From Muribaculaceae bacterium (lineage in GTDB: Bacteria; Bacteroidota; Bacteroidia; Bacteroidales; Muribaculaceae): a stretch of DNA of 64,000 nt. The stretch spans positions 18,437 through 82,436 of the forward strand of contig JAIDTL010000134.1 of assembly GCA_029060725.1 (NCBI GenBank), read 5' to 3'. Positions 1-64,000 of this stretch are shown piece after piece. Numbering within the stretch: the stretch's first letter is position 1; each line of letters begins with the position of its first letter. The notes under the pieces are model-generated. The model was not told the origin of the DNA, searched no databases, and saw only the letters and a program-made list of their open reading frames with translations. Position numbers and translations under genes: made by a program.

Positions 1-105
1 AGCTTATGATATTGACTTCGCGACCGATTCGTTCGCCACTCCGCTTGAACAGTTCTGCCATTGATACTCGACGAGCTCCGCCCAGCATCATGATATTGAT
101 CTTTT

Positions 106-1095
106 TCATACGTTATATATTCCTGATTTATATTTTTTTAAGTTTTTAGAATCAGTAAACCATTCTATTGTTTTCTTTAATCCTTCTTCAAGTGTATACC
201 GTGGGTGCCAACCTGTCAATGAAGTTATAAGACTGTTATCACCAAGCAGACGGAAGACTTCGCTTCCTGAGGGTCTGAGCCGTTGAGGATCAGTCACCCA
301 TTTCACATCCACACCCATCAGATCTGCTATGGTCTGCAATGTGTATGCCATGCTCACCTCTCTGCCTGTAGCAATGTTTATTTCCTTACCAATCGTATCC
401 GAGCTTTTTGCAAGAGCTATAAACCCTGCTGCAGTGTCAGCGACATAGTTAAAGTCTCGAGTGGGAGTAAGATCTCCTACCTTTATTTCTTTTGCGCCGG
501 AGGCGATTTGAGTGATGATGGTAGGGATTATTGCACGCGCAGACTGTCTCGGACCGTAGGTGTTGAATGGCCTGACCACAGTCACGGGCAAATCAAACGC
601 ATTGTGGAAACTCAGCGCTATTGCATCTGCTCCTATCTTCGACGCCGAATAGGGTGATTGGGGCTGCTTGGGGTGCTTTTCGTCAATAGGCACGTATTTA
701 GCCGTCCCATATACTTCAGAAGTGGATGTCACAAGAAGACGCCCGACGCCCTCATCTTTGACCGCCTGACAGATATTGAGAGTCCCTTTCACATTTGTGT
801 CGATATATGAATCCGGAGCCACATAACTGTATGGTATTGCTATCAGAGCTGCCAAGTGAAACACAGTATCCACACCTTTCACGATCTCTCGACAAAAGTT
901 AGGGTCACGAACGTCACCCGTCACTACCTCCAGCCCGGGATGGTTAATGTATTCAAGCCATCCCCAGTTGTTGAATGAGTTGTATTGAGCAAGCGCCCTG
1001 ACCTCACACCCCTCGGCAAGCAAAGCCTCCGTAAGATGCGAGCCAATAAAACCATCTGCTCCGGTCACGAGTACCTTATTCATTTCCAATCTCAA
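106..1095 (-). CDS. NAD-dependent epimerase/dehydratase, LegB-like sugar-nucleotide 4,6-dehydratase
   Basis: N-terminal VTGADGFIGSHL Rossmann motif, YSASK catalytic motif; likely start MNKVLV at ~1080. Confidence 0.85.
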   Translation of the reverse strand: MRLEMNKVLVTGADGFIGSHLTEALLAEGCEVRALAQYNSFNNWGWLEYINHPGLEVVTGDVRDPNFCREIVKGVDTVFHLAALIAIPYSYVAPDSYIDTNVKGTLNICQAVKDEGVGRLLVTSTSEVYGTAKYVPIDEKHPKQPQSPYSASKIGADAIALSFHNAFDLPVTVVRPFNTYGPRQSARAIIPTIITQIASGAKEIKVGDLTPTRDFNYVADTAAGFIALAKSSDTIGKEINIATGREVSMAYTLQTIADLMGVDVKWVTDPQRLRPSGSEVFRLLGDNSLITSLTGWHPRYTLEEGLKKTIEWFTDSKNLKKYKSGIYNV

Positions 1096-2020
1096 TTTTA
1101 TAAGTTTCTATATGACGTTTCTTCTTTTCCTGGAGAATCTCAGATATCGTGAGAAATATGCCACTCTCTTCCACATCTCCAAATTCATCGTTGATCGCAG
1201 TCCCGAACATCCGCATAGTCGGAGATAGACTCATATATGCATTAACGAGCGGCGGTATATTAAGCCCTTTCTCCCTGATAAGGCGATTTAGGATTTTATA
1301 ATCCTCTTTATAATTATGCCCGGAAAGGCGATCTTGAATTTCAGGAGTCATGGCTTTGGTGTCAATTGGTTTTATAGGCCTGACAAGCCCTTCTACATCT
1401 GGAAAATGCTTGTTTAGAAATCCAAGAATGAGATCAAGATTTTCTCTCCCGAATGCAGGATACATTGTCACTTTGCCAAACAAATACTTGATATGAGGAT
1501 ACACTACGGTAAGAGCTCCCAATCCATCCCAAAGATTATCAAGTGCAAACAAGGCTTTAGTCCCGGCTTTGCTGCTTTGATAGCCTAACGATACAAAAGA
1601 ACGTCCGAGTTCAAGGGTATCGGGAAGGATCTCATTAATAAACCGGTCAGAAAATTTGAAAAGATGTGCAGTGGCTATCTTCGGCATTCCGCCTGCCATG
1701 TCAATCTTATCACCGGTGATGAATCGATAGCCTCCCAATATCTCACGCGCTTGAGGATCCCATACTATCAACTGCTGACACGGGACTTCCATTATATCGA
1801 ATTCGTCAATGTCAAATCCTTTGCCGGTGCCCCCCCCCGCCTGACGAAAGGCTGCCTCACGCAATCGACCTATCTCAAGCATCGTATTGGGCGCACAATG
1901 AGCGTCGACAACGTAGAGCAGGTTGTCGCCTTTGTTTGTATGTCTAAGGAAACGCTCCGGAGTTAATTCCTTCTCTATAGCGTCTCTTTCCACAGGTGGT
2001 ATGATGGGCTCCATTGTCAT
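1076..2020 (-). CDS. GNAT/hemolysin-like N-acyltransferase (OlsB/GlsB-like)
   Basis: Motifs REAAFRQAGGGTGKGFDIDEFD and ELGRSFV; typical of Bacteroidetes hemolysin-like acyltransferases. Confidence 0.65.
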   Translation of the reverse strand: MTMEPIIPPVERDAIEKELTPERFLRHTNKGDNLLYVVDAHCAPNTMLEIGRLREAAFRQAGGGTGKGFDIDEFDIMEVPCQQLIVWDPQAREILGGYRFITGDKIDMAGGMPKIATAHLFKFSDRFINEILPDTLELGRSFVSLGYQSSKAGTKALFALDNLWDGLGALTVVYPHIKYLFGKVTMYPAFGRENLDLILGFLNKHFPDVEGLVRPIKPIDTKAMTPEIQDRLSGHNYKEDYKILNRLIREKGLNIPPLVNAYMSLSPTMRMFGTAINDEFGDVEESGIFLTISEILQEKKKRHIETYKIEIGNE

Positions 2021-2136
2021 TTTCTCAATCTGTAGTCAATCTTTCTGCCTTGTGCCATCCCTCCCAAACTGCAAAGTTAATAATAAATTTAGAATTATGC
2101 ATAATTCATAGCGCATAATTCATAATTTTATAGTCG

Positions 2137-4101
2137 TTATTGATTTTCCACAGGATGAAAATGAGAATATACCAACATCCCTTTTGCTTTGCCTACAGCA
2201 TCAACAACGGCATCGAGACTCGCTTCTTTTATACGTTTTACGCTCTTGAATTGTTTAATGAGTGCTGTTTTTGTAGCCGGACCGATTCCCTTAATGCTGT
2301 CGAGCTCACTGACGGTCTGCCCTTTTGAACGTCGGTCTCGGTGATGTGTGATTCCAAACCTGTGAGCTTCGTCGCGCATAGCCTGAATCACTCGTAAGCT
2401 TGGGCTTGTCTTATTAATGTAAAGCGGAAGTGAGTCGCCGGGGAAATAAATTTCCTCAAGACGCTTTGCTATGCCTACCAATGCCACCTCTCCCCTTATT
2501 CCCATTTCATCGAAAGCTTCAACAGCCGCGCTCAACTGTCCTTTACCGCCATCCACTACTACCATATCGGGCAATTTCTCACCCTCCGCCATCATCCGGG
2601 TATATCTACGATGCAGCACTTCCTTCATTGACGCAAAGTCATCCGCACCCACCACTGTCTTGATTATGAAGTGCCGGTAGTCTCTTTTCGATGGTTTGCC
2701 ATTACGGAATACGACACAACTTGCTACCGGATTTGTGCCCTGGATATTTGAGTTGTCAAAACACTCTATATGCCTTGGCTGGACTTCAAGACGGAAGTCT
2801 TTCTTCATAGTCTCCATAAGCTTCTCGACACTCCGCTCCGGATCCAACGCTTCCGCTTGCTTTTCCTTGTCTTTTAAATATTGGGTAGCATTTTTCACAG
2901 CAACGTCCAAGACCTTCTTCATATCGCCCCTCTGAGGAATGGAGAATTTTATTTTCTCAAATTCTACATCTGGCAAAAAAGGCACGATGACTTCGGCAAA
3001 ATTTCTTTCAAATCGCCTCGCCACTTCCGCTATCGCCATAGAAAGAATTTCTTCTTTTGAAGATGCCGAACATCTCTTGTATTCAAGATTTATGCTCTGG
3101 ATTACGGCTCCGTTATGAAGGTGCATGAAATTGACTACTGCTTCATCTTCGTCGTCACTGGCTACAAAACCGAATATGTCAAGGTCTGCAGTTTCAGTCT
3201 TCGCCACTACGCTCTTTGCATTGTAGCGCTTCACGGCTTCATATTTCTCCTTGACCTCCTGTGCCTGCTCGAATTTCCACTCTTCACTAAGCCTACCCAT
3301 TTCTTCAAGAAGATACTTCTCCAATTCTACGGTTTCACCGCGTAAAATTGCCCTTACACGCGTGACATATTCATCATATTGCTCTTTATTGACAAATCCT
3401 CTGCAAGGACCTCCGCATTTCTTTATATGATAGTCAAGACAGAGAGAATATTTCCCACGTGCTATCCCCTTTTCATCGAGAATATGCCGGCAACTTCTGA
3501 GTGGAAAAATATCGCGTATCAGCTGCAGCACTACTTTCGCTGATTGCACATTTGAATACGGTCCGTAGTATTTAGCCCCGAGACCTTTTTCTCGGGTCAT
3601 GAAGACACGTGGAAAATCTTCTTTCGTCACTACAATCCATGGATACGACTTGTCATCCTTCAGCAAGACGTTGTAGCGAGGTTGATACTCCTTGATCATC
3701 GCGCTTTCCAAATGCAATGCATCCTCTTCAGAATGCACTACGATGAAACGCATGTCTACGATCGACCGCACGAGCAGATTGGTGCGACGTATATCATGCT
3801 GGCGATTGAAATAGGAAGACACTCTTCTCTTGAGTCGCTTGGCTTTCCCCACATAAATTACGGTGCCCGTATTGTCGAGATACATATACACCCCCGGAGA
3901 GTCAGGAAGGGAAAGTATTTTCTCCCTCAACTTTTCTCCGGGCCTATTATGCCGAATGTCGTCCGGAGTTCTGTCAGATTTGATCTCCAGATTAAATCCG
4001 CCATGTTCATTGATGTCACGCCCCGCGCCGGCAAGCAACTCAGCATTCTTTACGTCTTCTTCCGTCATAGATACCCTATTTGAGAAAAGCTCCGAATTCA
4101 T
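2137..4101 (-). CDS. uvrC: Excinuclease ABC subunit C
   Basis: GIY-YIG domain (GVYMYLDNTGTVIYVGKAK), UvrC RNase H-like region (ECFDNSNIQGTNPVASCVVF), C-terminal HhH. Confidence 0.97.
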   Translation of the reverse strand: MNSELFSNRVSMTEEDVKNAELLAGAGRDINEHGGFNLEIKSDRTPDDIRHNRPGEKLREKILSLPDSPGVYMYLDNTGTVIYVGKAKRLKRRVSSYFNRQHDIRRTNLLVRSIVDMRFIVVHSEEDALHLESAMIKEYQPRYNVLLKDDKSYPWIVVTKEDFPRVFMTREKGLGAKYYGPYSNVQSAKVVLQLIRDIFPLRSCRHILDEKGIARGKYSLCLDYHIKKCGGPCRGFVNKEQYDEYVTRVRAILRGETVELEKYLLEEMGRLSEEWKFEQAQEVKEKYEAVKRYNAKSVVAKTETADLDIFGFVASDDEDEAVVNFMHLHNGAVIQSINLEYKRCSASSKEEILSMAIAEVARRFERNFAEVIVPFLPDVEFEKIKFSIPQRGDMKKVLDVAVKNATQYLKDKEKQAEALDPERSVEKLMETMKKDFRLEVQPRHIECFDNSNIQGTNPVASCVVFRNGKPSKRDYRHFIIKTVVGADDFASMKEVLHRRYTRMMAEGEKLPDMVVVDGGKGQLSAAVEAFDEMGIRGEVALVGIAKRLEEIYFPGDSLPLYINKTSPSLRVIQAMRDEAHRFGITHHRDRRSKGQTVSELDSIKGIGPATKTALIKQFKSVKRIKEASLDAVVDAVGKAKGMLVYSHFHPVENQ

Positions 4102-4111
4102 CGGAGCTTTT
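4085..4111. terminator. Perfect 11-bp hairpin between apt and uvrC (terminator or 5' leader structure)
   Basis: AAAAGCTCCGA-ATTCA-TCGGAGCTTTT. Confidence 0.6.
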
Positions 4112-4140
4112 ACTTATTTTCACATTTTGTTGTCCATGTC

Positions 4141-4665
4141 TTAATACTTCAACAATGCGGTTACCTCCACATCATCCGGAAGCACTTCTCGACCATTAAG
4201 AGCCGTCAATTCCACGATAAAATTGACATAAATCTTTTTTGGATTCATCGACTTGACAAGCTGTATGCATGCATTCATAGTGCCGCCTGTAGCAAGCAAG
4301 TCATCATGAAGCACTACTATATCGTCCGGCCCGATGGCATCGCTATGAAGCTCGATCGTATCTACACCATACTCCTTTGCGTAGGATGCCTTCACCGTTA
4401 CGGAAGGAAGTTTTCCCGGTTTGCGAGCCGGCACAAAACCTGCTCCAAGTCTATCAGCAAGGATAGATCCGCCGATGAAACCGCGAGATTCTATTCCCAC
4501 CACCTTGGTCACACCCTTATCCTTGTAGAGATCAGCAAGGGCATCGCCCATCGCATGGAGAGCCTCACCGTTTTTAATCATTGTAGTCAGGTCTCTGAAT
4601 ATAATTCCCACCGAAGGGAAGTCCGGCACGTCTCTTATGAGGCCTCTTAAATCTTCAATCTGCAT
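4141..4665 (-). CDS. apt: Adenine phosphoribosyltransferase
   Basis: IRDVPDFPSVGIIFRDLT; PRTase motif VVLHDDLLATGGT. Confidence 0.96.
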   Translation of the reverse strand: MQIEDLRGLIRDVPDFPSVGIIFRDLTTMIKNGEALHAMGDALADLYKDKGVTKVVGIESRGFIGGSILADRLGAGFVPARKPGKLPSVTVKASYAKEYGVDTIELHSDAIGPDDIVVLHDDLLATGGTMNACIQLVKSMNPKKIYVNFIVELTALNGREVLPDDVEVTALLKY

Positions 4666-4737
4666 AATTTTTAATTTTTATATTATATCTACGTTTTAAA
4701 TATTCCGATGAAACCGATGTTTCTTTCAATATTCGAC

Positions 4738-4757
4738 AATGTTTCACGTGAAACATT
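4738..4757. promoter_or_regulatory. parS-like ParB-binding palindrome AATGTTTCACGTGAAACATT
   Basis: Exact 16-bp parS consensus TGTTTCACGTGAAACA at 4740-4755 inside a perfect 20-bp palindrome, intergenic next to mnmG. Confidence 0.85.
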
Positions 4758-4789
4758 TTAATCATAAATGAGCCTCATTAAGGGCTTTA

Positions 4790-4805
4790 AGGGCAAGAGT
4801 GCCCT
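4790..4805 (-). terminator. Hairpin downstream of mnmG
   Basis: AGGGCA-AGAG-TGCCCT a few dozen bp past the mnmG stop. Confidence 0.4.
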
Positions 4806-4837
4806 CATGAACTTTTAATACTCTATGACGTTTGGCA

Positions 4838-6760
4838 TCAATTCCGGAGCATCACAAGAAGTACATTGATGTCTGATGGAGAGACTCCCGGGATGCGTGA
4901 AGCCTGTCCGATGGTAGCCGGGCGAATTCTGGAAAGTTTCTGTCTGCCTTCCGTTGAGATGGCAAGAATTTCGTCAAAGTTCATGCTTTCCGGTATCTTT
5001 ACTTTTTCAAGTCTGCTCACTCGATCTGCAGATTCGCGTTCTCTGTCTATATAACCCTGATATTTTATCAGGATCTCTGCCGACTCAATTATCTCCTCTC
5101 TCCTACCCTTCTCTATCTCTTCACACCTTTCATTTAATGCAGGAACAAACTGCATAAGATTTTCGAAATTCAATTGAGGACGGCGAAGGAGATCTGCTAT
5201 CTTGACTCTACCGGGAAGAAGTCCGGTGCCACATTCCTCAAGGAATTTCTGGAGTTCTTCTGTCGGACGGACGGAAGTCTCTTCACACCATTTGACCAAA
5301 TTCGCACGCTCGGCATATTTAGATTTCATCGACTCATATCGATACTCATCGGCAAGACCTATTTCATATCCAATAGGAGTAAGACGAAGATCAGCATCAT
5401 CCTGACGAAGCAAAATACGGAATTCAGCACGGCTCGTAAACATTCGATATGGTTCATCGACACCCTTGGTCACAAGGTCATCAATCAGCACGCCAATATA
5501 TGCTTCATCTCTACCAAGCACGATTGGATCCAGGTTTCTGACACTTCTTGCCGCATTTATGCCTGCCATCAAGCCCTGAGCAGCTGCCTCCTCATAACCG
5601 GTAGTCCCATTCACTTGACCGGCAAGATAAAGGGAGCCGACCACCTTCGACTCCAAGCTATGACGCAACTGAGTGGGATCAAAGAAATCATATTCGATTG
5701 CGTAACCGGGGCGATAAAACTGTATTTCCTTCAATGCAGGAATCCGAGTCAATGCCTCCATTTGTACTTTCCAGGGCAAAGAACTTGAAAAACCATTGAT
5801 ATAAAATTCGTGGGTTAATTCTCCTTCCGGCTCGAGAAAAAGCTGATGGCTTTCCTTGTCTGCGAACGTCACTATCTTGGTCTCAATCGACGGACAGTAA
5901 CGAGGTCCGATACTTTTTATCTGGCCATTGTAAAGAGGAGAATCTGCGAGGTTGTCATTAAGGATCTTGTGCACCTCAGGGCTGGTATGCACGATATAGC
6001 AATCTCTTGGGGGCAAGCTCCTCTTTACTGAAGGGAGATAAGAAAATTTATGGAAGTCTCTTTTAACGCTTCCGTCGGTCAATCGTAGGTCATCCCCGGT
6101 TTGAACAGTCACCTTATCATAATCTATCGTGCCTCCATCTATACGGGCAGGTGTCCCTGTCTTCATCCTTCCCACTGTCAATCCCAATTCCCGCAATTGG
6201 TCGGAAAGACCACGCGATGAAGCCTCCGATATTCTGCCACCTTCTATCTGAGTAGGACCAAAGTGCATGAGACCATTCAGGAATGTTCCGGCAGTCAGCA
6301 CCACTTTCTTAGCTTTGAATGTGATTCCAAGAGCAGTCTCAACACCACAGACTTGCGCCTCCCCCTCTTCTGACTCAATGACGAGTCCGATGACCATATC
6401 TTGGAACATGTAAAGATTTTCCGTTTCATCGAGAGTCTTGCGCCACTCATCAATAAAACGAGTGCGATCTGACTGGACACGTGGCGACCATACAGCGGGA
6501 CCTTTGCTTCGGTTGAGCATCCGGAATTGAATCGCAGTTTTATCTGCAATTATTCCCATCATACCGCCAAGCGCATCAATCTCACGAACAATTTGACCCT
6601 TGGCAATTCCGCCAACGGCTGGGTTGCAAGACATCTGCGCTACCCGATTCATATCAGCCGTAATCAGGAGTGTGTTGCAACCAAGACGTGCCGCTGCTAC
6701 TGCAGCTTCACATCCGGCATGTCCCGCTCCGACCACTATCACATCATATTCAAATTTCAT
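4838..6760 (-). CDS. mnmG: tRNA uridine-5-carboxymethylaminomethyl(34) synthesis enzyme MnmG (GidA)
   Basis: DVIVVGAGHAGCEAA FAD motif; GTFLNGLMHFG; FTSRAEFRILLRQDDAD. Confidence 0.97.
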   Translation of the reverse strand: MKFEYDVIVVGAGHAGCEAAVAAARLGCNTLLITADMNRVAQMSCNPAVGGIAKGQIVREIDALGGMMGIIADKTAIQFRMLNRSKGPAVWSPRVQSDRTRFIDEWRKTLDETENLYMFQDMVIGLVIESEEGEAQVCGVETALGITFKAKKVVLTAGTFLNGLMHFGPTQIEGGRISEASSRGLSDQLRELGLTVGRMKTGTPARIDGGTIDYDKVTVQTGDDLRLTDGSVKRDFHKFSYLPSVKRSLPPRDCYIVHTSPEVHKILNDNLADSPLYNGQIKSIGPRYCPSIETKIVTFADKESHQLFLEPEGELTHEFYINGFSSSLPWKVQMEALTRIPALKEIQFYRPGYAIEYDFFDPTQLRHSLESKVVGSLYLAGQVNGTTGYEEAAAQGLMAGINAARSVRNLDPIVLGRDEAYIGVLIDDLVTKGVDEPYRMFTSRAEFRILLRQDDADLRLTPIGYEIGLADEYRYESMKSKYAERANLVKWCEETSVRPTEELQKFLEECGTGLLPGRVKIADLLRRPQLNFENLMQFVPALNERCEEIEKGRREEIIESAEILIKYQGYIDRERESADRVSRLEKVKIPESMNFDEILAISTEGRQKLSRIRPATIGQASRIPGVSPSDINVLLVMLRN

Positions 6761-6816
6761 CCCTTATTATTTGAGAATAGAAAAAATGAGAATTTCGAAA
6801 TATAATTACCAGTAAA

Positions 6817-7236
6817 TCAATGATTATTGTAAAGCTCCAGCGCTGCATTCTCAGCAGCTTCCATTATTTCGCGTTCGCCTGGACCCTTGTCGTTGATACC
6901 GACGAGATGGAGGACACCATGAATAATGACACGTAGGAGTTCTTCGGAATATGCAACTCCGAATTTCTCAGCATTCGTTTTTACTGTATCCAAGGAGATC
7001 ATTATATCTCCGGCTATCTTATCACCACGCGAATAGTCAAATGTAATGATGTCGGTGAAATAATCATGATTGACAAACTGACGGTTAGCCTTAATTATCT
7101 CCTCATCATCTACGAAAAGATAATTTAAGTTGCCTACTCGGCATGAATGCGAGGCCGCCACCTCTTCTATCCATGTCGACACCCTCTTAATATCGATGTC
7201 TGGCAGCTCGACTCCTTGCGATGCGAATTCTATCAT
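6817..7236 (-). CDS. ybeY: rRNA maturation RNase YbeY
   Basis: Zn-binding motif HGVLHLVGIND. Confidence 0.95.
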   Translation of the reverse strand: MIEFASQGVELPDIDIKRVSTWIEEVAASHSCRVGNLNYLFVDDEEIIKANRQFVNHDYFTDIITFDYSRGDKIAGDIMISLDTVKTNAEKFGVAYSEELLRVIIHGVLHLVGINDKGPGEREIMEAAENAALELYNNH

Positions 7237-7490
7237 TACTTATTTTTGCTTTATTCGTGCAAATATAACAAATTCTTGCGGAAATTCCATAAAATTAGCC
7301 AAAATTTGTCTCAACAAATTTATAATTGCGATTTTGTATCTATTTCCCATTTTTAATACAAATTTCAGAAACCCAAATTTATATTTATAAATCAGTCAAT
7401 TACCAACACATACAGCCAATTTTAAGGCTCTGAGAATCAAATTTAGGCAAGAAGCCGTCCGATAGACAACAAATATTTTACACTCAAATC

Positions 7491-8459
7491 TCAGAAATCG
7501 TGAATTTTCATAGCAAGACTCACACTTTCCCAATCAACCTTAAGGCAAACTTCTGCACCCTCAACAAGAGGGACATTGCGATCGTTGTGACCTACCGGGA
7601 AATCAAAAGCAACCGGACAAGACACACCCCATTCTGTGAATCGCTCATGGATCATGTCGTACATCGACTCATGGTTGCGATCAGACTTCCAATCGGTGAA
7701 TTGTCCGACTATGATACCCTTTACTTTTCTAAGGACACCTTGAAGATGCAGTCGATATAGCATTCGCTCCACGGCATAGATTGGTTCAGACACATCCTCT
7801 AAAAAAAGGATTACATCCTGATGCAGACTTTCTGCCATAAGATCAAAGGGTGTTCCTCCGAGTCCATTCAAGACTGCAAGATTGCCTCCGAGCAGTACAC
7901 CCCTACCCTCTCCGGCTGCATTGTATTGATGAGTCGGGATAGTATACTCCAACATTGGGGAAGCAGACTCTACAAGATTTTTGAAAACCTTTCGATATGA
8001 ACCGAAACCGGAATCGGTATTTTCTACCAATTGCTTTGCCATTCCGCCATGGATGGAAGCTATCCCGCTTTTATAGAGCAGTGCATGCAGGGCAGTGACA
8101 TCAGAAAAACCGACAAGCCATTTGGGATGGGCAGATATGAAATCCGAGGAAAGATAGTCGAGCATGTGGACACATCCGTATCCACCACGAGCGCAAATCA
8201 CGAGATCCACATCCTCGCGGCTCCAGGCATCAGTGAAATCAGCGACGCGCTGAGCCAATGAAGCTGCGTAAGATCCGCAGGCATTCTCATCAAGCACGGA
8301 AGGATAGACTATGAGCTCCGCGCCGGGCATTTCGTCAGGACGCTCTGCGTAGAGACTTACTAGCCCCTCTACTATTTCCGGCTTAATGCGCGTAGCGGGC
8401 CCAATAAGCGCCACCTTACCATCCGCCCTAACTCCTGCAGGAATAATCAACTTTCCCAT
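7491..8459 (-). CDS. LD-carboxypeptidase, peptidase S66 family
   Basis: ARGGYGCVHMLDYL, GFSDVTALH, LLGGNLAVLNGLGGT motifs of S66. Confidence 0.93.
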   Translation of the reverse strand: MGKLIIPAGVRADGKVALIGPATRIKPEIVEGLVSLYAERPDEMPGAELIVYPSVLDENACGSYAASLAQRVADFTDAWSREDVDLVICARGGYGCVHMLDYLSSDFISAHPKWLVGFSDVTALHALLYKSGIASIHGGMAKQLVENTDSGFGSYRKVFKNLVESASPMLEYTIPTHQYNAAGEGRGVLLGGNLAVLNGLGGTPFDLMAESLHQDVILFLEDVSEPIYAVERMLYRLHLQGVLRKVKGIIVGQFTDWKSDRNHESMYDMIHERFTEWGVSCPVAFDFPVGHNDRNVPLVEGAEVCLKVDWESVSLAMKIHDF

Positions 8460-8567
8460 CTACATTCTAATATTTTCCACAAAATTAATAATAATAATCC
8501 AATCCTCCAAGCCCCCTAAGACCTTTAAAACTCAGAAAGCAGCAACGAGGGTATTGAATAAAGCTAA

Positions 8568-10301
8568 TTATTTCTCTTGTTTCATCATCTTTCGGATGTA
8601 GGGACCAAGATTCGACTCGTTAGGATCAAGACCTAATTTACGTCGGATGTCGCTGCTGATATTGTAATGTCGTGCCAGATCAAGATAAGAGCCAATCTCC
8701 TTTCCCCGAAGTCCGAGGGAGTATAGACACACATAGTTAATTTCCCTTTCCGTCAAACCATGCTTAATAAGATCATCTATAAACTTTGGATACATTGCTT
8801 GAAAAGCTTTTCTTGTAGAGTTTTGAAATTTTTTGCGGTCTTTGTGAATGATTTCCACATATTTTCTGAAAGGTTTGGCATAAGTATCATCATTTGAGAT
8901 TTCTTTTGCGAGCAATCCATTAAGCAAATCAAGCCTCTCTCTGACGATATTCTTCATCTCAGAAGAGAGTTCATCACGCTGCTCTAAAAGAGCTGAGAGG
9001 CGCTCTTGCTCGTTTTCGAGCTGACTGATTTCGAGATACATATTTTTTGTTTGCAGCTGTAGTTTCTCTGTCTCCAAATGTAATTTATCAGCCTCCAACT
9101 GCAGCCTCTCAGCATTCTGCTCAGCTATTATTCGACCTGCTTTGTTGAGTCTATACCTATAGTAGATAAAGCCTATAATGCATATTAGTACAGCCACTCC
9201 TGCCAATATCCATTTGATAGCATTGTCTCTTTTATGAATCTTTCCCATGCTCTCAATCTCCATAGCGTGCTTCTTCTCCGAGAAAAGAAGTTCGTTGGAG
9301 AAGAGTTGAGCATGATACCCGTCAAGCAAACTTGAATAATTCTTGAAAGCATCCAAAGAAGCTCTATCTTCCCCAAGACTCTCTAAAATCTCAGCCTTTA
9401 CAGACCAGTAAGTCAGCGAATCAAGTATATTCTCCGGAGCAATTTTTGCCTCATTAAGATATTTCAGACCACTATTAGGCTCGCCTACCTTAGAATATGC
9501 CATTGAAAGAGTCATATTCATGTCATCTGTCACTCCTGTATTCTGCACATCTTCAATTATTTTAAGGATTTCTTCTTCTGTACCGAAATTTACCGCACAT
9601 TTCAGGAACGGAAGCATAGTTGCCCTTTTCAGAGAAGGTGAATCCTTGACAATAGCATTGCATTCCATCAATATACTGTCAGCTTTATGTTTATTATTTA
9701 GGATGATTTCTCCGGTCAATGCCCTGAGATTGCTCTTTAATTGCAGCGGATGTTTGTCTAATCTACCATATATCTCGGCAGCCCTGAGATTATTGTCAAC
9801 AAAATCATTAATCTGATACTGTCTGTAGTATAGAGTCGCCTGAGCGACAAGAATACGCGCCAATGTCAAAGAGTCTGAAATCTGATCTAAGTTATCAAGT
9901 CCCATGAGATATGATTGCATGGCAATATCGTCATCACCTGCATTCCGATGAATCCTTCCCTTGTAGTAATAAGTTCTAATTTTCTCATCTGGATTCCCTT
10001 TCCTAAGGTAGTAGTCAATCGCTGGCTGAAGAACATCAAAGGTCGTGGTGTTAATATAGTTTTTGTCCAATGCCATCGATTTCAGTAATGCATATCTGGC
10101 CTTAATACGGTTTCCTCGAAGGTCTGAACCATCAATACAATTCAATATGTAAAGAGCAGAATCAGGCATATCTTCCATCAGCTCCTCCGCAATATTCAGT
10201 CTGTCATCTATATCACTTGGACCATTGCAACCAATAACATACAGCGATCCTATCAATCCTACGACTGCGATCATGATATTATAAAAAAATCTTCTTTCCA
10301 T
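8568..10301 (-). CDS. TPR protein with TM segment, coiled coil and C-terminal LuxR-type HTH (signal-transduction regulator)
   Basis: Lipoprotein-like N-terminus, TPR-like repeats, TM ~WILAGVAVLICIIGFIYY, C-terminal LTEREINYVCLYSLGLRGKEIG. Confidence 0.8.
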   Translation of the reverse strand: MERRFFYNIMIAVVGLIGSLYVIGCNGPSDIDDRLNIAEELMEDMPDSALYILNCIDGSDLRGNRIKARYALLKSMALDKNYINTTTFDVLQPAIDYYLRKGNPDEKIRTYYYKGRIHRNAGDDDIAMQSYLMGLDNLDQISDSLTLARILVAQATLYYRQYQINDFVDNNLRAAEIYGRLDKHPLQLKSNLRALTGEIILNNKHKADSILMECNAIVKDSPSLKRATMLPFLKCAVNFGTEEEILKIIEDVQNTGVTDDMNMTLSMAYSKVGEPNSGLKYLNEAKIAPENILDSLTYWSVKAEILESLGEDRASLDAFKNYSSLLDGYHAQLFSNELLFSEKKHAMEIESMGKIHKRDNAIKWILAGVAVLICIIGFIYYRYRLNKAGRIIAEQNAERLQLEADKLHLETEKLQLQTKNMYLEISQLENEQERLSALLEQRDELSSEMKNIVRERLDLLNGLLAKEISNDDTYAKPFRKYVEIIHKDRKKFQNSTRKAFQAMYPKFIDDLIKHGLTEREINYVCLYSLGLRGKEIGSYLDLARHYNISSDIRRKLGLDPNESNLGPYIRKMMKQEK

Positions 10302-10649
10302 CTCTATAAGTTTTTAGCGGCTCACAAATTTAAATAAAATTTTTGATATCACCTAATATTGTAATGCAATTCCAGACTCCATCAATATGCTCTGCAAACG
10401 CCTGCTAATGACCTAAAATCTGCTAAATATGAAACTTTTAACCATGCCGTTAAACTTTGCATTTAAACTATATTGATTATCAGCAAAATAAACCTAAAAT
10501 CGTTAAACTTTTTTACTTGACATCAAAGGTATTTTTACCTATTTTTGCAACCGAATATAATACTTATGTAAGTACATTCTACCTCATTCAAAAGCTAAGA
10601 TCCAAGCGAGTTCAATACAATTTATTAACATTAAAAAACAGAAAAGTCA

Positions 10650-11005
10650 TGAAAAAATTTATTCTGTTATTCCTTATGGCAATCGCCATGACAACATCCG
10701 CATTCAGCGAGCGCTCTCAAATTTCCTTACGCACACATAAGTACGGAGAAAACTCAGGAAGTCTAATTGAAGAAGACCATGATCCAATCCGACTTCCGAT
10801 ATTCGTCTACTACGATCCCGACACCAAGATCCTAGAAGTCTGGTGTGACAACGACAACATCCAAGCCGAAGTCTACGTCTATGACGAATCAGAAGCCGTG
10901 GAAGCATATTCACCTTACTTGAATATAACTCTAACGCTTACATCTTCCAATATACATTCCATAAAACTTATAGGCGATGGCTGGGAAGCTGAAGGATGCA
11001 TTTAA
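10650..11005 (+). CDS. DUF3244-type small secreted protein
   Basis: Likely start MKKFILLFLMAIAMTTSAFS (signal peptide) inside track ORF 10457..11005; IRLPIFVYYDPDTKILEVWCDN. Confidence 0.65.
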
Positions 11006-12744
11006 ATTTCTTTTATAATAATGTAACGACCATGAGCAAGTGTCAAATAATAACAACCTTAATATTTTTGATGACATTCTTTCACGGAATGGCAATGATG
11101 CAAACTAGCAACTATTCAGCTGAAACAAAGGTCTTAAATATTTCCAAATCATATCAAGATAATCTTCTTAACGAAGATATGAACTTGAAGCATTTTGAAG
11201 TGAATATACCTGAAGATGGATATTATTACGCCGAATTCTGGTTATTACCAGCACAATATTCTGATGGCTCCTTCACTAAGTTTTCTATATATGCAAATGA
11301 TGTATTTATTGGACATATAATTCCCAATAAAGGCAATTGGCAATCTATCAGAATTAATGACCGAGAAAGAATTGAACTGAAGAAGGGCCATAATATCATA
11401 ACGATTGCTGTACCTGCACCAGAAGTACCTTCAGTTGAGAAAATTAAACTTGCATCGACTGATGAGGAAGCCAATATTTCTGCGTCTGCATATCAAAAAT
11501 TCTATGATGAAGCAGTTTCCTGTGTATCCTACGATGTTCCTGACGAATTGTTTGACTTTTATTCTGCAAACATATATCAAGAAAATCAAACAAGTAACAT
11601 ACAGGAATTCGCTGTAAAACATTTTGCGGACGTGCCATTGAAATATACATTTTATGATCTATTCACATTTCATGAAAATGAAACTATTGAAATACAGACT
11701 TCAAGTTTGTCTGAACATGATGTCGATATACTATTTTTAGGAGAAATGAATAATAGCATTATTCGTCCAAGATATATTTCCAAACAAGATTCTTTAAAAA
11801 ATAATATCACGAATATTATTGGACGAATTAATCCTGAAAACTTTACATCTCATAATTATAATTGTGAAGTATACGAAGTACAAGATCTAACAGAATCTTT
11901 TAACAGGGTGGCAACCTCTGAAGAACAACAGGGTCTAAATTGGAAAGGTATTTCAAGAAAGTCTAAAGATAATTTGACTTATCGTATTTTTAAACGCGTA
12001 AGAATTCCCCAAAAGGGAGTTTATCTGATACGTCTACGCCATAGAGAATCTGGAAAAACTGGAACTGTAAATTTAGCAATAGGGAACCTACACACGACTT
12101 ATATGTATAATGACGTTCCTATTACTTTTTCATGGATGCCATGTGAAATTCCTGCAAATGGTAAAGAATATTCCACCATGACTTTTTGTAATAATTCTGA
12201 AAAAGATAACCCAATGTTATTTATTCATGGAGCCGTTGCAGACAGGATTGTTGGATTTGCCGATGACGCTCCTGAAATCATGCGTTTGATACATGAACTT
12301 TCTACAAGTGATAGTTATATACAACAACAATATAAAGTTAAGACTTCTGGTATAAGTGTATGTAACTATAGTTCTTCACAACCAGAATCTAAATGCGAAA
12401 TCCTTGCCGGAATAGATGAAACTATTTTGGAGCCAGATCCTGGTTTGTTCACAAAACCTAAAAGTAATCAATCTGAAAATATGAATGATCTAGACAAAGA
12501 GTTGAATACTATAAAAATATCTGGTTCTTTAGAGCAGTGCAGTATTTTAACAATAACATCTCTGGATAATATTAACAATGTTATTATTTCTGATATTGAT
12601 GGAAAAATTATCAAGACTATTAAAGGTAACGGATCTGAAATAAAAATATTTGGAGATTCTTTAAATCTTAAAAAAACAGGAATATTTGTAGTATATGTAG
12701 AAACAGACAAAGGTTCAACATCTAAGAAAATATTATTTGAGTAA
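10996..12744 (+). CDS. Secreted hypothetical protein with T9SS type A-like C-terminal domain
   Basis: Signal peptide region; C-terminus ISDIDGKIIKTIKGNG...GIFVVYVETDKGSTSKKILFE. Confidence 0.6.
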   Translation: MHLNFFYNNVTTMSKCQIITTLIFLMTFFHGMAMMQTSNYSAETKVLNISKSYQDNLLNEDMNLKHFEVNIPEDGYYYAEFWLLPAQYSDGSFTKFSIYANDVFIGHIIPNKGNWQSIRINDRERIELKKGHNIITIAVPAPEVPSVEKIKLASTDEEANISASAYQKFYDEAVSCVSYDVPDELFDFYSANIYQENQTSNIQEFAVKHFADVPLKYTFYDLFTFHENETIEIQTSSLSEHDVDILFLGEMNNSIIRPRYISKQDSLKNNITNIIGRINPENFTSHNYNCEVYEVQDLTESFNRVATSEEQQGLNWKGISRKSKDNLTYRIFKRVRIPQKGVYLIRLRHRESGKTGTVNLAIGNLHTTYMYNDVPITFSWMPCEIPANGKEYSTMTFCNNSEKDNPMLFIHGAVADRIVGFADDAPEIMRLIHELSTSDSYIQQQYKVKTSGISVCNYSSSQPESKCEILAGIDETILEPDPGLFTKPKSNQSENMNDLDKELNTIKISGSLEQCSILTITSLDNINNVIISDIDGKIIKTIKGNGSEIKIFGDSLNLKKTGIFVVYVETDKGSTSKKILFE

Positions 12745-13053
12745 ATAAACTCTAATAATAATTTCATTTTACACATGTAACTAACAATCACATCACTTAC
12801 ATTTGGTAAGTTACGAACTAAGAATGAAGTTGTTTAAACTTATTTTATTTAAGATTTCGTCATGTTTTAGAGTTGATTATTCTTCATGAAGATGGAGCAA
12901 TGTGAGCATTGTGACTGATGAATGAAGGGAAATACGCCTAAAAGATGGCGGAAGATTAATAAAAGATTCTTTGGTTTAACACTTCATGATAATTTTATGA
13001 TTTCGTAAATAGGGTTAAACAACTTCAATATATAATCTGAAAAATTAATAAAA

Positions 13054-14563
13054 ATGAAAGACATAATATCTTTTCTAATGATGATTTTCGTTGTTCACAC
13101 AATGGCAGCGGAAGCCACTTACTATTATCTGGGAACAAAGAAAATCCCCATATACACAGACATGTCTAAATCTATCATTATTTCTGAGAAAAAAAAATAC
13201 TGGTAAATTTAATCATTTATCTGCGATAAAACCATTACGAGTCATTTCTTGTGAAGATTATGACGTTACTGTAGTAGAGAATAACAGCACTTCAAATTTT
13301 GATCTTGTAAAAAAAATGATCTCTACTACCATAAAAGGATCTGTCATTCATACTTGCTATAAGAATGAGGCGGGAGAAGAGATAACTCCAACATCATATA
13401 TATATGTAGAGCTCAAATCTGAATCTGATTATAATACACTTAAAACTATCGCACAAAATATTGGGTGCCGTATAATTAAGCAGAACAAATTTATGCCATT
13501 ATGGTATACATTGTGTACTTCGTTAACAATAGATAAAGATCCTGTAGAGATTGCTAATCAGATCATGGAAACAAAATTATTCACCTGTGCTTGTCCAGCA
13601 TTTGAAATTAAACCTTTAATTTCATATGACCCATTGGTATTAAATCAATGGGGACTGTATAATCCAGAATACGAAGACATTGATGTATCTGCAAGCGAAG
13701 CTTGGAATTATGCGACTGGATGGGGAATAACAGTTGCTGTAATAGATACCGGTATTGAATTAACACATGAAGATTTATATGATAATCTATCTCCGAATAG
13801 CTATGACACATCCTCTTCATCATCACCCAGCGTAGTATCTGATAATGGTACATCAAGCCACGGAACTCATTGTGCTGGAATTATCGGTGCTTCAAGGAAT
13901 AACAATAAGGGGATTGCCGGCATTGCTCCGGATGTCAGTTTGATGTCAATTAGTGTAGATTTTTCTTCCCCTGATATAGAGGCTCAATTAGCGGATGGAA
14001 TCAACTGGGCTTGTGAAAATTATGCTGATATTTTATCTTGCTCTTGGGGTGGATATATAAAATCTCCTATTATTGAACAAGCAATTGATAATGCCCTCGA
14101 AAACGGTCGATGCGGAATGGGGTGTTTGATAGTATGTGGAGCAGGAAACGGTTGGGTTGGACCTCCAGTAATTTTCCCGGCCAATTATAATGAAGATGTA
14201 TTTGCAGTAGGGAATATAGACAGAAATGGAATATGGAATCTATCTTCGGCCAATGGAGAAGAATTATTCATTAGCGCACCGGGTACAGACATATTATCAA
14301 CAATGGTTGATAACTCTTATGGAGAAATGAGTGGAACATCAATGGCCTGTCCATACGTATCTGGTGTTGTAGCTCTTATGCTGGAGTTGAACCCGGAATT
14401 GTCCATAAGTGAAGTGCATGAGATAATAGCCAGAAGTGCTAAGAAAATCGGACATCTACCATATTCAACTAATAAAAAGTATGGCAGTTGGAATGAATGT
14501 TATGGTTATGGACTGATTGACGCCTGCGAGGCCGTAAAAAATACTCCTGTAAAGTATTATTAA
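13054..14563 (+). pseudogene. S8 subtilisin-family secreted peptidase, split by +1 frameshift at an A9 tract (13189-13197)
   Basis: Signal peptide MKDIISFLMMIFVVHTMAAEA at 13054 runs into TAA at 13204; catalytic region VAVIDTGIELTHED, SSHGTHCAGIIGA, GTSMACPYVSG is in the other frame; 8 A's would join them. Confidence 0.8.
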
Positions 14564-14583
14564 TATTTATTGTTGAGTTTTTT

Positions 14584-15537
14584 ATGAAAAAATTTATCTT
14601 GTTAATGTTATTGTGCGTTGCATTTAACAGTCATTCGGAAAAGGTCAATTATCCAATATCTGGACTTTCTGAAGGAGAAATGGCCGGGCACGGGTTTGTG
14701 GATCTTGGATTACCGAGTGGAATACTCTGGGCAACAGGCAACTTGGGGTCTGATTCCCGGTATTTACCAGGCGAATATTTCGCATGGGGTGAGACTGAAA
14801 CTCGCGATTTATTTAAATGGACAGACTACAAGTTTCTCATCGAAGAATACGCTAATGAAAATGGCTCACCCAATTATTCCGCAACCGACATAGGAAAGGA
14901 TATTTCGGGATCCGAATATGATGCCGCGAGCTGTCAATGGGGCCATGGTTGGCGCATTCCAACACAGAACGAATGGGAAGAGCTAATCTCCAACTGCCAT
15001 GTGGAATTCAAGACAGGAAATTTAAATCCACATGAGACCGGATTATACATATATGGCCCAAACGGTAACTACATCTGTCTTTCGGAGACTTTTAGTCCTC
15101 ACAATGGAACATCTTTAGCTGTCTCACATGGAGAATATTGGTCTGCTACAGCCATTACCAACACGTCAAAAAATGAATGTCCTTCAGCAATGATGTTGAC
15201 GTTCAATCCAGCTGATTCTAAACTCAAACTTCAAAGAAACGGTCGCCATGACGGTCTTTCCATCCGACCAGTAATAAGTCGGAAGGATATAAATTCATCA
15301 GTTGGTATAATATCAGAATCTCACAACTATATAAAATATGAAAACGGAGATATATTAATCAGCGACTACGCAGAAGGATGCCAAATAGTAGTAACAGACC
15401 TTTCCGGCAGATGTATTTATATTTCTAATATAAACGACAAGATATGCCAACTTCCTGAATTAACAAAAGGCATATATCTGGTATCATTAAACAAAAACGC
15501 CAAATCACTTAATACAATCAAAATCATAGTAAAATAA
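14584..15537 (+). CDS. Secreted FISUMP-like domain protein with T9SS-like C-terminus
   Basis: Signal peptide; FVDLGLPSGILWATGNLG; AASCQWGHGWRIPTQNEWEEL; C-terminus VTDLSGRCIY...GIYLVSLN. Confidence 0.7.
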   Translation: MKKFILLMLLCVAFNSHSEKVNYPISGLSEGEMAGHGFVDLGLPSGILWATGNLGSDSRYLPGEYFAWGETETRDLFKWTDYKFLIEEYANENGSPNYSATDIGKDISGSEYDAASCQWGHGWRIPTQNEWEELISNCHVEFKTGNLNPHETGLYIYGPNGNYICLSETFSPHNGTSLAVSHGEYWSATAITNTSKNECPSAMMLTFNPADSKLKLQRNGRHDGLSIRPVISRKDINSSVGIISESHNYIKYENGDILISDYAEGCQIVVTDLSGRCIYISNINDKICQLPELTKGIYLVSLNKNAKSLNTIKIIVK

Positions 15538-15553
15538 TCAAAAGGAATAGATT

Positions 15554-15581
15554 AAGGCTTCATTTTTTGAGATGAAGCCTT
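15554..15581 (+). terminator. Rho-independent-like terminator after 14584..15537
   Basis: AAGGCTTCAT-TTTTTGAG-ATGAAGCCTT, 10-bp perfect stem. Confidence 0.7.
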
Positions 15582-16119
15582 AGCTATCTTTTATGCGAAT
15601 TAAGCAGCTGGCTATGTTTTCAAAGGGTAGTGTGGGCTATCCTTTGGCTCATATCGTCTTTACTTTATAAATATCCTTGTCTCCATGCGACATCTCTATC
15701 GGCTCGATCGGAATATATTGTCTAAATGAAAGAACAGTGGCAATATATTTTACATTGAAGATTTTCTTTGGATATGTAGCAATTATTCATTATATTTGCC
15801 GAAAGTTTGAGATTATGGATACACCAAGATACCCAATTGGAATGCAGACCTTCTCAAAAATAATTGACGATTCATACGAGTTCTATACATTTTTATTTAC
15901 ATTATAAAATGGGAAATTATTTCACCTTGGCGTTAATCACGGTCTTGATCAGTGTTGAAGCAAGAGCTATTGACAAAACCATTAAATGTTACCGTATAAA
16001 TCCAGCTTCTTTAAAGCCAAACCTGATTACCTTGGCAGTAATGACATTAATTGGATGTATAATTATCTACGCGAAGATCCATTTGTGTTAATCAAAAATA
16101 GACTTTATTTATGTTTTCT

Positions 16120-16150
16120 TTTGAATATAGCCAAAATATGACTATCTTTG
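16120..16150 (+). promoter_or_regulatory. Bacteroidetes sigma-ABfr promoter for 16210..16902
   Basis: TTTG (16120-16123) - N19 - TATCTTTG (16143-16150). Confidence 0.75.
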
Positions 16151-16209
16151 CTTTCGGATTTCAAACTGAAATCCCGATAAAAATAACTTCAATATAACCT
16201 CATCAGACA

Positions 16210-16902
16210 ATGAAAAAGATTCTTACATTCGCAGCAGTTATGCTGGCAACTGCCTTTGCTGCCAACGCTCAGGAAAGCTACGCTCCTGAAAAGGGTGATT
16301 TCTCTGTTGAAATCCAAGTGAATCCATTCTCAAACAATTTCACCACATTCAAGCTCGACGCTCTTCAGGGACGCTATTTCTTCAGCTCCAAAGATGCCAT
16401 GAGATTTGGCATCGGCTTCGGAATCGACTCCAAGAAAGACCACGACGACACTCAGAATGATGACCTTTGGACTAAGACAACCAACTCCAATTTCTCCATT
16501 AATTTAGGATATGAAAAGCATTTCTTAAATTATAAACGGGTAGACCTATATGCCGGTGCAGGCCTCGACTTTAAGCTGAATCGTATCAAGGAGACAGAAA
16601 ACTTTGGCAACGACCGTCAGACAGTGACATCAAATGCCGGAAACAGCTATAATGAATTCGCAGCCAAAGCATTCACCGGCATTGATTTCTATGTCTACAA
16701 AGGACTGTATGTCGGTGCAGAGTTCGGCATTAAGATCGGCGTTAAGCATTTCCCCGGGCAGGTAGTGAAGGGTGGCTTCTTCGATGGTGGTTGGCAATCC
16801 GGCTGGGACAACAAACATGAAGTGTCGAAGGCCCCAAGCTCATCTTCTTTCGTGCTCGCCACATACGCTGAGCCGTCGCTCCGCCTCGGTTGGAGATTCT
16901 AA
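16210..16902 (+). CDS. Outer-membrane beta-barrel protein
   Basis: Signal peptide MKKILTFAAVMLATAFAANAQ; alternating beta-strand pattern; C-terminal LRLGWRF. Confidence 0.75.
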   Translation: MKKILTFAAVMLATAFAANAQESYAPEKGDFSVEIQVNPFSNNFTTFKLDALQGRYFFSSKDAMRFGIGFGIDSKKDHDDTQNDDLWTKTTNSNFSINLGYEKHFLNYKRVDLYAGAGLDFKLNRIKETENFGNDRQTVTSNAGNSYNEFAAKAFTGIDFYVYKGLYVGAEFGIKIGVKHFPGQVVKGGFFDGGWQSGWDNKHEVSKAPSSSSFVLATYAEPSLRLGWRF

Positions 16903-16909
16903 CTTGTAG

Positions 16910-17698
16910 TCAGTTGACTTGAACCGGGATGCCCGTCTCCTCCTCTATTCGCTTCCCTATGGCTGTAAGCTCCTCTTTATCTACTTTTATGAGGTTTTCC
17001 TCAGGAGTAGAGCGGTCAAGGCTATAGATCATTATCTCGCGAGGGTTTATACGCTTATACGCTGAGATAAGTGCCCGGATTTCTTCATCGGTGGTATTGT
17101 CTACAGCCTTGCCTTCGTGGGTGCCGCGCAGAATCATCGTCTGGATGATGCCGGTGCCTTCGTATTGGCGCAACGCTTCTACGACTTTTTCTACCGAGAA
17201 ATCTTTTGAATTCGGACGGTCGATCAGACGCATAGTATCTTCAATGGCTGAATCGAGCTTAAGGATATTATTGTCAGCCTTTTTCAGAGCTTCCGCCACC
17301 TCCGGCTTGAATATCATAGTGGAATTGGTCAGCACCGAGACCTTCGCATCAGGATAAAATGCGTCTCTAAGCGCGAGGGTATCTTCAATGATATGAGGGA
17401 AATCAGGATGAAGGGTAGGTTCCCCATTGCCTGAAAATGTGATGACATCAAGAGGCTCTCCCTTTGAATGCATATCTTCCAGTTTTGCTTTGAGTTGAGC
17501 CTGCACTTGCTCGCGGAGCGGCAGACCCGTAGTGCCTTTCCCTTGGGCATTGAAACCTGCCTCGCAGTAAAGGCAATCAAACGAACATACCTTGCCATCA
17601 TTCGGCATAAGGTTGACGCCAAGCGAAACGCCAAGACGGCGACTATGGATCGGTCCGAAGATCGATGAATGAAACAGCACTGTCTGATCTTTTCCCAT
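16910..17698 (-). CDS. Radical SAM protein
   Basis: CSFDCLYCEAGF motif and GNGEPTLHPDFP. Confidence 0.9.
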   Translation of the reverse strand: MGKDQTVLFHSSIFGPIHSRRLGVSLGVNLMPNDGKVCSFDCLYCEAGFNAQGKGTTGLPLREQVQAQLKAKLEDMHSKGEPLDVITFSGNGEPTLHPDFPHIIEDTLALRDAFYPDAKVSVLTNSTMIFKPEVAEALKKADNNILKLDSAIEDTMRLIDRPNSKDFSVEKVVEALRQYEGTGIIQTMILRGTHEGKAVDNTTDEEIRALISAYKRINPREIMIYSLDRSTPEENLIKVDKEELTAIGKRIEEETGIPVQVN

Positions 17699-17812
17699 AA
17701 TTCAAAACTTTTTTCACTACAAAATTAGCTAAAAAATCTCAAACTCCCAAATCTTACGACATCAACAAAGCTATTGAATCATAAGAGGCAAGCAATCTGA
17801 TACATATTTATT

Positions 17813-17843
17813 TTTGCGATATCAGATTTTTTTGCTACCTTTG
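17813..17843 (+). promoter_or_regulatory. Bacteroidetes-type promoter for 17871..19061
   Basis: TTTG (17813-17816) - N19 - TACCTTTG (17836-17843). Confidence 0.75.
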
Positions 17844-17870
17844 CAAAAAATGTTGTAATTCTCAATCAAA

Positions 17871-19061
17871 TTGGAAACTCTACATACTGCATACCGCACG
17901 TTTTTCGGAAAGGGTGACGCTCTATATCAGCTCTTCTCCCCTTACCGTATATGTCCTCTCGGGGCTCACGTCGACCATCAACATGGCCTTGTATCGGGTT
18001 TCGCCTTCGATTCAGGCATCGAATTCCTCTTCTCTGCCACTGACTCAGGCAAGGTTGAGATGGCGTCGCTCTCTTTTGAGGGTCTCATGACTTTCAACGT
18101 GCAACGCCCCATCGATGAAAAACAAGGCAACTGGGGCGACTACCTCCGCGGTGCCGTTTGGGCACTTCAGCAGGATTTCCGCCTCGAAAAAGGAATCCGC
18201 GGCATCGTCAAAGGCTCGATGCCCATAGGCGGTCTATCCTCCTCTGCTGCTTTGCTATGCGGCTTCGTGATGGCGATCGACAAGGTGAACAATCTCGGGC
18301 TGACTCGCCAGCAGATCATAGAGTATGCATCTCGCGCCGAACGCAATTACGTGGGGCTCAACAATGGTATTCTCGACCAAGCCTGCGTCGTGCTGTGCGA
18401 AGCAGACAAGCTCCTCTACCTCGACACGCGGACCGGCAACCATCGGCTTATTCCCTTCGGCGGCGACAACCCTAAGCCACTTCCATTCAAGCTTGGCATC
18501 TTCTTTTCCGGAGTGACACGCAAACTGACCGGGACTGACTACAATCTGCGGGTGGCAGAATGCAAGACTGCAGCCTGGATCATGCAAGCCTACGAGGATA
18601 CTCCACTCCACGAGTTTGAAGACACACGCCTTCGCGACGTGGAGGAATCCGTTTTCGAAAAGCATGCCGACCGGATGCCCGACCGTTTTGCACGCCGCGC
18701 GCGCCACTTCTATACGGAGTGCGACCGCGTCATCGACGGCGTGAAAGCATGGGAGGCAGGCGACATCGAATCTTTCGGCAAATTAGTCTTCGAAAGCTGC
18801 GAAAGCTCAATGAACAACTACGAATGCGGCTCTCCCGAACTGATTGAAATCTACAAGATAATGCGCCAGACCGATGGCATCTACGGCGGTCGCTTCTCCG
18901 GTGCCGGCTTCAAAGGAGCCTGCATCGCCCTCGTCGACCCCGCAAAGGAAGAGGAAATACGCAAGAGTGTAACTGAAAAATACCTCAACAAATACCCCCA
19001 ATACAAAGATTCATTCCAAATCTTCTTCTGCAATCCTGCCAATGGAGTTGACTTCTTGTAA
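17871..19061 (+). CDS. Galactokinase-like GHMP kinase (TTG start)
   Basis: SPYRICPLGAHVDHQHG; GSMPIGGLSSSAAL; GRFSGAGFKGAC. Confidence 0.88.
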   Translation: METLHTAYRTFFGKGDALYQLFSPYRICPLGAHVDHQHGLVSGFAFDSGIEFLFSATDSGKVEMASLSFEGLMTFNVQRPIDEKQGNWGDYLRGAVWALQQDFRLEKGIRGIVKGSMPIGGLSSSAALLCGFVMAIDKVNNLGLTRQQIIEYASRAERNYVGLNNGILDQACVVLCEADKLLYLDTRTGNHRLIPFGGDNPKPLPFKLGIFFSGVTRKLTGTDYNLRVAECKTAAWIMQAYEDTPLHEFEDTRLRDVEESVFEKHADRMPDRFARRARHFYTECDRVIDGVKAWEAGDIESFGKLVFESCESSMNNYECGSPELIEIYKIMRQTDGIYGGRFSGAGFKGACIALVDPAKEEEIRKSVTEKYLNKYPQYKDSFQIFFCNPANGVDFL

Positions 19062-19080
19062 TGACCTACGATAACCTCGC

Positions 19081-19105
19081 AAGGACGCACACGCTGTGTG
19101 TCCTT
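19081..19105. repeat. Intergenic hairpin AAGGACGCACA-CGC-TGTGTGTCCTT followed by TACAAG
   Basis: 11-bp stem with one G.T wobble; related tail at 58745-58771. Confidence 0.6.
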
Positions 19106-19128
19106 ACAAGTTTAATTGAATATCATAT

Positions 19129-19872
19129 ATGAAAAATATTATCATAGCCGCCGGATACGCGACTCGCCTATATCCTCTGACTGAGAATTTTCCCAAGCCT
19201 CTCCTAAAAATCGGAGATTCTACGATTTTAGACCGAATGCTTGCCGACATAGACCAAATTCCCGACATCGATGAGCACATTATCGTGACAAACCATCGTT
19301 TTGCTCCGATTTTCGAGGAATGGAAAGCTAAATCTAATTATAAAAAGCCCATCACAATAATCGACGACGGCACTACTGACAACGACAACCGTCTCGGAGC
19401 TGTCCGCGACCTCCTCCTCGCCCTCGAATCCTGTAAAGTCGACGACGACATCATGGTGCTCGCTGCCGACAATATCCTTGATTTCTCCCTTAAAGGCTTC
19501 ATCGACTATTTCAAGGAAAAAGGAAGCTCTGTCATCATGTGCCATCACGAGCCGGAACTCCGCAAGCTCCAGCGCACGGGCGTCATCGCTGTTGACGACG
19601 ATATGAAAGTGCTTCAGATGCAGGAAAAGCCCGAAAGACCGGTTTCCAACTGGGCTGTGCCTCCCTTCTATATCTACAAGAAAAGCGACCTCCCTTTGAT
19701 ACGCGAATGCATGGATCACGGATGCGGATTTGATGCGCCCGGCAATCTCGCCCACTATCTTACCGACGTCACGCTCCTCCACGCATGGCCCATGCCGGGC
19801 TCGCGCTTCGACATTGGCTCCATGGATTCCTACCAAGAAGCACAGGAGCGCTATGGCGCATCCAAGTCTTAA
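19129..19872 (+). CDS. Nucleotidyltransferase family protein (NDP-sugar synthase)
   Basis: IIAAGYATRLYPLTENFPKPLLKIG. Confidence 0.9.
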   Translation: MKNIIIAAGYATRLYPLTENFPKPLLKIGDSTILDRMLADIDQIPDIDEHIIVTNHRFAPIFEEWKAKSNYKKPITIIDDGTTDNDNRLGAVRDLLLALESCKVDDDIMVLAADNILDFSLKGFIDYFKEKGSSVIMCHHEPELRKLQRTGVIAVDDDMKVLQMQEKPERPVSNWAVPPFYIYKKSDLPLIRECMDHGCGFDAPGNLAHYLTDVTLLHAWPMPGSRFDIGSMDSYQEAQERYGASKS

Positions 19873-19937
19873 GAAGGTTTTCCAATGCTTCCAATTTCTC
19901 TTATATCATTATCATTCATTATATATCATTATAAAAA

Positions 19938-20834
19938 GTGAAAGGAATAGTACTCGCCGGAGGGTCCGGCACTCGCCTCTACCCTATTACTAAGGGTGTC
20001 TCCAAACAACTCCTCCCCATCTTTGACAAGCCGATGGTCTACTACCCCATCTCGACATTGATGCTGGCTGGAATCCGCGATATACTCGTCATATCCACCC
20101 CGCAGGATCTTCCCGGCTTCAAGCGCCTGCTCGGCGATGGCAGCGACTACGGTATCAGACTCACTTACGCAGAGCAGCCCTCCCCTGATGGTCTTGCACA
20201 AGCATTCATCATCGGCAAAGACTTCATCGGCGACGACTCCGCTTGCCTTGTGCTCGGCGACAACATATTCCACGGCGCAGGCTTCTCCGAAGTTCTTAAG
20301 GATGCTGTTAAAACTGCCGAACAGGATAATAAAGCTACTGTCTTCGGCTACTGGGTCAACGATCCCGAACGCTATGGAGTAGCAGAATTCGACAAAGAGG
20401 GAAATTGCCTCTCCATCGAAGAGAAACCGGAAAATCCTAAAAGCAACTATGCCGTCGTCGGGCTCTATTTCTACCCCAACAAGGTGGTCGAAGTGGCTCA
20501 CAATATCAAACCCTCTGCCCGCGGAGAACTTGAAATCACCACTGTCAACCAAGAATTTCTGAAAGACGGCGAGCTGAAGGTGCAGACTCTTCCTCGTGGA
20601 TTCGCATGGCTCGATACCGGCACTCACGATTCGCTGGCTGAAGCTTCTATCTACATCGAAGTGCTCGAAAAACGTCAGGGTCTCAAAATCGCCTGCCTCG
20701 AAGGCATCGCATTCCTCAACGGATGGATCTCTGCCGACAAACTGCGTGAATTGGCTAAACCTATGCTGAAAAATCAGTATGGACAGTATCTAATGAGCAT
20801 TGCCGACGAAGGGAACCTCCAGAAATTCAATTAA
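19938..20834 (+). CDS. rfbA: Glucose-1-phosphate thymidylyltransferase (GTG start)
   Basis: [36 protein letters not shown]. Confidence 0.95.
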
Positions 20835-20846
20835 CAATTCAACTAA

Positions 20847-23800
20847 ATGCGCTATATTCTATTAGCCTCACTTGCTCTCGGATCTATTTCCGCCTTGGGC
20901 CAGGGCATCGGAATCGTCTCCGACACCGATCCCCTCGCTCCCGGCTACATATACCGTGCCTCTCGGATGCTCTCTACAGGCAACCCCTTGGGCACGACCG
21001 ACCAGATAAATGCCACAAAAGATGATTTCGAGATGCTTTCTCCTGAGCTAAAGGCTGATTGGCTCGCCCGCGAGGGTGCTGCCCTCTTCCTACGTGGGGA
21101 TGCTTCCTGTATAGAAGTCCTCTCACGCCTGGCATCGGAATATCCTACATCCTCGCAGGCTACCCAAGCCTTGCTGACAATGGGCGACTGGTATTGGTAT
21201 CATAAAGAGTGGCACGAGGCTATCAATGAATATGCGAAAGTTGATATCAAAGTTCTTGGATCAGAACAACGTCCGCTCTATACCTATCGGAAGGCGCTTG
21301 CCTATCTGCGCTGTGGACTCCCCGAAAGCGCTGACCCTTTAATCAACTCTATATCCAACGTCCCGGGCTACGAACGCGCCGCAAAATACTACACTGCCTA
21401 TCTGCACTATCTGGATAAGGATTATGACACTGCCTATCGATTGATGGGAGAATTGGTGTCCGTAGGCGAAGTAATAGCTGAAGAATCAGACAATAGACGT
21501 GGTCGACGTGGCTCTGTATCAGGTCTTAATCTTGTCAGAAGGGAGAGTTCTTACATATCCGATGGCATTGAACCTCTCTACTATATGGCGCAGATCGAAT
21601 ATCTGCGCGGACAATATGATGATGTCATCAGCCACTCATCTGCCATTATGGCGAAGAACCCGGTCGATGAACTCCTTCCGGAGCTACACCGCATCGCCGG
21701 ACTAAGCTATTTCAAGAAGAAGGAATATGAAATGGCCCGCCCGCATCTTGAGGAGTTTATCGCTGCCGTGGAATCGCCCAACGATGATGCCCTTTACGCT
21801 TTGGGAGCGATCCAATATGCCGACGGCGACCTCGTGGATGCAGAAAAAAACCTTCGTCAACTTACAGACCGCAACAACGACTTGGCCCAAGGATCTTACC
21901 TATATCTCGGACAAATTTCCGAACGTCGCGGCGACATGAATGCCGCTGCAATGGCATTCGAGAAAGCCGCCAACATGGCCTACGACCAAAATGTGGCTGA
22001 GACCGCACTCTACAACCATATAGTGGCGCTTACGAAAGGGGGCAACGCTCCATTCGCAAGCAACATCACTATGCTTGAAGACTTCCTGACGCGCTATCCC
22101 GATTCTCGATATGCTTCCGACGTTGAAGAGAGTCTCGCGGCCGCATATTTCTACGAGCATGATTATGAAAAGGCTTTAGCCTCCATCAATAAGGTCAGGA
22201 ATCCTTCTGAGGCAACACTTTCCGCTAAACAGAAAATACTCTATAAATTAGGCACCAGCGAAATCACATCGGGCGCTCTTCAGCAAGCCATCAGCCATCT
22301 CGGTGAGGCTGCCGACATGAAATCTACCGACTCTGCCCTTGCCGATGAGTCGCGGCTATGGCTCGCCGAAGCCCTATACAGCTCTGGCGACTACAAGGCA
22401 GCTGCCGCTGCCTACTCTGCAGCTCTCCGCGGATCGATTACCACCGACAACAAGATTACGGCACGCTACGGGCTGGCATATTCCCAATTTAAACTGAAAG
22501 AATGGGGCGAAGCCAGAAAAAACTTCGCAGAAGTGGCTGAAAACCGCAGTGCCCCCTCTTCGATGAAAGGGGATGCAATGGTGCGTGTGGCCGACTGCCT
22601 GCTCTACATCGGTGAATATCAGAAAGCTGCCGATACGTTCCTGCGCGCTTCGCGGGAAGGTGCCGGCGATGCCGATTATGCCACATTCCGCCATGCCGTA
22701 GTGCTTGGAGTCACTGAAGGCACCGACTCAAAGATGAAGAAACTCAATGCCTTCTTGAAGGAAAAGCCATTTTCCAAGTGGACTCCCGAGGTGCTTCTTG
22801 AAGCCGGAAAGACTATGGCAGCCCTCGACAAGCCCGATAAGGCTGCCCCCTACTTCGAAAGACTTCGCCGCGAATATCCCAAAGACAACAAAAGCCGCTC
22901 CGGCTCCCTCTCTCTTGCCCTCGCATACATGAAGCAAGGAGAAGAGGAAAAAGCCAAGGAGACTTATATGGAGATAATCAAAATGTGGCCCACCAGTGAG
23001 GAAGCTTCCATCTCCAACGATGAAATGCGACGCATTACGGCTGCCGACGGGAGCCTGAAGGAATATGCTCGCTTCCTCGAAGGCATCAAGGGGGCGCCGC
23101 AGATTGACCCCGATGAGATGGATTCCATCACATTCGAGGCCGCTGAGACCGCATACGCTGCCAACCAGAGCAACACCATATTGCTCGAGCAATACATCAG
23201 CGACTTCCCCGACGGACGCTATCTCGCCAATGCACTGATGGACCTTGCGGAGGCTGCCGATAGCGAAGGTGATGCGGCAAAGACACTCATTTATCTCGAT
23301 AAACTGCTCTCGACACGAGGCGACGCACCGCAGGTGCCTGCCGCCCTATTCCTACGTGCCGACCTGCTTGAAAATGCAGGCGACATGAAGAAGGCTCTCG
23401 CCAGCTATCTTGATCTTGAGCAACGTGGCGGCCCTGAGTTCGCTCCCGAAGCCATTGCTGGAGTCATGCGCACTACTCAGAATGCCGGCCAACGTACCGA
23501 CTATGCACGCCGCCTCCTTGCCATGGGCGGTGTAAGCGCCGAAGACGCCGAAGAAGCACGATTCTACGAGGCTTCTGGCATGCTCCATAGCTCTCAGAGC
23601 AAGGCTGGAGAAGACGCTTTGAGACTTCTTGCCGCCTCCCCTAACTCCATATCAGGGGCAAAAGCTGCCGTAGAGCTCGGCAACTGGTATTTAGAGCAAG
23701 GAGACACCAAGAATGCACTGACCACTCTCGAAGCTTTCACTGATGCGGGGTCAGTCCACGCCTACTGGTTAGCCCGCGGATTCATATTGCTTGCCGACGC

Positions 23801-23930
23801 TTATCATGCCGACGGCAATGATTATTTAGCCGTGGAATACCTTAAGAGCCTGCAAGAAAACTATCCGGGAGAAGAGACCGACATTTTGGAAGGGATCGAT
23901 GCAAGGATAAAAGAATATTCCGACGAATAG
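20847..23930 (+). CDS. Large tetratricopeptide repeat protein
   Basis: Signal peptide plus many TPR-like repeats over 1027 aa. Confidence 0.85.
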   Translation: MRYILLASLALGSISALGQGIGIVSDTDPLAPGYIYRASRMLSTGNPLGTTDQINATKDDFEMLSPELKADWLAREGAALFLRGDASCIEVLSRLASEYPTSSQATQALLTMGDWYWYHKEWHEAINEYAKVDIKVLGSEQRPLYTYRKALAYLRCGLPESADPLINSISNVPGYERAAKYYTAYLHYLDKDYDTAYRLMGELVSVGEVIAEESDNRRGRRGSVSGLNLVRRESSYISDGIEPLYYMAQIEYLRGQYDDVISHSSAIMAKNPVDELLPELHRIAGLSYFKKKEYEMARPHLEEFIAAVESPNDDALYALGAIQYADGDLVDAEKNLRQLTDRNNDLAQGSYLYLGQISERRGDMNAAAMAFEKAANMAYDQNVAETALYNHIVALTKGGNAPFASNITMLEDFLTRYPDSRYASDVEESLAAAYFYEHDYEKALASINKVRNPSEATLSAKQKILYKLGTSEITSGALQQAISHLGEAADMKSTDSALADESRLWLAEALYSSGDYKAAAAAYSAALRGSITTDNKITARYGLAYSQFKLKEWGEARKNFAEVAENRSAPSSMKGDAMVRVADCLLYIGEYQKAADTFLRASREGAGDADYATFRHAVVLGVTEGTDSKMKKLNAFLKEKPFSKWTPEVLLEAGKTMAALDKPDKAAPYFERLRREYPKDNKSRSGSLSLALAYMKQGEEEKAKETYMEIIKMWPTSEEASISNDEMRRITAADGSLKEYARFLEGIKGAPQIDPDEMDSITFEAAETAYAANQSNTILLEQYISDFPDGRYLANALMDLAEAADSEGDAAKTLIYLDKLLSTRGDAPQVPAALFLRADLLENAGDMKKALASYLDLEQRGGPEFAPEAIAGVMRTTQNAGQRTDYARRLLAMGGVSAEDAEEARFYEASGMLHSSQSKAGEDALRLLAASPNSISGAKAAVELGNWYLEQGDTKNALTTLEAFTDAGSVHAYWLARGFILLADAYHADGNDYLAVEYLKSLQENYPGEETDILEGIDARIKEYSDE

Positions 23931-24004
23931 CGGCCAGCCCCTACCATTGAAATCTAAATTATCAGGGTGTTAAGTTTTATATTCCAATCTTTGAAGTTGA
24001 CTTG

Positions 24005-24089
24005 CCAGCTCGGAGAGCTGGAATGATGCCAAAACCCCGGACTTCAGTCCGGGGAATACATAGCAAAAGATCTGTAGCCTCGGAGAGGC
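24005..24089. repeat. Three-hairpin intergenic palindromic element (REP-like)
   Basis: CCAGCT-CGGAG-AGCTGG (24005-24021); CCCCGGACT-TC-AGTCCGGGG (24035-24054); GCCT-CGGAG-AGGC (24077-24089). Confidence 0.75.
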
Positions 24090-24187
24090 GCTTTATGATA
24101 TAGTCAAGATTTTGGCACATCTAACTGAACATCTTAGTTTATAGTTAATAATTTATAGTTAATAGTTAATAGATCATCGTTGACAAA

Positions 24188-25798
24188 ATGAGGATATTAC
24201 GACATATTATAGCTCTGACGGTCTTGGCATTTGGCGCCGCGACAATGTGGGCGCAAAGCATCACTGAGTCGGTGACTGTAGAAGGAAAGTATACACCGGA
24301 CATCATCCCGGCAGACCGACTTGCATTGCTTCCGGCTACAGTCACGCTTAAAGCTCCGGAATCTCCAATGGCTTACGACCGCAAAGGATTGGCTGCCAAT
24401 TTCGCACCTGACGCGCTCAACATGCCGGCTACCGGTTGGATGTCAACCAAGGCATATAATACATCAAAAGGATATGTCGACTTGTGGCTCGGAAGTTGGC
24501 TCAACTCATCGCTGTCTGCGGGATATAGTGTCATCGACCATCCTGACACTCGCCTTAACGTCTATCTCCAACATAATTCCACCTCTCTATGGCAAGCGTG
24601 GAAAAAGGATGCAGAGGAAGGATTAGCGGCGGCAGACAAACGCTTCCGCTACGACGAATGCATCGGGGCTGATTTTCAAAAGAATCTGACAGGAAAGGGG
24701 ACTGTCAGTGCTGGAATGCAGTATCACTTAGGTTATTTCAACTATTACTCTGCAATCTCGAATGGCATTGAAGACGGCCATTATGTAGCACCGACCCAGA
24801 CACTCAATGACATTAGCGCCAGGGTAAGCTGGAGCGCAAAACCCACCGAAAGACTCGCCTACGACGTAAAGGCAGACGTGAGATATTTCGGATTCCGTGA
24901 AGGAGAACGTGAGACCACCGTCAATGCCGGTGGCGACATTGCATATACCGTCAACGACAAATCACGCCTGAATGCCGAGCTTCTTTACTCCGGAGTCCTC
25001 AACCATATCGGCAACGACGTGAACCGACTGAGGTTCACTCCGGGCTATGAACTCACTATTGCTCCATACTCATTGCTCCGTATAGGAGTCGACGTCGCCA
25101 TGACAACAGACGCGAAAACCCACTTCAGAGCCGCTCCAGACGTCAGATTCTCCACTCGGAAGGGAATCATAGCCTTCGCAGCAAAAGCGGGCGGAGGGAC
25201 GAATCTGCGTACGCTTGCATGGATGCATGCCAACGACTACTACTCCAACCCATTCGCCGGCTGCTTTCAAGCCGCCTACACCCCTCTTGACATCGACCTT
25301 GCCCTCCAACTGAATCCCGGAGGCAAATGGACCGTAGGAGCTCAATGGGAGTGGCGCACCACAAAAGATGAAACCCTGGCAGCCTTATATGCCTCTCCCA
25401 TATACACCGACAATATTCATGGCTTCAGCCTCTCTGTCAACGCCGGATATGAATTCTGCCGCCAGTTCTCCTTTAATGGACGCGCCTCTTGGCAACCACA
25501 AAAGGAGAATACCGGCTTTATGAATGGTTTCGACCGTCCGGAATTGACAGCCGCCCTTTTAGCAGAATCGCACCCTACCGACAAGCTCTCTTTGAAACTT
25601 GACTTTACTCTTCGCGCAAGACGCCAGCTGGGGCTTAGAAGTTTCAGCAGTCTCAATCTGACGGGTGATTATCAGATCTCCGACAAAATCTCTGTGGGAG
25701 CAGCTATATGCAATCTCCTAAATCGCAAGCAGGAAGTGCTGCCGGGATTGCCGATCGAAGGGATTAATGCTACAGCTGGGGTGCAAATCGTATTTTGA
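24188..25798 (+). CDS. TonB-dependent-receptor-like outer-membrane beta-barrel
   Basis: Signal peptide; beta-barrel repeats; C-terminal NLLNRKQEVLPGLPIEGINATAGVQIVF. Confidence 0.75.
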   Translation: MRILRHIIALTVLAFGAATMWAQSITESVTVEGKYTPDIIPADRLALLPATVTLKAPESPMAYDRKGLAANFAPDALNMPATGWMSTKAYNTSKGYVDLWLGSWLNSSLSAGYSVIDHPDTRLNVYLQHNSTSLWQAWKKDAEEGLAAADKRFRYDECIGADFQKNLTGKGTVSAGMQYHLGYFNYYSAISNGIEDGHYVAPTQTLNDISARVSWSAKPTERLAYDVKADVRYFGFREGERETTVNAGGDIAYTVNDKSRLNAELLYSGVLNHIGNDVNRLRFTPGYELTIAPYSLLRIGVDVAMTTDAKTHFRAAPDVRFSTRKGIIAFAAKAGGGTNLRTLAWMHANDYYSNPFAGCFQAAYTPLDIDLALQLNPGGKWTVGAQWEWRTTKDETLAALYASPIYTDNIHGFSLSVNAGYEFCRQFSFNGRASWQPQKENTGFMNGFDRPELTAALLAESHPTDKLSLKLDFTLRARRQLGLRSFSSLNLTGDYQISDKISVGAAICNLLNRKQEVLPGLPIEGINATAGVQIVF

Positions 25799-25935
25799 AG
25801 GCAGAATAGCGAATGTAGGATGATGAATGGAAACTGAAATGGGGGCTTGATTGTTAAGTTGATGACAGGGTAGCAACAAATGCAATTTTAGCCCAATCAG
25901 TTGTAAATAGCCTAAAAAGACCTTAATAAAGAAAT

Positions 25936-26487
25936 ATGAAGAATAAGGATAAAGAAGAGAAGGCTCTTACGCTGGAATATTCCAACGAAGACGACCGCGC
26001 CTACGGACTTGCCGGGATGGCGATCTCTATAGCCGCCTTGGATGCATTCGACCGCGTGGCAGAAGTGAGCCTTGACGGAAAAGACGATACTATGGTGGAG
26101 TTTTCCAATGAGTATTATTTCTCCGGGAGCCCCTCGATATCGCCCAAAAGCACTTGGGACAACCTCGTGCATAATTTTCATATCACGGCGTCGATGGTCA
26201 TCAGCAATGTGATGTCGCGCTCTATGGTGCGCATGCACCGCGATGTCCCGGTCGACGTATTGGGAGCACTCCACGATGAGATCTTGCGTGAAGGACGCGA
26301 CAGCTGCGGACTGGAGGATGATGAGATTGATGCTCTTTTCAATCGCACTCTCAGCTATTCGCGCCGCATTTTCGCCAATCCTCGTCTGCATCCCGCCATC
26401 GACGAGTTTGCACGTGTCATCTCCCGCCGCCGCACTCTCAGCGGCAATGAGATTCGCGATGAGCTTCGCCTCCTCCAGATCATTTAG
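25936..26487 (+). CDS. Conserved hypothetical protein
   Basis: Intact 183-aa ORF, co-directional with mazG-like gene. Confidence 0.7.
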   Translation: MKNKDKEEKALTLEYSNEDDRAYGLAGMAISIAALDAFDRVAEVSLDGKDDTMVEFSNEYYFSGSPSISPKSTWDNLVHNFHITASMVISNVMSRSMVRMHRDVPVDVLGALHDEILREGRDSCGLEDDEIDALFNRTLSYSRRIFANPRLHPAIDEFARVISRRRTLSGNEIRDELRLLQII

Positions 26488-26542
26488 TATTTTAAATTGA
26501 GAATTGAGAATGTTCGACTCAATTTGATAATTAGGATTCTTT

Positions 26543-26884
26543 ATGGAAGAGAATGCGAGCTTGACAGTAAGGGAGATGCAGATGATGGTCGACCGATGGA
26601 TTCAGGATATCGGGAAGGCATATTTCCCGCCCCTTGCCAATATGGCGATACTCACCGAGGAAGTAGGTGAACTCGCCCGGGTCATTGTGCGTCAATACGG
26701 ACCGCAAATCGCCAAGAAAAGCGACCTTGAGCGCAATCTGGAAGAAGAACTCGCTGATGTGCTCTGGGTAGTGGTGTGTCTTGCCAACCAGACTGGAGTG
26801 GACCTCACCGAAGCATTCCGCAAGACTCTCCAAAAAAAGACAGAAAGAGACAAAAATCGTTTTAACAACCTGACAATACAATGA
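26543..26884 (+). CDS. MazG-like nucleotide pyrophosphohydrolase
   Basis: LTEEVGELARVI and LEEELADVLWVVVCLAN motifs. Confidence 0.9.
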   Translation: MEENASLTVREMQMMVDRWIQDIGKAYFPPLANMAILTEEVGELARVIVRQYGPQIAKKSDLERNLEEELADVLWVVVCLANQTGVDLTEAFRKTLQKKTERDKNRFNNLTIQ

Positions 26885-28578
26885 AAAAAAATGCGATTAT
26901 CGAATGCGTCCCCAATTTCAGCGAGGGACGTGATAAAGCGAAAATCAAAGAAATAACAGATGCCATCCAAAGCGTAGAAGGGATCAGCCTCCTCGATGTG
27001 GATCCCGGAGAAGCCACTCACCGTACGGTGGTCACATTCGTCGGTTCGCCGGAAGCCGTAGTAGAGGGAGCTTTCCAAGGCATAAAGAAAGCGGCAGAGG
27101 TCATTGACATGACCACTCACCACGGAGCTCATCCGCGCATGGGCGCTACCGACGTATGCCCGCTGATACCGGTTTCGGGCATCTCCCTTGAAGAGTGTGC
27201 AGAGCTTGCCCGCAAGCTTGCAGAGAGAGTCGCGACAGAGCTGAATATCCCTGTTTATTGCTATGAGGCGGCAGCATTCCGTCCGGAGCGCAAGAACCTG
27301 GCTGTATGCCGCGCAGGAGAGTATGAAGCGCTTCCGCAGAAAATGGGTTCAGAGGAAAAAGGCCCGGATTTCGGCAACCGTCCTTACGACGCAGAGGTAG
27401 CGAAGACGGGAGCCACCACCATTGGAGCCCGCGACTTCCTGATAGCCGTCAATTTCAACCTTAACACCACATCCACACGCCGAGCCAATGCCATAGCCTT
27501 TGATGTCCGCGAGAAAGGACGTCCGATGCGCGAAGGTGGCAAAGTGACCGGCAAACCGATAAAGGATGAGAATGGCAAGCCCGTAATGATTCCCGGCACA
27601 CTGAAGGGAACGAAAGCCATTGGATGGTATATCGACGAGTATGGCATAGCCCAGGTGTCGATGAATATCACAGACATCGCCCAGGTGCCCCTTCACGAGG
27701 CGTTTGACGAGGTTTGTCGTAAGGCTGATAGCAGAGGTGTCAGAGTCACAGGAACGGAGATTGTAGGGCTTGTGCCGAAGCGGACACTCATAGATGCAGG
27801 AAAGCACTTCCTTCGCAAGCAGCAACGCAGCTGTGGCATCCCGGAAAGCGAGATAATACGCATCGCCATAAAGTCGATGGGGCTCGACCAGCTTTCACCG
27901 TTCGACCCGAAGCAGAAAGTGATAGAATATCTGATTGAGGACAATACCGAAAAGAAACTCGTAGACCTCACAGCGAAAGGATTTGCAGAAGAGACCGCAT
28001 CTGAATCCCCGGCACCTGGAGGCGGTAGCATTTCAGCCTATATGGGAGCCCTTGGAGCCGCACTCGGCACAATGGTGGCAAATCTTACTGCACATAAAGC
28101 CTCCTACGACGACCGATGGGAAGAATTCTCAGATGCTGCAGAGATCGGGCAGCACCTCATGGAAGAACTGCTCCACCTCGTAGACGAAGACACGGCTGCA
28201 TTCAACCGTATCATGGCAGTATTTGCCATGCCGAAGAAGACCGACGAGGAGAAAGCAGCGCGTGCGGAAGCAATGGAAGCGGCTACACTATATGCTACGC
28301 AAGTGCCATTGAAGACCATGAAGAAAGCGTATGAAGTCTTCGACCTGGTAGAGAACATGGCAGCCGACGGCAACCCCTCGTCAGTCACCGACGCCGGCGT
28401 AGGAGCATTGGCAGCGCGGGCTGCAGTACGCGGAGCCGGGCTCAACGTCCGGATCAACGCAGCGGGCCTCAAAGACCGCGACAAAGCAACCTCACTGGTA
28501 GAGGAAGCCGCCGAACTGGAGCGACTTGCCGAAGAGCGCGAGACCGCCATCCTCAACATAGTAAACTCCAAAATCTAA
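26881..28578 (+). CDS. ftcD: Glutamate formimidoyltransferase / formimidoyltetrahydrofolate cyclodeaminase
   Basis: IIECVPNFSEGRD; C-terminal cyclodeaminase SPAPGGGSISAYMGALGAAL. Confidence 0.96.
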   Translation: MKKNAIIECVPNFSEGRDKAKIKEITDAIQSVEGISLLDVDPGEATHRTVVTFVGSPEAVVEGAFQGIKKAAEVIDMTTHHGAHPRMGATDVCPLIPVSGISLEECAELARKLAERVATELNIPVYCYEAAAFRPERKNLAVCRAGEYEALPQKMGSEEKGPDFGNRPYDAEVAKTGATTIGARDFLIAVNFNLNTTSTRRANAIAFDVREKGRPMREGGKVTGKPIKDENGKPVMIPGTLKGTKAIGWYIDEYGIAQVSMNITDIAQVPLHEAFDEVCRKADSRGVRVTGTEIVGLVPKRTLIDAGKHFLRKQQRSCGIPESEIIRIAIKSMGLDQLSPFDPKQKVIEYLIEDNTEKKLVDLTAKGFAEETASESPAPGGGSISAYMGALGAALGTMVANLTAHKASYDDRWEEFSDAAEIGQHLMEELLHLVDEDTAAFNRIMAVFAMPKKTDEEKAARAEAMEAATLYATQVPLKTMKKAYEVFDLVENMAADGNPSSVTDAGVGALAARAAVRGAGLNVRINAAGLKDRDKATSLVEEAAELERLAEERETAILNIVNSKI

Positions 28579-28591
28579 TAACAACACCAAA

Positions 28592-28622
28592 CGCCACCCC
28601 GGTCGCGGGGTGGCGATTTTTA
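28592..28622 (+). terminator. Rho-independent terminator after ftcD
   Basis: CGCCACCCC-GGTCGC-GGGGTGGCG followed by ATTTTTAT. Confidence 0.88.
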
Positions 28623-28717
28623 TATGCAGACATCGGGAATTATAATAATATTATTATCTATAAAACAATTCTGATATTTGTTACGTTATTAAGGTATCAA
28701 CTAAAAATCAGAGTATC

Positions 28718-28966
28718 ATGCAAGCAAGGATATCCAGAATCGGCACATCATTAGGAGTCATCATACCGCGACACATCACTAAAGAAGGAGGTTTTCAAAA
28801 AGGACTGCCTGTAGACATTACTTTAGAAAACGACAAGATCATGATCTCAAAGGTTCCTGACGTTAGAAAAGGATGGGCTGAAGCCTTCGCCGCATACGCC
28901 AAAAACGGAGAGGATGCACTTGTCATGCCCGACTATCTTGATTCGGAAGCAATTGACTTGATATAA
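28718..28966 (+). CDS. AbrB/MazE-like antitoxin
   Basis: ISRIGTSLGVIIPRHI SpoVT/AbrB fold N-terminus; directly upstream of PemK/MazF. Confidence 0.85.
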   Translation: MQARISRIGTSLGVIIPRHITKEGGFQKGLPVDITLENDKIMISKVPDVRKGWAEAFAAYAKNGEDALVMPDYLDSEAIDLI

Positions 28967-28999
28967 TACTATTAAGAAAATGCAATTATAGAAATAACA

Positions 29000-29332
29000 A
29001 TGAATAGGTTCTCCATTGTTTTAGTCAACCTTGACCCAACCATCGGTCATGAAGTAAAGAAGACGCGCCCGTGCGTGATCTTGTCTCCGGATGAAATGAA
29101 TAATGTACTTAAGACCATAATAGTTGCACCGATAACGTCTACAGATCGAGCGATACCGACAAGGATATTGCTTCGAGCTACGTCCGACAGTGGACTATCC
29201 AATGACAGTTACGCCATGCTTGATCAGATTAAGACAATCGACAAAACCAGAGTCATAAAGCTATTGGGAACAGTTTCTGCCCGAGAGCAACATGAATTGA
29301 CATCCAGCCTTCAAGAATTATTCGCCTTGTAA
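29000..29332 (+). CDS. PemK/MazF-family endoribonuclease toxin
   Basis: VNLDPTIGHEVKKTRPCVILSPDEMN; IIVAPITS; QIKTIDKTR. Confidence 0.92.
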   Translation: MNRFSIVLVNLDPTIGHEVKKTRPCVILSPDEMNNVLKTIIVAPITSTDRAIPTRILLRATSDSGLSNDSYAMLDQIKTIDKTRVIKLLGTVSAREQHELTSSLQELFAL

Positions 29333-29378
29333 TCGAAGAAAAAATTGCTTATATCCTACCCCTACAATGCCAAATTAA

Positions 29379-29468
29379 TTATCTGCGCCCTCTCCACCAA
29401 GAAACAGCAATCGCCGCCAAAACGGCGGCGACGAAAGCTATTATTATTCTATTATCATTTGATAAGTA
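29379..29468 (-). pseudogene. Degenerate small hydrophobic peptide reading frame (copy A)
   Basis: Minus-strand frame ...RIIIAFVAAVLAAIAVSWWRGRR*, no ATG/GTG/TTG start found; homologous to copy B. Confidence 0.4.
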
Positions 29469-29618
29469 TATTATTCTGAAATGTCAATATACTTTGTGGA
29501 GCCATCAGTAATAGAATGATGAGTCAAAATATTAGAGCAATAGGGGCATGGTGAGGAAAGTCGCGACATCCATTACAGGAATGTCTGAATCGGCTTTGGA
29601 ATACTTCCACAAACCTCT

Positions 29619-29849
29619 TCATTTACTTAGAAGATATTGGGTCTTGGGATCTTCAGCATCGATCATATCCTTTGAAATGCAGCCAGACAACTTATCGAAA
29701 GCTTCAAGGCGTTTATCGATTTTATTCGAAGTCGATTTGGGCTCGGAATACGTTACAATCGTATTTTTTACACCTCTCATCAGGTTGATTGCACTTCTGA
29801 TTATATTCATATTGGAACCCTCCTCCAATGTCACCACTATTTGCGTCAT
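29619..29849 (-). CDS. Small antitoxin-like protein
   Basis: MTQIVVTLEEGSNMNIIRSAINLMRGVKNTIVTY...; 76 aa, antitoxin-like layout; next frame in ATG context encodes only 32 aa. Confidence 0.45.
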   Translation of the reverse strand: MTQIVVTLEEGSNMNIIRSAINLMRGVKNTIVTYSEPKSTSNKIDKRLEAFDKLSGCISKDMIDAEDPKTQYLLSK

Positions 29850-30056
29850 AAAATGCTTATTTGAAATTATAATGTGTTTATATAACGCATAGAAATGCCA
29901 CTTTGTTGTAGCACCCTAGCGCTACCAACGCATAGTTCAAAATGCATCCTTACAGTCATCGCCACCAGTTCGGCATAGATGAAGCGATCTTGCCTCAGCA
30001 CTTTCACAATTAGATTTTCTTGATATGGAAAGCATCGTCGTTTTAACGAAAATTTT

Positions 30057-30140
30057 TCACGATCTCTCATTTTTCCACTTAAAAACAGCAATCGCCGCCA
30101 AAGAGGCGGCGATGAAAGCGATTATTATGTATTCCACCAT
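30057..30140 (-). CDS. 27-aa hydrophobic peptide (copy B)
   Basis: MVEYIIIAFIAASLAAIAVFKWKNERS*; one TM helix and basic tail; not in the ORF track because too short. Confidence 0.45.
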   Translation of the reverse strand: MVEYIIIAFIAASLAAIAVFKWKNERS

Positions 30141-30213
30141 CGTTAATCGTTGATAGTTGATCGTTGATCGTTGATCGTTTATCGTTGATAATTGATCGTT
30201 GATCATTGATCGT
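30141..30213. repeat. Tandem GTTGATCGTTGATCGTT simple repeat
   Basis: Roughly 10-11-bp period degenerate repeats immediately after gmd. Confidence 0.8.
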
Positions 30214-31304
30214 TACTTGACGATCCCCTTTTCGAGGTATTCTTCGAGGTTCAGGCGTACTTTTTCACCGGCACGTTCTACTGCAACTTTCGCCATATCT
30301 GCATCGACCATAAGGTTGACAAGCTGCTCAAAAGATGTCTTCTTTGTCGGATCCCAACCCAATTTCTGCTTAGCCTTTGTCGGGTCTCCCCAGAGATTCA
30401 CAACGTCTGTCGGACGGTAGAAGTCAGGGGAAACTTCAATTACTACCTTACCCGTAGCCTTGTCAATGCCTTTCTCGTCAACTCCCTCACCCACAAATTC
30501 CAGTTCGATTCCGGCTCTACGGAAAGCATAGAGACAGAATTCGCGTACTGAATGCTGTTCACCTGTAGCGATGACATAGTCTTCGGGTTCCGGTTGCTGA
30601 AGAATCAGCCACATACATTCCACATAGTCTTTTGCATATCCCCAGTCTCGAAGCGAATCGAGGTTGCCGAGATAAAGTTTCTCCTGCTTTCCCTGCGCTA
30701 TGCGGGCGGCAGCCAGAGTAATCTTGCGGGTCACAAAAGTCTCCCCGCGACGCTCGCTTTCGTGATTGAAGAGGATTCCCGAGCAAGCAAACATATTGTA
30801 AGCCTCGCGATACTCCTTCACAATCCAGAAACCGTAAAGCTTCGCAACGGCATACGGAGAGTAAGGGTGGAACGGAGTATTCTCATTCTGTGGCACCTCT
30901 TCCACCTTGCCATATAGTTCTGAAGTCGAAGCCTGATAGAATCGGCAAGTCTCAGCAAGACCGCATTGCCGTATACCCTCCAAGAGACGGAGCACGCCCG
31001 TGGCATCCACATCAGCGGTAAACTCAGGGGAATCAAAGCTGACCTGCACATGACTCTGCGCAGCGAGGTTGTACACCTCATCAGGACGAACTTTATTGAG
31101 CACCTGTATAATCGACATCGAATCGCCGAGGTCAGCATAGTGGAGGTGGAATTGAGGATGACCCTCGAGGTGTGCGATACGCTCACGGAAATCCACAGAA
31201 GAACGGCGTATGGTGCCGTGTACGTCATATCCTTTCTCTATTAGGAGTTCAGCAAGATACGACCCGTCTTGGCCTGTGATACCTGTGATTAGAGCTGTTT
31301 TCAT
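30213..31304 (-). CDS. gmd: GDP-mannose 4,6-dehydratase
   Basis: [33 protein letters not shown]. Confidence 0.97.
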
Positions 31305-31384
31305 ATATATTCTTGAGTTTTTTCGTAGTTATCAAAGTTCTCAGAGTTGTCAGAGTTTTCGTAATTTTCAGATTTAGTAACAGA

Positions 31385-31458
31385 GGGCACTCCGTGCCCG
31401 TCCCCGCGCGTCAATCGTAGAGTAGTTAGCACTCTCCGAGTGCGTCCACGCGCATCAA
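31385..31458. repeat. Two-unit hairpin direct repeat with TCC loop and constant tail
   Basis: GGGCAC-TCC-GTGCCC+GTCCCCGCGCGTCAA and GCACTC-TCC-GAGTGC+GTCCACGCGCATCAA. Confidence 0.8.
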
Positions 31459-31460
31459 AA

Positions 31461-32405
31461 TTATCTTTCTGCCCTCATAGGATTATTGAGAAAATCCTCA
31501 TACGAGAGGCGGATACCATCTGCAAGCTCTGTCTTGTAAGTCCAACCGAGTTTGGTAGCCTTGCTCACATCAAGCAGCTTACGCGGAGTCCCGTTAGGAC
31601 GTGACGTATCCCAAAGTATCTTACCCTCGTAGCCGACAATGGATGCCACAAGCTCCGTGAGTTCCTTTATGGTGAGTTCCTTCCCTGTACCGGCATTCAC
31701 AGTCTCATTTCCACTGTAATTGTTCATCAAGAACACACAAAGGTTGGCGAGGTCATCTACGTAGAGGAATTCGCGTAGTGGAGAGCCGTCGCCCCAGCAA
31801 GTCACTTCTGCCAAGCATGCTTCCTTAGCCTCGTGGAAACGGCGAATAAGAGCCGGAAGCACGTGGGAATGCTCCGGATGATAGTTGTCGTTTGGACCAT
31901 AGAGGTTCGTGGGCATAACTGAGATATAATCAGTGCCGTATTGACGATTCAGGTATTCGCAATATTTAAGACCGGATATCTTGGCAAGCGCGTATGCCTC
32001 ATTGGTCTTCTCCAATTCTGAAGTCAGTAGGCAAGACTCCGGCATAGGTTGTGGAGCCATACGTGGATAGATGCATGAACTGCCTAAGAATTCCAGTTTC
32101 TTGCATCCGTTCCGCCAAGCAGCATTGATCACATTCATCTCAAGCATCATGTTATCATACATGAAGTCGGCAAGATGTTCTGAATTAGCGATAATACCAC
32201 CGACCTTGGCAGCTGCCAAGAATACATATTCCGGCTTTTCCTGAGCAAAAAAGACATTTACAGCTTGCTGGTTGATCAAGTCAAGTTCCGCATGGGTTCT
32301 CGTAATTATGTTTGTGTATCCTTGGCGCTCAAGTTCACGCACGATAGCGGATCCGACCATACCACGATGACCGGCTACATATATCTTTGAATCTGATTTC
32401 ATCAT
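31461..32405 (-). CDS. fcl: GDP-L-fucose synthase
   Basis: [34 protein letters not shown]. Confidence 0.96.
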
Positions 32406-32412
32406 AATTTAA

Positions 32413-32466
32413 GTATTAGAGCAGAATGCTCAGTATTAAGTATTAGCGCGAATGCGCAGTATTTGA
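32413..32466. repeat. AGTATTA hairpin array C (left flank of four-helix-bundle ORF)
   Basis: AGTATTA-GAGC agaat GCTC-AGTATTA / AGTATTA-GCGC gaat GCGC-AGTATTTG. Confidence 0.85.
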
Positions 32467-32485
32467 AGAGTTGTATAAAAATATT

Positions 32486-32516
32486 TTGATTATTAATGAG
32501 AATTATATAATTTTGC
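32486..32516 (+). promoter_or_regulatory. Bacteroidetes-type promoter of four-helix-bundle ORF
   Basis: TTTG (32486-32489) - N19 - TAATTTTG (32509-32516). Confidence 0.7.
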
Positions 32517-32529
32517 AAAAAAGAATAAA

Positions 32530-32931
32530 ATGAATAAGAACGAAACGCAATTAGCTAAAACCCCTGATCTCAAAGCTGATTTGGCGGAAGCTTTCGCCAT
32601 TCGTATAGTGAAACTTGAAAAGTATTTGAGAATAGAAAAAAAGGAAAAACGAATCAGCGATCAGATATTCCGATCAGGAACCTCGATAGGAGCTAATATT
32701 TTTGAAGCGAAATATGCAGAGAGTACTTCAGATTATATACATAAGCTCTCCATTTCACAAAAAGAGGCAAATGAAACAATTTTTTGGCTTCGCTTGCTTC
32801 GAAATACCAGTTATATTAATGAAGAAGAATTCGAATCTCTTTATAAGGATTGTAGTAATATTTTGAGAATACTTACCCATGTCATCACCAGTGTTCGCGA
32901 AAATCAGAAAAAGAAATCAAAAAAGCCTTAA
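32530..32931 (+). CDS. Four-helix-bundle protein (S23/23S rRNA intervening-sequence protein family, Avd-like)
   Basis: FAIRIVKLEKYL; QIFRSGTSIGANIFEA; SDYIHKLSISQKEANETIFWL. Confidence 0.9.
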   Translation: MNKNETQLAKTPDLKADLAEAFAIRIVKLEKYLRIEKKEKRISDQIFRSGTSIGANIFEAKYAESTSDYIHKLSISQKEANETIFWLRLLRNTSYINEEEFESLYKDCSNILRILTHVITSVRENQKKKSKKP

Positions 32932-32959
32932 AGTAATCTACTATCGTTCTATAAGCACC

Positions 32960-33029
32960 AATACTGCGCAACGCGCTAATACTGCGAAGCTAATACTGCG
33001 AAGCTAATACTGCGCAAAGCGCAAATACT
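32960..33029. repeat. TAATACT hairpin array D (right flank of four-helix-bundle ORF, inverted relative to array C)
   Basis: AATACT-GCGC aac GCGC-TAATACT-GCgaaGC-TAATACT-GCgaaGC-TAATACT-GCGC aaa GCGC-AAATACT, ending at the neighbouring gene's stop codon. Confidence 0.85.
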
Positions 33030-34277
33030 TTATCTCCTCCTGATTTTGATTGGGATGGTGCCAGAAGGGATTTTGTCGACGACCAAAAGCAGATGCCCTC
33101 CCCCACCTGCACCAAGCATCTTCCAGGCCAATGCCCTGTCTTTCCAATTATCAATATGCTCTTGCACTCCGGGTTGCATCATAGCCGGAAACATTGCTAT
33201 CTGGGCGTTGAAGGAGTCTCGGAAAGCATTTGCAAAAGTTTCGAGATCTTTCATCATTATCGCATCCCAGCAACGTGCTGCCGCATCTGTCAGGTCTTTG
33301 ACCTTATCGGAAGTGATATCCTTTCCCTCAACTACCGAGCATCCCGGTCTTCGCGGGAACATTGGCACTACGCAGAGGTGCTGTTCAAGCCAATCAAGGA
33401 TGTCATCGTCATGGATCGTCTCGATTTTCTCCGGCCAGTAGTGCCCGTCATAGTAATGGCGTGACAAACCGGAGATGCAGATGCCGATTGCATCCTGAGC
33501 GCCAGAGACATGACCGGTATTCTCAGGATCATTCTCAAAACAGAACAGCATGCGGGCCAGCATCTCCTCATTGTAGGCAGGAAGTTCAAAAGGCCATATC
33601 TTCTTAGCAGCATTTCGTGTAGATGTCGACATGCCACCGCGCTCCATAAACTCGTGAGTCGGCTCTATAGACGCGGTTATCGCCCACCCTGCGCCATGCT
33701 TCGACACATACGGCTGGTCGATCCAAGTTCCGGCTATATCCACCCGATAGGGCAAGCGAGATGTATTAGCGAAGTCTTGCTTCGCAGTATTAGCGCACTC
33801 TGTGCGCAGTATTTGAGCCGTTGGCTCAGTATTTGCTTCGCAGTGTGAATTATACTGCGTCTCTGACGCTAATACTGCAGTCTCACCGCTAATACTGTGC
33901 GAAGCACTAATACTTACATATTCTATCCCCCGTGATTCACACGCCTGCTTCTTAAGCTCGTTTCCACCATTCGAGTTGACCACGAATACATCGGGCTTGA
34001 TCCGGTCAAGCTCCGAGAGAAAATCCAATATCCCACATCCGGAATTGACAAAGGCGTCTTTCACATACCTCAAAGCCTTCACCATATAAAGCCGTTCCTG
34101 CTCGGAAGCGACCGGCTTGCGACCTTTAAGCCTCTCGAAATTCACATCCGACCCAATCCCCACATACAGCTCCCCATACTTAGCAGCCTCCTTCAAGAAA
34201 GCCACATGCCCGGAATTAAGCAGGTCAAAGAACCCCGTAGCAAACACCTTACAGGATTTTCTCATCGCCATTGTCAT
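33030..34277 (-). CDS. Bifunctional cytidylyltransferase-like / GHMP sugar kinase with in-frame repeat-derived linker
   Basis: GFFDLLNSGHVAFLKEAAKYGELYVGIGSD nucleotidyltransferase; RLPYRVDIAGTWIDQPYVSKHG and MLGAGGGGHLL GHMP motifs. Confidence 0.8.
   Translation of the reverse strand: MTMAMRKSCKVFATGFFDLLNSGHVAFLKEAAKYGELYVGIGSDVNFERLKGRKPVASEQERLYMVKALRYVKDAFVNSGCGILDFLSELDRIKPDVFVVNSNGGNELKKQACESRGIEYVSISASHSISGETAVLASETQYNSHCEANTEPTAQILRTECANTAKQDFANTSRLPYRVDIAGTWIDQPYVSKHGAGWAITASIEPTHEFMERGGMSTSTRNAAKKIWPFELPAYNEEMLARMLFCFENDPENTGHVSGAQDAIGICISGLSRHYYDGHYWPEKIETIHDDDILDWLEQHLCVVPMFPRRPGCSVVEGKDITSDKVKDLTDAAARCWDAIMMKDLETFANAFRDSFNAQIAMFPAMMQPGVQEHIDNWKDRALAWKMLGAGGGGHLLLVVDKIPSGTIPIKIRRR
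33762..33914. repeat. AGTATTA/TAATACT hairpin array E, 153 bp inside CDS 33030..34277
   Basis: Seven variable stems (e.g. GCGAAG/CTTCGC, GCGCAC/GTGCGC, GAGCC/GGCTC, GCGTC/GACGC, GTGC/GCAC); orientation flips at AGTGTGAATTATACT (33842-33856). Confidence 0.88.
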
Positions 34278-34534
34278 TATAGTTTTGAAAGAAATATTGC
34301 TTATGCTAAGGTTAATTCCCCGCCACGCCCCTTGCAGCGCCTTAAAACGGCATCTCCCGCAAGTTAGTTTACTCTAAAGCTAAAATACCTTCATAAACCT
34401 CCCTTTTCAGGACCCATGTGAGTTTTCCCAAGTCGGTGTTTTCGGTTTGGTGGTAAGACCGAAGGTCTTGCGTATAAGCCATTGGTCTCATCAAAGCAAA
34501 TGTAAATGAATTAAAGCCCACAAACATATATATA

Positions 34535-34735
34535 GAAAAAAGCACTCAGGCGTGTCACCACTTTGCCGGTCTGAGTGCGTGAAAGGGATATGCGTTGTGC
34601 GTGACGCGTGGGTGCGTAATGCGTAGGCGTATTCCGCTTTCGAGGGGAGTCCCGGAGAGATCCGGGGGTGTATAGAGCCACGGATACGGTCATGCCGCGG
34701 CTGTCAGGGTCGATACACCGTTCCAACGATTAACG
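34535..34735 (-). other. Structured non-coding-like region ending in a terminator-like hairpin
   Basis: Minus strand: GTGTAT...ATACAC outer pairing, CCCGGA/TCCGGG, then GCACTCAG...CTGAGTGC followed by TTTTTT. Confidence 0.4.
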
Positions 34736-35064
34736 ATTAACGATAAACTATCAATTAATAGCCATTAACCAAAGAATAAGGGCTCTTATTCGCCTGGAAT
34801 CGCGTATACTTGCTTGCCATAGACATGATTGCCGCGAGCTTCGGCAACCGGCTGGGTTTCGTTTCCGAGTGCAAAGTTAGGGTGTGTTTTGAGGAGACGC
34901 CCCTTATCGCGCGAAAAAAGTTACAAAAAGGTAATCTGTAGTTGGATGCTTACGACCGTAAAGTCACATCTATTTTTTTGAGCCAACCAAATTACGCCTT
35001 TGGACAGGAACAAAAGGTTTAACTTGCAGCAACGAAACCGACCCCAAAATATCAAAACTTACGT

Positions 35065-35087
35065 ACATGTCATTTTTGGACTCTTTC
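35065..35087. repeat. IS66-like end (right-end orientation)
   Basis: ACATGTCATTTTTGGACTCTTTC matches 20/23 to 62966-62988. Confidence 0.45.
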
Positions 35088-35094
35088 GTCATAT

Positions 35095-36054
35095 TCAAAA
35101 TTCCTCAGGGCTTATTATTCTTTTTAGAATCAATTTGGTAGTATCCTTAACTTTATTAAATTGTTCTTTTATTTTGTTTTCATCTGGGAAATCTGACATA
35201 AGTATGAGAATCATCTCTTTTGCAGCATCTTCCCCATTAGAGAAATGTCGAGTTCGCTTTGATTTAGGGTCATCTATTGACAATGTACGAAGCATATCAT
35301 AATACTGCATGGAATACTTCACAAGATTCCATTTAGAATCAGCGGAAGAGTAATTCTTGCTGTCATTAATTGCTTCTTCAAAAAATCTCAAAAATCTTTT
35401 TATGGTCTCATATACAAGATAACGATGCGCAATCTGCAGGTCGGTCTGCGATTCGAGAAGTCGGTTGTTTCTTATAGACGTAAGACAGGTGGAATTCATC
35501 TCTAAATTCAGTTCCTCCTTCATCTTATCGATCTTCTTACCATTGCTTAATATTTCTTGAAATTTTTCTTGCCATGAAGAAACTCTGTTTCCAGCACTAT
35601 CTAAGAAAAGCCTTAATCGTAAATCTTGATCTTTTGCCTTTGCTTCAAACATATCCTTGAGGTCCCTGTCTCCTTTGTATGTGATGGCTATAGGAACCAA
35701 GACTCCAAGAAAGGCAAGGATTGCTACCCAGAAATTCAGTTCCGCAGATATTTTTTCAATCGTGTTGTTTGATTCCTGTCTGATATCAGCCAGCATATTG
35801 TCATATCTGGAATTGAGTGTTTTCTGGTTTTTCCAGATAACTTCCAACAACTCATTTTCTTTATACCATTTATGCTTCCGTAGCTCATCTACATCCTCGA
35901 AATCCGGGTATGTACGTATCGGCGCTTTTTCGGAATAATATTTGTGCAGTAAGTCGCAGGATTGGAATCCGAAAACTATTGCAGCGCATATTATCAATCC
36001 ATAGACAAGCAGTCCTGCATTCTTCATTAGACTAAAGCTTTCTGATTTTGCCAT
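35095..36054 (-). CDS. Membrane-anchored hypothetical protein (two TM segments, coiled coil)
   Basis: TM stretches LLVYGLIICAAIVFGF and FWVAILAFLGVLVPIAI. Confidence 0.75.
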   Translation of the reverse strand: MAKSESFSLMKNAGLLVYGLIICAAIVFGFQSCDLLHKYYSEKAPIRTYPDFEDVDELRKHKWYKENELLEVIWKNQKTLNSRYDNMLADIRQESNNTIEKISAELNFWVAILAFLGVLVPIAITYKGDRDLKDMFEAKAKDQDLRLRLFLDSAGNRVSSWQEKFQEILSNGKKIDKMKEELNLEMNSTCLTSIRNNRLLESQTDLQIAHRYLVYETIKRFLRFFEEAINDSKNYSSADSKWNLVKYSMQYYDMLRTLSIDDPKSKRTRHFSNGEDAAKEMILILMSDFPDENKIKEQFNKVKDTTKLILKRIISPEEF

Positions 36055-36063
36055 AAATGTGGA

Positions 36064-37683
36064 TTATATGGGATCTGAGATATCAATTACCATTTTATTT
36101 ATACCTCTGATGGTAATGCTCTTCAAATCCGAATGATGATTATCATCTTTGTCCATGTCTGTTATGACGTCTGCCGGGGTGAAAAGACGACGAAACTTTA
36201 CACCGAACTCATTTTTGATTTGGTTCTCATCACTCCAATATCGAATTCCATTATATACATTTTCAGCAATGATGTTATCTTGGGTAAAGAAAACCAGTTG
36301 CAAAGGAAGGTCCTCCTTGCTTACTTCCGGATAAGAAGCGATTACGGAATCATGGGCTTTGAGCAGCCTTACTATGAATCGTCCTATTGAAGACCTATGA
36401 TTGAAATCGCTTGAGTCGAAAATGTCATCAATAAAAAATGGGATTACTGTGTGATGCAAGATTTTGGAGCAGATCAAAAGAGACAATTTCAGAGAAATAC
36501 AGAATAACTTCAATCTAAAAGTATTAAGGTATTGTATAGGACTCCTTTCGTCATAGTCCTCAACTACATCGAAGTTTCGTGGTTTGACTTTAAGCTCAAT
36601 GGATACAATTCCTTTGTTTCCTTTTATCTCGATTGATTCCTTGCCTTCGAAAAGACTCGCACCTAATACGGCTGGCATGACAGAATTCAATATTCTAACA
36701 AGTAAGTCTATTATTATCTGCCATTGTTTTTCAATATAATCAAGAAGGTTGGTCAATTCATCCGTGTTCTGTTCAAGGTCCTCACACTTTTCAATCTCCT
36801 TGATGAATTGAGTGATTCGTTTATAATAGACTTGACCGCCACTTATGAGAAATCGGTCATTTATGACCCTTCGATCTTTTTCAGCTGTTTTTTTCCTTGA
36901 TGTAATAGCCTTATATTCTTTAGATCCTTTTTCAAATTTCTTCAATTTTATTTTTGCAACCGCTATCTGTTGCTCTTTCTCTTTATATTTAGAAGCGAAA
37001 TTTAAAAATCGGGATAGTTTTCTCAAATCCTCAAGTTGAGTCCATACCTCTTGAAATCCTATCTGTTTAGCTATATATCCTGTAATATTCGACCATTCGC
37101 GTGATATCTGAAAGTAATCGCATTCTGAACAGAATGAAGACGGAATGCCATAGTCGGTTATGGTGTTGCCTTCACAAGAGATATTATCCATAAGATCGCA
37201 TTCCAACTTAATATCCTTTGCCTCCTTATTGATCCCTCGAAAGTAATCTTCTATATCTTTGTCAGGACTGTGGGCCAAAGCGATTTCACTATATCCCAGA
37301 TACATGTATTCTAATGATGCGAATAGTGTGCTTTTGCCCGTACCATTCCCTCCCAGAAATACCGAAGATATTGGCTTACCGGATAATGAAAGGTCAAGAC
37401 AATATCCTTCAGCTATATCTGAATATAGACAATACTGCCTTACATCCTTCAGCACCATCTGTTTGATTCTCAGATCAGTGTATGGCTGATTTACTTCCCA
37501 GGATTTAAATGTCTTTGGATTGTCTGATTTGATGAATTGAGAGATCAATCGCAAGAAATCAGGTATTTCCTTATGCTTCAGCACAAACTGCAACAAGCGT
37601 CTTGCAAATTGATTTGAAGCAAGAGGCGGAAGCGAGCCGTCGAAAACTCCCTTATAAAGAAAATTTATCAGAGCGGAAATCAC
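36064..37683 (-). CDS. AAA/SMC-like ATPase
   Basis: Walker A GGNGTGKST; Walker B-like VIPFFIDDIFD; LVFFTQDN. Confidence 0.85.
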   Translation of the reverse strand: MISALINFLYKGVFDGSLPPLASNQFARRLLQFVLKHKEIPDFLRLISQFIKSDNPKTFKSWEVNQPYTDLRIKQMVLKDVRQYCLYSDIAEGYCLDLSLSGKPISSVFLGGNGTGKSTLFASLEYMYLGYSEIALAHSPDKDIEDYFRGINKEAKDIKLECDLMDNISCEGNTITDYGIPSSFCSECDYFQISREWSNITGYIAKQIGFQEVWTQLEDLRKLSRFLNFASKYKEKEQQIAVAKIKLKKFEKGSKEYKAITSRKKTAEKDRRVINDRFLISGGQVYYKRITQFIKEIEKCEDLEQNTDELTNLLDYIEKQWQIIIDLLVRILNSVMPAVLGASLFEGKESIEIKGNKGIVSIELKVKPRNFDVVEDYDERSPIQYLNTFRLKLFCISLKLSLLICSKILHHTVIPFFIDDIFDSSDFNHRSSIGRFIVRLLKAHDSVIASYPEVSKEDLPLQLVFFTQDNIIAENVYNGIRYWSDENQIKNEFGVKFRRLFTPADVITDMDKDDNHHSDLKSITIRGINKMVIDISDPI

Positions 37684-37709
37684 TGATCTGGTAGGAAAGT
37701 ATTACTAAT

Positions 37710-39311
37710 TTATGGAAGAGGATGATTGGATTGCTCCAACGATGTCTTACGGAAAAAACGACGCCAATATTTATTACCTGAGAAATCGTAAGTATATGCA
37801 TACCGCGAAACAAGCTCACCTTCGTCGATCTTTCTGTCTACCCATTTATTGATCTCAACCTTTCTTTCATAATCTTTGACCATCAATGCCTTCTCTATGG
37901 ATTCAAACGATTCCATTATTCCTTCTACTTCATACTCCATCTCCTCGATAGTCAATGCCGGCAGTTCTGTGCTTTTCTGTCTGGCATTATTGAAAATGGC
38001 TTTAAGATTAGAGTCAAGTTGATCTATTTCGTCGTCAGTATCGATTTCGTCATCAATAATTGTGTATTTGGAAACGGTATATTCCGTGTAATAATCTTCC
38101 GGAATGAATACAGACTCCACTGTGACTTTTTTATGAGTCTTCGGACTGACGAGCCTGTTGGTGATTATATTTTGTAATAAGGGAATTATTTTTTCTGCAA
38201 GTTCTTTTCCTATGATTAGGGTTAAATCCTTTTCCTTTATCACATAATTGTATGTTTTAGGTGAAGTCTCTTCTCTTAATACCCGATTGAAAGATGAGAT
38301 TGAATACAGGTAATTTGCTACAGAGACAAGACTTCGGGATGTTCGGTTTGATCGACGCTCCTTGACGATTGCGTTATTGTCAAATGGTGAAACACTCTCA
38401 AATAGATTTTCTGATACTGACGCAAGGACTATATTCCAAATCTCCCGGTACTCCTTACATTCAAATAAATTGACATCTCGGAGTACAGAGTCTGCCAGAA
38501 TATTTGGAGCATAAGACATTATTACTGTTTCACCCAATCTATCATATACTCTGATTTTTGCAAAGTCATTGTTCAAGGAATTTGATAATTCAGAAGGAAG
38601 CAAAGAGGTATATGAGACTTGTGAATCACCTTTTTTTACTTTCTGGACTGGTCCAGTGGATAAATCAGTCTTATATGTGATTTTCAACTGATAATTGTCA
38701 ATTTCAATGGCTTTCTCATCCTTGAAAGCGGACGTTCCGTACGCTTTGAAATCAATAGGAGCTTCTTTACCTTCCATATAAAAAAGTGGATAGGAAACGT
38801 CAATGGGAAGGGTCACTGCAATTATGGTGCTGATGAATTCACGAATTGCTTTATGTTCAGTGTCGGAATATTTATATGTAGCAGTGACTTTATTCTCCTC
38901 AGCCCACTCTAAGATGTTTTCGAAATCGTCATAATAGAAAAAAACAAATGCTTTAGGGCATTGAATTCCTGTAATGTCGCGAGTCAAATCAATTATGTAA
39001 TTAAGTGTCTTTCCGGAAAAAACAATATCATCGATTATCAGTATCTCCAAATTCTCCTTCTGATCATGATATTGAAGGAAAGGAAGAGCTATTTCTGTGA
39101 TAATTTCCAATTTATCAAGTGCCTCTCGTTCCTTTTCAGAGGCTTGAGTGTACTTATACCAAAAAATGACATGCGGAACACGACGAGACACAGCCAATAA
39201 CAGAGGATAATTGTTTCGGTTACGTATGGCTTCTACTTCGTCAAGGAGCGTATGCATTCCATCGGCTATCACCTTTTCAAGGTTATCTGTCGAGTCGACC
39301 GTAAGTGTCAT
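37710..39311 (-). CDS. Phosphoribosyltransferase-like conflict-associated protein
   Basis: PRTase motif LEILIIDDIVFSGKTLNYI; long C-terminal extension. Confidence 0.7.
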   Translation of the reverse strand: MTLTVDSTDNLEKVIADGMHTLLDEVEAIRNRNNYPLLLAVSRRVPHVIFWYKYTQASEKEREALDKLEIITEIALPFLQYHDQKENLEILIIDDIVFSGKTLNYIIDLTRDITGIQCPKAFVFFYYDDFENILEWAEENKVTATYKYSDTEHKAIREFISTIIAVTLPIDVSYPLFYMEGKEAPIDFKAYGTSAFKDEKAIEIDNYQLKITYKTDLSTGPVQKVKKGDSQVSYTSLLPSELSNSLNNDFAKIRVYDRLGETVIMSYAPNILADSVLRDVNLFECKEYREIWNIVLASVSENLFESVSPFDNNAIVKERRSNRTSRSLVSVANYLYSISSFNRVLREETSPKTYNYVIKEKDLTLIIGKELAEKIIPLLQNIITNRLVSPKTHKKVTVESVFIPEDYYTEYTVSKYTIIDDEIDTDDEIDQLDSNLKAIFNNARQKSTELPALTIEEMEYEVEGIMESFESIEKALMVKDYERKVEINKWVDRKIDEGELVSRYAYTYDFSGNKYWRRFFRKTSLEQSNHPLP

Positions 39312-39470
39312 AACATAAGGTAGTTAACTGCAATTAATCAAATTTGTTTTTGAGAAGAGTCAATATCAACTACAAAAATACATTAAATCGTTAATTTTTG
39401 CAAGAATTTATGTTAAAAAACATATAAAAGTTTTACCAATTGGACCTTCTATCATTACCGTTTGTCTACT

Positions 39471-39487
39471 GTAAGCGTCCAAAAGAT
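39471..39487. repeat. IS66-like end (left-end orientation)
   Basis: GTAAGCGTCCAAAAGAT; first 14 nt identical to the reverse complement of 62966-62988. Confidence 0.4.
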
Positions 39488-39602
39488 GTTAAAACACTTG
39501 CAAGGAATTATAGAAAGCCAATGGACAGATACAAATCTACGTTTAGATTCGGATATAGGACATCACGCAAATGATCTAATTGGACAGTTACTAACAATTA
39601 AA

Positions 39603-39947
39603 TTATTTTGATTGCATATCTTCAATCTCCTTCTGCAATTTAGCATTGGATTCGGCAAGTTTTGAATTAATGGCATCTATTCCTTTTAGGGATAAGCTGA
39701 GGTTGAACATCTCATAGATATGATTCAGCATGTTCTTTTCGAAATGGTTCTCACGTCTCCCTGATTCATATTGAGCCCATTTCGCAAATTTTTTATAATT
39801 GCAACCATATTTCTTACATAACTCTTCTGTATCTTCTGCATAGCTAAAGACTGAAGAGTCATAGAGGTGTTTTTTAAACATCTGTTGAAAATTTGATGGA
39901 TTATTTTTCCCGAATAAACCCAATCGAATTCTGGCAAATATATTCAT
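39603..39947 (-). CDS. Hypothetical protein
   Basis: Intact 114-aa ORF with C-terminal coiled coil, co-directional. Confidence 0.6.
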   Translation of the reverse strand: MNIFARIRLGLFGKNNPSNFQQMFKKHLYDSSVFSYAEDTEELCKKYGCNYKKFAKWAQYESGRRENHFEKNMLNHIYEMFNLSLSLKGIDAINSKLAESNAKLQKEIEDMQSK

Positions 39948-40051
39948 ATCTCACATTTATAGGTAATTAAACTATTTATTTTCTGCACGGCTCTGTTTAG
40001 TTACGTTCAAGCCTTCCAAACTATGTCATTGGACATGTACGTTCAGTACAG

Positions 40052-40387
40052 TTAATCTTCAAGAAATTTCATCATGTTGGAGATTGTATCTCCAATCTTT
40101 AGAGCATTTCTTCTGGCACTGCGGTATAGCTCCCACATTGTATCGTAGTCTCTTTCGTCTTGGGAGATGTAAATACCGTCAATTCTATCCCCTAACCTAT
40201 CCCGAATCTCAAAACCAACGGTTGGACTATCATCTGGATAGGCTTCAAAGTAGTGAATAGTTACTGAATTGAGGCCTAAATTTAAAAGGAACTTTTCTTC
40301 ATCACTTGTTTTCTCCCAACGAAATTTTTTCTGGTCTGTTACTGATGAGATTTTATCAATCAACGGTTTATATTCTTCAGGAATCAT
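40052..40387 (-). CDS. Hypothetical protein
   Basis: Intact ORF overlapping the next upstream gene. Confidence 0.65.
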   Translation of the reverse strand: MIPEEYKPLIDKISSVTDQKKFRWEKTSDEEKFLLNLGLNSVTIHYFEAYPDDSPTVGFEIRDRLGDRIDGIYISQDERDYDTMWELYRSARRNALKIGDTISNMMKFLED

Positions 40388-41019
40388 ATCTTTTTTTGTT
40401 TTAGGGATGTCTCTATTTCAATGAAGATCTCACGCGCAGCTTCCAAATTCTGATGGATTATTTCCGGTTTCAGCGTGTGCTTGGATCCTATATCTTTGGC
40501 TTTATACAAGCCGTTCATCGTTAATGTCTCAATATCAAGGTTCAATTTTGTTATGGTATCAGGTACGTCTAACTTAAGAGAAGCTATCACATCACTATAC
40601 TGATGATTAGCTCTTATCATATCATCTTTGATCATCTGAAGCAGAAGCGCAGCGTTTGAATACGCTTTTTGTCTGACATGAAGCTGAGCATAACGTATTG
40701 ATTCAACTAAATGAGCTACCTCAGACATAGACAAGAAATCCCTTATCTCCTGCTTATTTTCCGCTACGGCCTCCTTAATCTTTTCAGTGGTTTGAGCCAC
40801 TGTCTGGATTTGAGTTGCCGACAATTTTATCTGTTCATCTGCCTGTTTGATCTGTACTAAAGCCATCAGCACTCCTCCAAGCGAGAGTAATGAGCCTGCC
40901 AATCCAATATATTTGTCAATGTCATCTATTGGGGGATTTTGATTTCTTCCGTACCAGAATATCCCAATCATAAGAATGGCAATACCGAAAAACGTGATAA
41001 TTGCAACTATTTTACTCAT
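40384..41019 (-). CDS. Membrane protein with coiled coil, hypothetical
   Basis: TM AIITFFGIAILMIGIFWYG and GLAGSLLSLGGVLMALVQI. Confidence 0.7.
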   Translation of the reverse strand: MSKIVAIITFFGIAILMIGIFWYGRNQNPPIDDIDKYIGLAGSLLSLGGVLMALVQIKQADEQIKLSATQIQTVAQTTEKIKEAVAENKQEIRDFLSMSEVAHLVESIRYAQLHVRQKAYSNAALLLQMIKDDMIRANHQYSDVIASLKLDVPDTITKLNLDIETLTMNGLYKAKDIGSKHTLKPEIIHQNLEAAREIFIEIETSLKQKKI

Positions 41020-41090
41020 CGTTATTTAGCCCAATTGGAGACTATATATATCATTTCGGATTCGTCACTTTGAGTCATTTACCCAATTTT

Positions 41091-41942
41091 TCACTCTTGT
41101 GGGATTCCTTGGTAAAGTTTGATATGCACTGAATCTACTTTCTCTGCATTGAAGAAAGAAGAATTCTTAAAGGTTTTGGATTGAATCTCCACAGGTTTGT
41201 ATTTCTCGCGTAGCAATTGCATCTCCTTATGTATGGAATCCTGCCTGTTGGAAATATTTTGCAAAGGGGTAACTAAATCAGCTTTATCTTCATCTCTTAT
41301 ATTCTTCACCAAGAAAATTGAAATTAGTATTATTGCTGTAAAGAATAGGATTTCAAATAAATGCTTCTCAAATCGTTCCCATACTGACAAAAACATCGGA
41401 AAGATTCTACCTTTTTCCTTATAAAAACGGTAGCTATTTATTATTCTTCTCTTTTGAGCTATCCATACTGGATATGGATACGCCTGATTTACATGGTTTA
41501 TAAAATTATTAATAAATTCGTCTGATTCTTGTTTTATCTGGGATAGCCTTTGCTTGTGATCTATAGAAGGCAAGTAGTTACGGCATGTAAATTGATTGTT
41601 GAAGTCCTCCCAGGAAGTGATTTCGTCATAATATCTCTGAATCCTTTCACTGATTTCCTCGATTTGTAAGTCTAAATGCTCTCTTAAGCTATGGTCAAGT
41701 CCATCTATATCCATTCTTATATGCTCATACCAACTGACTACATTCTTGAATGAACTCCGTCCAAAAGTGACCTTGTGGAAGAATCCATCTGTGCTTCGTT
41801 TGATGACTTTTATCTGCTCGATATAATAGTCTTTAAGCACCCTTGTGCGGCTATCACGTACAGAATAATAGTGGGTTACAAAAAATCCGAATATTATAGA
41901 TACTATAATACCAGCAAATGTTAAGGCATCGGAAAGATTCAT
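41091..41942 (-). CDS. Membrane protein, hypothetical
   Basis: N-terminal TM LTFAGIIVSIIFGFFV; second TM LFFTAIILISIFLV; stop/start abuts 41942..42376. Confidence 0.7.
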   Translation of the reverse strand: MNLSDALTFAGIIVSIIFGFFVTHYYSVRDSRTRVLKDYYIEQIKVIKRSTDGFFHKVTFGRSSFKNVVSWYEHIRMDIDGLDHSLREHLDLQIEEISERIQRYYDEITSWEDFNNQFTCRNYLPSIDHKQRLSQIKQESDEFINNFINHVNQAYPYPVWIAQKRRIINSYRFYKEKGRIFPMFLSVWERFEKHLFEILFFTAIILISIFLVKNIRDEDKADLVTPLQNISNRQDSIHKEMQLLREKYKPVEIQSKTFKNSSFFNAEKVDSVHIKLYQGIPQE

Positions 41943-42376
41943 TAGAGACGTCTTGACTTTAATTCTCCGCTTGGACCAAGATAATTAATATCCACATTCA
42001 AATTCTGAGAATGAACCACATGGTCATTATTCATTCTCCGCACTTCCCATTGAGGTAAAGTCTGTTCCATTACTTGACTCACTCTTCTTTTATACATAGA
42101 AGTTTCGAATAGAAGACGATCCTTAACCTCTTTAGCAGTAAAATCGTATACAAGTTCACCGATAGCTTCATCAAGGAAAGATGAAGGATAGCCCGAGACT
42201 CCATCTAAATATAACACCAATCTCTTGTCTTCTCTTAAAGCCTGAGAAAAAGCGTTATTTAGCTTATATATATAGAAAGCCTCACCGGAAGATCTATGAC
42301 CCTCCTGATCTTGTTTGATATAACGAGGTCCGGGATTCTCCGTAAATTCTGAAATATTGATTCTTATATTATCCAT
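41942..42376 (-). CDS. STAS-like DUF4325 protein
   Basis: LVLYLDGVSGYPSSFLDEAIGELV. Confidence 0.75.
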   Translation of the reverse strand: MDNIRINISEFTENPGPRYIKQDQEGHRSSGEAFYIYKLNNAFSQALREDKRLVLYLDGVSGYPSSFLDEAIGELVYDFTAKEVKDRLLFETSMYKRRVSQVMEQTLPQWEVRRMNNDHVVHSQNLNVDINYLGPSGELKSRRL

Positions 42377-43409
42377 CTAATAAATTTCTCCATTTGTTAT
42401 AATTATCAAGAGACACTGTCCATGAATATAACACACCATTAAACTCTTTTTTCAAAGGAATAGCAAAATTTTTCTCAAAATCAATCATTACCTTGTTAGT
42501 CAGAATCTGGAAATTTGAAACATAACCATCCGTAAAAGATTCATAGACCATTGGAAGACCTTTATGGCGGTTTATTTCGCCTGTAGCAGACTGATATTTC
42601 CCGAGAAAAACGTCTTTTATTATATCAGCATCTGCCTTTAGAAGCACATCTCCGAGTTTCTCTATCTTTTTCTTTCGTAATGTACGTAGAATTCCTTGTC
42701 CTGTATCGGAAAGAATGAAGTGAAGGCAATCTTCCTCAACGGAAATAGAAACCAGCCAGTTTTTCTCCTTATCGTACTCATTTGCATATTCTACGGAATT
42801 CACGCTTATCTCACACATATTGTCATATACAGGAGAATATATGGCTTCGCGACCCAATATATGTTGCATCGACTCTCGAACTGATCTCCCTATTTTGTCA
42901 GTATCAACACGGTCTTTGCCGATCATAAAAATTTGATTTTTCGTCTTTTTGACTGCGGGTTTCTTAACATTTGTCTGTACTATATTCAAGAATCCCGAAT
43001 TCATGATATACTGCTTACATTCTCGATCATTGGGATATGTTCCCCAGTAATTTATATTTCTTGATGATAGTTTATTAAGCATCGACAGAAGCAGGGAAAT
43101 GGCATACATATCAATCTTAACTACATTTTCAAGATTGACTTTTAGAATCCTGATCCTGTTTATTCTGCAATACCGTTCGGTGTCTTGAACAAATTTGACC
43201 AGTCCATCGATATTTTTAATACTGAAAACGCGAGGCGCAATAGCTTCGTAAGGTTGAATGTAAGAAGTGTTTAGTCCCTTTTTTCGCTTGGTCATCGATT
43301 TTCTTCTCCGTCTTTTATTGAGTCTTATTTTGACTCTTTTCCGACGGCGAATTTTGCGCATATTTGATTTCTGCACAAAACGAATATGGGTCAACCGATG
43401 TTTAATCAT
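42369..43409 (-). CDS. STAS-like + HATPase (GHKL) protein with highly basic N-terminus
   Basis: LKVNLENVVKIDMYAISLLLSML (STAS-like); LHFILSDTGQGILRTL (GHKL N/G box); GLPMVYESFTDG; overlaps DUF4325 gene by 8 bp. Confidence 0.75.
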   Translation of the reverse strand: MIKHRLTHIRFVQKSNMRKIRRRKRVKIRLNKRRRRKSMTKRKKGLNTSYIQPYEAIAPRVFSIKNIDGLVKFVQDTERYCRINRIRILKVNLENVVKIDMYAISLLLSMLNKLSSRNINYWGTYPNDRECKQYIMNSGFLNIVQTNVKKPAVKKTKNQIFMIGKDRVDTDKIGRSVRESMQHILGREAIYSPVYDNMCEISVNSVEYANEYDKEKNWLVSISVEEDCLHFILSDTGQGILRTLRKKKIEKLGDVLLKADADIIKDVFLGKYQSATGEINRHKGLPMVYESFTDGYVSNFQILTNKVMIDFEKNFAIPLKKEFNGVLYSWTVSLDNYNKWRNLLDG

Positions 43410-43554
43410 AACATCAAATATCTTACCTGAGTGATTGCTATTAGTAACTGTACAATTGGGTTAAAACAGTGGTTTATAGATTGAAAACATATTTATGCTT
43501 GTCTTACTCTGGGATTCTTCAGTCTTTAGTGGAGTTCAAGACTTTCCAATCTCT

Positions 43555-43791
43555 CTAACATTTCCACTTAAATAGACTTGAAAATTTCCGGAGACTATTC
43601 TTTGGAAATCGTCGTCTAAATTTCTTCTTCTCAATCAGACTGCGATCATAATATATGTGATCGCCTTCTGCATTATAATATTGAGAATCCATGTCCACAT
43701 CTTTTCCATAAAAAGTAAATACTCCTATCACTATGATTATAAAGGAAAACGTGAGTATGAATATTAAGAATAATGATAGGAAATGTGGCAT
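43555..43791 (-). CDS. Small membrane protein
   Basis: TM FLSLFLIFILTFSFIIIVIGVFTF, basic tail. Confidence 0.5.
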   Translation of the reverse strand: MPHFLSLFLIFILTFSFIIIVIGVFTFYGKDVDMDSQYYNAEGDHIYYDRSLIEKKKFRRRFPKNSLRKFSSLFKWKC

Positions 43792-43848
43792 GGCTTTTAC
43801 TTTACTCTCTCACAAATTGGTTTATATAGACTATTGCCAATAAATAAA

Positions 43849-45099
43849 TTAGATAAGATTATAATTTTTTACCATATCCATGGCAGCGCCCATTGCTGTA
43901 TCCATGTTATAATATTCCCAATCCGCAAATCTACCTGTCATATAGAAATTGACCTTTGCCAATTCATCTTTCAAAGAAGATATCTGTTCTTTTGTTGCGT
44001 GCCCTTGAATTGGATATGTATACTTATTATATTTGTGAGTAATATATCTTTTTACAAGGGGAGTTCTGCTTAGCTGATCCAAAATCTCATCCTTAGAAAT
44101 GTAATCGGTGAATTCAATACTTCCTGTCATTTTTCCAGGAGCATTATTTGTCGTAGAGAAATTTCCTGTACATATAATTCGATGCGGTTCAATAGAATGG
44201 TCTGGAAGATAAATCCAGCTATATGGATTATTTTCGATTTCACAGAACACTGAGGTTGTTCCATGAAAATCCAATTGTTCTATCCAATCAATATTATTAA
44301 CAATATAATTACCGAGTAATCGAGGTAGTTGTTTAATGTTACCACAGAAAATTACAATATCAAATTCTTCTAAATTGATAATCCATTTATCTTGGACTCT
44401 CTTAATTGATTCTATTGAAGAATTATATCGGATTTTAAGATTTTCTGCCATTCTGTTCGCAATCATCTGAGACCCACCTTCTCTTTCGTACCAGAAAGTA
44501 CTATGGACAAATTCCTTTTCTTCGACTCTTCTGACATTATTGTATATTATTTCGTCTCGTGTAGGCATCGGAAGTTTTCCTTGAAGCCATGTTAAAGGAA
44601 CTTGTGACAAATCTCGTCTCCATACTTTTTCATTGTAAGGCTTAAAATACAATTCATACAGAGTGTTACCAAATCTATCCTTTAGAAACTCTTGAAAATT
44701 CTCTATTTCTTTATTTTCATCTTTGCCATTGGTCATATCTTTTAAAAATGGAATAAACAATTCGTCGTCAAACAGATATGCATGATTTTCTATTGGGTAA
44801 GGAATTCTTAGTCCATTGGGCATAAAGACAACTGAGTTACGGGTTGCTTTTGAAAACTCTTTTGTCTTATTGAAAAAACCCCAGAACAAATCAAACACAT
44901 CATTCCTTTTTGTGTTGAATACGTGTCCACCACAAGTATGGAAAAGAGAACCTTCAATCATGTCACACTTTATAAGACCACCAGGACGATCTTCCCTCTC
45001 AAAAATAGTAATATCAAATTTATTTCTCAATAAATTAGCTACTGTTAAACCACTTATACCCGCACCAATTATAGCTATATTCTTTTTATTTAAGATCAT
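43849..45099 (-). CDS. FAD-dependent oxidoreductase, UDP-galactopyranose-mutase/amine-oxidase-like
   Basis: IAIIGAGISGLTVANLL...FEREDRPGG. Confidence 0.85.
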   Translation of the reverse strand: MILNKKNIAIIGAGISGLTVANLLRNKFDITIFEREDRPGGLIKCDMIEGSLFHTCGGHVFNTKRNDVFDLFWGFFNKTKEFSKATRNSVVFMPNGLRIPYPIENHAYLFDDELFIPFLKDMTNGKDENKEIENFQEFLKDRFGNTLYELYFKPYNEKVWRRDLSQVPLTWLQGKLPMPTRDEIIYNNVRRVEEKEFVHSTFWYEREGGSQMIANRMAENLKIRYNSSIESIKRVQDKWIINLEEFDIVIFCGNIKQLPRLLGNYIVNNIDWIEQLDFHGTTSVFCEIENNPYSWIYLPDHSIEPHRIICTGNFSTTNNAPGKMTGSIEFTDYISKDEILDQLSRTPLVKRYITHKYNKYTYPIQGHATKEQISSLKDELAKVNFYMTGRFADWEYYNMDTAMGAAMDMVKNYNLI

Positions 45100-46063
45100 A
45101 ATTTAAAATATTTTTTAATTCTTGGCTTCTTACTGATGTATAATGTTTTTGTAGGTATTCGCTACGAAATTTCATATCTGGCTCACATTTTAAGGCTTCT
45201 TCAACTGACTCCTCAAATTCTTCATACGTTTGTATACTCCTTCCGAATTTTGGCAATTCAAAATAATCGGTGTCTGAATTCTTTGGATAATGCATTATAA
45301 TATTACATCCTGCTGATACAACTTCAAGAAATCTTGGTGTTACTTGACTAAAGCCATTTGTTTTTTTATCACTATCTAACCCAGGTGTTGTATATAAATA
45401 TATTCTACTTTTTCGTAATATGTCGATATATCCTTGATAGTCATTAGCATTACCTACATAATTCCCTGATGAGTCGTAATAATTAAACGCACCGTCTTCC
45501 ACGCGCTTAGTTACAATCGAGAAGCTTGGATGACGTTCACGATACTTATCGACATAATTCTGAAAAGTTTTAGGAAGTCTTCCAATTAATACTAAATCAT
45601 ATTTTTTTTCAAATTTTGTTTGAGGTGTTATGGCTAATTCATCTGGTAAAGAGAGTGCCCAATGTTTTATCTGATGTGAATTTCCACCAATATTAATCAA
45701 GTAATCATATACTTCCTTACTGCTTATTAGAACAATTTTTTGTTTCTTAACAGTATTTAAAAAATCTATTGCTTTATTATCGCTTAAGAAGAAATCAATT
45801 ATAATAGGAATGTCTTGACGACCGAACTCACCATAAAACTTTGGACGAGCAGTCATGACGAATCGCAAATTATTTGGTTGAATATTTAAGGGGAGTGCTT
45901 TATTAAAAAAATTTTGAAAGATTTGAAAACCAAACTGAATAATATTTAGAGGTTTTATTGGCAAGGAGAGTTCCTTGGAAATTATATCTTCCCATTTATA
46001 TACTATATCCCACCAACTCCTTTTTTCAAAATTTCTATTAGATACTATTTTTTTTATTGTCAT
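45086..46063 (-). CDS. Glycosyltransferase (CgeB-like)
   Basis: YDLVLIGRLPKTFQNYV; FLEVVSAGCNIIMHYP. Confidence 0.7.
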   Translation of the reverse strand: MTIKKIVSNRNFEKRSWWDIVYKWEDIISKELSLPIKPLNIIQFGFQIFQNFFNKALPLNIQPNNLRFVMTARPKFYGEFGRQDIPIIIDFFLSDNKAIDFLNTVKKQKIVLISSKEVYDYLINIGGNSHQIKHWALSLPDELAITPQTKFEKKYDLVLIGRLPKTFQNYVDKYRERHPSFSIVTKRVEDGAFNYYDSSGNYVGNANDYQGYIDILRKSRIYLYTTPGLDSDKKTNGFSQVTPRFLEVVSAGCNIIMHYPKNSDTDYFELPKFGRSIQTYEEFEESVEEALKCEPDMKFRSEYLQKHYTSVRSQELKNILNYDLK

Positions 46064-46187
46064 TTGATAGAATTAAAATAGATGTAGAGATAATTGGTAA
46101 CGTTGTTTATACAATTGACTTTGGATTCTTAATATCAATAAGTAAATTTTATTTAATGACAAAATTGTAGGATTCGATCAAATCACC

Positions 46188-46997
46188 TTACCGTAGAAAA
46201 CGATTATAAATGAATTCTCTAACTGAATTTGGAACAACTCTGGTAAAGAATCGAATTATGATATTATTTATGAATCTTCCGAATGAAATATATCCTAATT
46301 TAAATATATGATATTGAAATTTTATTTCATCTATTCCATGTTTTAGCCCACCTCTTCGTTTATAAGTATCTTCAGAGGTTCGAAAAAAAAGAAGACTTTC
46401 TTGAATATTGTAGAATTTTTCACCGTTCAAGAGTAATCTTATCCATAGATAATAATCTTCCATCAGTGGGAAATGTCGATATCCCCCTGCTAATTCCACA
46501 GCTTTTTTTCTAAACATAACAGATGGATGATTCACAGGACACCTTTTCTTCCCAAATTTATAAATTTCATACGGAAATTCTGGAATCTTTCTTACTGATA
46601 CAACATGATCTGTTGTTTCGATGAATTCATCAATCCAGCAACTGACTACTTGTATTTCAGCATTATTTTCAATGATTGACATCTGCTTCTCAAATCTTAT
46701 AGGTTTAGCAATATCATCAGTATCCATTCGTGCAATCAAATCGTAAGAGCAATGTTTCAATCCTTCGTTAAGAGCTTTTCCTAATCCAACGTTCATAGGA
46801 AGCGTAATCAATTTGAAATTAGAATGATTTGAATCAAATTCCTTTATTATAGAATGTAAATCTTCTGAAATAGGACCATCCAGTACCATCACAACCTCAT
46901 CAGGCTGCAGTGTTTGATGGAATACACTATCAAGGCTTTGACGCAAATATTCAGGCCGCTCCTTGGCATAGAGTGACATTAAAACAGAAAACTTCAT
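46188..46997 (-). CDS. Glycosyltransferase family 2
   Basis: FSVLMSLYAKERPEYLRQSLDSV; ARMDTDDI. Confidence 0.92.
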   Translation of the reverse strand: MKFSVLMSLYAKERPEYLRQSLDSVFHQTLQPDEVVMVLDGPISEDLHSIIKEFDSNHSNFKLITLPMNVGLGKALNEGLKHCSYDLIARMDTDDIAKPIRFEKQMSIIENNAEIQVVSCWIDEFIETTDHVVSVRKIPEFPYEIYKFGKKRCPVNHPSVMFRKKAVELAGGYRHFPLMEDYYLWIRLLLNGEKFYNIQESLLFFRTSEDTYKRRGGLKHGIDEIKFQYHIFKLGYISFGRFINNIIIRFFTRVVPNSVREFIYNRFLR

Positions 46998-47049
46998 TGA
47001 TTTTTTCTTTATAACATTGGTACAGTATCAACTATACAGTCTTTAATAG

Positions 47050-48147
47050 TTATCTATTCTGATAGTTCTGGATAATGGAATTATAATTTTCTATCGAAAT
47101 TTTTGCTATGTTATTCCATTGAAATTTCAATGCAGTAGTAAAGGCGTTGCTTCTAATATTATATTTATTTTCTTTATATTGATTAACAGCAGTCGCAATT
47201 GTATTAGCGATAGAATTATTCTCATTTTTTTCTATGACCCATCCACAATTATTATTTACGACTATATCCGAAATGTTAGTTCCCTCGGAAACTATGGAAG
47301 GAATTCCGTATGACCAACCTTCAAGAATGGACATTGGAAAACCTTCAAGCCTTGACGTTAAGATGATTATATCTGTTTCTATAAAAACTTTGGTCTTTTC
47401 TTGACCAAATACTGGATTGTGTATCTTTATTTTAGGAATATTGGCTATCTTTTTTCTTAAAAAAGATAGGTCGTGACTTGTTCCCTCACCATAAAAATCA
47501 AATTCTACTAAATTATTATCGTTTTGCATTAAAAATGCATTTATCCCATCAATAAGTAAATCAAGTCCTTTATGAAAAATATCAAATCTACCTATAAATA
47601 GTATTTTAATAATCTCATTATTAGGAGTAAAATTTTCTTGAGGATAGCATCCATTTGGAATTATAATACTTTTACTCTTATTTGGCAATGTGAAATTATT
47701 CTTTTCTGCCTCATTTAAAAAGATCCATCCTTGAGAATGTTTAATAGGCGAACTCAAAAAGATATGTTTGAATAGATATTTTTTAATTTTATTTTTTTCA
47801 TAGTTCATTTCAGAGTAAGCTCCATGAGGCATTAAAAGATATGGTATTTTATTTTCAAATACAATACTACTAAGGCTTAATATTTTAGTATATAAGAGAC
47901 CATGAAATACTACAATATCAGGATTATATTCTTTTAATTTATGTCGAAATAATTTCTTCGTTCTAATCTGTTCAAAATCTTGAATATATATTGAATTCTT
48001 TCTAACATTTATCGAAATTGTATGATGCCCAATATTTCTTTGAGCAATTGACAATTCTCTAACAACTGTAACAATACCGTTACTTAAAACGTCAGTATCA
48101 ATAATATGCATAATGTTCATGACGGTAATATAAATATGGAGATACAC
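47050..48147 (-). CDS. Glycosyltransferase family 4/1
   Basis: LFIGRFDIFHKGLDLLID; SRLEGFPMSILEGWSYGIPSIVSEG. Confidence 0.92.
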   Translation of the reverse strand: MYLHIYITVMNIMHIIDTDVLSNGIVTVVRELSIAQRNIGHHTISINVRKNSIYIQDFEQIRTKKLFRHKLKEYNPDIVVFHGLLYTKILSLSSIVFENKIPYLLMPHGAYSEMNYEKNKIKKYLFKHIFLSSPIKHSQGWIFLNEAEKNNFTLPNKSKSIIIPNGCYPQENFTPNNEIIKILFIGRFDIFHKGLDLLIDGINAFLMQNDNNLVEFDFYGEGTSHDLSFLRKKIANIPKIKIHNPVFGQEKTKVFIETDIIILTSRLEGFPMSILEGWSYGIPSIVSEGTNISDIVVNNNCGWVIEKNENNSIANTIATAVNQYKENKYNIRSNAFTTALKFQWNNIAKISIENYNSIIQNYQNR

Positions 48148-48318
48148 ATTTGGGTGAGATTCAGGTCTCAGACAATCCTATTGCTTCTGTCCATTGGCAT
48201 AATGCCGTGGAACGTAAATTAGTGGAAACAACTAATTTGAGCTTCCTTACTATTTTTAACTTAATCTCCCCAGTATAAAACTTGGGGGTATTCATAATCA
48301 TCAACTCTCCGCGTTGTT

Positions 48319-48790
48319 TTAGGCGAGGTTTTCATTGCTATTGCGGTCAGATAGCTTACACGAATTGTCTTCAAGTGCTTTCCTCAGCGTTTCTACCTTG
48401 CTAAGAAGCTGCGCCATCAGCTGCGTGAGGCAGCTGATATCCTTGACTTCAATCATCGCCATCAGGCACCTGCGCTCGACGCCGTGCTCCGCGTCCTTTT
48501 CCCGCAGACACATAAGTTTCTCTCGAAGGAAGGATGTCTCGTCGCACAGGGAACGAACCATTGAGTATAGCGCCACTATGGTCTATAGCAGCCTGATGAT
48601 GTACTCTTCGGATGATTTTGAGCTGTCACTGTTTTCTATAGTCATCGTTTTCCTCAATTCAACTTGACTCTTCAACCCTCAACACTTTAAGCGAAGCATA
48701 AAACCCCCGTTGGTAGTGCTCATAGAACGCTTCAAGCTGTTTCCTTTCAGGTATCACTACACGTTTGGTATCGTTCCAGCGAGTTGAACT
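48319..48790 (-). pseudogene. Degraded coding remnant, possibly insertion-sequence derived
   Basis: Minus-strand fragments EQSSTRWNDTKRVVIPERKQLEAFYEHYQRGFYASLKVLRVEESS* and MTIENSDSSKSSEEYIIRLL[TAG]TIVALYSMVRSLCDETSFLREKL...; in-frame stop. Confidence 0.45.
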
Positions 48791-48916
48791 CTGCTCTCAC
48801 TTAATGCGATTTTCTTGAAATCATAACTTTCGGTGTCTTGGTTAACGACCGCAAAGTTAATGCTTATTTATTTAGTCGACCAAGCTACGCAAATTGACAG
48901 ATAGATTTTTATAAGT

Positions 48917-49924
48917 TTAATATGAAAATCTTAAAGCTCTAAAGATTGATTTTTTTGCAAGACTAATAAACAATAATGCCACTATTGTACACAGTATCAA
49001 TGTACAAATACATAATAGTAGTGTTGAAATATTGATATGCAGAATTTTATAAATATATAATTGTAATGTTATCAATGGAATATGAGAACAATAATATATA
49101 GTACTCATTTTTCTTAAAATTATGCTATCCCACATCACTGTTTTTGGAAAAGTCAATACAGTCAAAAATATGCTTGGAGCCAGCAATACCATACTTATGT
49201 AACAATCATTCACTATTCGCCAACCTTTAGATATAATAAGATTATTTTCGATAAATAGAAGTATTAATCCTATTATTGCTCCAATGTAACCAATATACTT
49301 ATATTTTTTACTATCGATATGTCTATAAACTAAAAATTTACCAAACCAGATAAATATAAGACCTACAGGAAAACTCAAATATATATTTTTTATATATGAT
49401 AAAAGAGTTGTATTCTCGTAACTAAAGAAATGCTCGACAACAGGTATATTAAAAACTAATTTTCCGTAATTGGACACTCCACAACATATAATATAGAATA
49501 TTATGCTAATGATCAGCAAACTTAAATTATTATGCCTAAATTTGTACATTATACTTATTCCAATAATGTAAGCAGAGATATACCAGGAAGCAGGGAATGT
49601 ACTTCTGAGAAAAACATTTATCGGTAATAATTCTATAAATTTTGTAAGGTTTCCAATCATTAATTTAGTGATTATCATATAGGGAATAAGAATAATAAAC
49701 CAGAATAAATATAGTTTGAGAGCTCTTTTCAAGAACTTCATATATATTTCATGTGCAGTTTGATTAGAGACATTTTTAATTTTTTTAAAGAATAAATACG
49801 ATGATATTGTAAAAAATATAGGTACAGCACATCTCAGCAGAGGGAAATTAAACATCACATGACTATGAATCATCACAATCATTATGGCCATTATAAATTT
49901 TAGAATATCAATGTTCTTATTCAT
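48917..49924 (-). CDS. Acyltransferase family 3 membrane protein
   Basis: NIDILKFIMAIMIVMIHSHVMF; multiple TM segments. Confidence 0.85.
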   Translation of the reverse strand: MNKNIDILKFIMAIMIVMIHSHVMFNFPLLRCAVPIFFTISSYLFFKKIKNVSNQTAHEIYMKFLKRALKLYLFWFIILIPYMIITKLMIGNLTKFIELLPINVFLRSTFPASWYISAYIIGISIMYKFRHNNLSLLIISIIFYIICCGVSNYGKLVFNIPVVEHFFSYENTTLLSYIKNIYLSFPVGLIFIWFGKFLVYRHIDSKKYKYIGYIGAIIGLILLFIENNLIISKGWRIVNDCYISMVLLAPSIFLTVLTFPKTVMWDSIILRKMSTIYYCSHIPLITLQLYIYKILHINISTLLLCICTLILCTIVALLFISLAKKSIFRALRFSY

Positions 49925-50080
49925 TTATTTAATAAGAGTCTTATTTATAACTAATATAAGTGGCTATTAATTTTTGCATCATTCCATACAACACCATTTG
50001 ACAGGGACTTCTAAGGTAATTGTATAGTTCTGGTTAGTTTATATACAAATATAATTTTCTTAGATTTATCAGACTTCAAT

Positions 50081-51166
50081 CTATTGGATCGTATAAGGGA
50101 ATATTTCATTTGTTCCATTAAGGTAAACCGTATATAACCAATATGTCAAGCTAAAACAAATTAGAACAATATTCAATAATACACTTGTACTTTTTTTAAA
50201 ACGTTTAGAATGTAAAATATATGGAATAACAACTATATCGAAGGCTGTAACATATAAAGCCAGGCGGAAAATAACGGTACTAGTTACACCACATAAAATT
50301 AGACATAATTCAAAAAAAAGCAATACAAATAACGCTTTGAAAAGGCTCTTATTAATAATTTTATTCGTAAATGATATGATTACTGTCAATAAAAATATCA
50401 ATCTCACACAAAGATCTGTTTTCCCTATATATGATGTATTATCATCAAGATAACCACTGTATTTAGCAACTTCACTTCCATTGAATAGACTCAGTATATT
50501 ACCAATTTGATTCAATGTAAAATAAAAAAAGATACATCCAACTATAGAAGATATCATGTATATTTTTTGTTTTTTCCCCTCAGAAACATAAACCTTATAT
50601 ACTAACCAGATCAATAATCCTCCTAAAATAATTGTTGAATGAAAAGAGATCCCTATCAGACAACCAAATATATATTTAAGATTATGTTTTGATATTAAAA
50701 ATCCGCTTAACCACAAAACATACATTACTGATGTTATTTGTCTCATTATATTTAATGAGTAACTGAATAACATCATATAAAAAAGAAAGAAGACTAACCA
50801 AATACTTATATGATTTCTTAATTTATATGTAACATCATACAAAAAATAAACATTTAGAAACTCATATATAAATAATAGAGAAGAAAAACCTGTTATATTT
50901 TTGCCTATTATGCTCGAAAAATAATAGAATGACTCAACATTTAGAACATTTTGAGAAAAAAAAACTTTAATAGAAAGATCCTTACAATTATCGTATATAT
51001 ACTTATACATTCCAGTGTCTGTACCAACATGAGTACTCCGAAATGAGGCAATGAAGCAAGGAATTAGAATGCCTAAGATTGCCCAAATATTCCATTTCTT
51101 TTTCGAATGCTGAGATTGAAATAATAATATACAACTTATAATGAAAGTTGTAAGGTATATTGCCAT
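50081..51166 (-). CDS. EpsG-family polysaccharide polymerase-like membrane protein
   Basis: ASFRSTHVGTDTGMYKYIYDNC; multiple TM segments. Confidence 0.85.
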   Translation of the reverse strand: MAIYLTTFIISCILLFQSQHSKKKWNIWAILGILIPCFIASFRSTHVGTDTGMYKYIYDNCKDLSIKVFFSQNVLNVESFYYFSSIIGKNITGFSSLLFIYEFLNVYFLYDVTYKLRNHISIWLVFFLFYMMLFSYSLNIMRQITSVMYVLWLSGFLISKHNLKYIFGCLIGISFHSTIILGGLLIWLVYKVYVSEGKKQKIYMISSIVGCIFFYFTLNQIGNILSLFNGSEVAKYSGYLDDNTSYIGKTDLCVRLIFLLTVIISFTNKIINKSLFKALFVLLFFELCLILCGVTSTVIFRLALYVTAFDIVVIPYILHSKRFKKSTSVLLNIVLICFSLTYWLYTVYLNGTNEIFPYTIQ

Positions 51167-51168
51167 CT

Positions 51169-52206
51169 TTATATGCTTTTTGCTTTTAAGATATTACTTA
51201 TTCTTGAGAAATAAGCATCAATATTCATAAATGCTATAAGATAGAGTGGATATGCAATATCGAATGACTGTATCGCTAAAAGTAACTTATATATTTTTTT
51301 CTTAATCCCATATAGTGATAACTGTTTGTAAAAAAAGATTCTCCATTGGTTAAACAAATCTCTTTTATCTTTTGACCTGCTGATTCTCAGAAGTAGTCCA
51401 ATTGTATAGCGTTCTATCTCTTTCCTAATAATGTTTTTAATATCTTTAGATATGATCATTTTATTATCAATATCTAATACATTTTTTATCCACGAATTAT
51501 CCCAGTTTAATAAAGTCTTAGAAATTGTTTTACTTCTATCGAGAGAGTCATAATTATAACAATAATTATATAATAATACGTTTTTATATAATATGTTTTT
51601 GGCTCTTAAAAAAACTTCAAGATTAAAAGCCCTATCCTCTCCTAAATTATAATGATACTTTTGATAGATAAGATCTTCAACTAAATCTCTTTTAATAACT
51701 TTACCGAAACAAGATCCAGAAATAACTTCTCTTAAAATTAGATTTCTATCATCCTCATTAACTAAATTATAAATTCTCTCATTAAGGTTATATCGTCTCT
51801 CTTTATGATTTGGATAGTTGATTTGAATATTAGTAATTAGAATATCCCAGTCTAAATTATCGGTAAATAAGTTATTTAATGAATCTGGTAGTAAATAATC
51901 ATCGGGATCTACATGCATTATATAAACTCCAGTTGCATTGCGCATTCCACTTGATCTCGCACCTGTTAATTTTTGATTTTCTTCATGTTCTATGATGGTC
52001 AAATTATTATATCTCTTTTTAAGATTATTTAAAATTTTGCCTGTTTCATCTGTTGAAGCATCATTGACTGCTATTATTTCTATTGCATAGTCTACTTTTT
52101 GATTAACAATTGACATCAAACAACGTTCTATGTACCTGCTAACATTATAACAAGGCAATATGATTGTTAGCAATGGAATATGCCTTTTGTCAGTAATATT
52201 GTTCAT
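51169..52206 (-). CDS. Glycosyltransferase family 2
   Basis: LTIILPCYNVSRYIERCLMSIV; HVDPDDYLLP. Confidence 0.92.
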   Translation of the reverse strand: MNNITDKRHIPLLTIILPCYNVSRYIERCLMSIVNQKVDYAIEIIAVNDASTDETGKILNNLKKRYNNLTIIEHEENQKLTGARSSGMRNATGVYIMHVDPDDYLLPDSLNNLFTDNLDWDILITNIQINYPNHKERRYNLNERIYNLVNEDDRNLILREVISGSCFGKVIKRDLVEDLIYQKYHYNLGEDRAFNLEVFLRAKNILYKNVLLYNYCYNYDSLDRSKTISKTLLNWDNSWIKNVLDIDNKMIISKDIKNIIRKEIERYTIGLLLRISRSKDKRDLFNQWRIFFYKQLSLYGIKKKIYKLLLAIQSFDIAYPLYLIAFMNIDAYFSRISNILKAKSI

Positions 52207-52223
52207 AATAAAAAATAGAGCTT

Positions 52224-53042
52224 TTAATTATCTATAAAATAACATTTAACTATATGATTTGTAATATTATCTAAATCTGGAAGATTATTATAATCAATAC
52301 CATATAGACATCTTAGATAATGATCGTAATTTTGGGGTACTGGCAAGGTATATTCTTCAAATAATACATACTGAACTTCCTTAATATCATCTTTATATCG
52401 CTCCTTTATGAATCCACATCCAAGACAATGCCTTAATTTTTTTGTTTTATAAAACAGATTCCCAGTTCTTATTATCGGGAATATAATATTAAGAAAAGAG
52501 AAACGTAAGATCCCTATTAAGAATCTTCGAATTAATGGATTTTTAATTAATGCCTGAGGTAGTATTAGTTTATTCCAGAACCCTCCGCATATTTTCCATA
52601 ATTTCTTAGAATAAGATGGTTCAATACAAAAAATGTCAATAAAACATCCATTATATTTATTATTTATATCATTGTTGTTGTTTTCTTTGACAATAGAATG
52701 TAAATCTCTTAATTTTGCATATGGATGTAAATAGTTCGGATCATTCTTATCAGTCTGTAAAATAAATTGCGGATGATTCTCCTTGGAAAGAACATTGATA
52801 AGTTTTCGATAGTCCTGTCTTTGTAATTCAATGTCCACATCATCATCCCACGGTATAAAGCCCCTATGTCTTACAGCACCTAAACAAGACCCTGATGATA
52901 ACCAATATTTTATTCCATTTTCCTGACAGATTTTATCTATGTATTTAAGCATATCTAACATCCTTAGTTGGATCCTTCTTAAATCGGACCCATCTGGATT
53001 GAACCTCGCTCTTAAGCTAGCTTGAAGTTTTGCATCGATCAT
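52224..53042 (-). CDS. LicD-family phosphotransferase
   Basis: IKYWLSSGSCLGAVRHRGFIPWDDDVDIEL. Confidence 0.95.
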   Translation of the reverse strand: MIDAKLQASLRARFNPDGSDLRRIQLRMLDMLKYIDKICQENGIKYWLSSGSCLGAVRHRGFIPWDDDVDIELQRQDYRKLINVLSKENHPQFILQTDKNDPNYLHPYAKLRDLHSIVKENNNNDINNKYNGCFIDIFCIEPSYSKKLWKICGGFWNKLILPQALIKNPLIRRFLIGILRFSFLNIIFPIIRTGNLFYKTKKLRHCLGCGFIKERYKDDIKEVQYVLFEEYTLPVPQNYDHYLRCLYGIDYNNLPDLDNITNHIVKCYFIDN

Positions 53043-53066
53043 AAATAAAAGGGTATTAACAACAAT

Positions 53067-54203
53067 TTATTTTTGTAGATATTCCATAAATAAATTCTTT
53101 AATCCTCCGTTGCAGTTTTGTGGGCCCGTTATTTCCCATCGGTCGTTCCCTTCAACAAATATTGGTCCATCTGGACCTATCGCTATATCCCAACCAATTG
53201 ACTGTATTTGAGGAAGCACACTGTGCAATCTTACGGCTTGCTCTTTACACTTGTCAAAATACGGAATGGTAATATCTTTGAAAAGAATAAGACTGTCAGG
53301 ATGACGATCTACTTTTGTGCCATATTCCGGTTTATAGAAACCATGTCTGTTTAAATTACCGTTAGACAAATTAATTCCGACTGCTATTCCACCTTTAGAA
53401 GTATTATCAACAAATGATTTTCCTGTTCCTATTCGTATAATTGAGGGGAAAACATCAATCTTGCCTGTTCGTTGATGTCTAATTGTCACTAAACGTAAGG
53501 TGTTTAATGATGATGGATGAAGATTTGCAATTGCTTCATGTTGTTTAACTGTTCGTTGTAATATGTAACGGTCTGACTCTAATATTCTGATTACTTCTTC
53601 AATCGAGGTAGACTCTCCATTTATAATAAATTTATCGGATGATACTATTAAATGTGATATTCCAGCTCCACATTGGCCATCGAATGGTTTTATGAAAAGA
53701 TCATCATTGTGCAAATTTCTTAAAAAAATCTTTGTTGGAATTGTTTCTTTAGATCTTGTATCATAGATTCCAGTGTTTTCACTGATTCCAATATTTTCTG
53801 GAGTCGTAACACCCATATACTGCGTAAACATTCCAAATAAAAACTTATCCTTCAAAATGATTACTTCCGATGGAATATTCATGTTGAGGCTATCCCGGAT
53901 TCTTGCAAATGTCGCGTAATGAAGATAAGTACTCCTCTCGTTCTTATCCTTTACATCTAATCCATAAGAAAAATAATATTCATTTGGATAACCATATTTA
54001 ATAGTTTGAATAAGTTGTTCAATCCATATCTTTACTTTCTTTTTCTTTCCCTTTTCGGGATAATATGATCTCCCGTTACAGTAGTTTTTCCCTAAGAAAA
54101 GAAAACTAAACAAGTTATATGGTCGTATTAAGATATTGAATTTTGCCCTTTGAATAAATTCTATGAGTTTTATGCTTCGTTTTTTTTTGTTTTGTACTAA
54201 CAT
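53067..54203 (-). CDS. Sugar-transfer-associated ATP-grasp protein
   Basis: DDLFIKPFDGQCGAGISHL; PIFVEGNDRWEITGPQ. Confidence 0.85.
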   Translation of the reverse strand: MLVQNKKKRSIKLIEFIQRAKFNILIRPYNLFSFLFLGKNYCNGRSYYPEKGKKKKVKIWIEQLIQTIKYGYPNEYYFSYGLDVKDKNERSTYLHYATFARIRDSLNMNIPSEVIILKDKFLFGMFTQYMGVTTPENIGISENTGIYDTRSKETIPTKIFLRNLHNDDLFIKPFDGQCGAGISHLIVSSDKFIINGESTSIEEVIRILESDRYILQRTVKQHEAIANLHPSSLNTLRLVTIRHQRTGKIDVFPSIIRIGTGKSFVDNTSKGGIAVGINLSNGNLNRHGFYKPEYGTKVDRHPDSLILFKDITIPYFDKCKEQAVRLHSVLPQIQSIGWDIAIGPDGPIFVEGNDRWEITGPQNCNGGLKNLFMEYLQK

Positions 54204-54274
54204 AGATACTGATGTTTAATAATACAGAAATAAAGAATTATCTCTTATTTTTTGATTTTATTAATACATTATAC

Positions 54275-55723
54275 TTAGTTTCTTTTGAAAAGTTCTAGTA
54301 TTAATTTATATAAAGATTTATTGAATATTAATGTGCCCAATATATACAATAAAATATAAATCATAAAGCCACTTAATAAACCTAACCATATGTTCTCTGG
54401 ATGGATAAACCGCATAAACATTTCTGATAGTATATACACCCCTAACGATAAAATAAGGTTTGGAAATATATCAGAGAATTGTTGATGATATTTATATCCG
54501 AAAATACGATGAGTGAATATCATATTTAGAATGTATGATACCATTCCAAAAGCAGCTATTGACCATAATAAGACAAAGAGACCAAACTTAACGAAAAACA
54601 ATATCATCGCTACTCCTATGAGTCTTTTAATCGTCTGTAGTATCAGGTATATTTTCCCTTCGCCAATAGATCGAAATATTTCAACATTAGCCATATTTAG
54701 AGGAGAAAACATACCAGCCACACATAAAATTTGGAACATCGGAATTGATTCATTCCATTTATTCGTAAAAAGAATTGGAAATATATATGGCGCTACTAAG
54801 ATTAATAGTAGCATTAAAGGAAATGTAAGAAATGTTATAATCTGGATATTCTTGCGTACTAATCTTATGTGTCTCTCTCGGTCATCAACAATGGTTGAAT
54901 ATATAGGGAATAAAACAGCATTAAGAACTGAAGCTGTGCCTTCAACGGGAACCGCTTCTAATTTTTTTGCTTGTGAATAATAACCTAAGTCTGAAATTGA
55001 GAACGATTTTCCAATTAAAAAAGACTGAAGATTCAAATATAATGTATTACATACGGAGGATATAGATATATAGGCTCCAAACTTAAACATATTTCTGAAT
55101 GATTCCCAACTATATTGGAATTTAGGTTTCCAATCAGTAACGCTCCATAATAAGATTGCCCCTACTATTGAAGATGTAATCGCTTGCCATACTAATGACC
55201 ATACACCAAAACCATTTAAAGCCAATAAAATTCCTACCATAGCTGCTATAAGTGTTGCAGATATTGTTCTTATAGCTAAGATATTAAATTGTAGAAATTT
55301 CATTAATCGAGATGTTTGCACTATACAAAAAGAGTTTACTATCAGTATAATGCTTTCTACTCGTAAAAGATCTGTAAGAGCAGGGCGATCAAAATACTTA
55401 GCAATAGCAGGTGCTAAGACATACAGGAAAACAACCAAAAATATGGATACGATAAGATTCCAATAGAATACAGTGTTGTAGTCTACCTCTGTTACATTCT
55501 TTCTTTGTATCAATGCTGAATTGAAACCACTTTCCGTAATTACGTTCGCTACAGATATGAATACGCTAAGAAGTCCGATTATTCCGAAATCATTTGGGGT
55601 CAATAACCTTGCAAGTATAATATTAGATCCAAAAGAAATTATAAGTGAACCGTACTTTTGTATTGCATTCCATATAATAGCGGATAGGGCTTTTCTCTTG
55701 AAATTTTTATGCTGTTCCGGCAT
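54275..55723 (-). CDS. Polysaccharide flippase (Wzx/MOP superfamily)
   Basis: FGSNIILARLLTPNDFGIIGLLSVFISVANVITESGFNSALIQR. Confidence 0.93.
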   Translation of the reverse strand: MPEQHKNFKRKALSAIIWNAIQKYGSLIISFGSNIILARLLTPNDFGIIGLLSVFISVANVITESGFNSALIQRKNVTEVDYNTVFYWNLIVSIFLVVFLYVLAPAIAKYFDRPALTDLLRVESIILIVNSFCIVQTSRLMKFLQFNILAIRTISATLIAAMVGILLALNGFGVWSLVWQAITSSIVGAILLWSVTDWKPKFQYSWESFRNMFKFGAYISISSVCNTLYLNLQSFLIGKSFSISDLGYYSQAKKLEAVPVEGTASVLNAVLFPIYSTIVDDRERHIRLVRKNIQIITFLTFPLMLLLILVAPYIFPILFTNKWNESIPMFQILCVAGMFSPLNMANVEIFRSIGEGKIYLILQTIKRLIGVAMILFFVKFGLFVLLWSIAAFGMVSYILNMIFTHRIFGYKYHQQFSDIFPNLILSLGVYILSEMFMRFIHPENIWLGLLSGFMIYILLYILGTLIFNKSLYKLILELFKRN

Positions 55724-55816
55724 ATGAATGAGACTGATTAGTATATATCTTCCATGCGATATATCTAAAGGACGTTGTTTGTTCTAACGCTTGGCTCTAT
55801 GATAAATATTGATTTC

Positions 55817-56764
55817 TTATATCCAAAAACGCTCTTTAGGATAAGACATGGGAATCTGTGGACAATTATCACCAACACTTTCCATGATTTTCATTGCCCA
55901 ATATAGATCCGTCAATGCTATTCCTCCATTATATACAAGTATACGCTCTTCATCGTTTTCTCTACCAGTAATTTTGTTGTTGGCAACATCCGTGATTCTG
56001 TACATACGCGGTTTAAATTGCTCGAAATATCTATATTTCTTTACGTGTTCGATATCATCTACAAATATTTTGTCGAAGACAAGATCACAGTTCTGGAAGC
56101 CAGATGTATGTACCGGGATGATTGTACAACCATTTGGATAAGTTTCGACTGGAGCAAGTTCTTTGTGTGCAAAACTCACGCAAGATACTATTATGTCTGA
56201 ATGGAACATATCTTCGAGATTTTCACAAATCTCAAAATTTAAAAATTTATGGTCTTTGAATTCCTCAATGAAGAGTTCTGCTTGGTTCTTGTAACGCATT
56301 ACCTTTATCGTCATGGGACGTTCAAGCTTATTCGAGTAAAAAAGCATGAATGTTCTGGCTGTAAGCCCCAAACCATATAAAGCCAATGTCTTTGCATTTT
56401 TTTTTGCGAAGTTGATCGCATTGTATGCAGCGCACGCACCTGTTCGCATGGTGGTAATGTAGGTTCCATCCATTACGGCCAAGAGTCCATGATCAGTTAG
56501 ACTTTGCAACATAATGTTAGAATTGCGTGCCGGTATCCCTTCTGCATCATCGACATTTCTTGTTATAAATTTTACTCCTGCTATGTTATACTTTGGCAAT
56601 ACACACGGCATAGTCATATAACGTCCGGTTTCTCCTTGCCATATGCTGATTTTTGCTGCCAAAAGGAATTCATCCTGCTCTTCCCAAACCTTAGCAGTCC
56701 AGTCATACATCTCTGCCAAAGGAATATTTAGATTCTTGATTGTATCGAAATCTATTATCTTCAT
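55817..56764 (-). CDS. Ornithine cyclodeaminase/mu-crystallin family protein
   Basis: LLAVMDGTYITTMRTGACAAYNA; TLALYGLGLTARTFML. Confidence 0.85.
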   Translation of the reverse strand: MKIIDFDTIKNLNIPLAEMYDWTAKVWEEQDEFLLAAKISIWQGETGRYMTMPCVLPKYNIAGVKFITRNVDDAEGIPARNSNIMLQSLTDHGLLAVMDGTYITTMRTGACAAYNAINFAKKNAKTLALYGLGLTARTFMLFYSNKLERPMTIKVMRYKNQAELFIEEFKDHKFLNFEICENLEDMFHSDIIVSCVSFAHKELAPVETYPNGCTIIPVHTSGFQNCDLVFDKIFVDDIEHVKKYRYFEQFKPRMYRITDVANNKITGRENDEERILVYNGGIALTDLYWAMKIMESVGDNCPQIPMSYPKERFWI

Positions 56765-56768
56765 TGTT

Positions 56769-58580
56769 CTATAGTTTTCTTAGTGCTTGGATTAATTTTC
56801 TATTGTCCTCTCGATTTCTTATAGCTATACGAATATATTGCTTTCCTTCGGGAAATCCTTTCTTCGAACTGCAGTCTTTTATGAGGATGTTGTATTCAGT
56901 TATAAGTTTCAGTGCGAGTTCATGAGCCGTCATATTTCCTGTTAGTTCACATAAAAAATAGTTGGCCTGCGATGGAATGACTCTCAGGAAGGGTATTCCC
57001 TGCAGTTCCTTTAGGAAGATGTCCCTTTCGTGCCTGAATTTTTCACATGCGTGGGCATAGTCCTTCTCATATTTGCCGTAAATCTGCATGTAGAACTCAG
57101 CGAAAGAGTTGATGTTCCAAATCGCCACATCCTTCTTCATGCGGGAGATCAAATCTTCATCGGATGATGCAAGTACACCCAAGCGAAGACCCGGAACTCC
57201 GTATGATTTCGATATGCTCTTCATCACGCACAGGGTCGGATAAGCCTCCAGAATCTCGTTTCTCAACAGGGTGTTATCAAATCCTCCATCAGAGAAATCG
57301 ACGAAGGATTCGTCGATAATAAGGCGTATACCCTTCTTCTTCGTCCATTCTGAAAGTCTCAGTACATCCGAAAGAGGAATGAAGTTTCCTGAAGGATTGT
57401 CGGGATTCACCACCAAAAGGGACTTGATGTCTTTGGCGCTGAAGAACTCCATCAAATCATCAGCTGTATATAAAAAGTCTTCATTGCTTGGATGATATAT
57501 CACCAGGGATTCCGGATTGTGACGATTAGGATATTCCTCAAAAGTCGGATATATCACTCCGAGTTTTCCTTCATGACCCTCCATCAGGCTCTTTATAAGC
57601 TCAGCAGCTCCGTTCCCGACGACTGTATATTTCTGCTTGATGCCGAAATACTTTCCCGCAAGCAGTGAGTTCACTCCCATTCCGGAGGGGTAGTCACGAA
57701 GCAGAGGTTCGAAATTCGCCTTCATCTCTTCAATCATTCTCTTTCTCGGGAAATAGGGATTGACGAGATAGCAGAAGTCAAGAAGACCGGGATAGCGCCA
57801 GTAGCCACCGAAACTGTGCTGCAGTTTTTTCAGCTTTTCTTCCGGAGTGGCGAAGATGGTCTCCGCAATACGGAGATCCTGTACGTCGTCAATCTCATAC
57901 CACGGTGCATTCCCGATTGGAAGGGCCTTTATGTTGGCTGTATCGATGAGTGTTATAACGCGAAGCACCTGTTCGTAATACTCGTTTTCTCCGAGTACCT
58001 TGATATAGGCCTCGAGGAACGGAAGGTAATGGTTCTTGCAGAATTCCTTGGTGAACTTGTAAACGTTGACAGTCTTGTAGTAGAAAGGCACATCTTCGTA
58101 TTTGAAAGCCTTCTTGGGAATGAAGTTGACTATGTTGTTCTCATCGTCTATCCTCACCATTGTTCCATCCATCCATGTCTGGTATTTGGCAACCAGAGCC
58201 ACATTTGGATATTCTGCATTCACTGCAGCAGACAGAATGCTGTCATCGAAGATGAGGTCACTTTCAAGAAGAAGGGTATCCTCTTCGGCCATATAGCCTC
58301 GGGCCAGCCAAAGCGAGTAGATATTGTTGGTCTTGTCATAAATCGGATTGTCAACAAAAACTATAGGTCTGTCTGGATATTTTTTATTCAGGTAGTTACG
58401 GAGTTTTTCTCCCTCATAACCTGTGACAATAACTATTCTGTCAAGATTCAAAGTCTCAAGTTGGCCGAGCATTCGATCTATGAGACGGACTCCGTTTACC
58501 TCAAGCATACACTTGGTGTTGTCTGCGGTAAACTCACCCAATCGTCGACCCATGCCGGCTGCTAATATTATGGCTTGCAT
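56769..58580 (-). CDS. Fusion: LicC-like sugar/choline-phosphate cytidylyltransferase + class I/II aminotransferase (HisC/CobD-like)
   Basis: N-term AIILAAGMGRRLGEFTADNTKCMLEVNG; C-term VVNPDNPSGNF, IIDESFVDFS, KSISKSYGVPGLRLG. Confidence 0.9.
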   Translation of the reverse strand: MQAIILAAGMGRRLGEFTADNTKCMLEVNGVRLIDRMLGQLETLNLDRIVIVTGYEGEKLRNYLNKKYPDRPIVFVDNPIYDKTNNIYSLWLARGYMAEEDTLLLESDLIFDDSILSAAVNAEYPNVALVAKYQTWMDGTMVRIDDENNIVNFIPKKAFKYEDVPFYYKTVNVYKFTKEFCKNHYLPFLEAYIKVLGENEYYEQVLRVITLIDTANIKALPIGNAPWYEIDDVQDLRIAETIFATPEEKLKKLQHSFGGYWRYPGLLDFCYLVNPYFPRKRMIEEMKANFEPLLRDYPSGMGVNSLLAGKYFGIKQKYTVVGNGAAELIKSLMEGHEGKLGVIYPTFEEYPNRHNPESLVIYHPSNEDFLYTADDLMEFFSAKDIKSLLVVNPDNPSGNFIPLSDVLRLSEWTKKKGIRLIIDESFVDFSDGGFDNTLLRNEILEAYPTLCVMKSISKSYGVPGLRLGVLASSDEDLISRMKKDVAIWNINSFAEFYMQIYGKYEKDYAHACEKFRHERDIFLKELQGIPFLRVIPSQANYFLCELTGNMTAHELALKLITEYNILIKDCSSKKGFPEGKQYIRIAIRNREDNRKLIQALRKL

Positions 58581-58616
58581 GAAAAATATTTCTTAGTTGA
58601 GGGTGTATGTAAAAAG

Positions 58617-58693
58617 AGCGATGGCAAAGCCGGAGGTGAATATATATGAATGTGTGGATATGAAGCCCTCCTGGCTTGCCATGCGCGGTATGT
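58617..58693. repeat. ~77-bp repeat copy 1 flanking GIY-YIG gene
   Basis: AGCGATGGCAAAGCCGGAGGTGAATAT...GGATATGAAGCCCTCCTGGCTTGCCATGCGC. Confidence 0.85.
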
Positions 58694-58744
58694 GAACGAT
58701 TAACGATGAACGATAACTTATCAACGATAATGATGAACGATTTA

Positions 58745-58765
58745 GGACACACGAGCCGTGTGTCC
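58745..58765. repeat. Hairpin GGACACAC-GAGCC-GTGTGTCC
   Basis: 8-bp perfect stem followed by CTACAAGG. Confidence 0.7.
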
Positions 58766-58778
58766 CTACAAGGTAAAT

Positions 58779-59258
58779 TTACAGTCCAACTTCATCACCA
58801 TAGTCGTATGGCATGAAGATGTGGAAGGTTTTCCAGCAGTTGGGGAAATTTTGTAGAGTTAGGTCTATTGCAGGATGATTATAATGGTATTTTTCCGGAC
58901 CGGAGTTAATCTGGGGCTTTTGACGGAATATCATGGCATCTTGTATCCATACACGAGTATCGTCAGAATAATCTTCCATTGGGACTATACCATAGCATAC
59001 ATGCTCTACGCCCCCTGCTTTTCTTACGAAATCTTCATAGTGTTCGTGTTGTTTCGGATGGTCTGGAGTGCCGTTGTGGCGCTCATTTACATTTTGGGTC
59101 TCACCAATGTATAGTACGTCTTTAATCTCAGCTATTCCACTGGAGGAATCGTAGTCGCAACTATATACTACGTATATTCCGGGGATATGAGGTAGATATG
59201 CCTTGTCACAGTCAAGATAAACTCCTTGTTCTTGACTTATTGTAAATTTTGTTGCCAT
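58779..59258 (-). CDS. GIY-YIG domain protein
   Basis: PGIYVVYSCDYD...DVLYIGETQNVNERH. Confidence 0.88.
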   Translation of the reverse strand: MATKFTISQEQGVYLDCDKAYLPHIPGIYVVYSCDYDSSSGIAEIKDVLYIGETQNVNERHNGTPDHPKQHEHYEDFVRKAGGVEHVCYGIVPMEDYSDDTRVWIQDAMIFRQKPQINSGPEKYHYNHPAIDLTLQNFPNCWKTFHIFMPYDYGDEVGL

Positions 59259-59318
59259 CTAAGTTAATAATTAACTATAAACGATGAACGATAATAAAGA
59301 TGATTAAATTAGTTGAAG

Positions 59319-59395
59319 AGCGATGGCAGAGCCGGAGATGAATATGTGTGGATGTGTGGATATGAAGGTCCTCCTGGCTTGCCATGCGCTGTGAT
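59319..59395. repeat. ~77-bp repeat copy 2 flanking GIY-YIG gene (direct orientation)
   Basis: AGCGATGGCAGAGCCGGAGATGAATAT...GGATATGAAGGTCCTCCTGGCTTGCCATGCGC. Confidence 0.85.
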
Positions 59396-59438
59396 AAATT
59401 ATGTATAATAGGAATGACTTTTTAAGGTAATGATATTT

Positions 59439-61340
59439 TTAAAGATGGAAATCGCAAGACTGAGCATCTAACTCAGATTGTATCAAGTTGATTTCCTTTT
59501 TTATATCTTCTTTTTCCATATATATGGTATCCGATCTATCAAAATGTGCTATTAATTCACAAATCTCTCCTAACTTGTCAGACTTTTCTTCGGCAATCTT
59601 AATAATTTGTTCAAATTCATACCATTTGTCTTTTTCCAATGACTCAATCCAATCAAATTTTAGATGCGTCTGATGAAAACTCTTTACACTGTGAACTCCT
59701 TTTTCATACAATTTCAACAATAGCATTCTTCTACCGGTCGCATTTCTTTTAGTATTATCTACAACAGATATACATAAGTCAGAAGGTGCATAAATTTTCA
59801 TTCTTCTTTGTGCCTTTTCAAAACTTTTAGATTCTTCTTGTTGATCTGTTTGAACTGAGCTAAATTTAAATTTAATATTTCTAAGGAAATAAAGATTTCT
59901 GAGGAAATAACTCATGGAAGCTTCATCAAAACAAGAAAGATAGGATAAATATGACTCCAATAAGGGCAGAAGAATACATTTTTTAAATCCTATAATATCA
60001 AGATCGTAATACAGATCAAGTAAATTTATATACCTTGGTAAATTATCACTCTTATACAATTGAGACAATAAATTTACTTGTTTTTCTTTAGTATCAAGGA
60101 AAATGAACTTTGCAGCGAAATATTCACTAAGCGATTTGTGTGCCCATTTATATTCAAGACCATCTTTTACAAATAAAGGTACTGCTGTCACAAGATCTTT
60201 TAACACATCTGAGGGTTGAACCTTAAGGGATGTCCAAAATCCACTTGCCTTATCAATCAAAGCAAGCATCTGATCTTTCGAATATTGAATTGAATTTGAT
60301 TGAAATGACTGGAATCCTAAATATCTAAGTATTTTTTCAAAATCATCCCTATCTAAACCCGAACGCTTTATGTGTATATTTTGTGCTCCTTTCGACAAAT
60401 CATGGTCCTCAAAAAGTGCATCATATATCTGAGAATAAAACAGGTGTTTTTTCAGTGGTATTGTGGCTTTGTGATCATATACTATAAATAATAGAGATAC
60501 CAACAGCGGGTTTTTAAGGAATTCACGAACAGTTTTATTTCTCTCTGTTTTAAGTTCTGCTATCAATTTTGAAGAAGTTTCTCCATTTCCATCATACTTT
60601 GATAACAATGAATATGCTTCATTTTCCTTCAATGGTAAAATTTGGAAAGATTTGAAATCTCCAAAAGCGGAGAGCATTGATTCCGGGCGAGAAGTTAATA
60701 TGAAGCAATTTTTTTCAGAAAGATCCTTAATAAAAATTTTTAAATCCTCAACTACTTCATCCCTATTTGCAAGAGCTATCTCATCAAAACCATCTAGTAT
60801 AAAATAGAAACCGCCTTTTTTCAATAAGCATATCAACAACTCCTTGTCCATCTTTTCTTCTATACCATTTAACATTGAGATGATCTCATCGATAAGTGTA
60901 TTCTTTTTTGATAGCTTTCTTAATTCAATAAATATAGGTATGGCACATTTATCTTCAACCATTTTGAGAAATATGTATTTTGATATGGTTGATTTTCCCA
61001 TTCCCGCGGTATCGGTAATAAGAATCCTCTGGTATTTATCTATCAGTTCATATGGAATTTTTTCAATCTTTGTACTTTCTCTTTTTGAGAAGTCAATTGA
61101 AATTGTCAGTGGTTGGTAAATACTCAATAATGATAGCTGCTGATTTTTAAGAGCCAACGTATTCATAATACTAAGTTGGTCGTATGTTCTTATGAAGTAG
61201 TCATAAAAATGATTATTTACAGTGACAACCTTGAGATTCCATTGTTTTTTAATTTCGGATGTAAAATCTGAAATCTTAGGAATCACTACATAATCCATCA
61301 AGGACTTAACGACTTGGGCTGTAACTACAGGTTCTATCAT
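59439..61340 (-). CDS. NACHT-domain NTPase (bNACHT-like)
   Basis: RILITDTAGMGKSTISKYI Walker A; FYFILDGFDEIA; CFILTSRPE. Confidence 0.92.
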   Translation of the reverse strand: MIEPVVTAQVVKSLMDYVVIPKISDFTSEIKKQWNLKVVTVNNHFYDYFIRTYDQLSIMNTLALKNQQLSLLSIYQPLTISIDFSKRESTKIEKIPYELIDKYQRILITDTAGMGKSTISKYIFLKMVEDKCAIPIFIELRKLSKKNTLIDEIISMLNGIEEKMDKELLICLLKKGGFYFILDGFDEIALANRDEVVEDLKIFIKDLSEKNCFILTSRPESMLSAFGDFKSFQILPLKENEAYSLLSKYDGNGETSSKLIAELKTERNKTVREFLKNPLLVSLLFIVYDHKATIPLKKHLFYSQIYDALFEDHDLSKGAQNIHIKRSGLDRDDFEKILRYLGFQSFQSNSIQYSKDQMLALIDKASGFWTSLKVQPSDVLKDLVTAVPLFVKDGLEYKWAHKSLSEYFAAKFIFLDTKEKQVNLLSQLYKSDNLPRYINLLDLYYDLDIIGFKKCILLPLLESYLSYLSCFDEASMSYFLRNLYFLRNIKFKFSSVQTDQQEESKSFEKAQRRMKIYAPSDLCISVVDNTKRNATGRRMLLLKLYEKGVHSVKSFHQTHLKFDWIESLEKDKWYEFEQIIKIAEEKSDKLGEICELIAHFDRSDTIYMEKEDIKKEINLIQSELDAQSCDFHL

Positions 61341-61404
61341 ATTAATTATTATATTCAGAAAGTCTTCAAGATTGTCAATCCATATATGCTATTATTTACC
61401 CAAT

Positions 61405-61701
61405 TCAGATAAACTCATCTTTCTTACTTTCATAATAATAATCAAGCATCTTTATAATACTTTTACCCTCTTTGATGTATGACGCAAATGTTGTAATAAT
61501 ATCACCATCTTCAAAGTCGTGGATATTATCATGACAAAATTTATTCACTGTATCGATAGTGGTCTTGGGGATTTTTCGACTGCTAATCATGGTAGACTGA
61601 TCATTTGCTTCCGAATAACCCAAATTTTCCAGAATTTCAACCAATGCGTTTCTTGACTCATCATTTCTAATAGTATAGGTCACTATAGTAGATATATTCA
61701 T
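61405..61701 (-). CDS. Small hypothetical protein, possible SinR/Cas2-like ferredoxin fold
   Basis: TIVTYTIRNDESRNALVEILENLGYSEANDQSTMIS; fold is a weak guess. Confidence 0.6.
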   Translation of the reverse strand: MNISTIVTYTIRNDESRNALVEILENLGYSEANDQSTMISSRKIPKTTIDTVNKFCHDNIHDFEDGDIITTFASYIKEGKSIIKMLDYYYESKKDEFI

Positions 61702-61777
61702 AACTGGCAGGATTTTTTTATTTTTAATTTGTATAATATACCAAAATTGTTTGTAATCGGAATTTAATAATGGAAGC

Positions 61778-62605
61778 TCAGTAATCTCTTCTAATACTTT
61801 CTATTGATCGGATACGTGAAATAAGATATAACTTATCTGTTATTGAGAGTGTGCCGGTAGTTCCGCCTATGGTTTTTAGATTGCAAATGTAAGATACTAA
61901 TTGTGGAACCAATTCTTCTTTCTCAACTATAAGATAATTAATATCAAATACTTTAAACCGCAATCTATTGTTATAAAGATCCGGATTATTTATTGGATTA
62001 GGCTTTTTATTACCAATTCCTCCTTGTCGCCATTCTTTGTATTCTGACTCAGATTTATACCATCTGAACTGACGCGTCTGTGGCACCACATATCTCCATT
62101 CATTTTCTGCGTAGTTAGAGATCTCTTTATTATTATATTGGCCGTAACATTTTTTGTATAATCCGCTTATGGGAGATGACAGGAATCGCTTTATATCTAC
62201 ATATCCATTCCTGGTTCTCCTTAATATCATATCCATTATATCACTGTTACTTACATAAAACACAGGATTGATATTATTCTTTTCTCCATATTCAGTGGCC
62301 AATCCTATTGCAAAATAACCATATTTACTGGCATGCTCATAAGTACGGCCTAATGGAATGTCACAAAATGAGACCATAGGAATGCCTATGGTCACATCCG
62401 AGGCTAAATCTTCTGAACAAAAATTTGGAATTATACCATCTTCCAGTATCCTCTTTAAATTTGTTAGCTCTTTCGTGTAATGAAATATAGAGGTTGTCCT
62501 AAATGCTGCAATAGGAATATCTTTATCATACGGATGAATCGGATCTTTCCCTTCTTGTGCATTCTTTACTATAAAACTTATGTCCATTTTTGGAGAGGAT
62601 TTCAT
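61778..62605 (-). CDS. AbiGi-like abortive infection family protein
   Basis: IFHYTKELTNLKRILEDGIIPNFC; IPMVSFCDIPLGRTYEHASKYGYFAIGL. Confidence 0.75.
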   Translation of the reverse strand: MKSSPKMDISFIVKNAQEGKDPIHPYDKDIPIAAFRTTSIFHYTKELTNLKRILEDGIIPNFCSEDLASDVTIGIPMVSFCDIPLGRTYEHASKYGYFAIGLATEYGEKNNINPVFYVSNSDIMDMILRRTRNGYVDIKRFLSSPISGLYKKCYGQYNNKEISNYAENEWRYVVPQTRQFRWYKSESEYKEWRQGGIGNKKPNPINNPDLYNNRLRFKVFDINYLIVEKEELVPQLVSYICNLKTIGGTTGTLSITDKLYLISRIRSIESIRRDY

Positions 62606-62650
62606 ATCAGAAGAATTATTGATAGTTTTTTATTATTGTTTAACTCAACT

Positions 62651-62988
62651 GTAAGCGTCCCAAAATGACGTGTGAGTCAGGGGAAGCCACCTAACAGGCT
62701 GCTTCTCAAATCCCGCAGGTTGAAACCTGGGGTTACCCAATTAATGGATTTCCTCTCCGAGGAAGTTTTAACTATACCGTCTAGACTTAATCTAACTATT
62801 AACTATGAGAGATCAACGATGAAATGTATTCTTCTTCAAGATCTTGACGATGTCGTTGAGGTCCTTGATCGTCTTCAGGAAGCCTTCGCGCTCCTTGTTC
62901 CATTGGCGTTCCTTGGCCAGACAGGAGTTTCACCGCGAAGTTAGTCAAAATATCTTTTCACTCGGACACGTCATTTTTGGACGCTTAC
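62651..62988. mobile_element. 338-bp IS66-like deletion derivative (MITE-like) with 23-bp terminal inverted repeats
   Basis: GTAAGCGTCCCAAAATGACGTGT ... ACACGTCATTTTTGGACGCTTAC, 22/23 matched; ends in GTAA; contains minus-strand coding relic LAKERQWNKEREGFLKTIKDLNDIVKILKKN. Confidence 0.7.
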
Positions 62989-63140
62989 CGGAATGTTTGG
63001 GTGGATGGGTAAATGTCGAACATGAGGTTCGGACACCGAAACAAACAGAGACATACGGGTACTCACTGCGTTCGCACAACAATCTTATGCCTTGGAGAGA
63101 TAACGGTTGGAAAAGGATGGCAAAGAGGGGTAATGGGGGG

Positions 63141-63509
63141 TTAATTGTTACCGAATAGTTTGGATATTACTTCGTCGGATAAGCCCATTTCCTTTGCTAA
63201 CTTAGTTTTTTCAGCTATGGCTTCCGCCCTTCCTTCCGCTCTGCCTTCCACTCTTCCTTCCACTCTTCCTTCTGCAAGTCCTTCTGTACGTCCTTCTGCA
63301 AAACCTTCGTCACGCCCTTCTTCGCGGGCGGTGTCGAGGACATCGTTTTGGACCATTATGTTGTCGATATGGCGGTCGTAAGCCTGGCGCTCTTCCTTGC
63401 TCATGGATAGCACCTTGAGCTTTTCTTTGACTCGCTGCAAGCCGGGGGCTGTGGTGTCGTCTTTCACCATGCCGGTCTTGAAGCGGATGTATTCGTTGCT
63501 CTTGTCCAT
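63141..63509 (-). CDS. C-terminal portion of an Rpn/PD-(D/E)XK transposase-like protein, with repeated EGR motifs
   Basis: KVLSMSKEERQAYDRHIDNIMVQNDVLDTAREEGRDEGFAEGRTEGLAEGRVEG...; catalytic domain absent. Confidence 0.7.
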   Translation of the reverse strand: MDKSNEYIRFKTGMVKDDTTAPGLQRVKEKLKVLSMSKEERQAYDRHIDNIMVQNDVLDTAREEGRDEGFAEGRTEGLAEGRVEGRVEGRAEGRAEAIAEKTKLAKEMGLSDEVISKLFGNN

Positions 63510-63525
63510 ATTGCAGCTTTTTCTG

Positions 63526-63557
63526 CAAAGGTAAGAAAAATTTTTTATATTTGCAAG
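63526..63557 (-). promoter_or_regulatory. Promoter-like motif upstream of the Rpn fragment
   Basis: Minus strand TACCTTTG (63526-63533) with CTTG about 20 bp upstream. Confidence 0.5.
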
Positions 63558-63628
63558 ACCCTCGGTCTTGCCACCTAACCTAAAACACTGACTTTGTTGC
63601 GTAACAGCATTACGGATAAACCGGCTTC

Positions 63629-64000
63629 TTATTTTGGTAGCCGCTGGAAGGTGATGGTATTGCCGGGGTCGAAGGTGCAGCTGGTGATGTGGGTGCTGTA
63701 TTTGGAGGTTGTGGTTTCGTAGCCGGTGGATGTCTTTTTGTAGTCTAAGTCTTTCAGGATTTTTTCGGCTTCGATTTTGGAGACTTTTGATTTCACCTGT
63801 ATTGTTGGGAAGGTTTGTTTGGAGTCGGTTTTTGGGAAGGAGAAGCTGATTATTGTGCCGTCGGGGTGGCGGTAGATGGTGTTGGCCCCCCAGCCCCCTG
63901 AAGGGGGAGTGTCGGTTGGCTGTAGTTCGTAGCCGTAGTATTTAAGGGCGGTGGCTACTTTGGCGGAGTCGGTGTATAGGATGAGGCGGGAGGCGATGTT
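63629..64000 (-). CDS. 3' part of a hypothetical CDS cut by the window edge (missed by the ORF track)
   Basis: Open minus-strand frame ...NIASRLILYTDSAKVATALKYYGYELQPTDTPPSGGWGANTIYRHPDGTIISFSFP...TFQRLPK*. Confidence 0.7.
   Translation of the reverse strand, partial: NIASRLILYTDSAKVATALKYYGYELQPTDTPPSGGWGANTIYRHPDGTIISFSFPKTDSKQTFPTIQVKSKVSKIEAEKILKDLDYKKTSTGYETTTSKYSTHITSCTFDPGNTITFQRLPK

Follow-up and report, generated by a model that had tools for sequence, protein, structure and literature searches.

Genes for IVP/S23 four-helix-bundle proteins are associated with inverted arrays of seven-base-pair repeats whose sequence tracks the protein

The open reading frame at positions 32530..32931 (plus strand) of the window, i.e. 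the whole 64,000-nucleotide stretch of Muribaculaceae DNA analyzed here, encodes a predicted 133 amino acid IVP/S23 four-helix-bundle protein. The reading frame is intact and lies antisense and flush between two minus-strand genes. One is the GDP-L-fucose synthase gene fcl (31461..32405, from a profile search), whose start is at 32405; the other is a two-domain gene with cytidylyltransferase-like and sugar-kinase-like parts (33030..34277), whose stop is at 33030. An array of short repeats is found on each side of the open reading frame. The left arm (32412..32464, plus strand) reads AGTATTA-[GAGC agaat GCTC]-AGTATTA-AGTATTA-[GCGC gaat GCGC]-AGTATTT and has four AGTATT in units of 19–20 bp. The right arm (32960..33030, minus strand) is inverted and carries AATACT five times, together with hairpins of the GCGC/GCGC and GC/GC kinds; its units are partly 14 bp (2 × 7) and its final bases touch the stop codon of the 33030–34277 gene. 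A preliminary description of this DNA had given both the arrays and the antisense placement of the unit correctly. The ends of the element are inverted arrays of a family-specific heptamer, which here is AGTATTA alternating with hairpins.

The preliminary description also held that the stem sequences vary but remain complementary. This is borne out by the ten units between AGTATT copies in the three arrays of this type (the third is described below). Their longest stems sum to 38 bp compared with 20.1 ± 1.95 after letter shuffling, and none of 5000 shuffles reaches 38. Positions 32500..32529 (plus strand) appear from their sequence to be the promoter end or 5′ leader of the open reading frame, and we read before the ATG a TAnnTTTG motif, which we take to be of the Bacteroides type. 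A sigma-70 scan, bearing on the promoter that the preliminary description had assigned to the unit, gives 5 sites where 2.7 are expected. A search of Rfam with positions 32300–34000 gives sub-threshold chance matches alone.

The predicted protein matches PF05635 (E-value = 4.5e-25, 88.4 bits against a cut-off of 33.8), which is its sole Pfam domain, and TIGR02436 (E-value = 3.8e-28, 97.9 bits against a cut-off of 24). Two weak PF05635 matches elsewhere in the same genome (L002 and L003) are below the cut-off. The AF2 model (pLDDT 92) displays the four-helix fold of 2rld, and 2rld (BT_0352) is the top foldseek match with a TM of 0.95, an rmsd of 0.5 and 50% identity. Next in order are 2gsc (XCC0516) and then Avd, the accessory protein of the Bordetella phage DGR. 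The Avd matches (4dwl, 8ub7) have a TM of about 0.8 by target length, at weak significance (E 0.03) and 17% identity, and neither a reverse transcriptase nor TR/VR is found at the annotated plasmid IVP loci. Both the S23-type assignment and the relation to the Avd fold had been proposed in the preliminary description and are upheld by these matches. In four Muribaculaceae pairs of IVP orthologues dN/dS is 0.06–0.12, thus the protein is under purifying selection. The orthologous IVP genes L036 and L037, from two species, have a common in-frame TAA at the same codon with a dN/dS of 0.12, which is either decay that is just starting or read-through. Proteins of this family carry the annotation "four helix bundle protein" or "S23 ribosomal protein". 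Structures have been available since 2006–2007, but the function is not known, and PMC4990558 describes the family in the same way. It also reports the Xanthomonas IVP to be a homopentamer of four-helix bundles that forms a toroid.

A third array of the same type, which carries no gene and was missed by the preliminary description, is at 33763..33916 (no strand assigned). It displays three AGTATT, a center and three AATACT, is inverted about its own center and lies in frame within the 33030–34277 coding sequence. There, residues at about 121–172 replace a linker shared by 29 orthologues, where it is conserved and of the type LERVPDAGLEARSTTSLR, with a net gain of about 29 residues. Rickettsia palindromic elements are palindromic insertions kept in frame inside genes. 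The 33763–33916 array is like these but has another sequence, is heptamer-based and is linked to IVP. Further heptamer arrays with no gene are present in the window at 24132–24183 (TTAATAG-type), 30133–30219 (GTTGATC-type, overlapping the gmd stop) and 34722–34761 (AACGATT-type). The array at 30133–30219 and that at 34722 lie on either side of the fcl/IVP segment, and their units are roughly each other's inverted complements.

AGTATT arrays with GC hairpins, searched as a three-unit pattern, are found nowhere else in the 3.4-Mb assembly, where the pattern otherwise finds AGTATTG/AACAATG-type heptamer arrays only, and in none of 148 other Muribaculaceae genomes. The hairpin form is therefore private to this locus. 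A search of relatives for this form, as proposed in the preliminary description, returns the literal form from its own genome only; it is the general heptamer form that is found in others. The AGTATTA-plus-hairpin array is one dialect (the repeat sequence used by an array) of general 7-bp arrays. The finding is real, and larger than the preliminary description had supposed.

IVP genes for this comparison were gathered by protein similarity alone. The samples are Muribaculaceae loci (51 of 149 genomes have an IVP match), 80 GTDB loci spread over many phyla, and 12 plasmid loci from Nostoc, Aulosira, Anabaena, Dolichospermum, Planktothrix, Gloeocapsa, Euhalothece, Bernardetia and Chlorohelix. 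When the flanks are read, tandem heptamers are seen on both sides of the gene and are usually mutually inverted. With periodicity defined as a best-28-bp lag-7 identity of ≥0.7 within 150-bp flanks, it is present in 71/90 Muribaculaceae flanks (79%) and in 92/158 GTDB flanks (58%), about 40% of the latter being under the threshold. The control values are 1/52 (2%) for flanks of ParE genes, 1/12 and 10/81 (8%–12%) for other intergenic gaps, and 0.3% (Muribaculaceae) and 1.8% (GTDB) for windows more than 600 bp from an IVP gene. The rise is seen at lag 7 and at 14, its multiple, with other lags near background. All 12 plasmid loci, which are mostly cyanobacterial, have heptamers on at least one side. 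The two flanks of a locus have 8-mers in common in inverted orientation, mostly far above the level seen with flanks of other loci. Read in the sense of the gene, units from two independent sets approach a common pattern, approximately K-A-R-N-A-R-T (3.3 and 3.5 bits, compared with 2.8 when shuffled). These data show that IVP genes across phyla are associated with inverted 7-bp arrays. An exception is L033, where the flanking arrays are direct.

Comparison of array sequences with protein sequences shows that the dialect tracks the protein and that recent ancestry alone does not account for this. Protein identity and array similarity are correlated over 115 loci (r = 0.25, 0/2000 permutations), over different-genus pairs in the Muribaculaceae (r = 0.43, 0/2000) and over cross-phylum pairs (r = 0.16, compared with 0.01 ± 0.04 when permuted within phyla, 0/5000). 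An Oscillospiraceae locus (L080) and three Muribaculaceae loci (L195, L197 and L203) have a common ATAATKC dialect at 58%–62% protein identity. Where one genome encodes different IVPs, the arrays are unlike each other in all nine pairs compared (cosine 0–0.24). Tandem repeats change fast, and the persistence of a dialect over wide protein divergence therefore suggests that the protein recognizes the repeat. The preliminary description had the protein possibly recognizing the hairpins. Recognition of the repeat is supported by the co-variation; the hairpins themselves are not general, as the usual flank is a tandem 7-bp array and not a GC hairpin. Regression of array co-variation on identity, with no tree correction, points to residues 13 and 62, then 15 and 84, of the window IVP, and these four are candidate specificity positions in an exploratory sense.

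Cross-genome counts of arrays that stand alone were made for two dialects, ATTAGKN and ATAATKC, and bear on whether arrays are equally common in genomes that lack the protein, which the preliminary description would have taken as refutation. ATTAGKN arrays are present in 17 of 149 genomes, and a strong IVP gene is present in 14 of these 17 compared with 30 of the remaining 132 (Fisher p = 2e-6, or 8e-6 after dropping a genome in which the one array found is itself an IVP arm); in the other 3 no IVP gene is detected. ATAATKC arrays are also found in 17 genomes, of which 5 have no IVP match, thus the link between array and IVP is strong but not absolute. In genomes whose IVP arms are characterized, solo arrays agree in dialect with those arms, at 8/11 compared with 5/29 (p = 0.002) and 6/8 compared with 2/32 (p = 2e-4). 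No account is taken in these tests of the phylogeny of species within one family, and since species share ancestry the Fisher and Mantel values overstate independence. An inverted partner with no gene between, as in the third array of the window, is seen at 7 of 21 solo loci; the other 14 are one-sided and not inverted. The genome from which the window comes (G000) has 14 matches to ATAATKC ×4 arrays on several contigs, and its sole strong IVP gene has AGTATTA arms; perhaps the corresponding IVP gene was lost, or it is missing from an assembly that is 86.6% complete.

Empty sites, i.e. comparable loci lacking the element, are present in three settings. Array, IVP gene and array lie between cas2 and cas1 in Nostoc TCL26-01 and Anabaena cylindrica; in Nostoc UHCC 0870 and N. 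edaphicum cas2 and cas1 abut. A site between helicase and methylase genes is occupied in Dolichospermum and empty in Calothrix and Nostoc HK-01. In the Muribaculaceae genome G034 (L020) an IVP element separates gmd from fcl; in many relatives the fcl start overlaps the gmd stop. The window element is at the same fcl start as the G034 element, with another neighbor. No clear target-site duplications are seen where the cas2/cas1 sites are compared by eye. The proposal that the unit may be mobile is supported in part, in that the open reading frame with its flanking repeats behaves as a unit and has empty sites.

Several known systems resemble this element. In REPtrons (REP plus RAYT), repeat units surround one gene and are also found by themselves in many copies. 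The IVP gene likewise lies between inverted repeat units that are found alone as well, but a Y1/HUH transposase is absent, PF05635 alone being found, and the units are 7-bp tandem arrays. Among heptamer repeats, cyanobacterial STRRs have the unit CCCCART. Tandem 7-bp arrays of this kind are found at IVP loci generally. TAACTGA repeats have been described in Beggiatoaceae, Cyanobacteria and Bacteroidetes with no transfer mechanism evident (MacGregor 2015; PMC4679880). GGGAATC heptamers are known from Xanthomonas and Nostoc, and Xanthomonas has 70–75 convergent repeat pairs (PLoS One 2015; PMC4692102). By a term search, neither PMC4679880 nor PMC4692102 mentions an associated IVP protein. Here, TAACTGA forms both arms of an IVP gene in a Nostocales locus (L123) and CCCCAAT forms the arms of an IVP gene on a Planktothrix plasmid (L216). 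X. campestris, for its part, encodes the IVP protein XCC0516 (2gsc). In the open literature that we searched there is no published statement of a link between IVP and heptamers, and the novelty is provisional.

The intervening sequences (IVS) of 23S rRNA in Coxiella and Leptospira are another close system. These encode a member of the same family (S23p/IVP) between complementary termini, are sporadic and are regarded as selfish; complementary termini also enclose the open reading frame in the window. The Coxiella IVS is reported to have tandem GACAGAT heptamers of strain-variable number directly upstream of the S23p open reading frame and a 28-bp terminal stem, in passages that do not generalize the association between heptamers and S23p (PMC4990558). 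The present element differs in that it lies between or inside protein genes, its heptamer arms track the protein and gene-less arrays occur genome-wide. A location in 23S rRNA was considered and rejected, as the window element is between protein genes and none of six conserved 23S motifs is present in any locus. In the way it works the element resembles an IVS or a REPtron, yet it has neither the location of the one nor the transposase of the other.

On balance we favor the interpretation that this unit represents a mobile (selfish) element of minimal make-up, whose sole gene specifies an Avd-like IVP that recognizes its own heptamer arms, with gene-less arrays as non-autonomous members. The IVP, probably a pentamer as in its solved relatives, would bind the heptamers in the form either of DNA, single-stranded or hairpin, or of RNA and, together with host polymerases or recombination, would promote insertion at gene junctions and growth of the arrays. 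Pfam recognizes no nuclease or transposase domain in IVP, and so catalysis must be borrowed. Arrays without a gene may be derivatives that are not autonomous, or else relics. In the window, snap-back synthesis during array growth might, speculatively, have produced the self-complementary hairpins with their changing stems. The rRNA IVS would favor an RNA hairpin that is at least tolerated. A wider possibility, which we put forward tentatively as somewhat less than an even prospect, is that each IVP protein dictates a 7-nt unit and promotes in trans both the amplification and the dispersal of that unit, such that the heptamers of Cyanobacteria, Bacteroidota, Gammaproteobacteria and others would be footprints of one unrecognized class of mobile element.

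The element may instead act at the RNA level as an intervening sequence, in which the arms fold the transcript with the open reading frame in the loop, RNase III trims it, insertion into operons and rRNA is thereby tolerated and the protein binds RNA. The inverted arms do enclose the open reading frame, RNase III cuts out the S23p-bearing IVS of Coxiella, which has upstream heptamers (PMC4990558), and Avd, the fold match, is seen in DGR ribonucleoprotein structures (8ub7). However, such a process alone leaves the tandem heptamers, the dialects and the one-sided gene-less arrays unexplained, and the fetched loci display no conserved 23S rRNA motifs. We regard it as a minority prospect, which is compatible with the mobile element as an RNA version of it.

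Gene-less arrays are common in many genomes, which would fit host heptamer arrays that came first as safe insertion sites, with IVP genes merely landing in them and the protein doing something else. This is improbable in that different IVPs of one genome differ in dialect, dialect and protein go together even between genera and between phyla, and array genomes with no detected IVP are a minority. It is similarly improbable that the arrays are operators through which IVP regulates itself and adjoining genes. Arrays are indeed placed after one stop and ahead of the next start, and a translational role was proposed for TAACTGA repeats (MacGregor 2015; PMC4679880), but operators do not account for inverted arrays on both sides, an in-frame insertion in a coding sequence and varied, unrelated neighbors. 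The view that a small open reading frame just happens to be surrounded by ordinary terminators or by chance hairpins, for which there is a single terminator-like match at 33011–33023, is rejected by the letter shuffles and flank controls, and by the 7-bp lag specificity and the generality of the arrays, with negligible doubt.

Inverted arrays that track a protein suggest a mobile element that has not been described. The heptamer tandem repeats of bacteria are without known origin, and IVP arms are a possible source of them. An association of gene and repeat in many phyla, with the unit tracking the protein, makes both this puzzle and that of the function of IVP testable. For annotators, heptamer arrays beside IVP genes are probably element ends.

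The neighborhoods of IVP genes show some further features. At the plasmid loci L214–L218 the IVP genes are inside defense operons, with positions between cas2 and cas1, between drmD and pglX and between DUF1156 and Swt1-HEPN genes, and the DUF1156/Swt1-HEPN arrangement is common to a Chloroflexota plasmid and a cyanobacterial one. The window has a three-gene operon at 35095–39311 (minus strand) that encodes an unknown protein, an AAA_23-like ATPase and a phosphoribosyltransferase-like protein (weak Pfam matches) and is possibly a defense system. A MazEF-like toxin-antitoxin pair is at 28718–29332 (plus strand), with a PemK/MazF toxin at 29000–29332 (E-value = 3e-31) and an upstream 82 amino acid open reading frame that is likely the antitoxin. 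IVP homologues are also present in the human-gut phage records MT835815.1 (44% identity) and MT835590.1 (37%).

Follow-up and report, generated by a model that had tools for sequence, protein, structure and literature searches.

In-frame insertion of palindromic DNA is known to give rise to protein sequence mainly in Rickettsia, whose palindromic elements were reportedly described by Ogata (2000, 2002). These elements are ~150 bp of palindromic DNA that lie in frame in protein genes or between genes and are tolerated by the host protein (PMC10969869). The 23S rRNA intervening sequences that carry S23 in Coxiella, Leptospira, and Salmonella have inverted repeats and form stem-loops that are cut by RNase III (PMC4990558). 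Tandem heptamers, for example TAACTGA, are present in Beggiatoaceae, Cyanobacteria, and Bacteroidetes; the 2015 study of these repeats found no evident mechanism and does not mention S23 (PMC4679880).

We analyzed 64,000 nucleotides of a Muribaculaceae bacterium contig, hereafter the window, in which an array of small hairpins lies inside an enzyme gene that adjoins an S23 element. The features concerned, in window positions, are:

32412-32465, plus strand: hairpin array flanking the S23 gene on the left, in AGTATTAG orientation
32530-32931, plus strand: S23 (four-helix-bundle) gene of the 23S rRNA-intervening-sequence protein family, 133 aa (PF05635, E=4.5e-25; TIGR02436, E=3.8e-28)
32958-33029, minus strand: hairpin array flanking the S23 gene on the right, in CTAATACT orientation, directly adjacent to the enzyme gene's stop codon
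33030-34277, minus strand: host gene with cytidylyltransferase-like and GHMP-kinase-like domains, 415 aa (PF01467, E=1.9e-12; TIGR00125; weak fucokinase C-terminal match)
33762-33914, minus strand: in-frame, putatively solo hairpin array, 153 bp or 51 codons, enzyme residues 121-171
33842-33856, no strand: near-palindromic centre of that array, AGTGTGAATTATACT, the point in the sequence at which unit orientation flips

Like the rickettsial elements, the array at 33762-33914 is palindromic, in frame, and tolerated, and arrays of this family are also found between genes. Unlike them, it is made of many small hairpins separated by constant spacer words, it belongs to a family of variable length linked to S23, there is no single palindrome of ~100-150 bp and no conserved peptide, and several reading frames are used. 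The rickettsial parallel drawn in the initial annotation therefore holds for behavior but not for membership; judged by the traits described for those elements, the best reading is that the array resembles them but is not one. Its spread within one genus does not suggest a rickettsial origin.

As in the 23S rRNA intervening sequences, the neighboring element of the window has an S23 ORF between inverted repeats that are able to pair. In contrast to those sequences, it lies between protein genes rather than in a 23S rRNA gene, its flanks are locus-specific arrays of words or hairpins, and gene-less copies exist; the S23 ORF belongs to this adjacent element, and the 153-bp array itself has none. 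With the heptamer repeats the family shares arrays of ~7-nt words and a patchy spread, mostly intergenic with some arrays in genes, but it is tied to S23 here and its words are separated by hairpins in two lineages. Head-to-tail words of ~7 nt (STRR-type) are not what is seen at 33762-33914, where 8-nt words are split by hairpins, whereas ordinary S23 flanks do show the STRR-type period of 7. PARCELs are likewise coding tandem DNA with dyad symmetry and a patchy distribution; however, they encode a conserved 25-residue amphipathic motif, and the array peptide is not conserved. REP/BIME and MITE sequences are also short dispersed palindromes, but in the arrays the stems vary while the words are constant, and no REP tag or terminal repeat was recognized. 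The constant terminal inverted repeats of a MITE were absent among the arrays compared.

The array and its host enzyme

The coordinates, length, and frame of the array within the minus-strand gene, as well as its quoted peptide, had been given correctly in the initial annotation, and so had the flip in orientation: three AGTATTAG/AGTATTTG-hairpin units lead to the centre at 33842-33856, beyond which lie three inverted units (CTAATACT...). Each unit consists of the word AGTATTAG or AGTATTTG and a small hairpin with a stem of ~4-6 bp. The stems vary between units yet stay complementary, and the intervening words are constant. The window contains 32 copies of AGTATTA compared to 10.95 expected, a count reached by 0 of 100 shuffles. 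A scan of the full assembly for the two-word pattern gives 10 matches, all within three arrays spanning 1.5 kb, versus 1 for the reversed control. The RNA structure prediction that the initial annotation had called for gave -56.2 kcal/mol for the array compared to -39.0 kcal/mol for shuffled sequence (z = -4.9), so the array folds far better than shuffles. A search of Rfam returned one chance match only (E=0.16). A CRISPR was ruled out, as the sequence between the words is palindromic and a cas gene was not noticed nearby. The array is free of stops in the enzyme frame. In all six frames, array units contain 145 stop codons versus 361.5 expected, a deficit that may merely reflect the repetition of a few stop-poor units and is therefore not used as evidence of selection.

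The array sits between the cytidylyltransferase-like and GHMP-kinase-like halves of the 415-aa enzyme. The cytidylyltransferase-like family match covers residues 13-101, and the C-terminal half weakly resembles the GHMP part, or C-terminal portion, of fucokinases. Thus, of the two domains between which the linker had been placed, the nucleotidyltransferase is a clear Pfam match, but the GHMP half matches weakly. The gene lies in a capsule-type sugar-nucleotide cluster, with neighbors that we take, from sequence knowledge, to be GDP-mannose dehydratase-like and GDP-fucose synthase-like. The predicted structure of the protein, built on a shallow alignment of 9 sequences, has two folded parts and a mean pLDDT of 66. 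Its region of lowest confidence, residues 126-183 (pLDDT 24-37 in blocks 131-180), covers nearly all of the array-encoded stretch. Such low values fit a disordered linker, with which they are compatible without being proof of it.

Arrays in relatives of the enzyme and in other genes

The linker is ordinary, of the REPEAGLQARSTTALR kind, in orthologues outside the genus, as it is in a set of type-A paralogues within the genus, one of which is present in the window genome (G000:C93). Distant orthologues therefore do not share the array-encoded linker sequence, as they would be expected to if it were ordinary protein. Within type B, arrays lie in frame at the same site of the linker in five genes from four genomes (the window gene, G005:C228, G653:C18, G012:C52, and G012:C243), and the frame is preserved in every case. 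The hairpins differ among these genes, except that G012:C52 and G012:C243, which are 90% identical and are distinguished at one hairpin by an in-frame gap of 15 nt, share most units. Linker peptides are not conserved among orthologues. Two type-B genes of G012, C256 and C185, have no array; C256 has 87% nucleotide identity to the array-bearing C243 outside the linker. No target-site duplication was seen at the G012 linker site compared. In G005:C228 and G012:C52, an additional array is present at the extreme N-terminus of the open frame.

The expectation that the insertion would be absent elsewhere was thus borne out by the ordinary orthologues but not by relatives that have arrays with different hairpins at the same position. 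Such arrays indicate an old insertion followed by turnover of units rather than a fresh single insertion in the window genome. Repeated independent insertion into the linker was suspected at first; the tree, with modest branch support, and a shared left boundary favor one old insertion. From these sequences, the simplest history would be that an array entered once, in the ancestor of type B, that two copies later lost it, and that units turned over, with two gains as a possible alternative.

A survey for other coding sequences with in-frame arrays, also proposed earlier, yielded a UpxY/NusG-like gene (NF033644 match) in the relatives G005 and G012, in which arrays occupy several loops. The G005 gene (C278, 720 aa) has several hairpin arrays in frame, and in its G012 orthologue (C219, 627 aa) hairpin arrays are mixed with plain heptamer arrays, e.g., GACTTAAGACTTAAGACT, GTCCAACGTCCAACGTCC, and AACGGACAACGGACAACGG; most relatives of this gene are ~470-560 aa. 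In-frame palindromic sequence is therefore found in two unrelated genes, and the array units are read in different frames. A further repeated stretch, encoding VGTHGS.VRVPS, was observed among the inserts of the UpxY-like gene (L233:2649-4808, L243:2702-4582). Arrays that seem to extend the MS-channel, epimerase, U32 peptidase, and RNase H genes at the N-terminus lie upstream of the likely starts and were rejected as in-frame cases.

The word family was followed in genomes that are mostly metagenome assemblies. A relaxed core, AGTATYRG, has a match in 19 of 111 genus genomes, and in 7 of these 111, the window genome included, pattern and inspection revealed repeated matches with paired stems. 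The stricter AGTATT words gave no arrays in the other sampled genomes of the family (198) and order (393), and family- and order-wide pattern matches outside the window genome look like chance. The core word tracks the genome, not the site: it is TTAG/TTTG here, TCGG/TTGG in G005, G012, G653, G654, and G669, and mixed in G671. The six other array-carrying genus genomes have their own core, AGTATCGG/AGTATTGG. When sites were fetched and classified, arrays in relatives proved to be mostly intergenic or just upstream of start codons, and this word family recurs at many sites that are unlinked. There are 57 distinct unit spacers. In the 48 that are at least 11 nt long, stem positions 2-4 are paired in 94.4% of cells compared to 48.9% (maximum 62.5%) with shuffled arms. 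Several pair types occur per stem position, indicating that pairing has been kept through changes on both sides.

An exact search for AGTATTWG arrays in 84,980 species genomes gave ~100 matches, nearly all of them plain tandem repeats or chance. One match with the paired stems of this family, CAMWQF010000322.1, is by match the same contig as G671 C322; another, from a Treponema assembly (L134), is a uniform tandem repeat whose stems are also paired. Several contigs of G653, G654, and G671 (L223-L258) terminate in or close to hairpin arrays, which probably makes the array counts for these assemblies too low. In G005, a run of 21 words (C48:48019-48338, L230:3520-3839) has spacers that are mostly GCGCTTCGCGC and GCTACGC, which suggests a recent tandem expansion.

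S23 genes and their flanks

The nearest solved relative of the S23 gene product is PDB 2rld (E=3.2e-27), and the 620-nt S23 element folds better than shuffles (z = -4.2). The window genome has three array sites: the enzyme linker and both sides of the S23 gene, the latter inverted. The same words bracket 32530-32931 at 32412-32465 and 32958-33029, which supports the link drawn in the initial annotation between the linker array and the arrays around the four-helix-bundle gene.

The link between arrays and this gene is general, S23 flanks being inverted in samples from the genus and from the phylum. Of the 111 genus genomes, 44 have S23 genes, as do 194 of the 248 phylum genomes, and many copies are often present. 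The upstream flank was compared with the reverse complement of the downstream flank, either of the same gene or of other genes (swapped), using S23 loci that were the best-scoring matches and not a random sample. In the genus, the score was 17.5 for the same locus and 9.6 when swapped (n=23), with scores of at least 14 in 70% versus 4.7% (permutation p=0.0002); the corresponding phylum values were 15.1 and 9.5 (n=30), and 47% versus 2.8% (permutation p=0.0002). Control genes gave no signal (9.3 versus 10.6 swapped, n=25; 0% versus 4.5% at a score of at least 14; p=0.65). Autocorrelation of the S23 flanks peaks at lags 7 and 14. Together, the same-locus scores and the period of 7 indicate a general pattern in which inverted arrays of ~7-nt words enclose S23 genes, with words that are specific to each locus among the S23 genes of Bacteroidota (L259-L288, L326-L355). 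A literature search, with subscription papers and preprints mostly outside its scope, found no paper joining S23 genes with word arrays.

The S23 gene lies between hairpin-type words in G000, G005, and G012 and between plain AGTATAAAGTATAGAGTAAAGAGTAAG words in G653; S23 copies in G654 and G669 are weak matches only. The S23 element lies 3' of the enzyme gene in the window and 5' of it in G005, G012, and G653. Although its side differs, gene order differs too, so this is only suggestive of movement.

Explanations for the in-frame array

We consider it somewhat probable that 33762-33914 belongs, as a gene-less ('solo') array, to a dispersed family of repeats tied to S23 and is lodged in a tolerant linker, with units that have turned over since. 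Such a family would consist of short words separated by small hairpins; S23 (four-helix-bundle) genes generally lie between two inverted word blocks, and solo arrays would be gene-less relatives of these. One solo array would have lodged in the flexible linker of a single enzyme paralogue lineage and been tolerated as an in-frame, stop-free sequence that contributes no more than disordered linker, after which units would have been gained, lost, and homogenized lineage by lineage. The family may spread as a unit, perhaps helped by S23, its RNA, or a stem formed by the flanks, and either template-switch correction or structural selection may keep the stems paired; we infer both the role of S23 and the mechanism of mobility. 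The linker itself is presumably translated and neutral. Counted against this reading, neither a transposase nor a target-site duplication nor a recent clean insertion was found, hairpin arrays in relatives mostly lack an adjacent S23 gene, and the arrayless C256 and C185 fall inside an array-bearing clade whose support is modest.

The array might instead have grown locally, by slippage and template switching at quasi-palindromes in a fast-evolving linker, with the shared core due to exchange between neighboring repeats and nothing moved from the S23 element. This account, which we judge unlikely but credible, would suit the confinement of the window genome's three arrays to 1.5 kb, the fast turnover of units (as in the in-frame 15-nt gap between C52 and C243), and a core type that tracks the genome, as conversion between arrays would produce; template switching would also preserve the complementarity of stems. 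However, a word family found at many unlinked sites in relatives must disperse somehow, and the UpxY-like gene has several different word families in several loops. The strong fold (z = -4.9) and compensatory stems could also mean that the hairpins are kept for a role in the mRNA, such as attenuation, RNase III processing, or translation pausing between domains, with the peptide incidental; S23-family elements in 23S rRNA are stem-loops that RNase III cuts (PMC4990558). Yet the gene is intact in close paralogues that lack the array, the stems are short, the G005 C228 array folds no better than shuffles (z = -0.6), and Rfam holds no match, making an RNA element improbable.

Palindromic, dispersed, in-frame insertions at tolerant sites are also what a non-autonomous transposon of the MITE or Rickettsia-palindromic-element type would leave, given a transposase in trans. 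We regard this as very unlikely, since no constant terminal inverted repeat, fixed length, or target-site duplication was seen and the words differ between genomes. Many array contigs in relatives end in arrays, as might happen in a metagenome assembly artefact, but arrays at the same site in three further genomes, in frame in all, leave that explanation with almost no credibility.

A broader and quite tentative proposal is that, in Bacteroidota and perhaps in other phyla as well, S23 genes form together with the orphan word arrays, heptamer or hairpin, one unrecognized class of self-propagating element, comprising an S23 gene between inverted arrays together with gene-less arrays that spread, also in frame into protein loops as new protein sequence. 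The data point to a little-known spreading repeat able to become part of proteins and provide a separate, Bacteroidales case of in-frame palindromic insertion, with arrayless close paralogues and at least two host genes. The rule of inverted S23 flanks gives a handle on the role of S23 (four-helix-bundle) genes outside rRNA and on the origin of tandem heptamer repeats, for which the 2015 study offered no mechanism (PMC4679880). Both can now be tested by straightforward comparisons and genetics.

A second hairpin family, with the unrelated core CTTACCC and long variable stems, was found in G035, where it brackets an S23 gene and forms two solo intergenic arrays. Its loci are:

C87:25276-25911 (L273)
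C78:6519-6641 (L359)
C87:32022-32143 (L368)

Short-word arrays, mostly of heptamers and without an S23 gene, were also observed in the window at 24135-24172, 30139-30214, 31320-31372, 34725-34748, and 58693-58741; one of the window's short-word arrays, (ATCGTTG)11, lies just after the GDP-mannose dehydratase-like gene.
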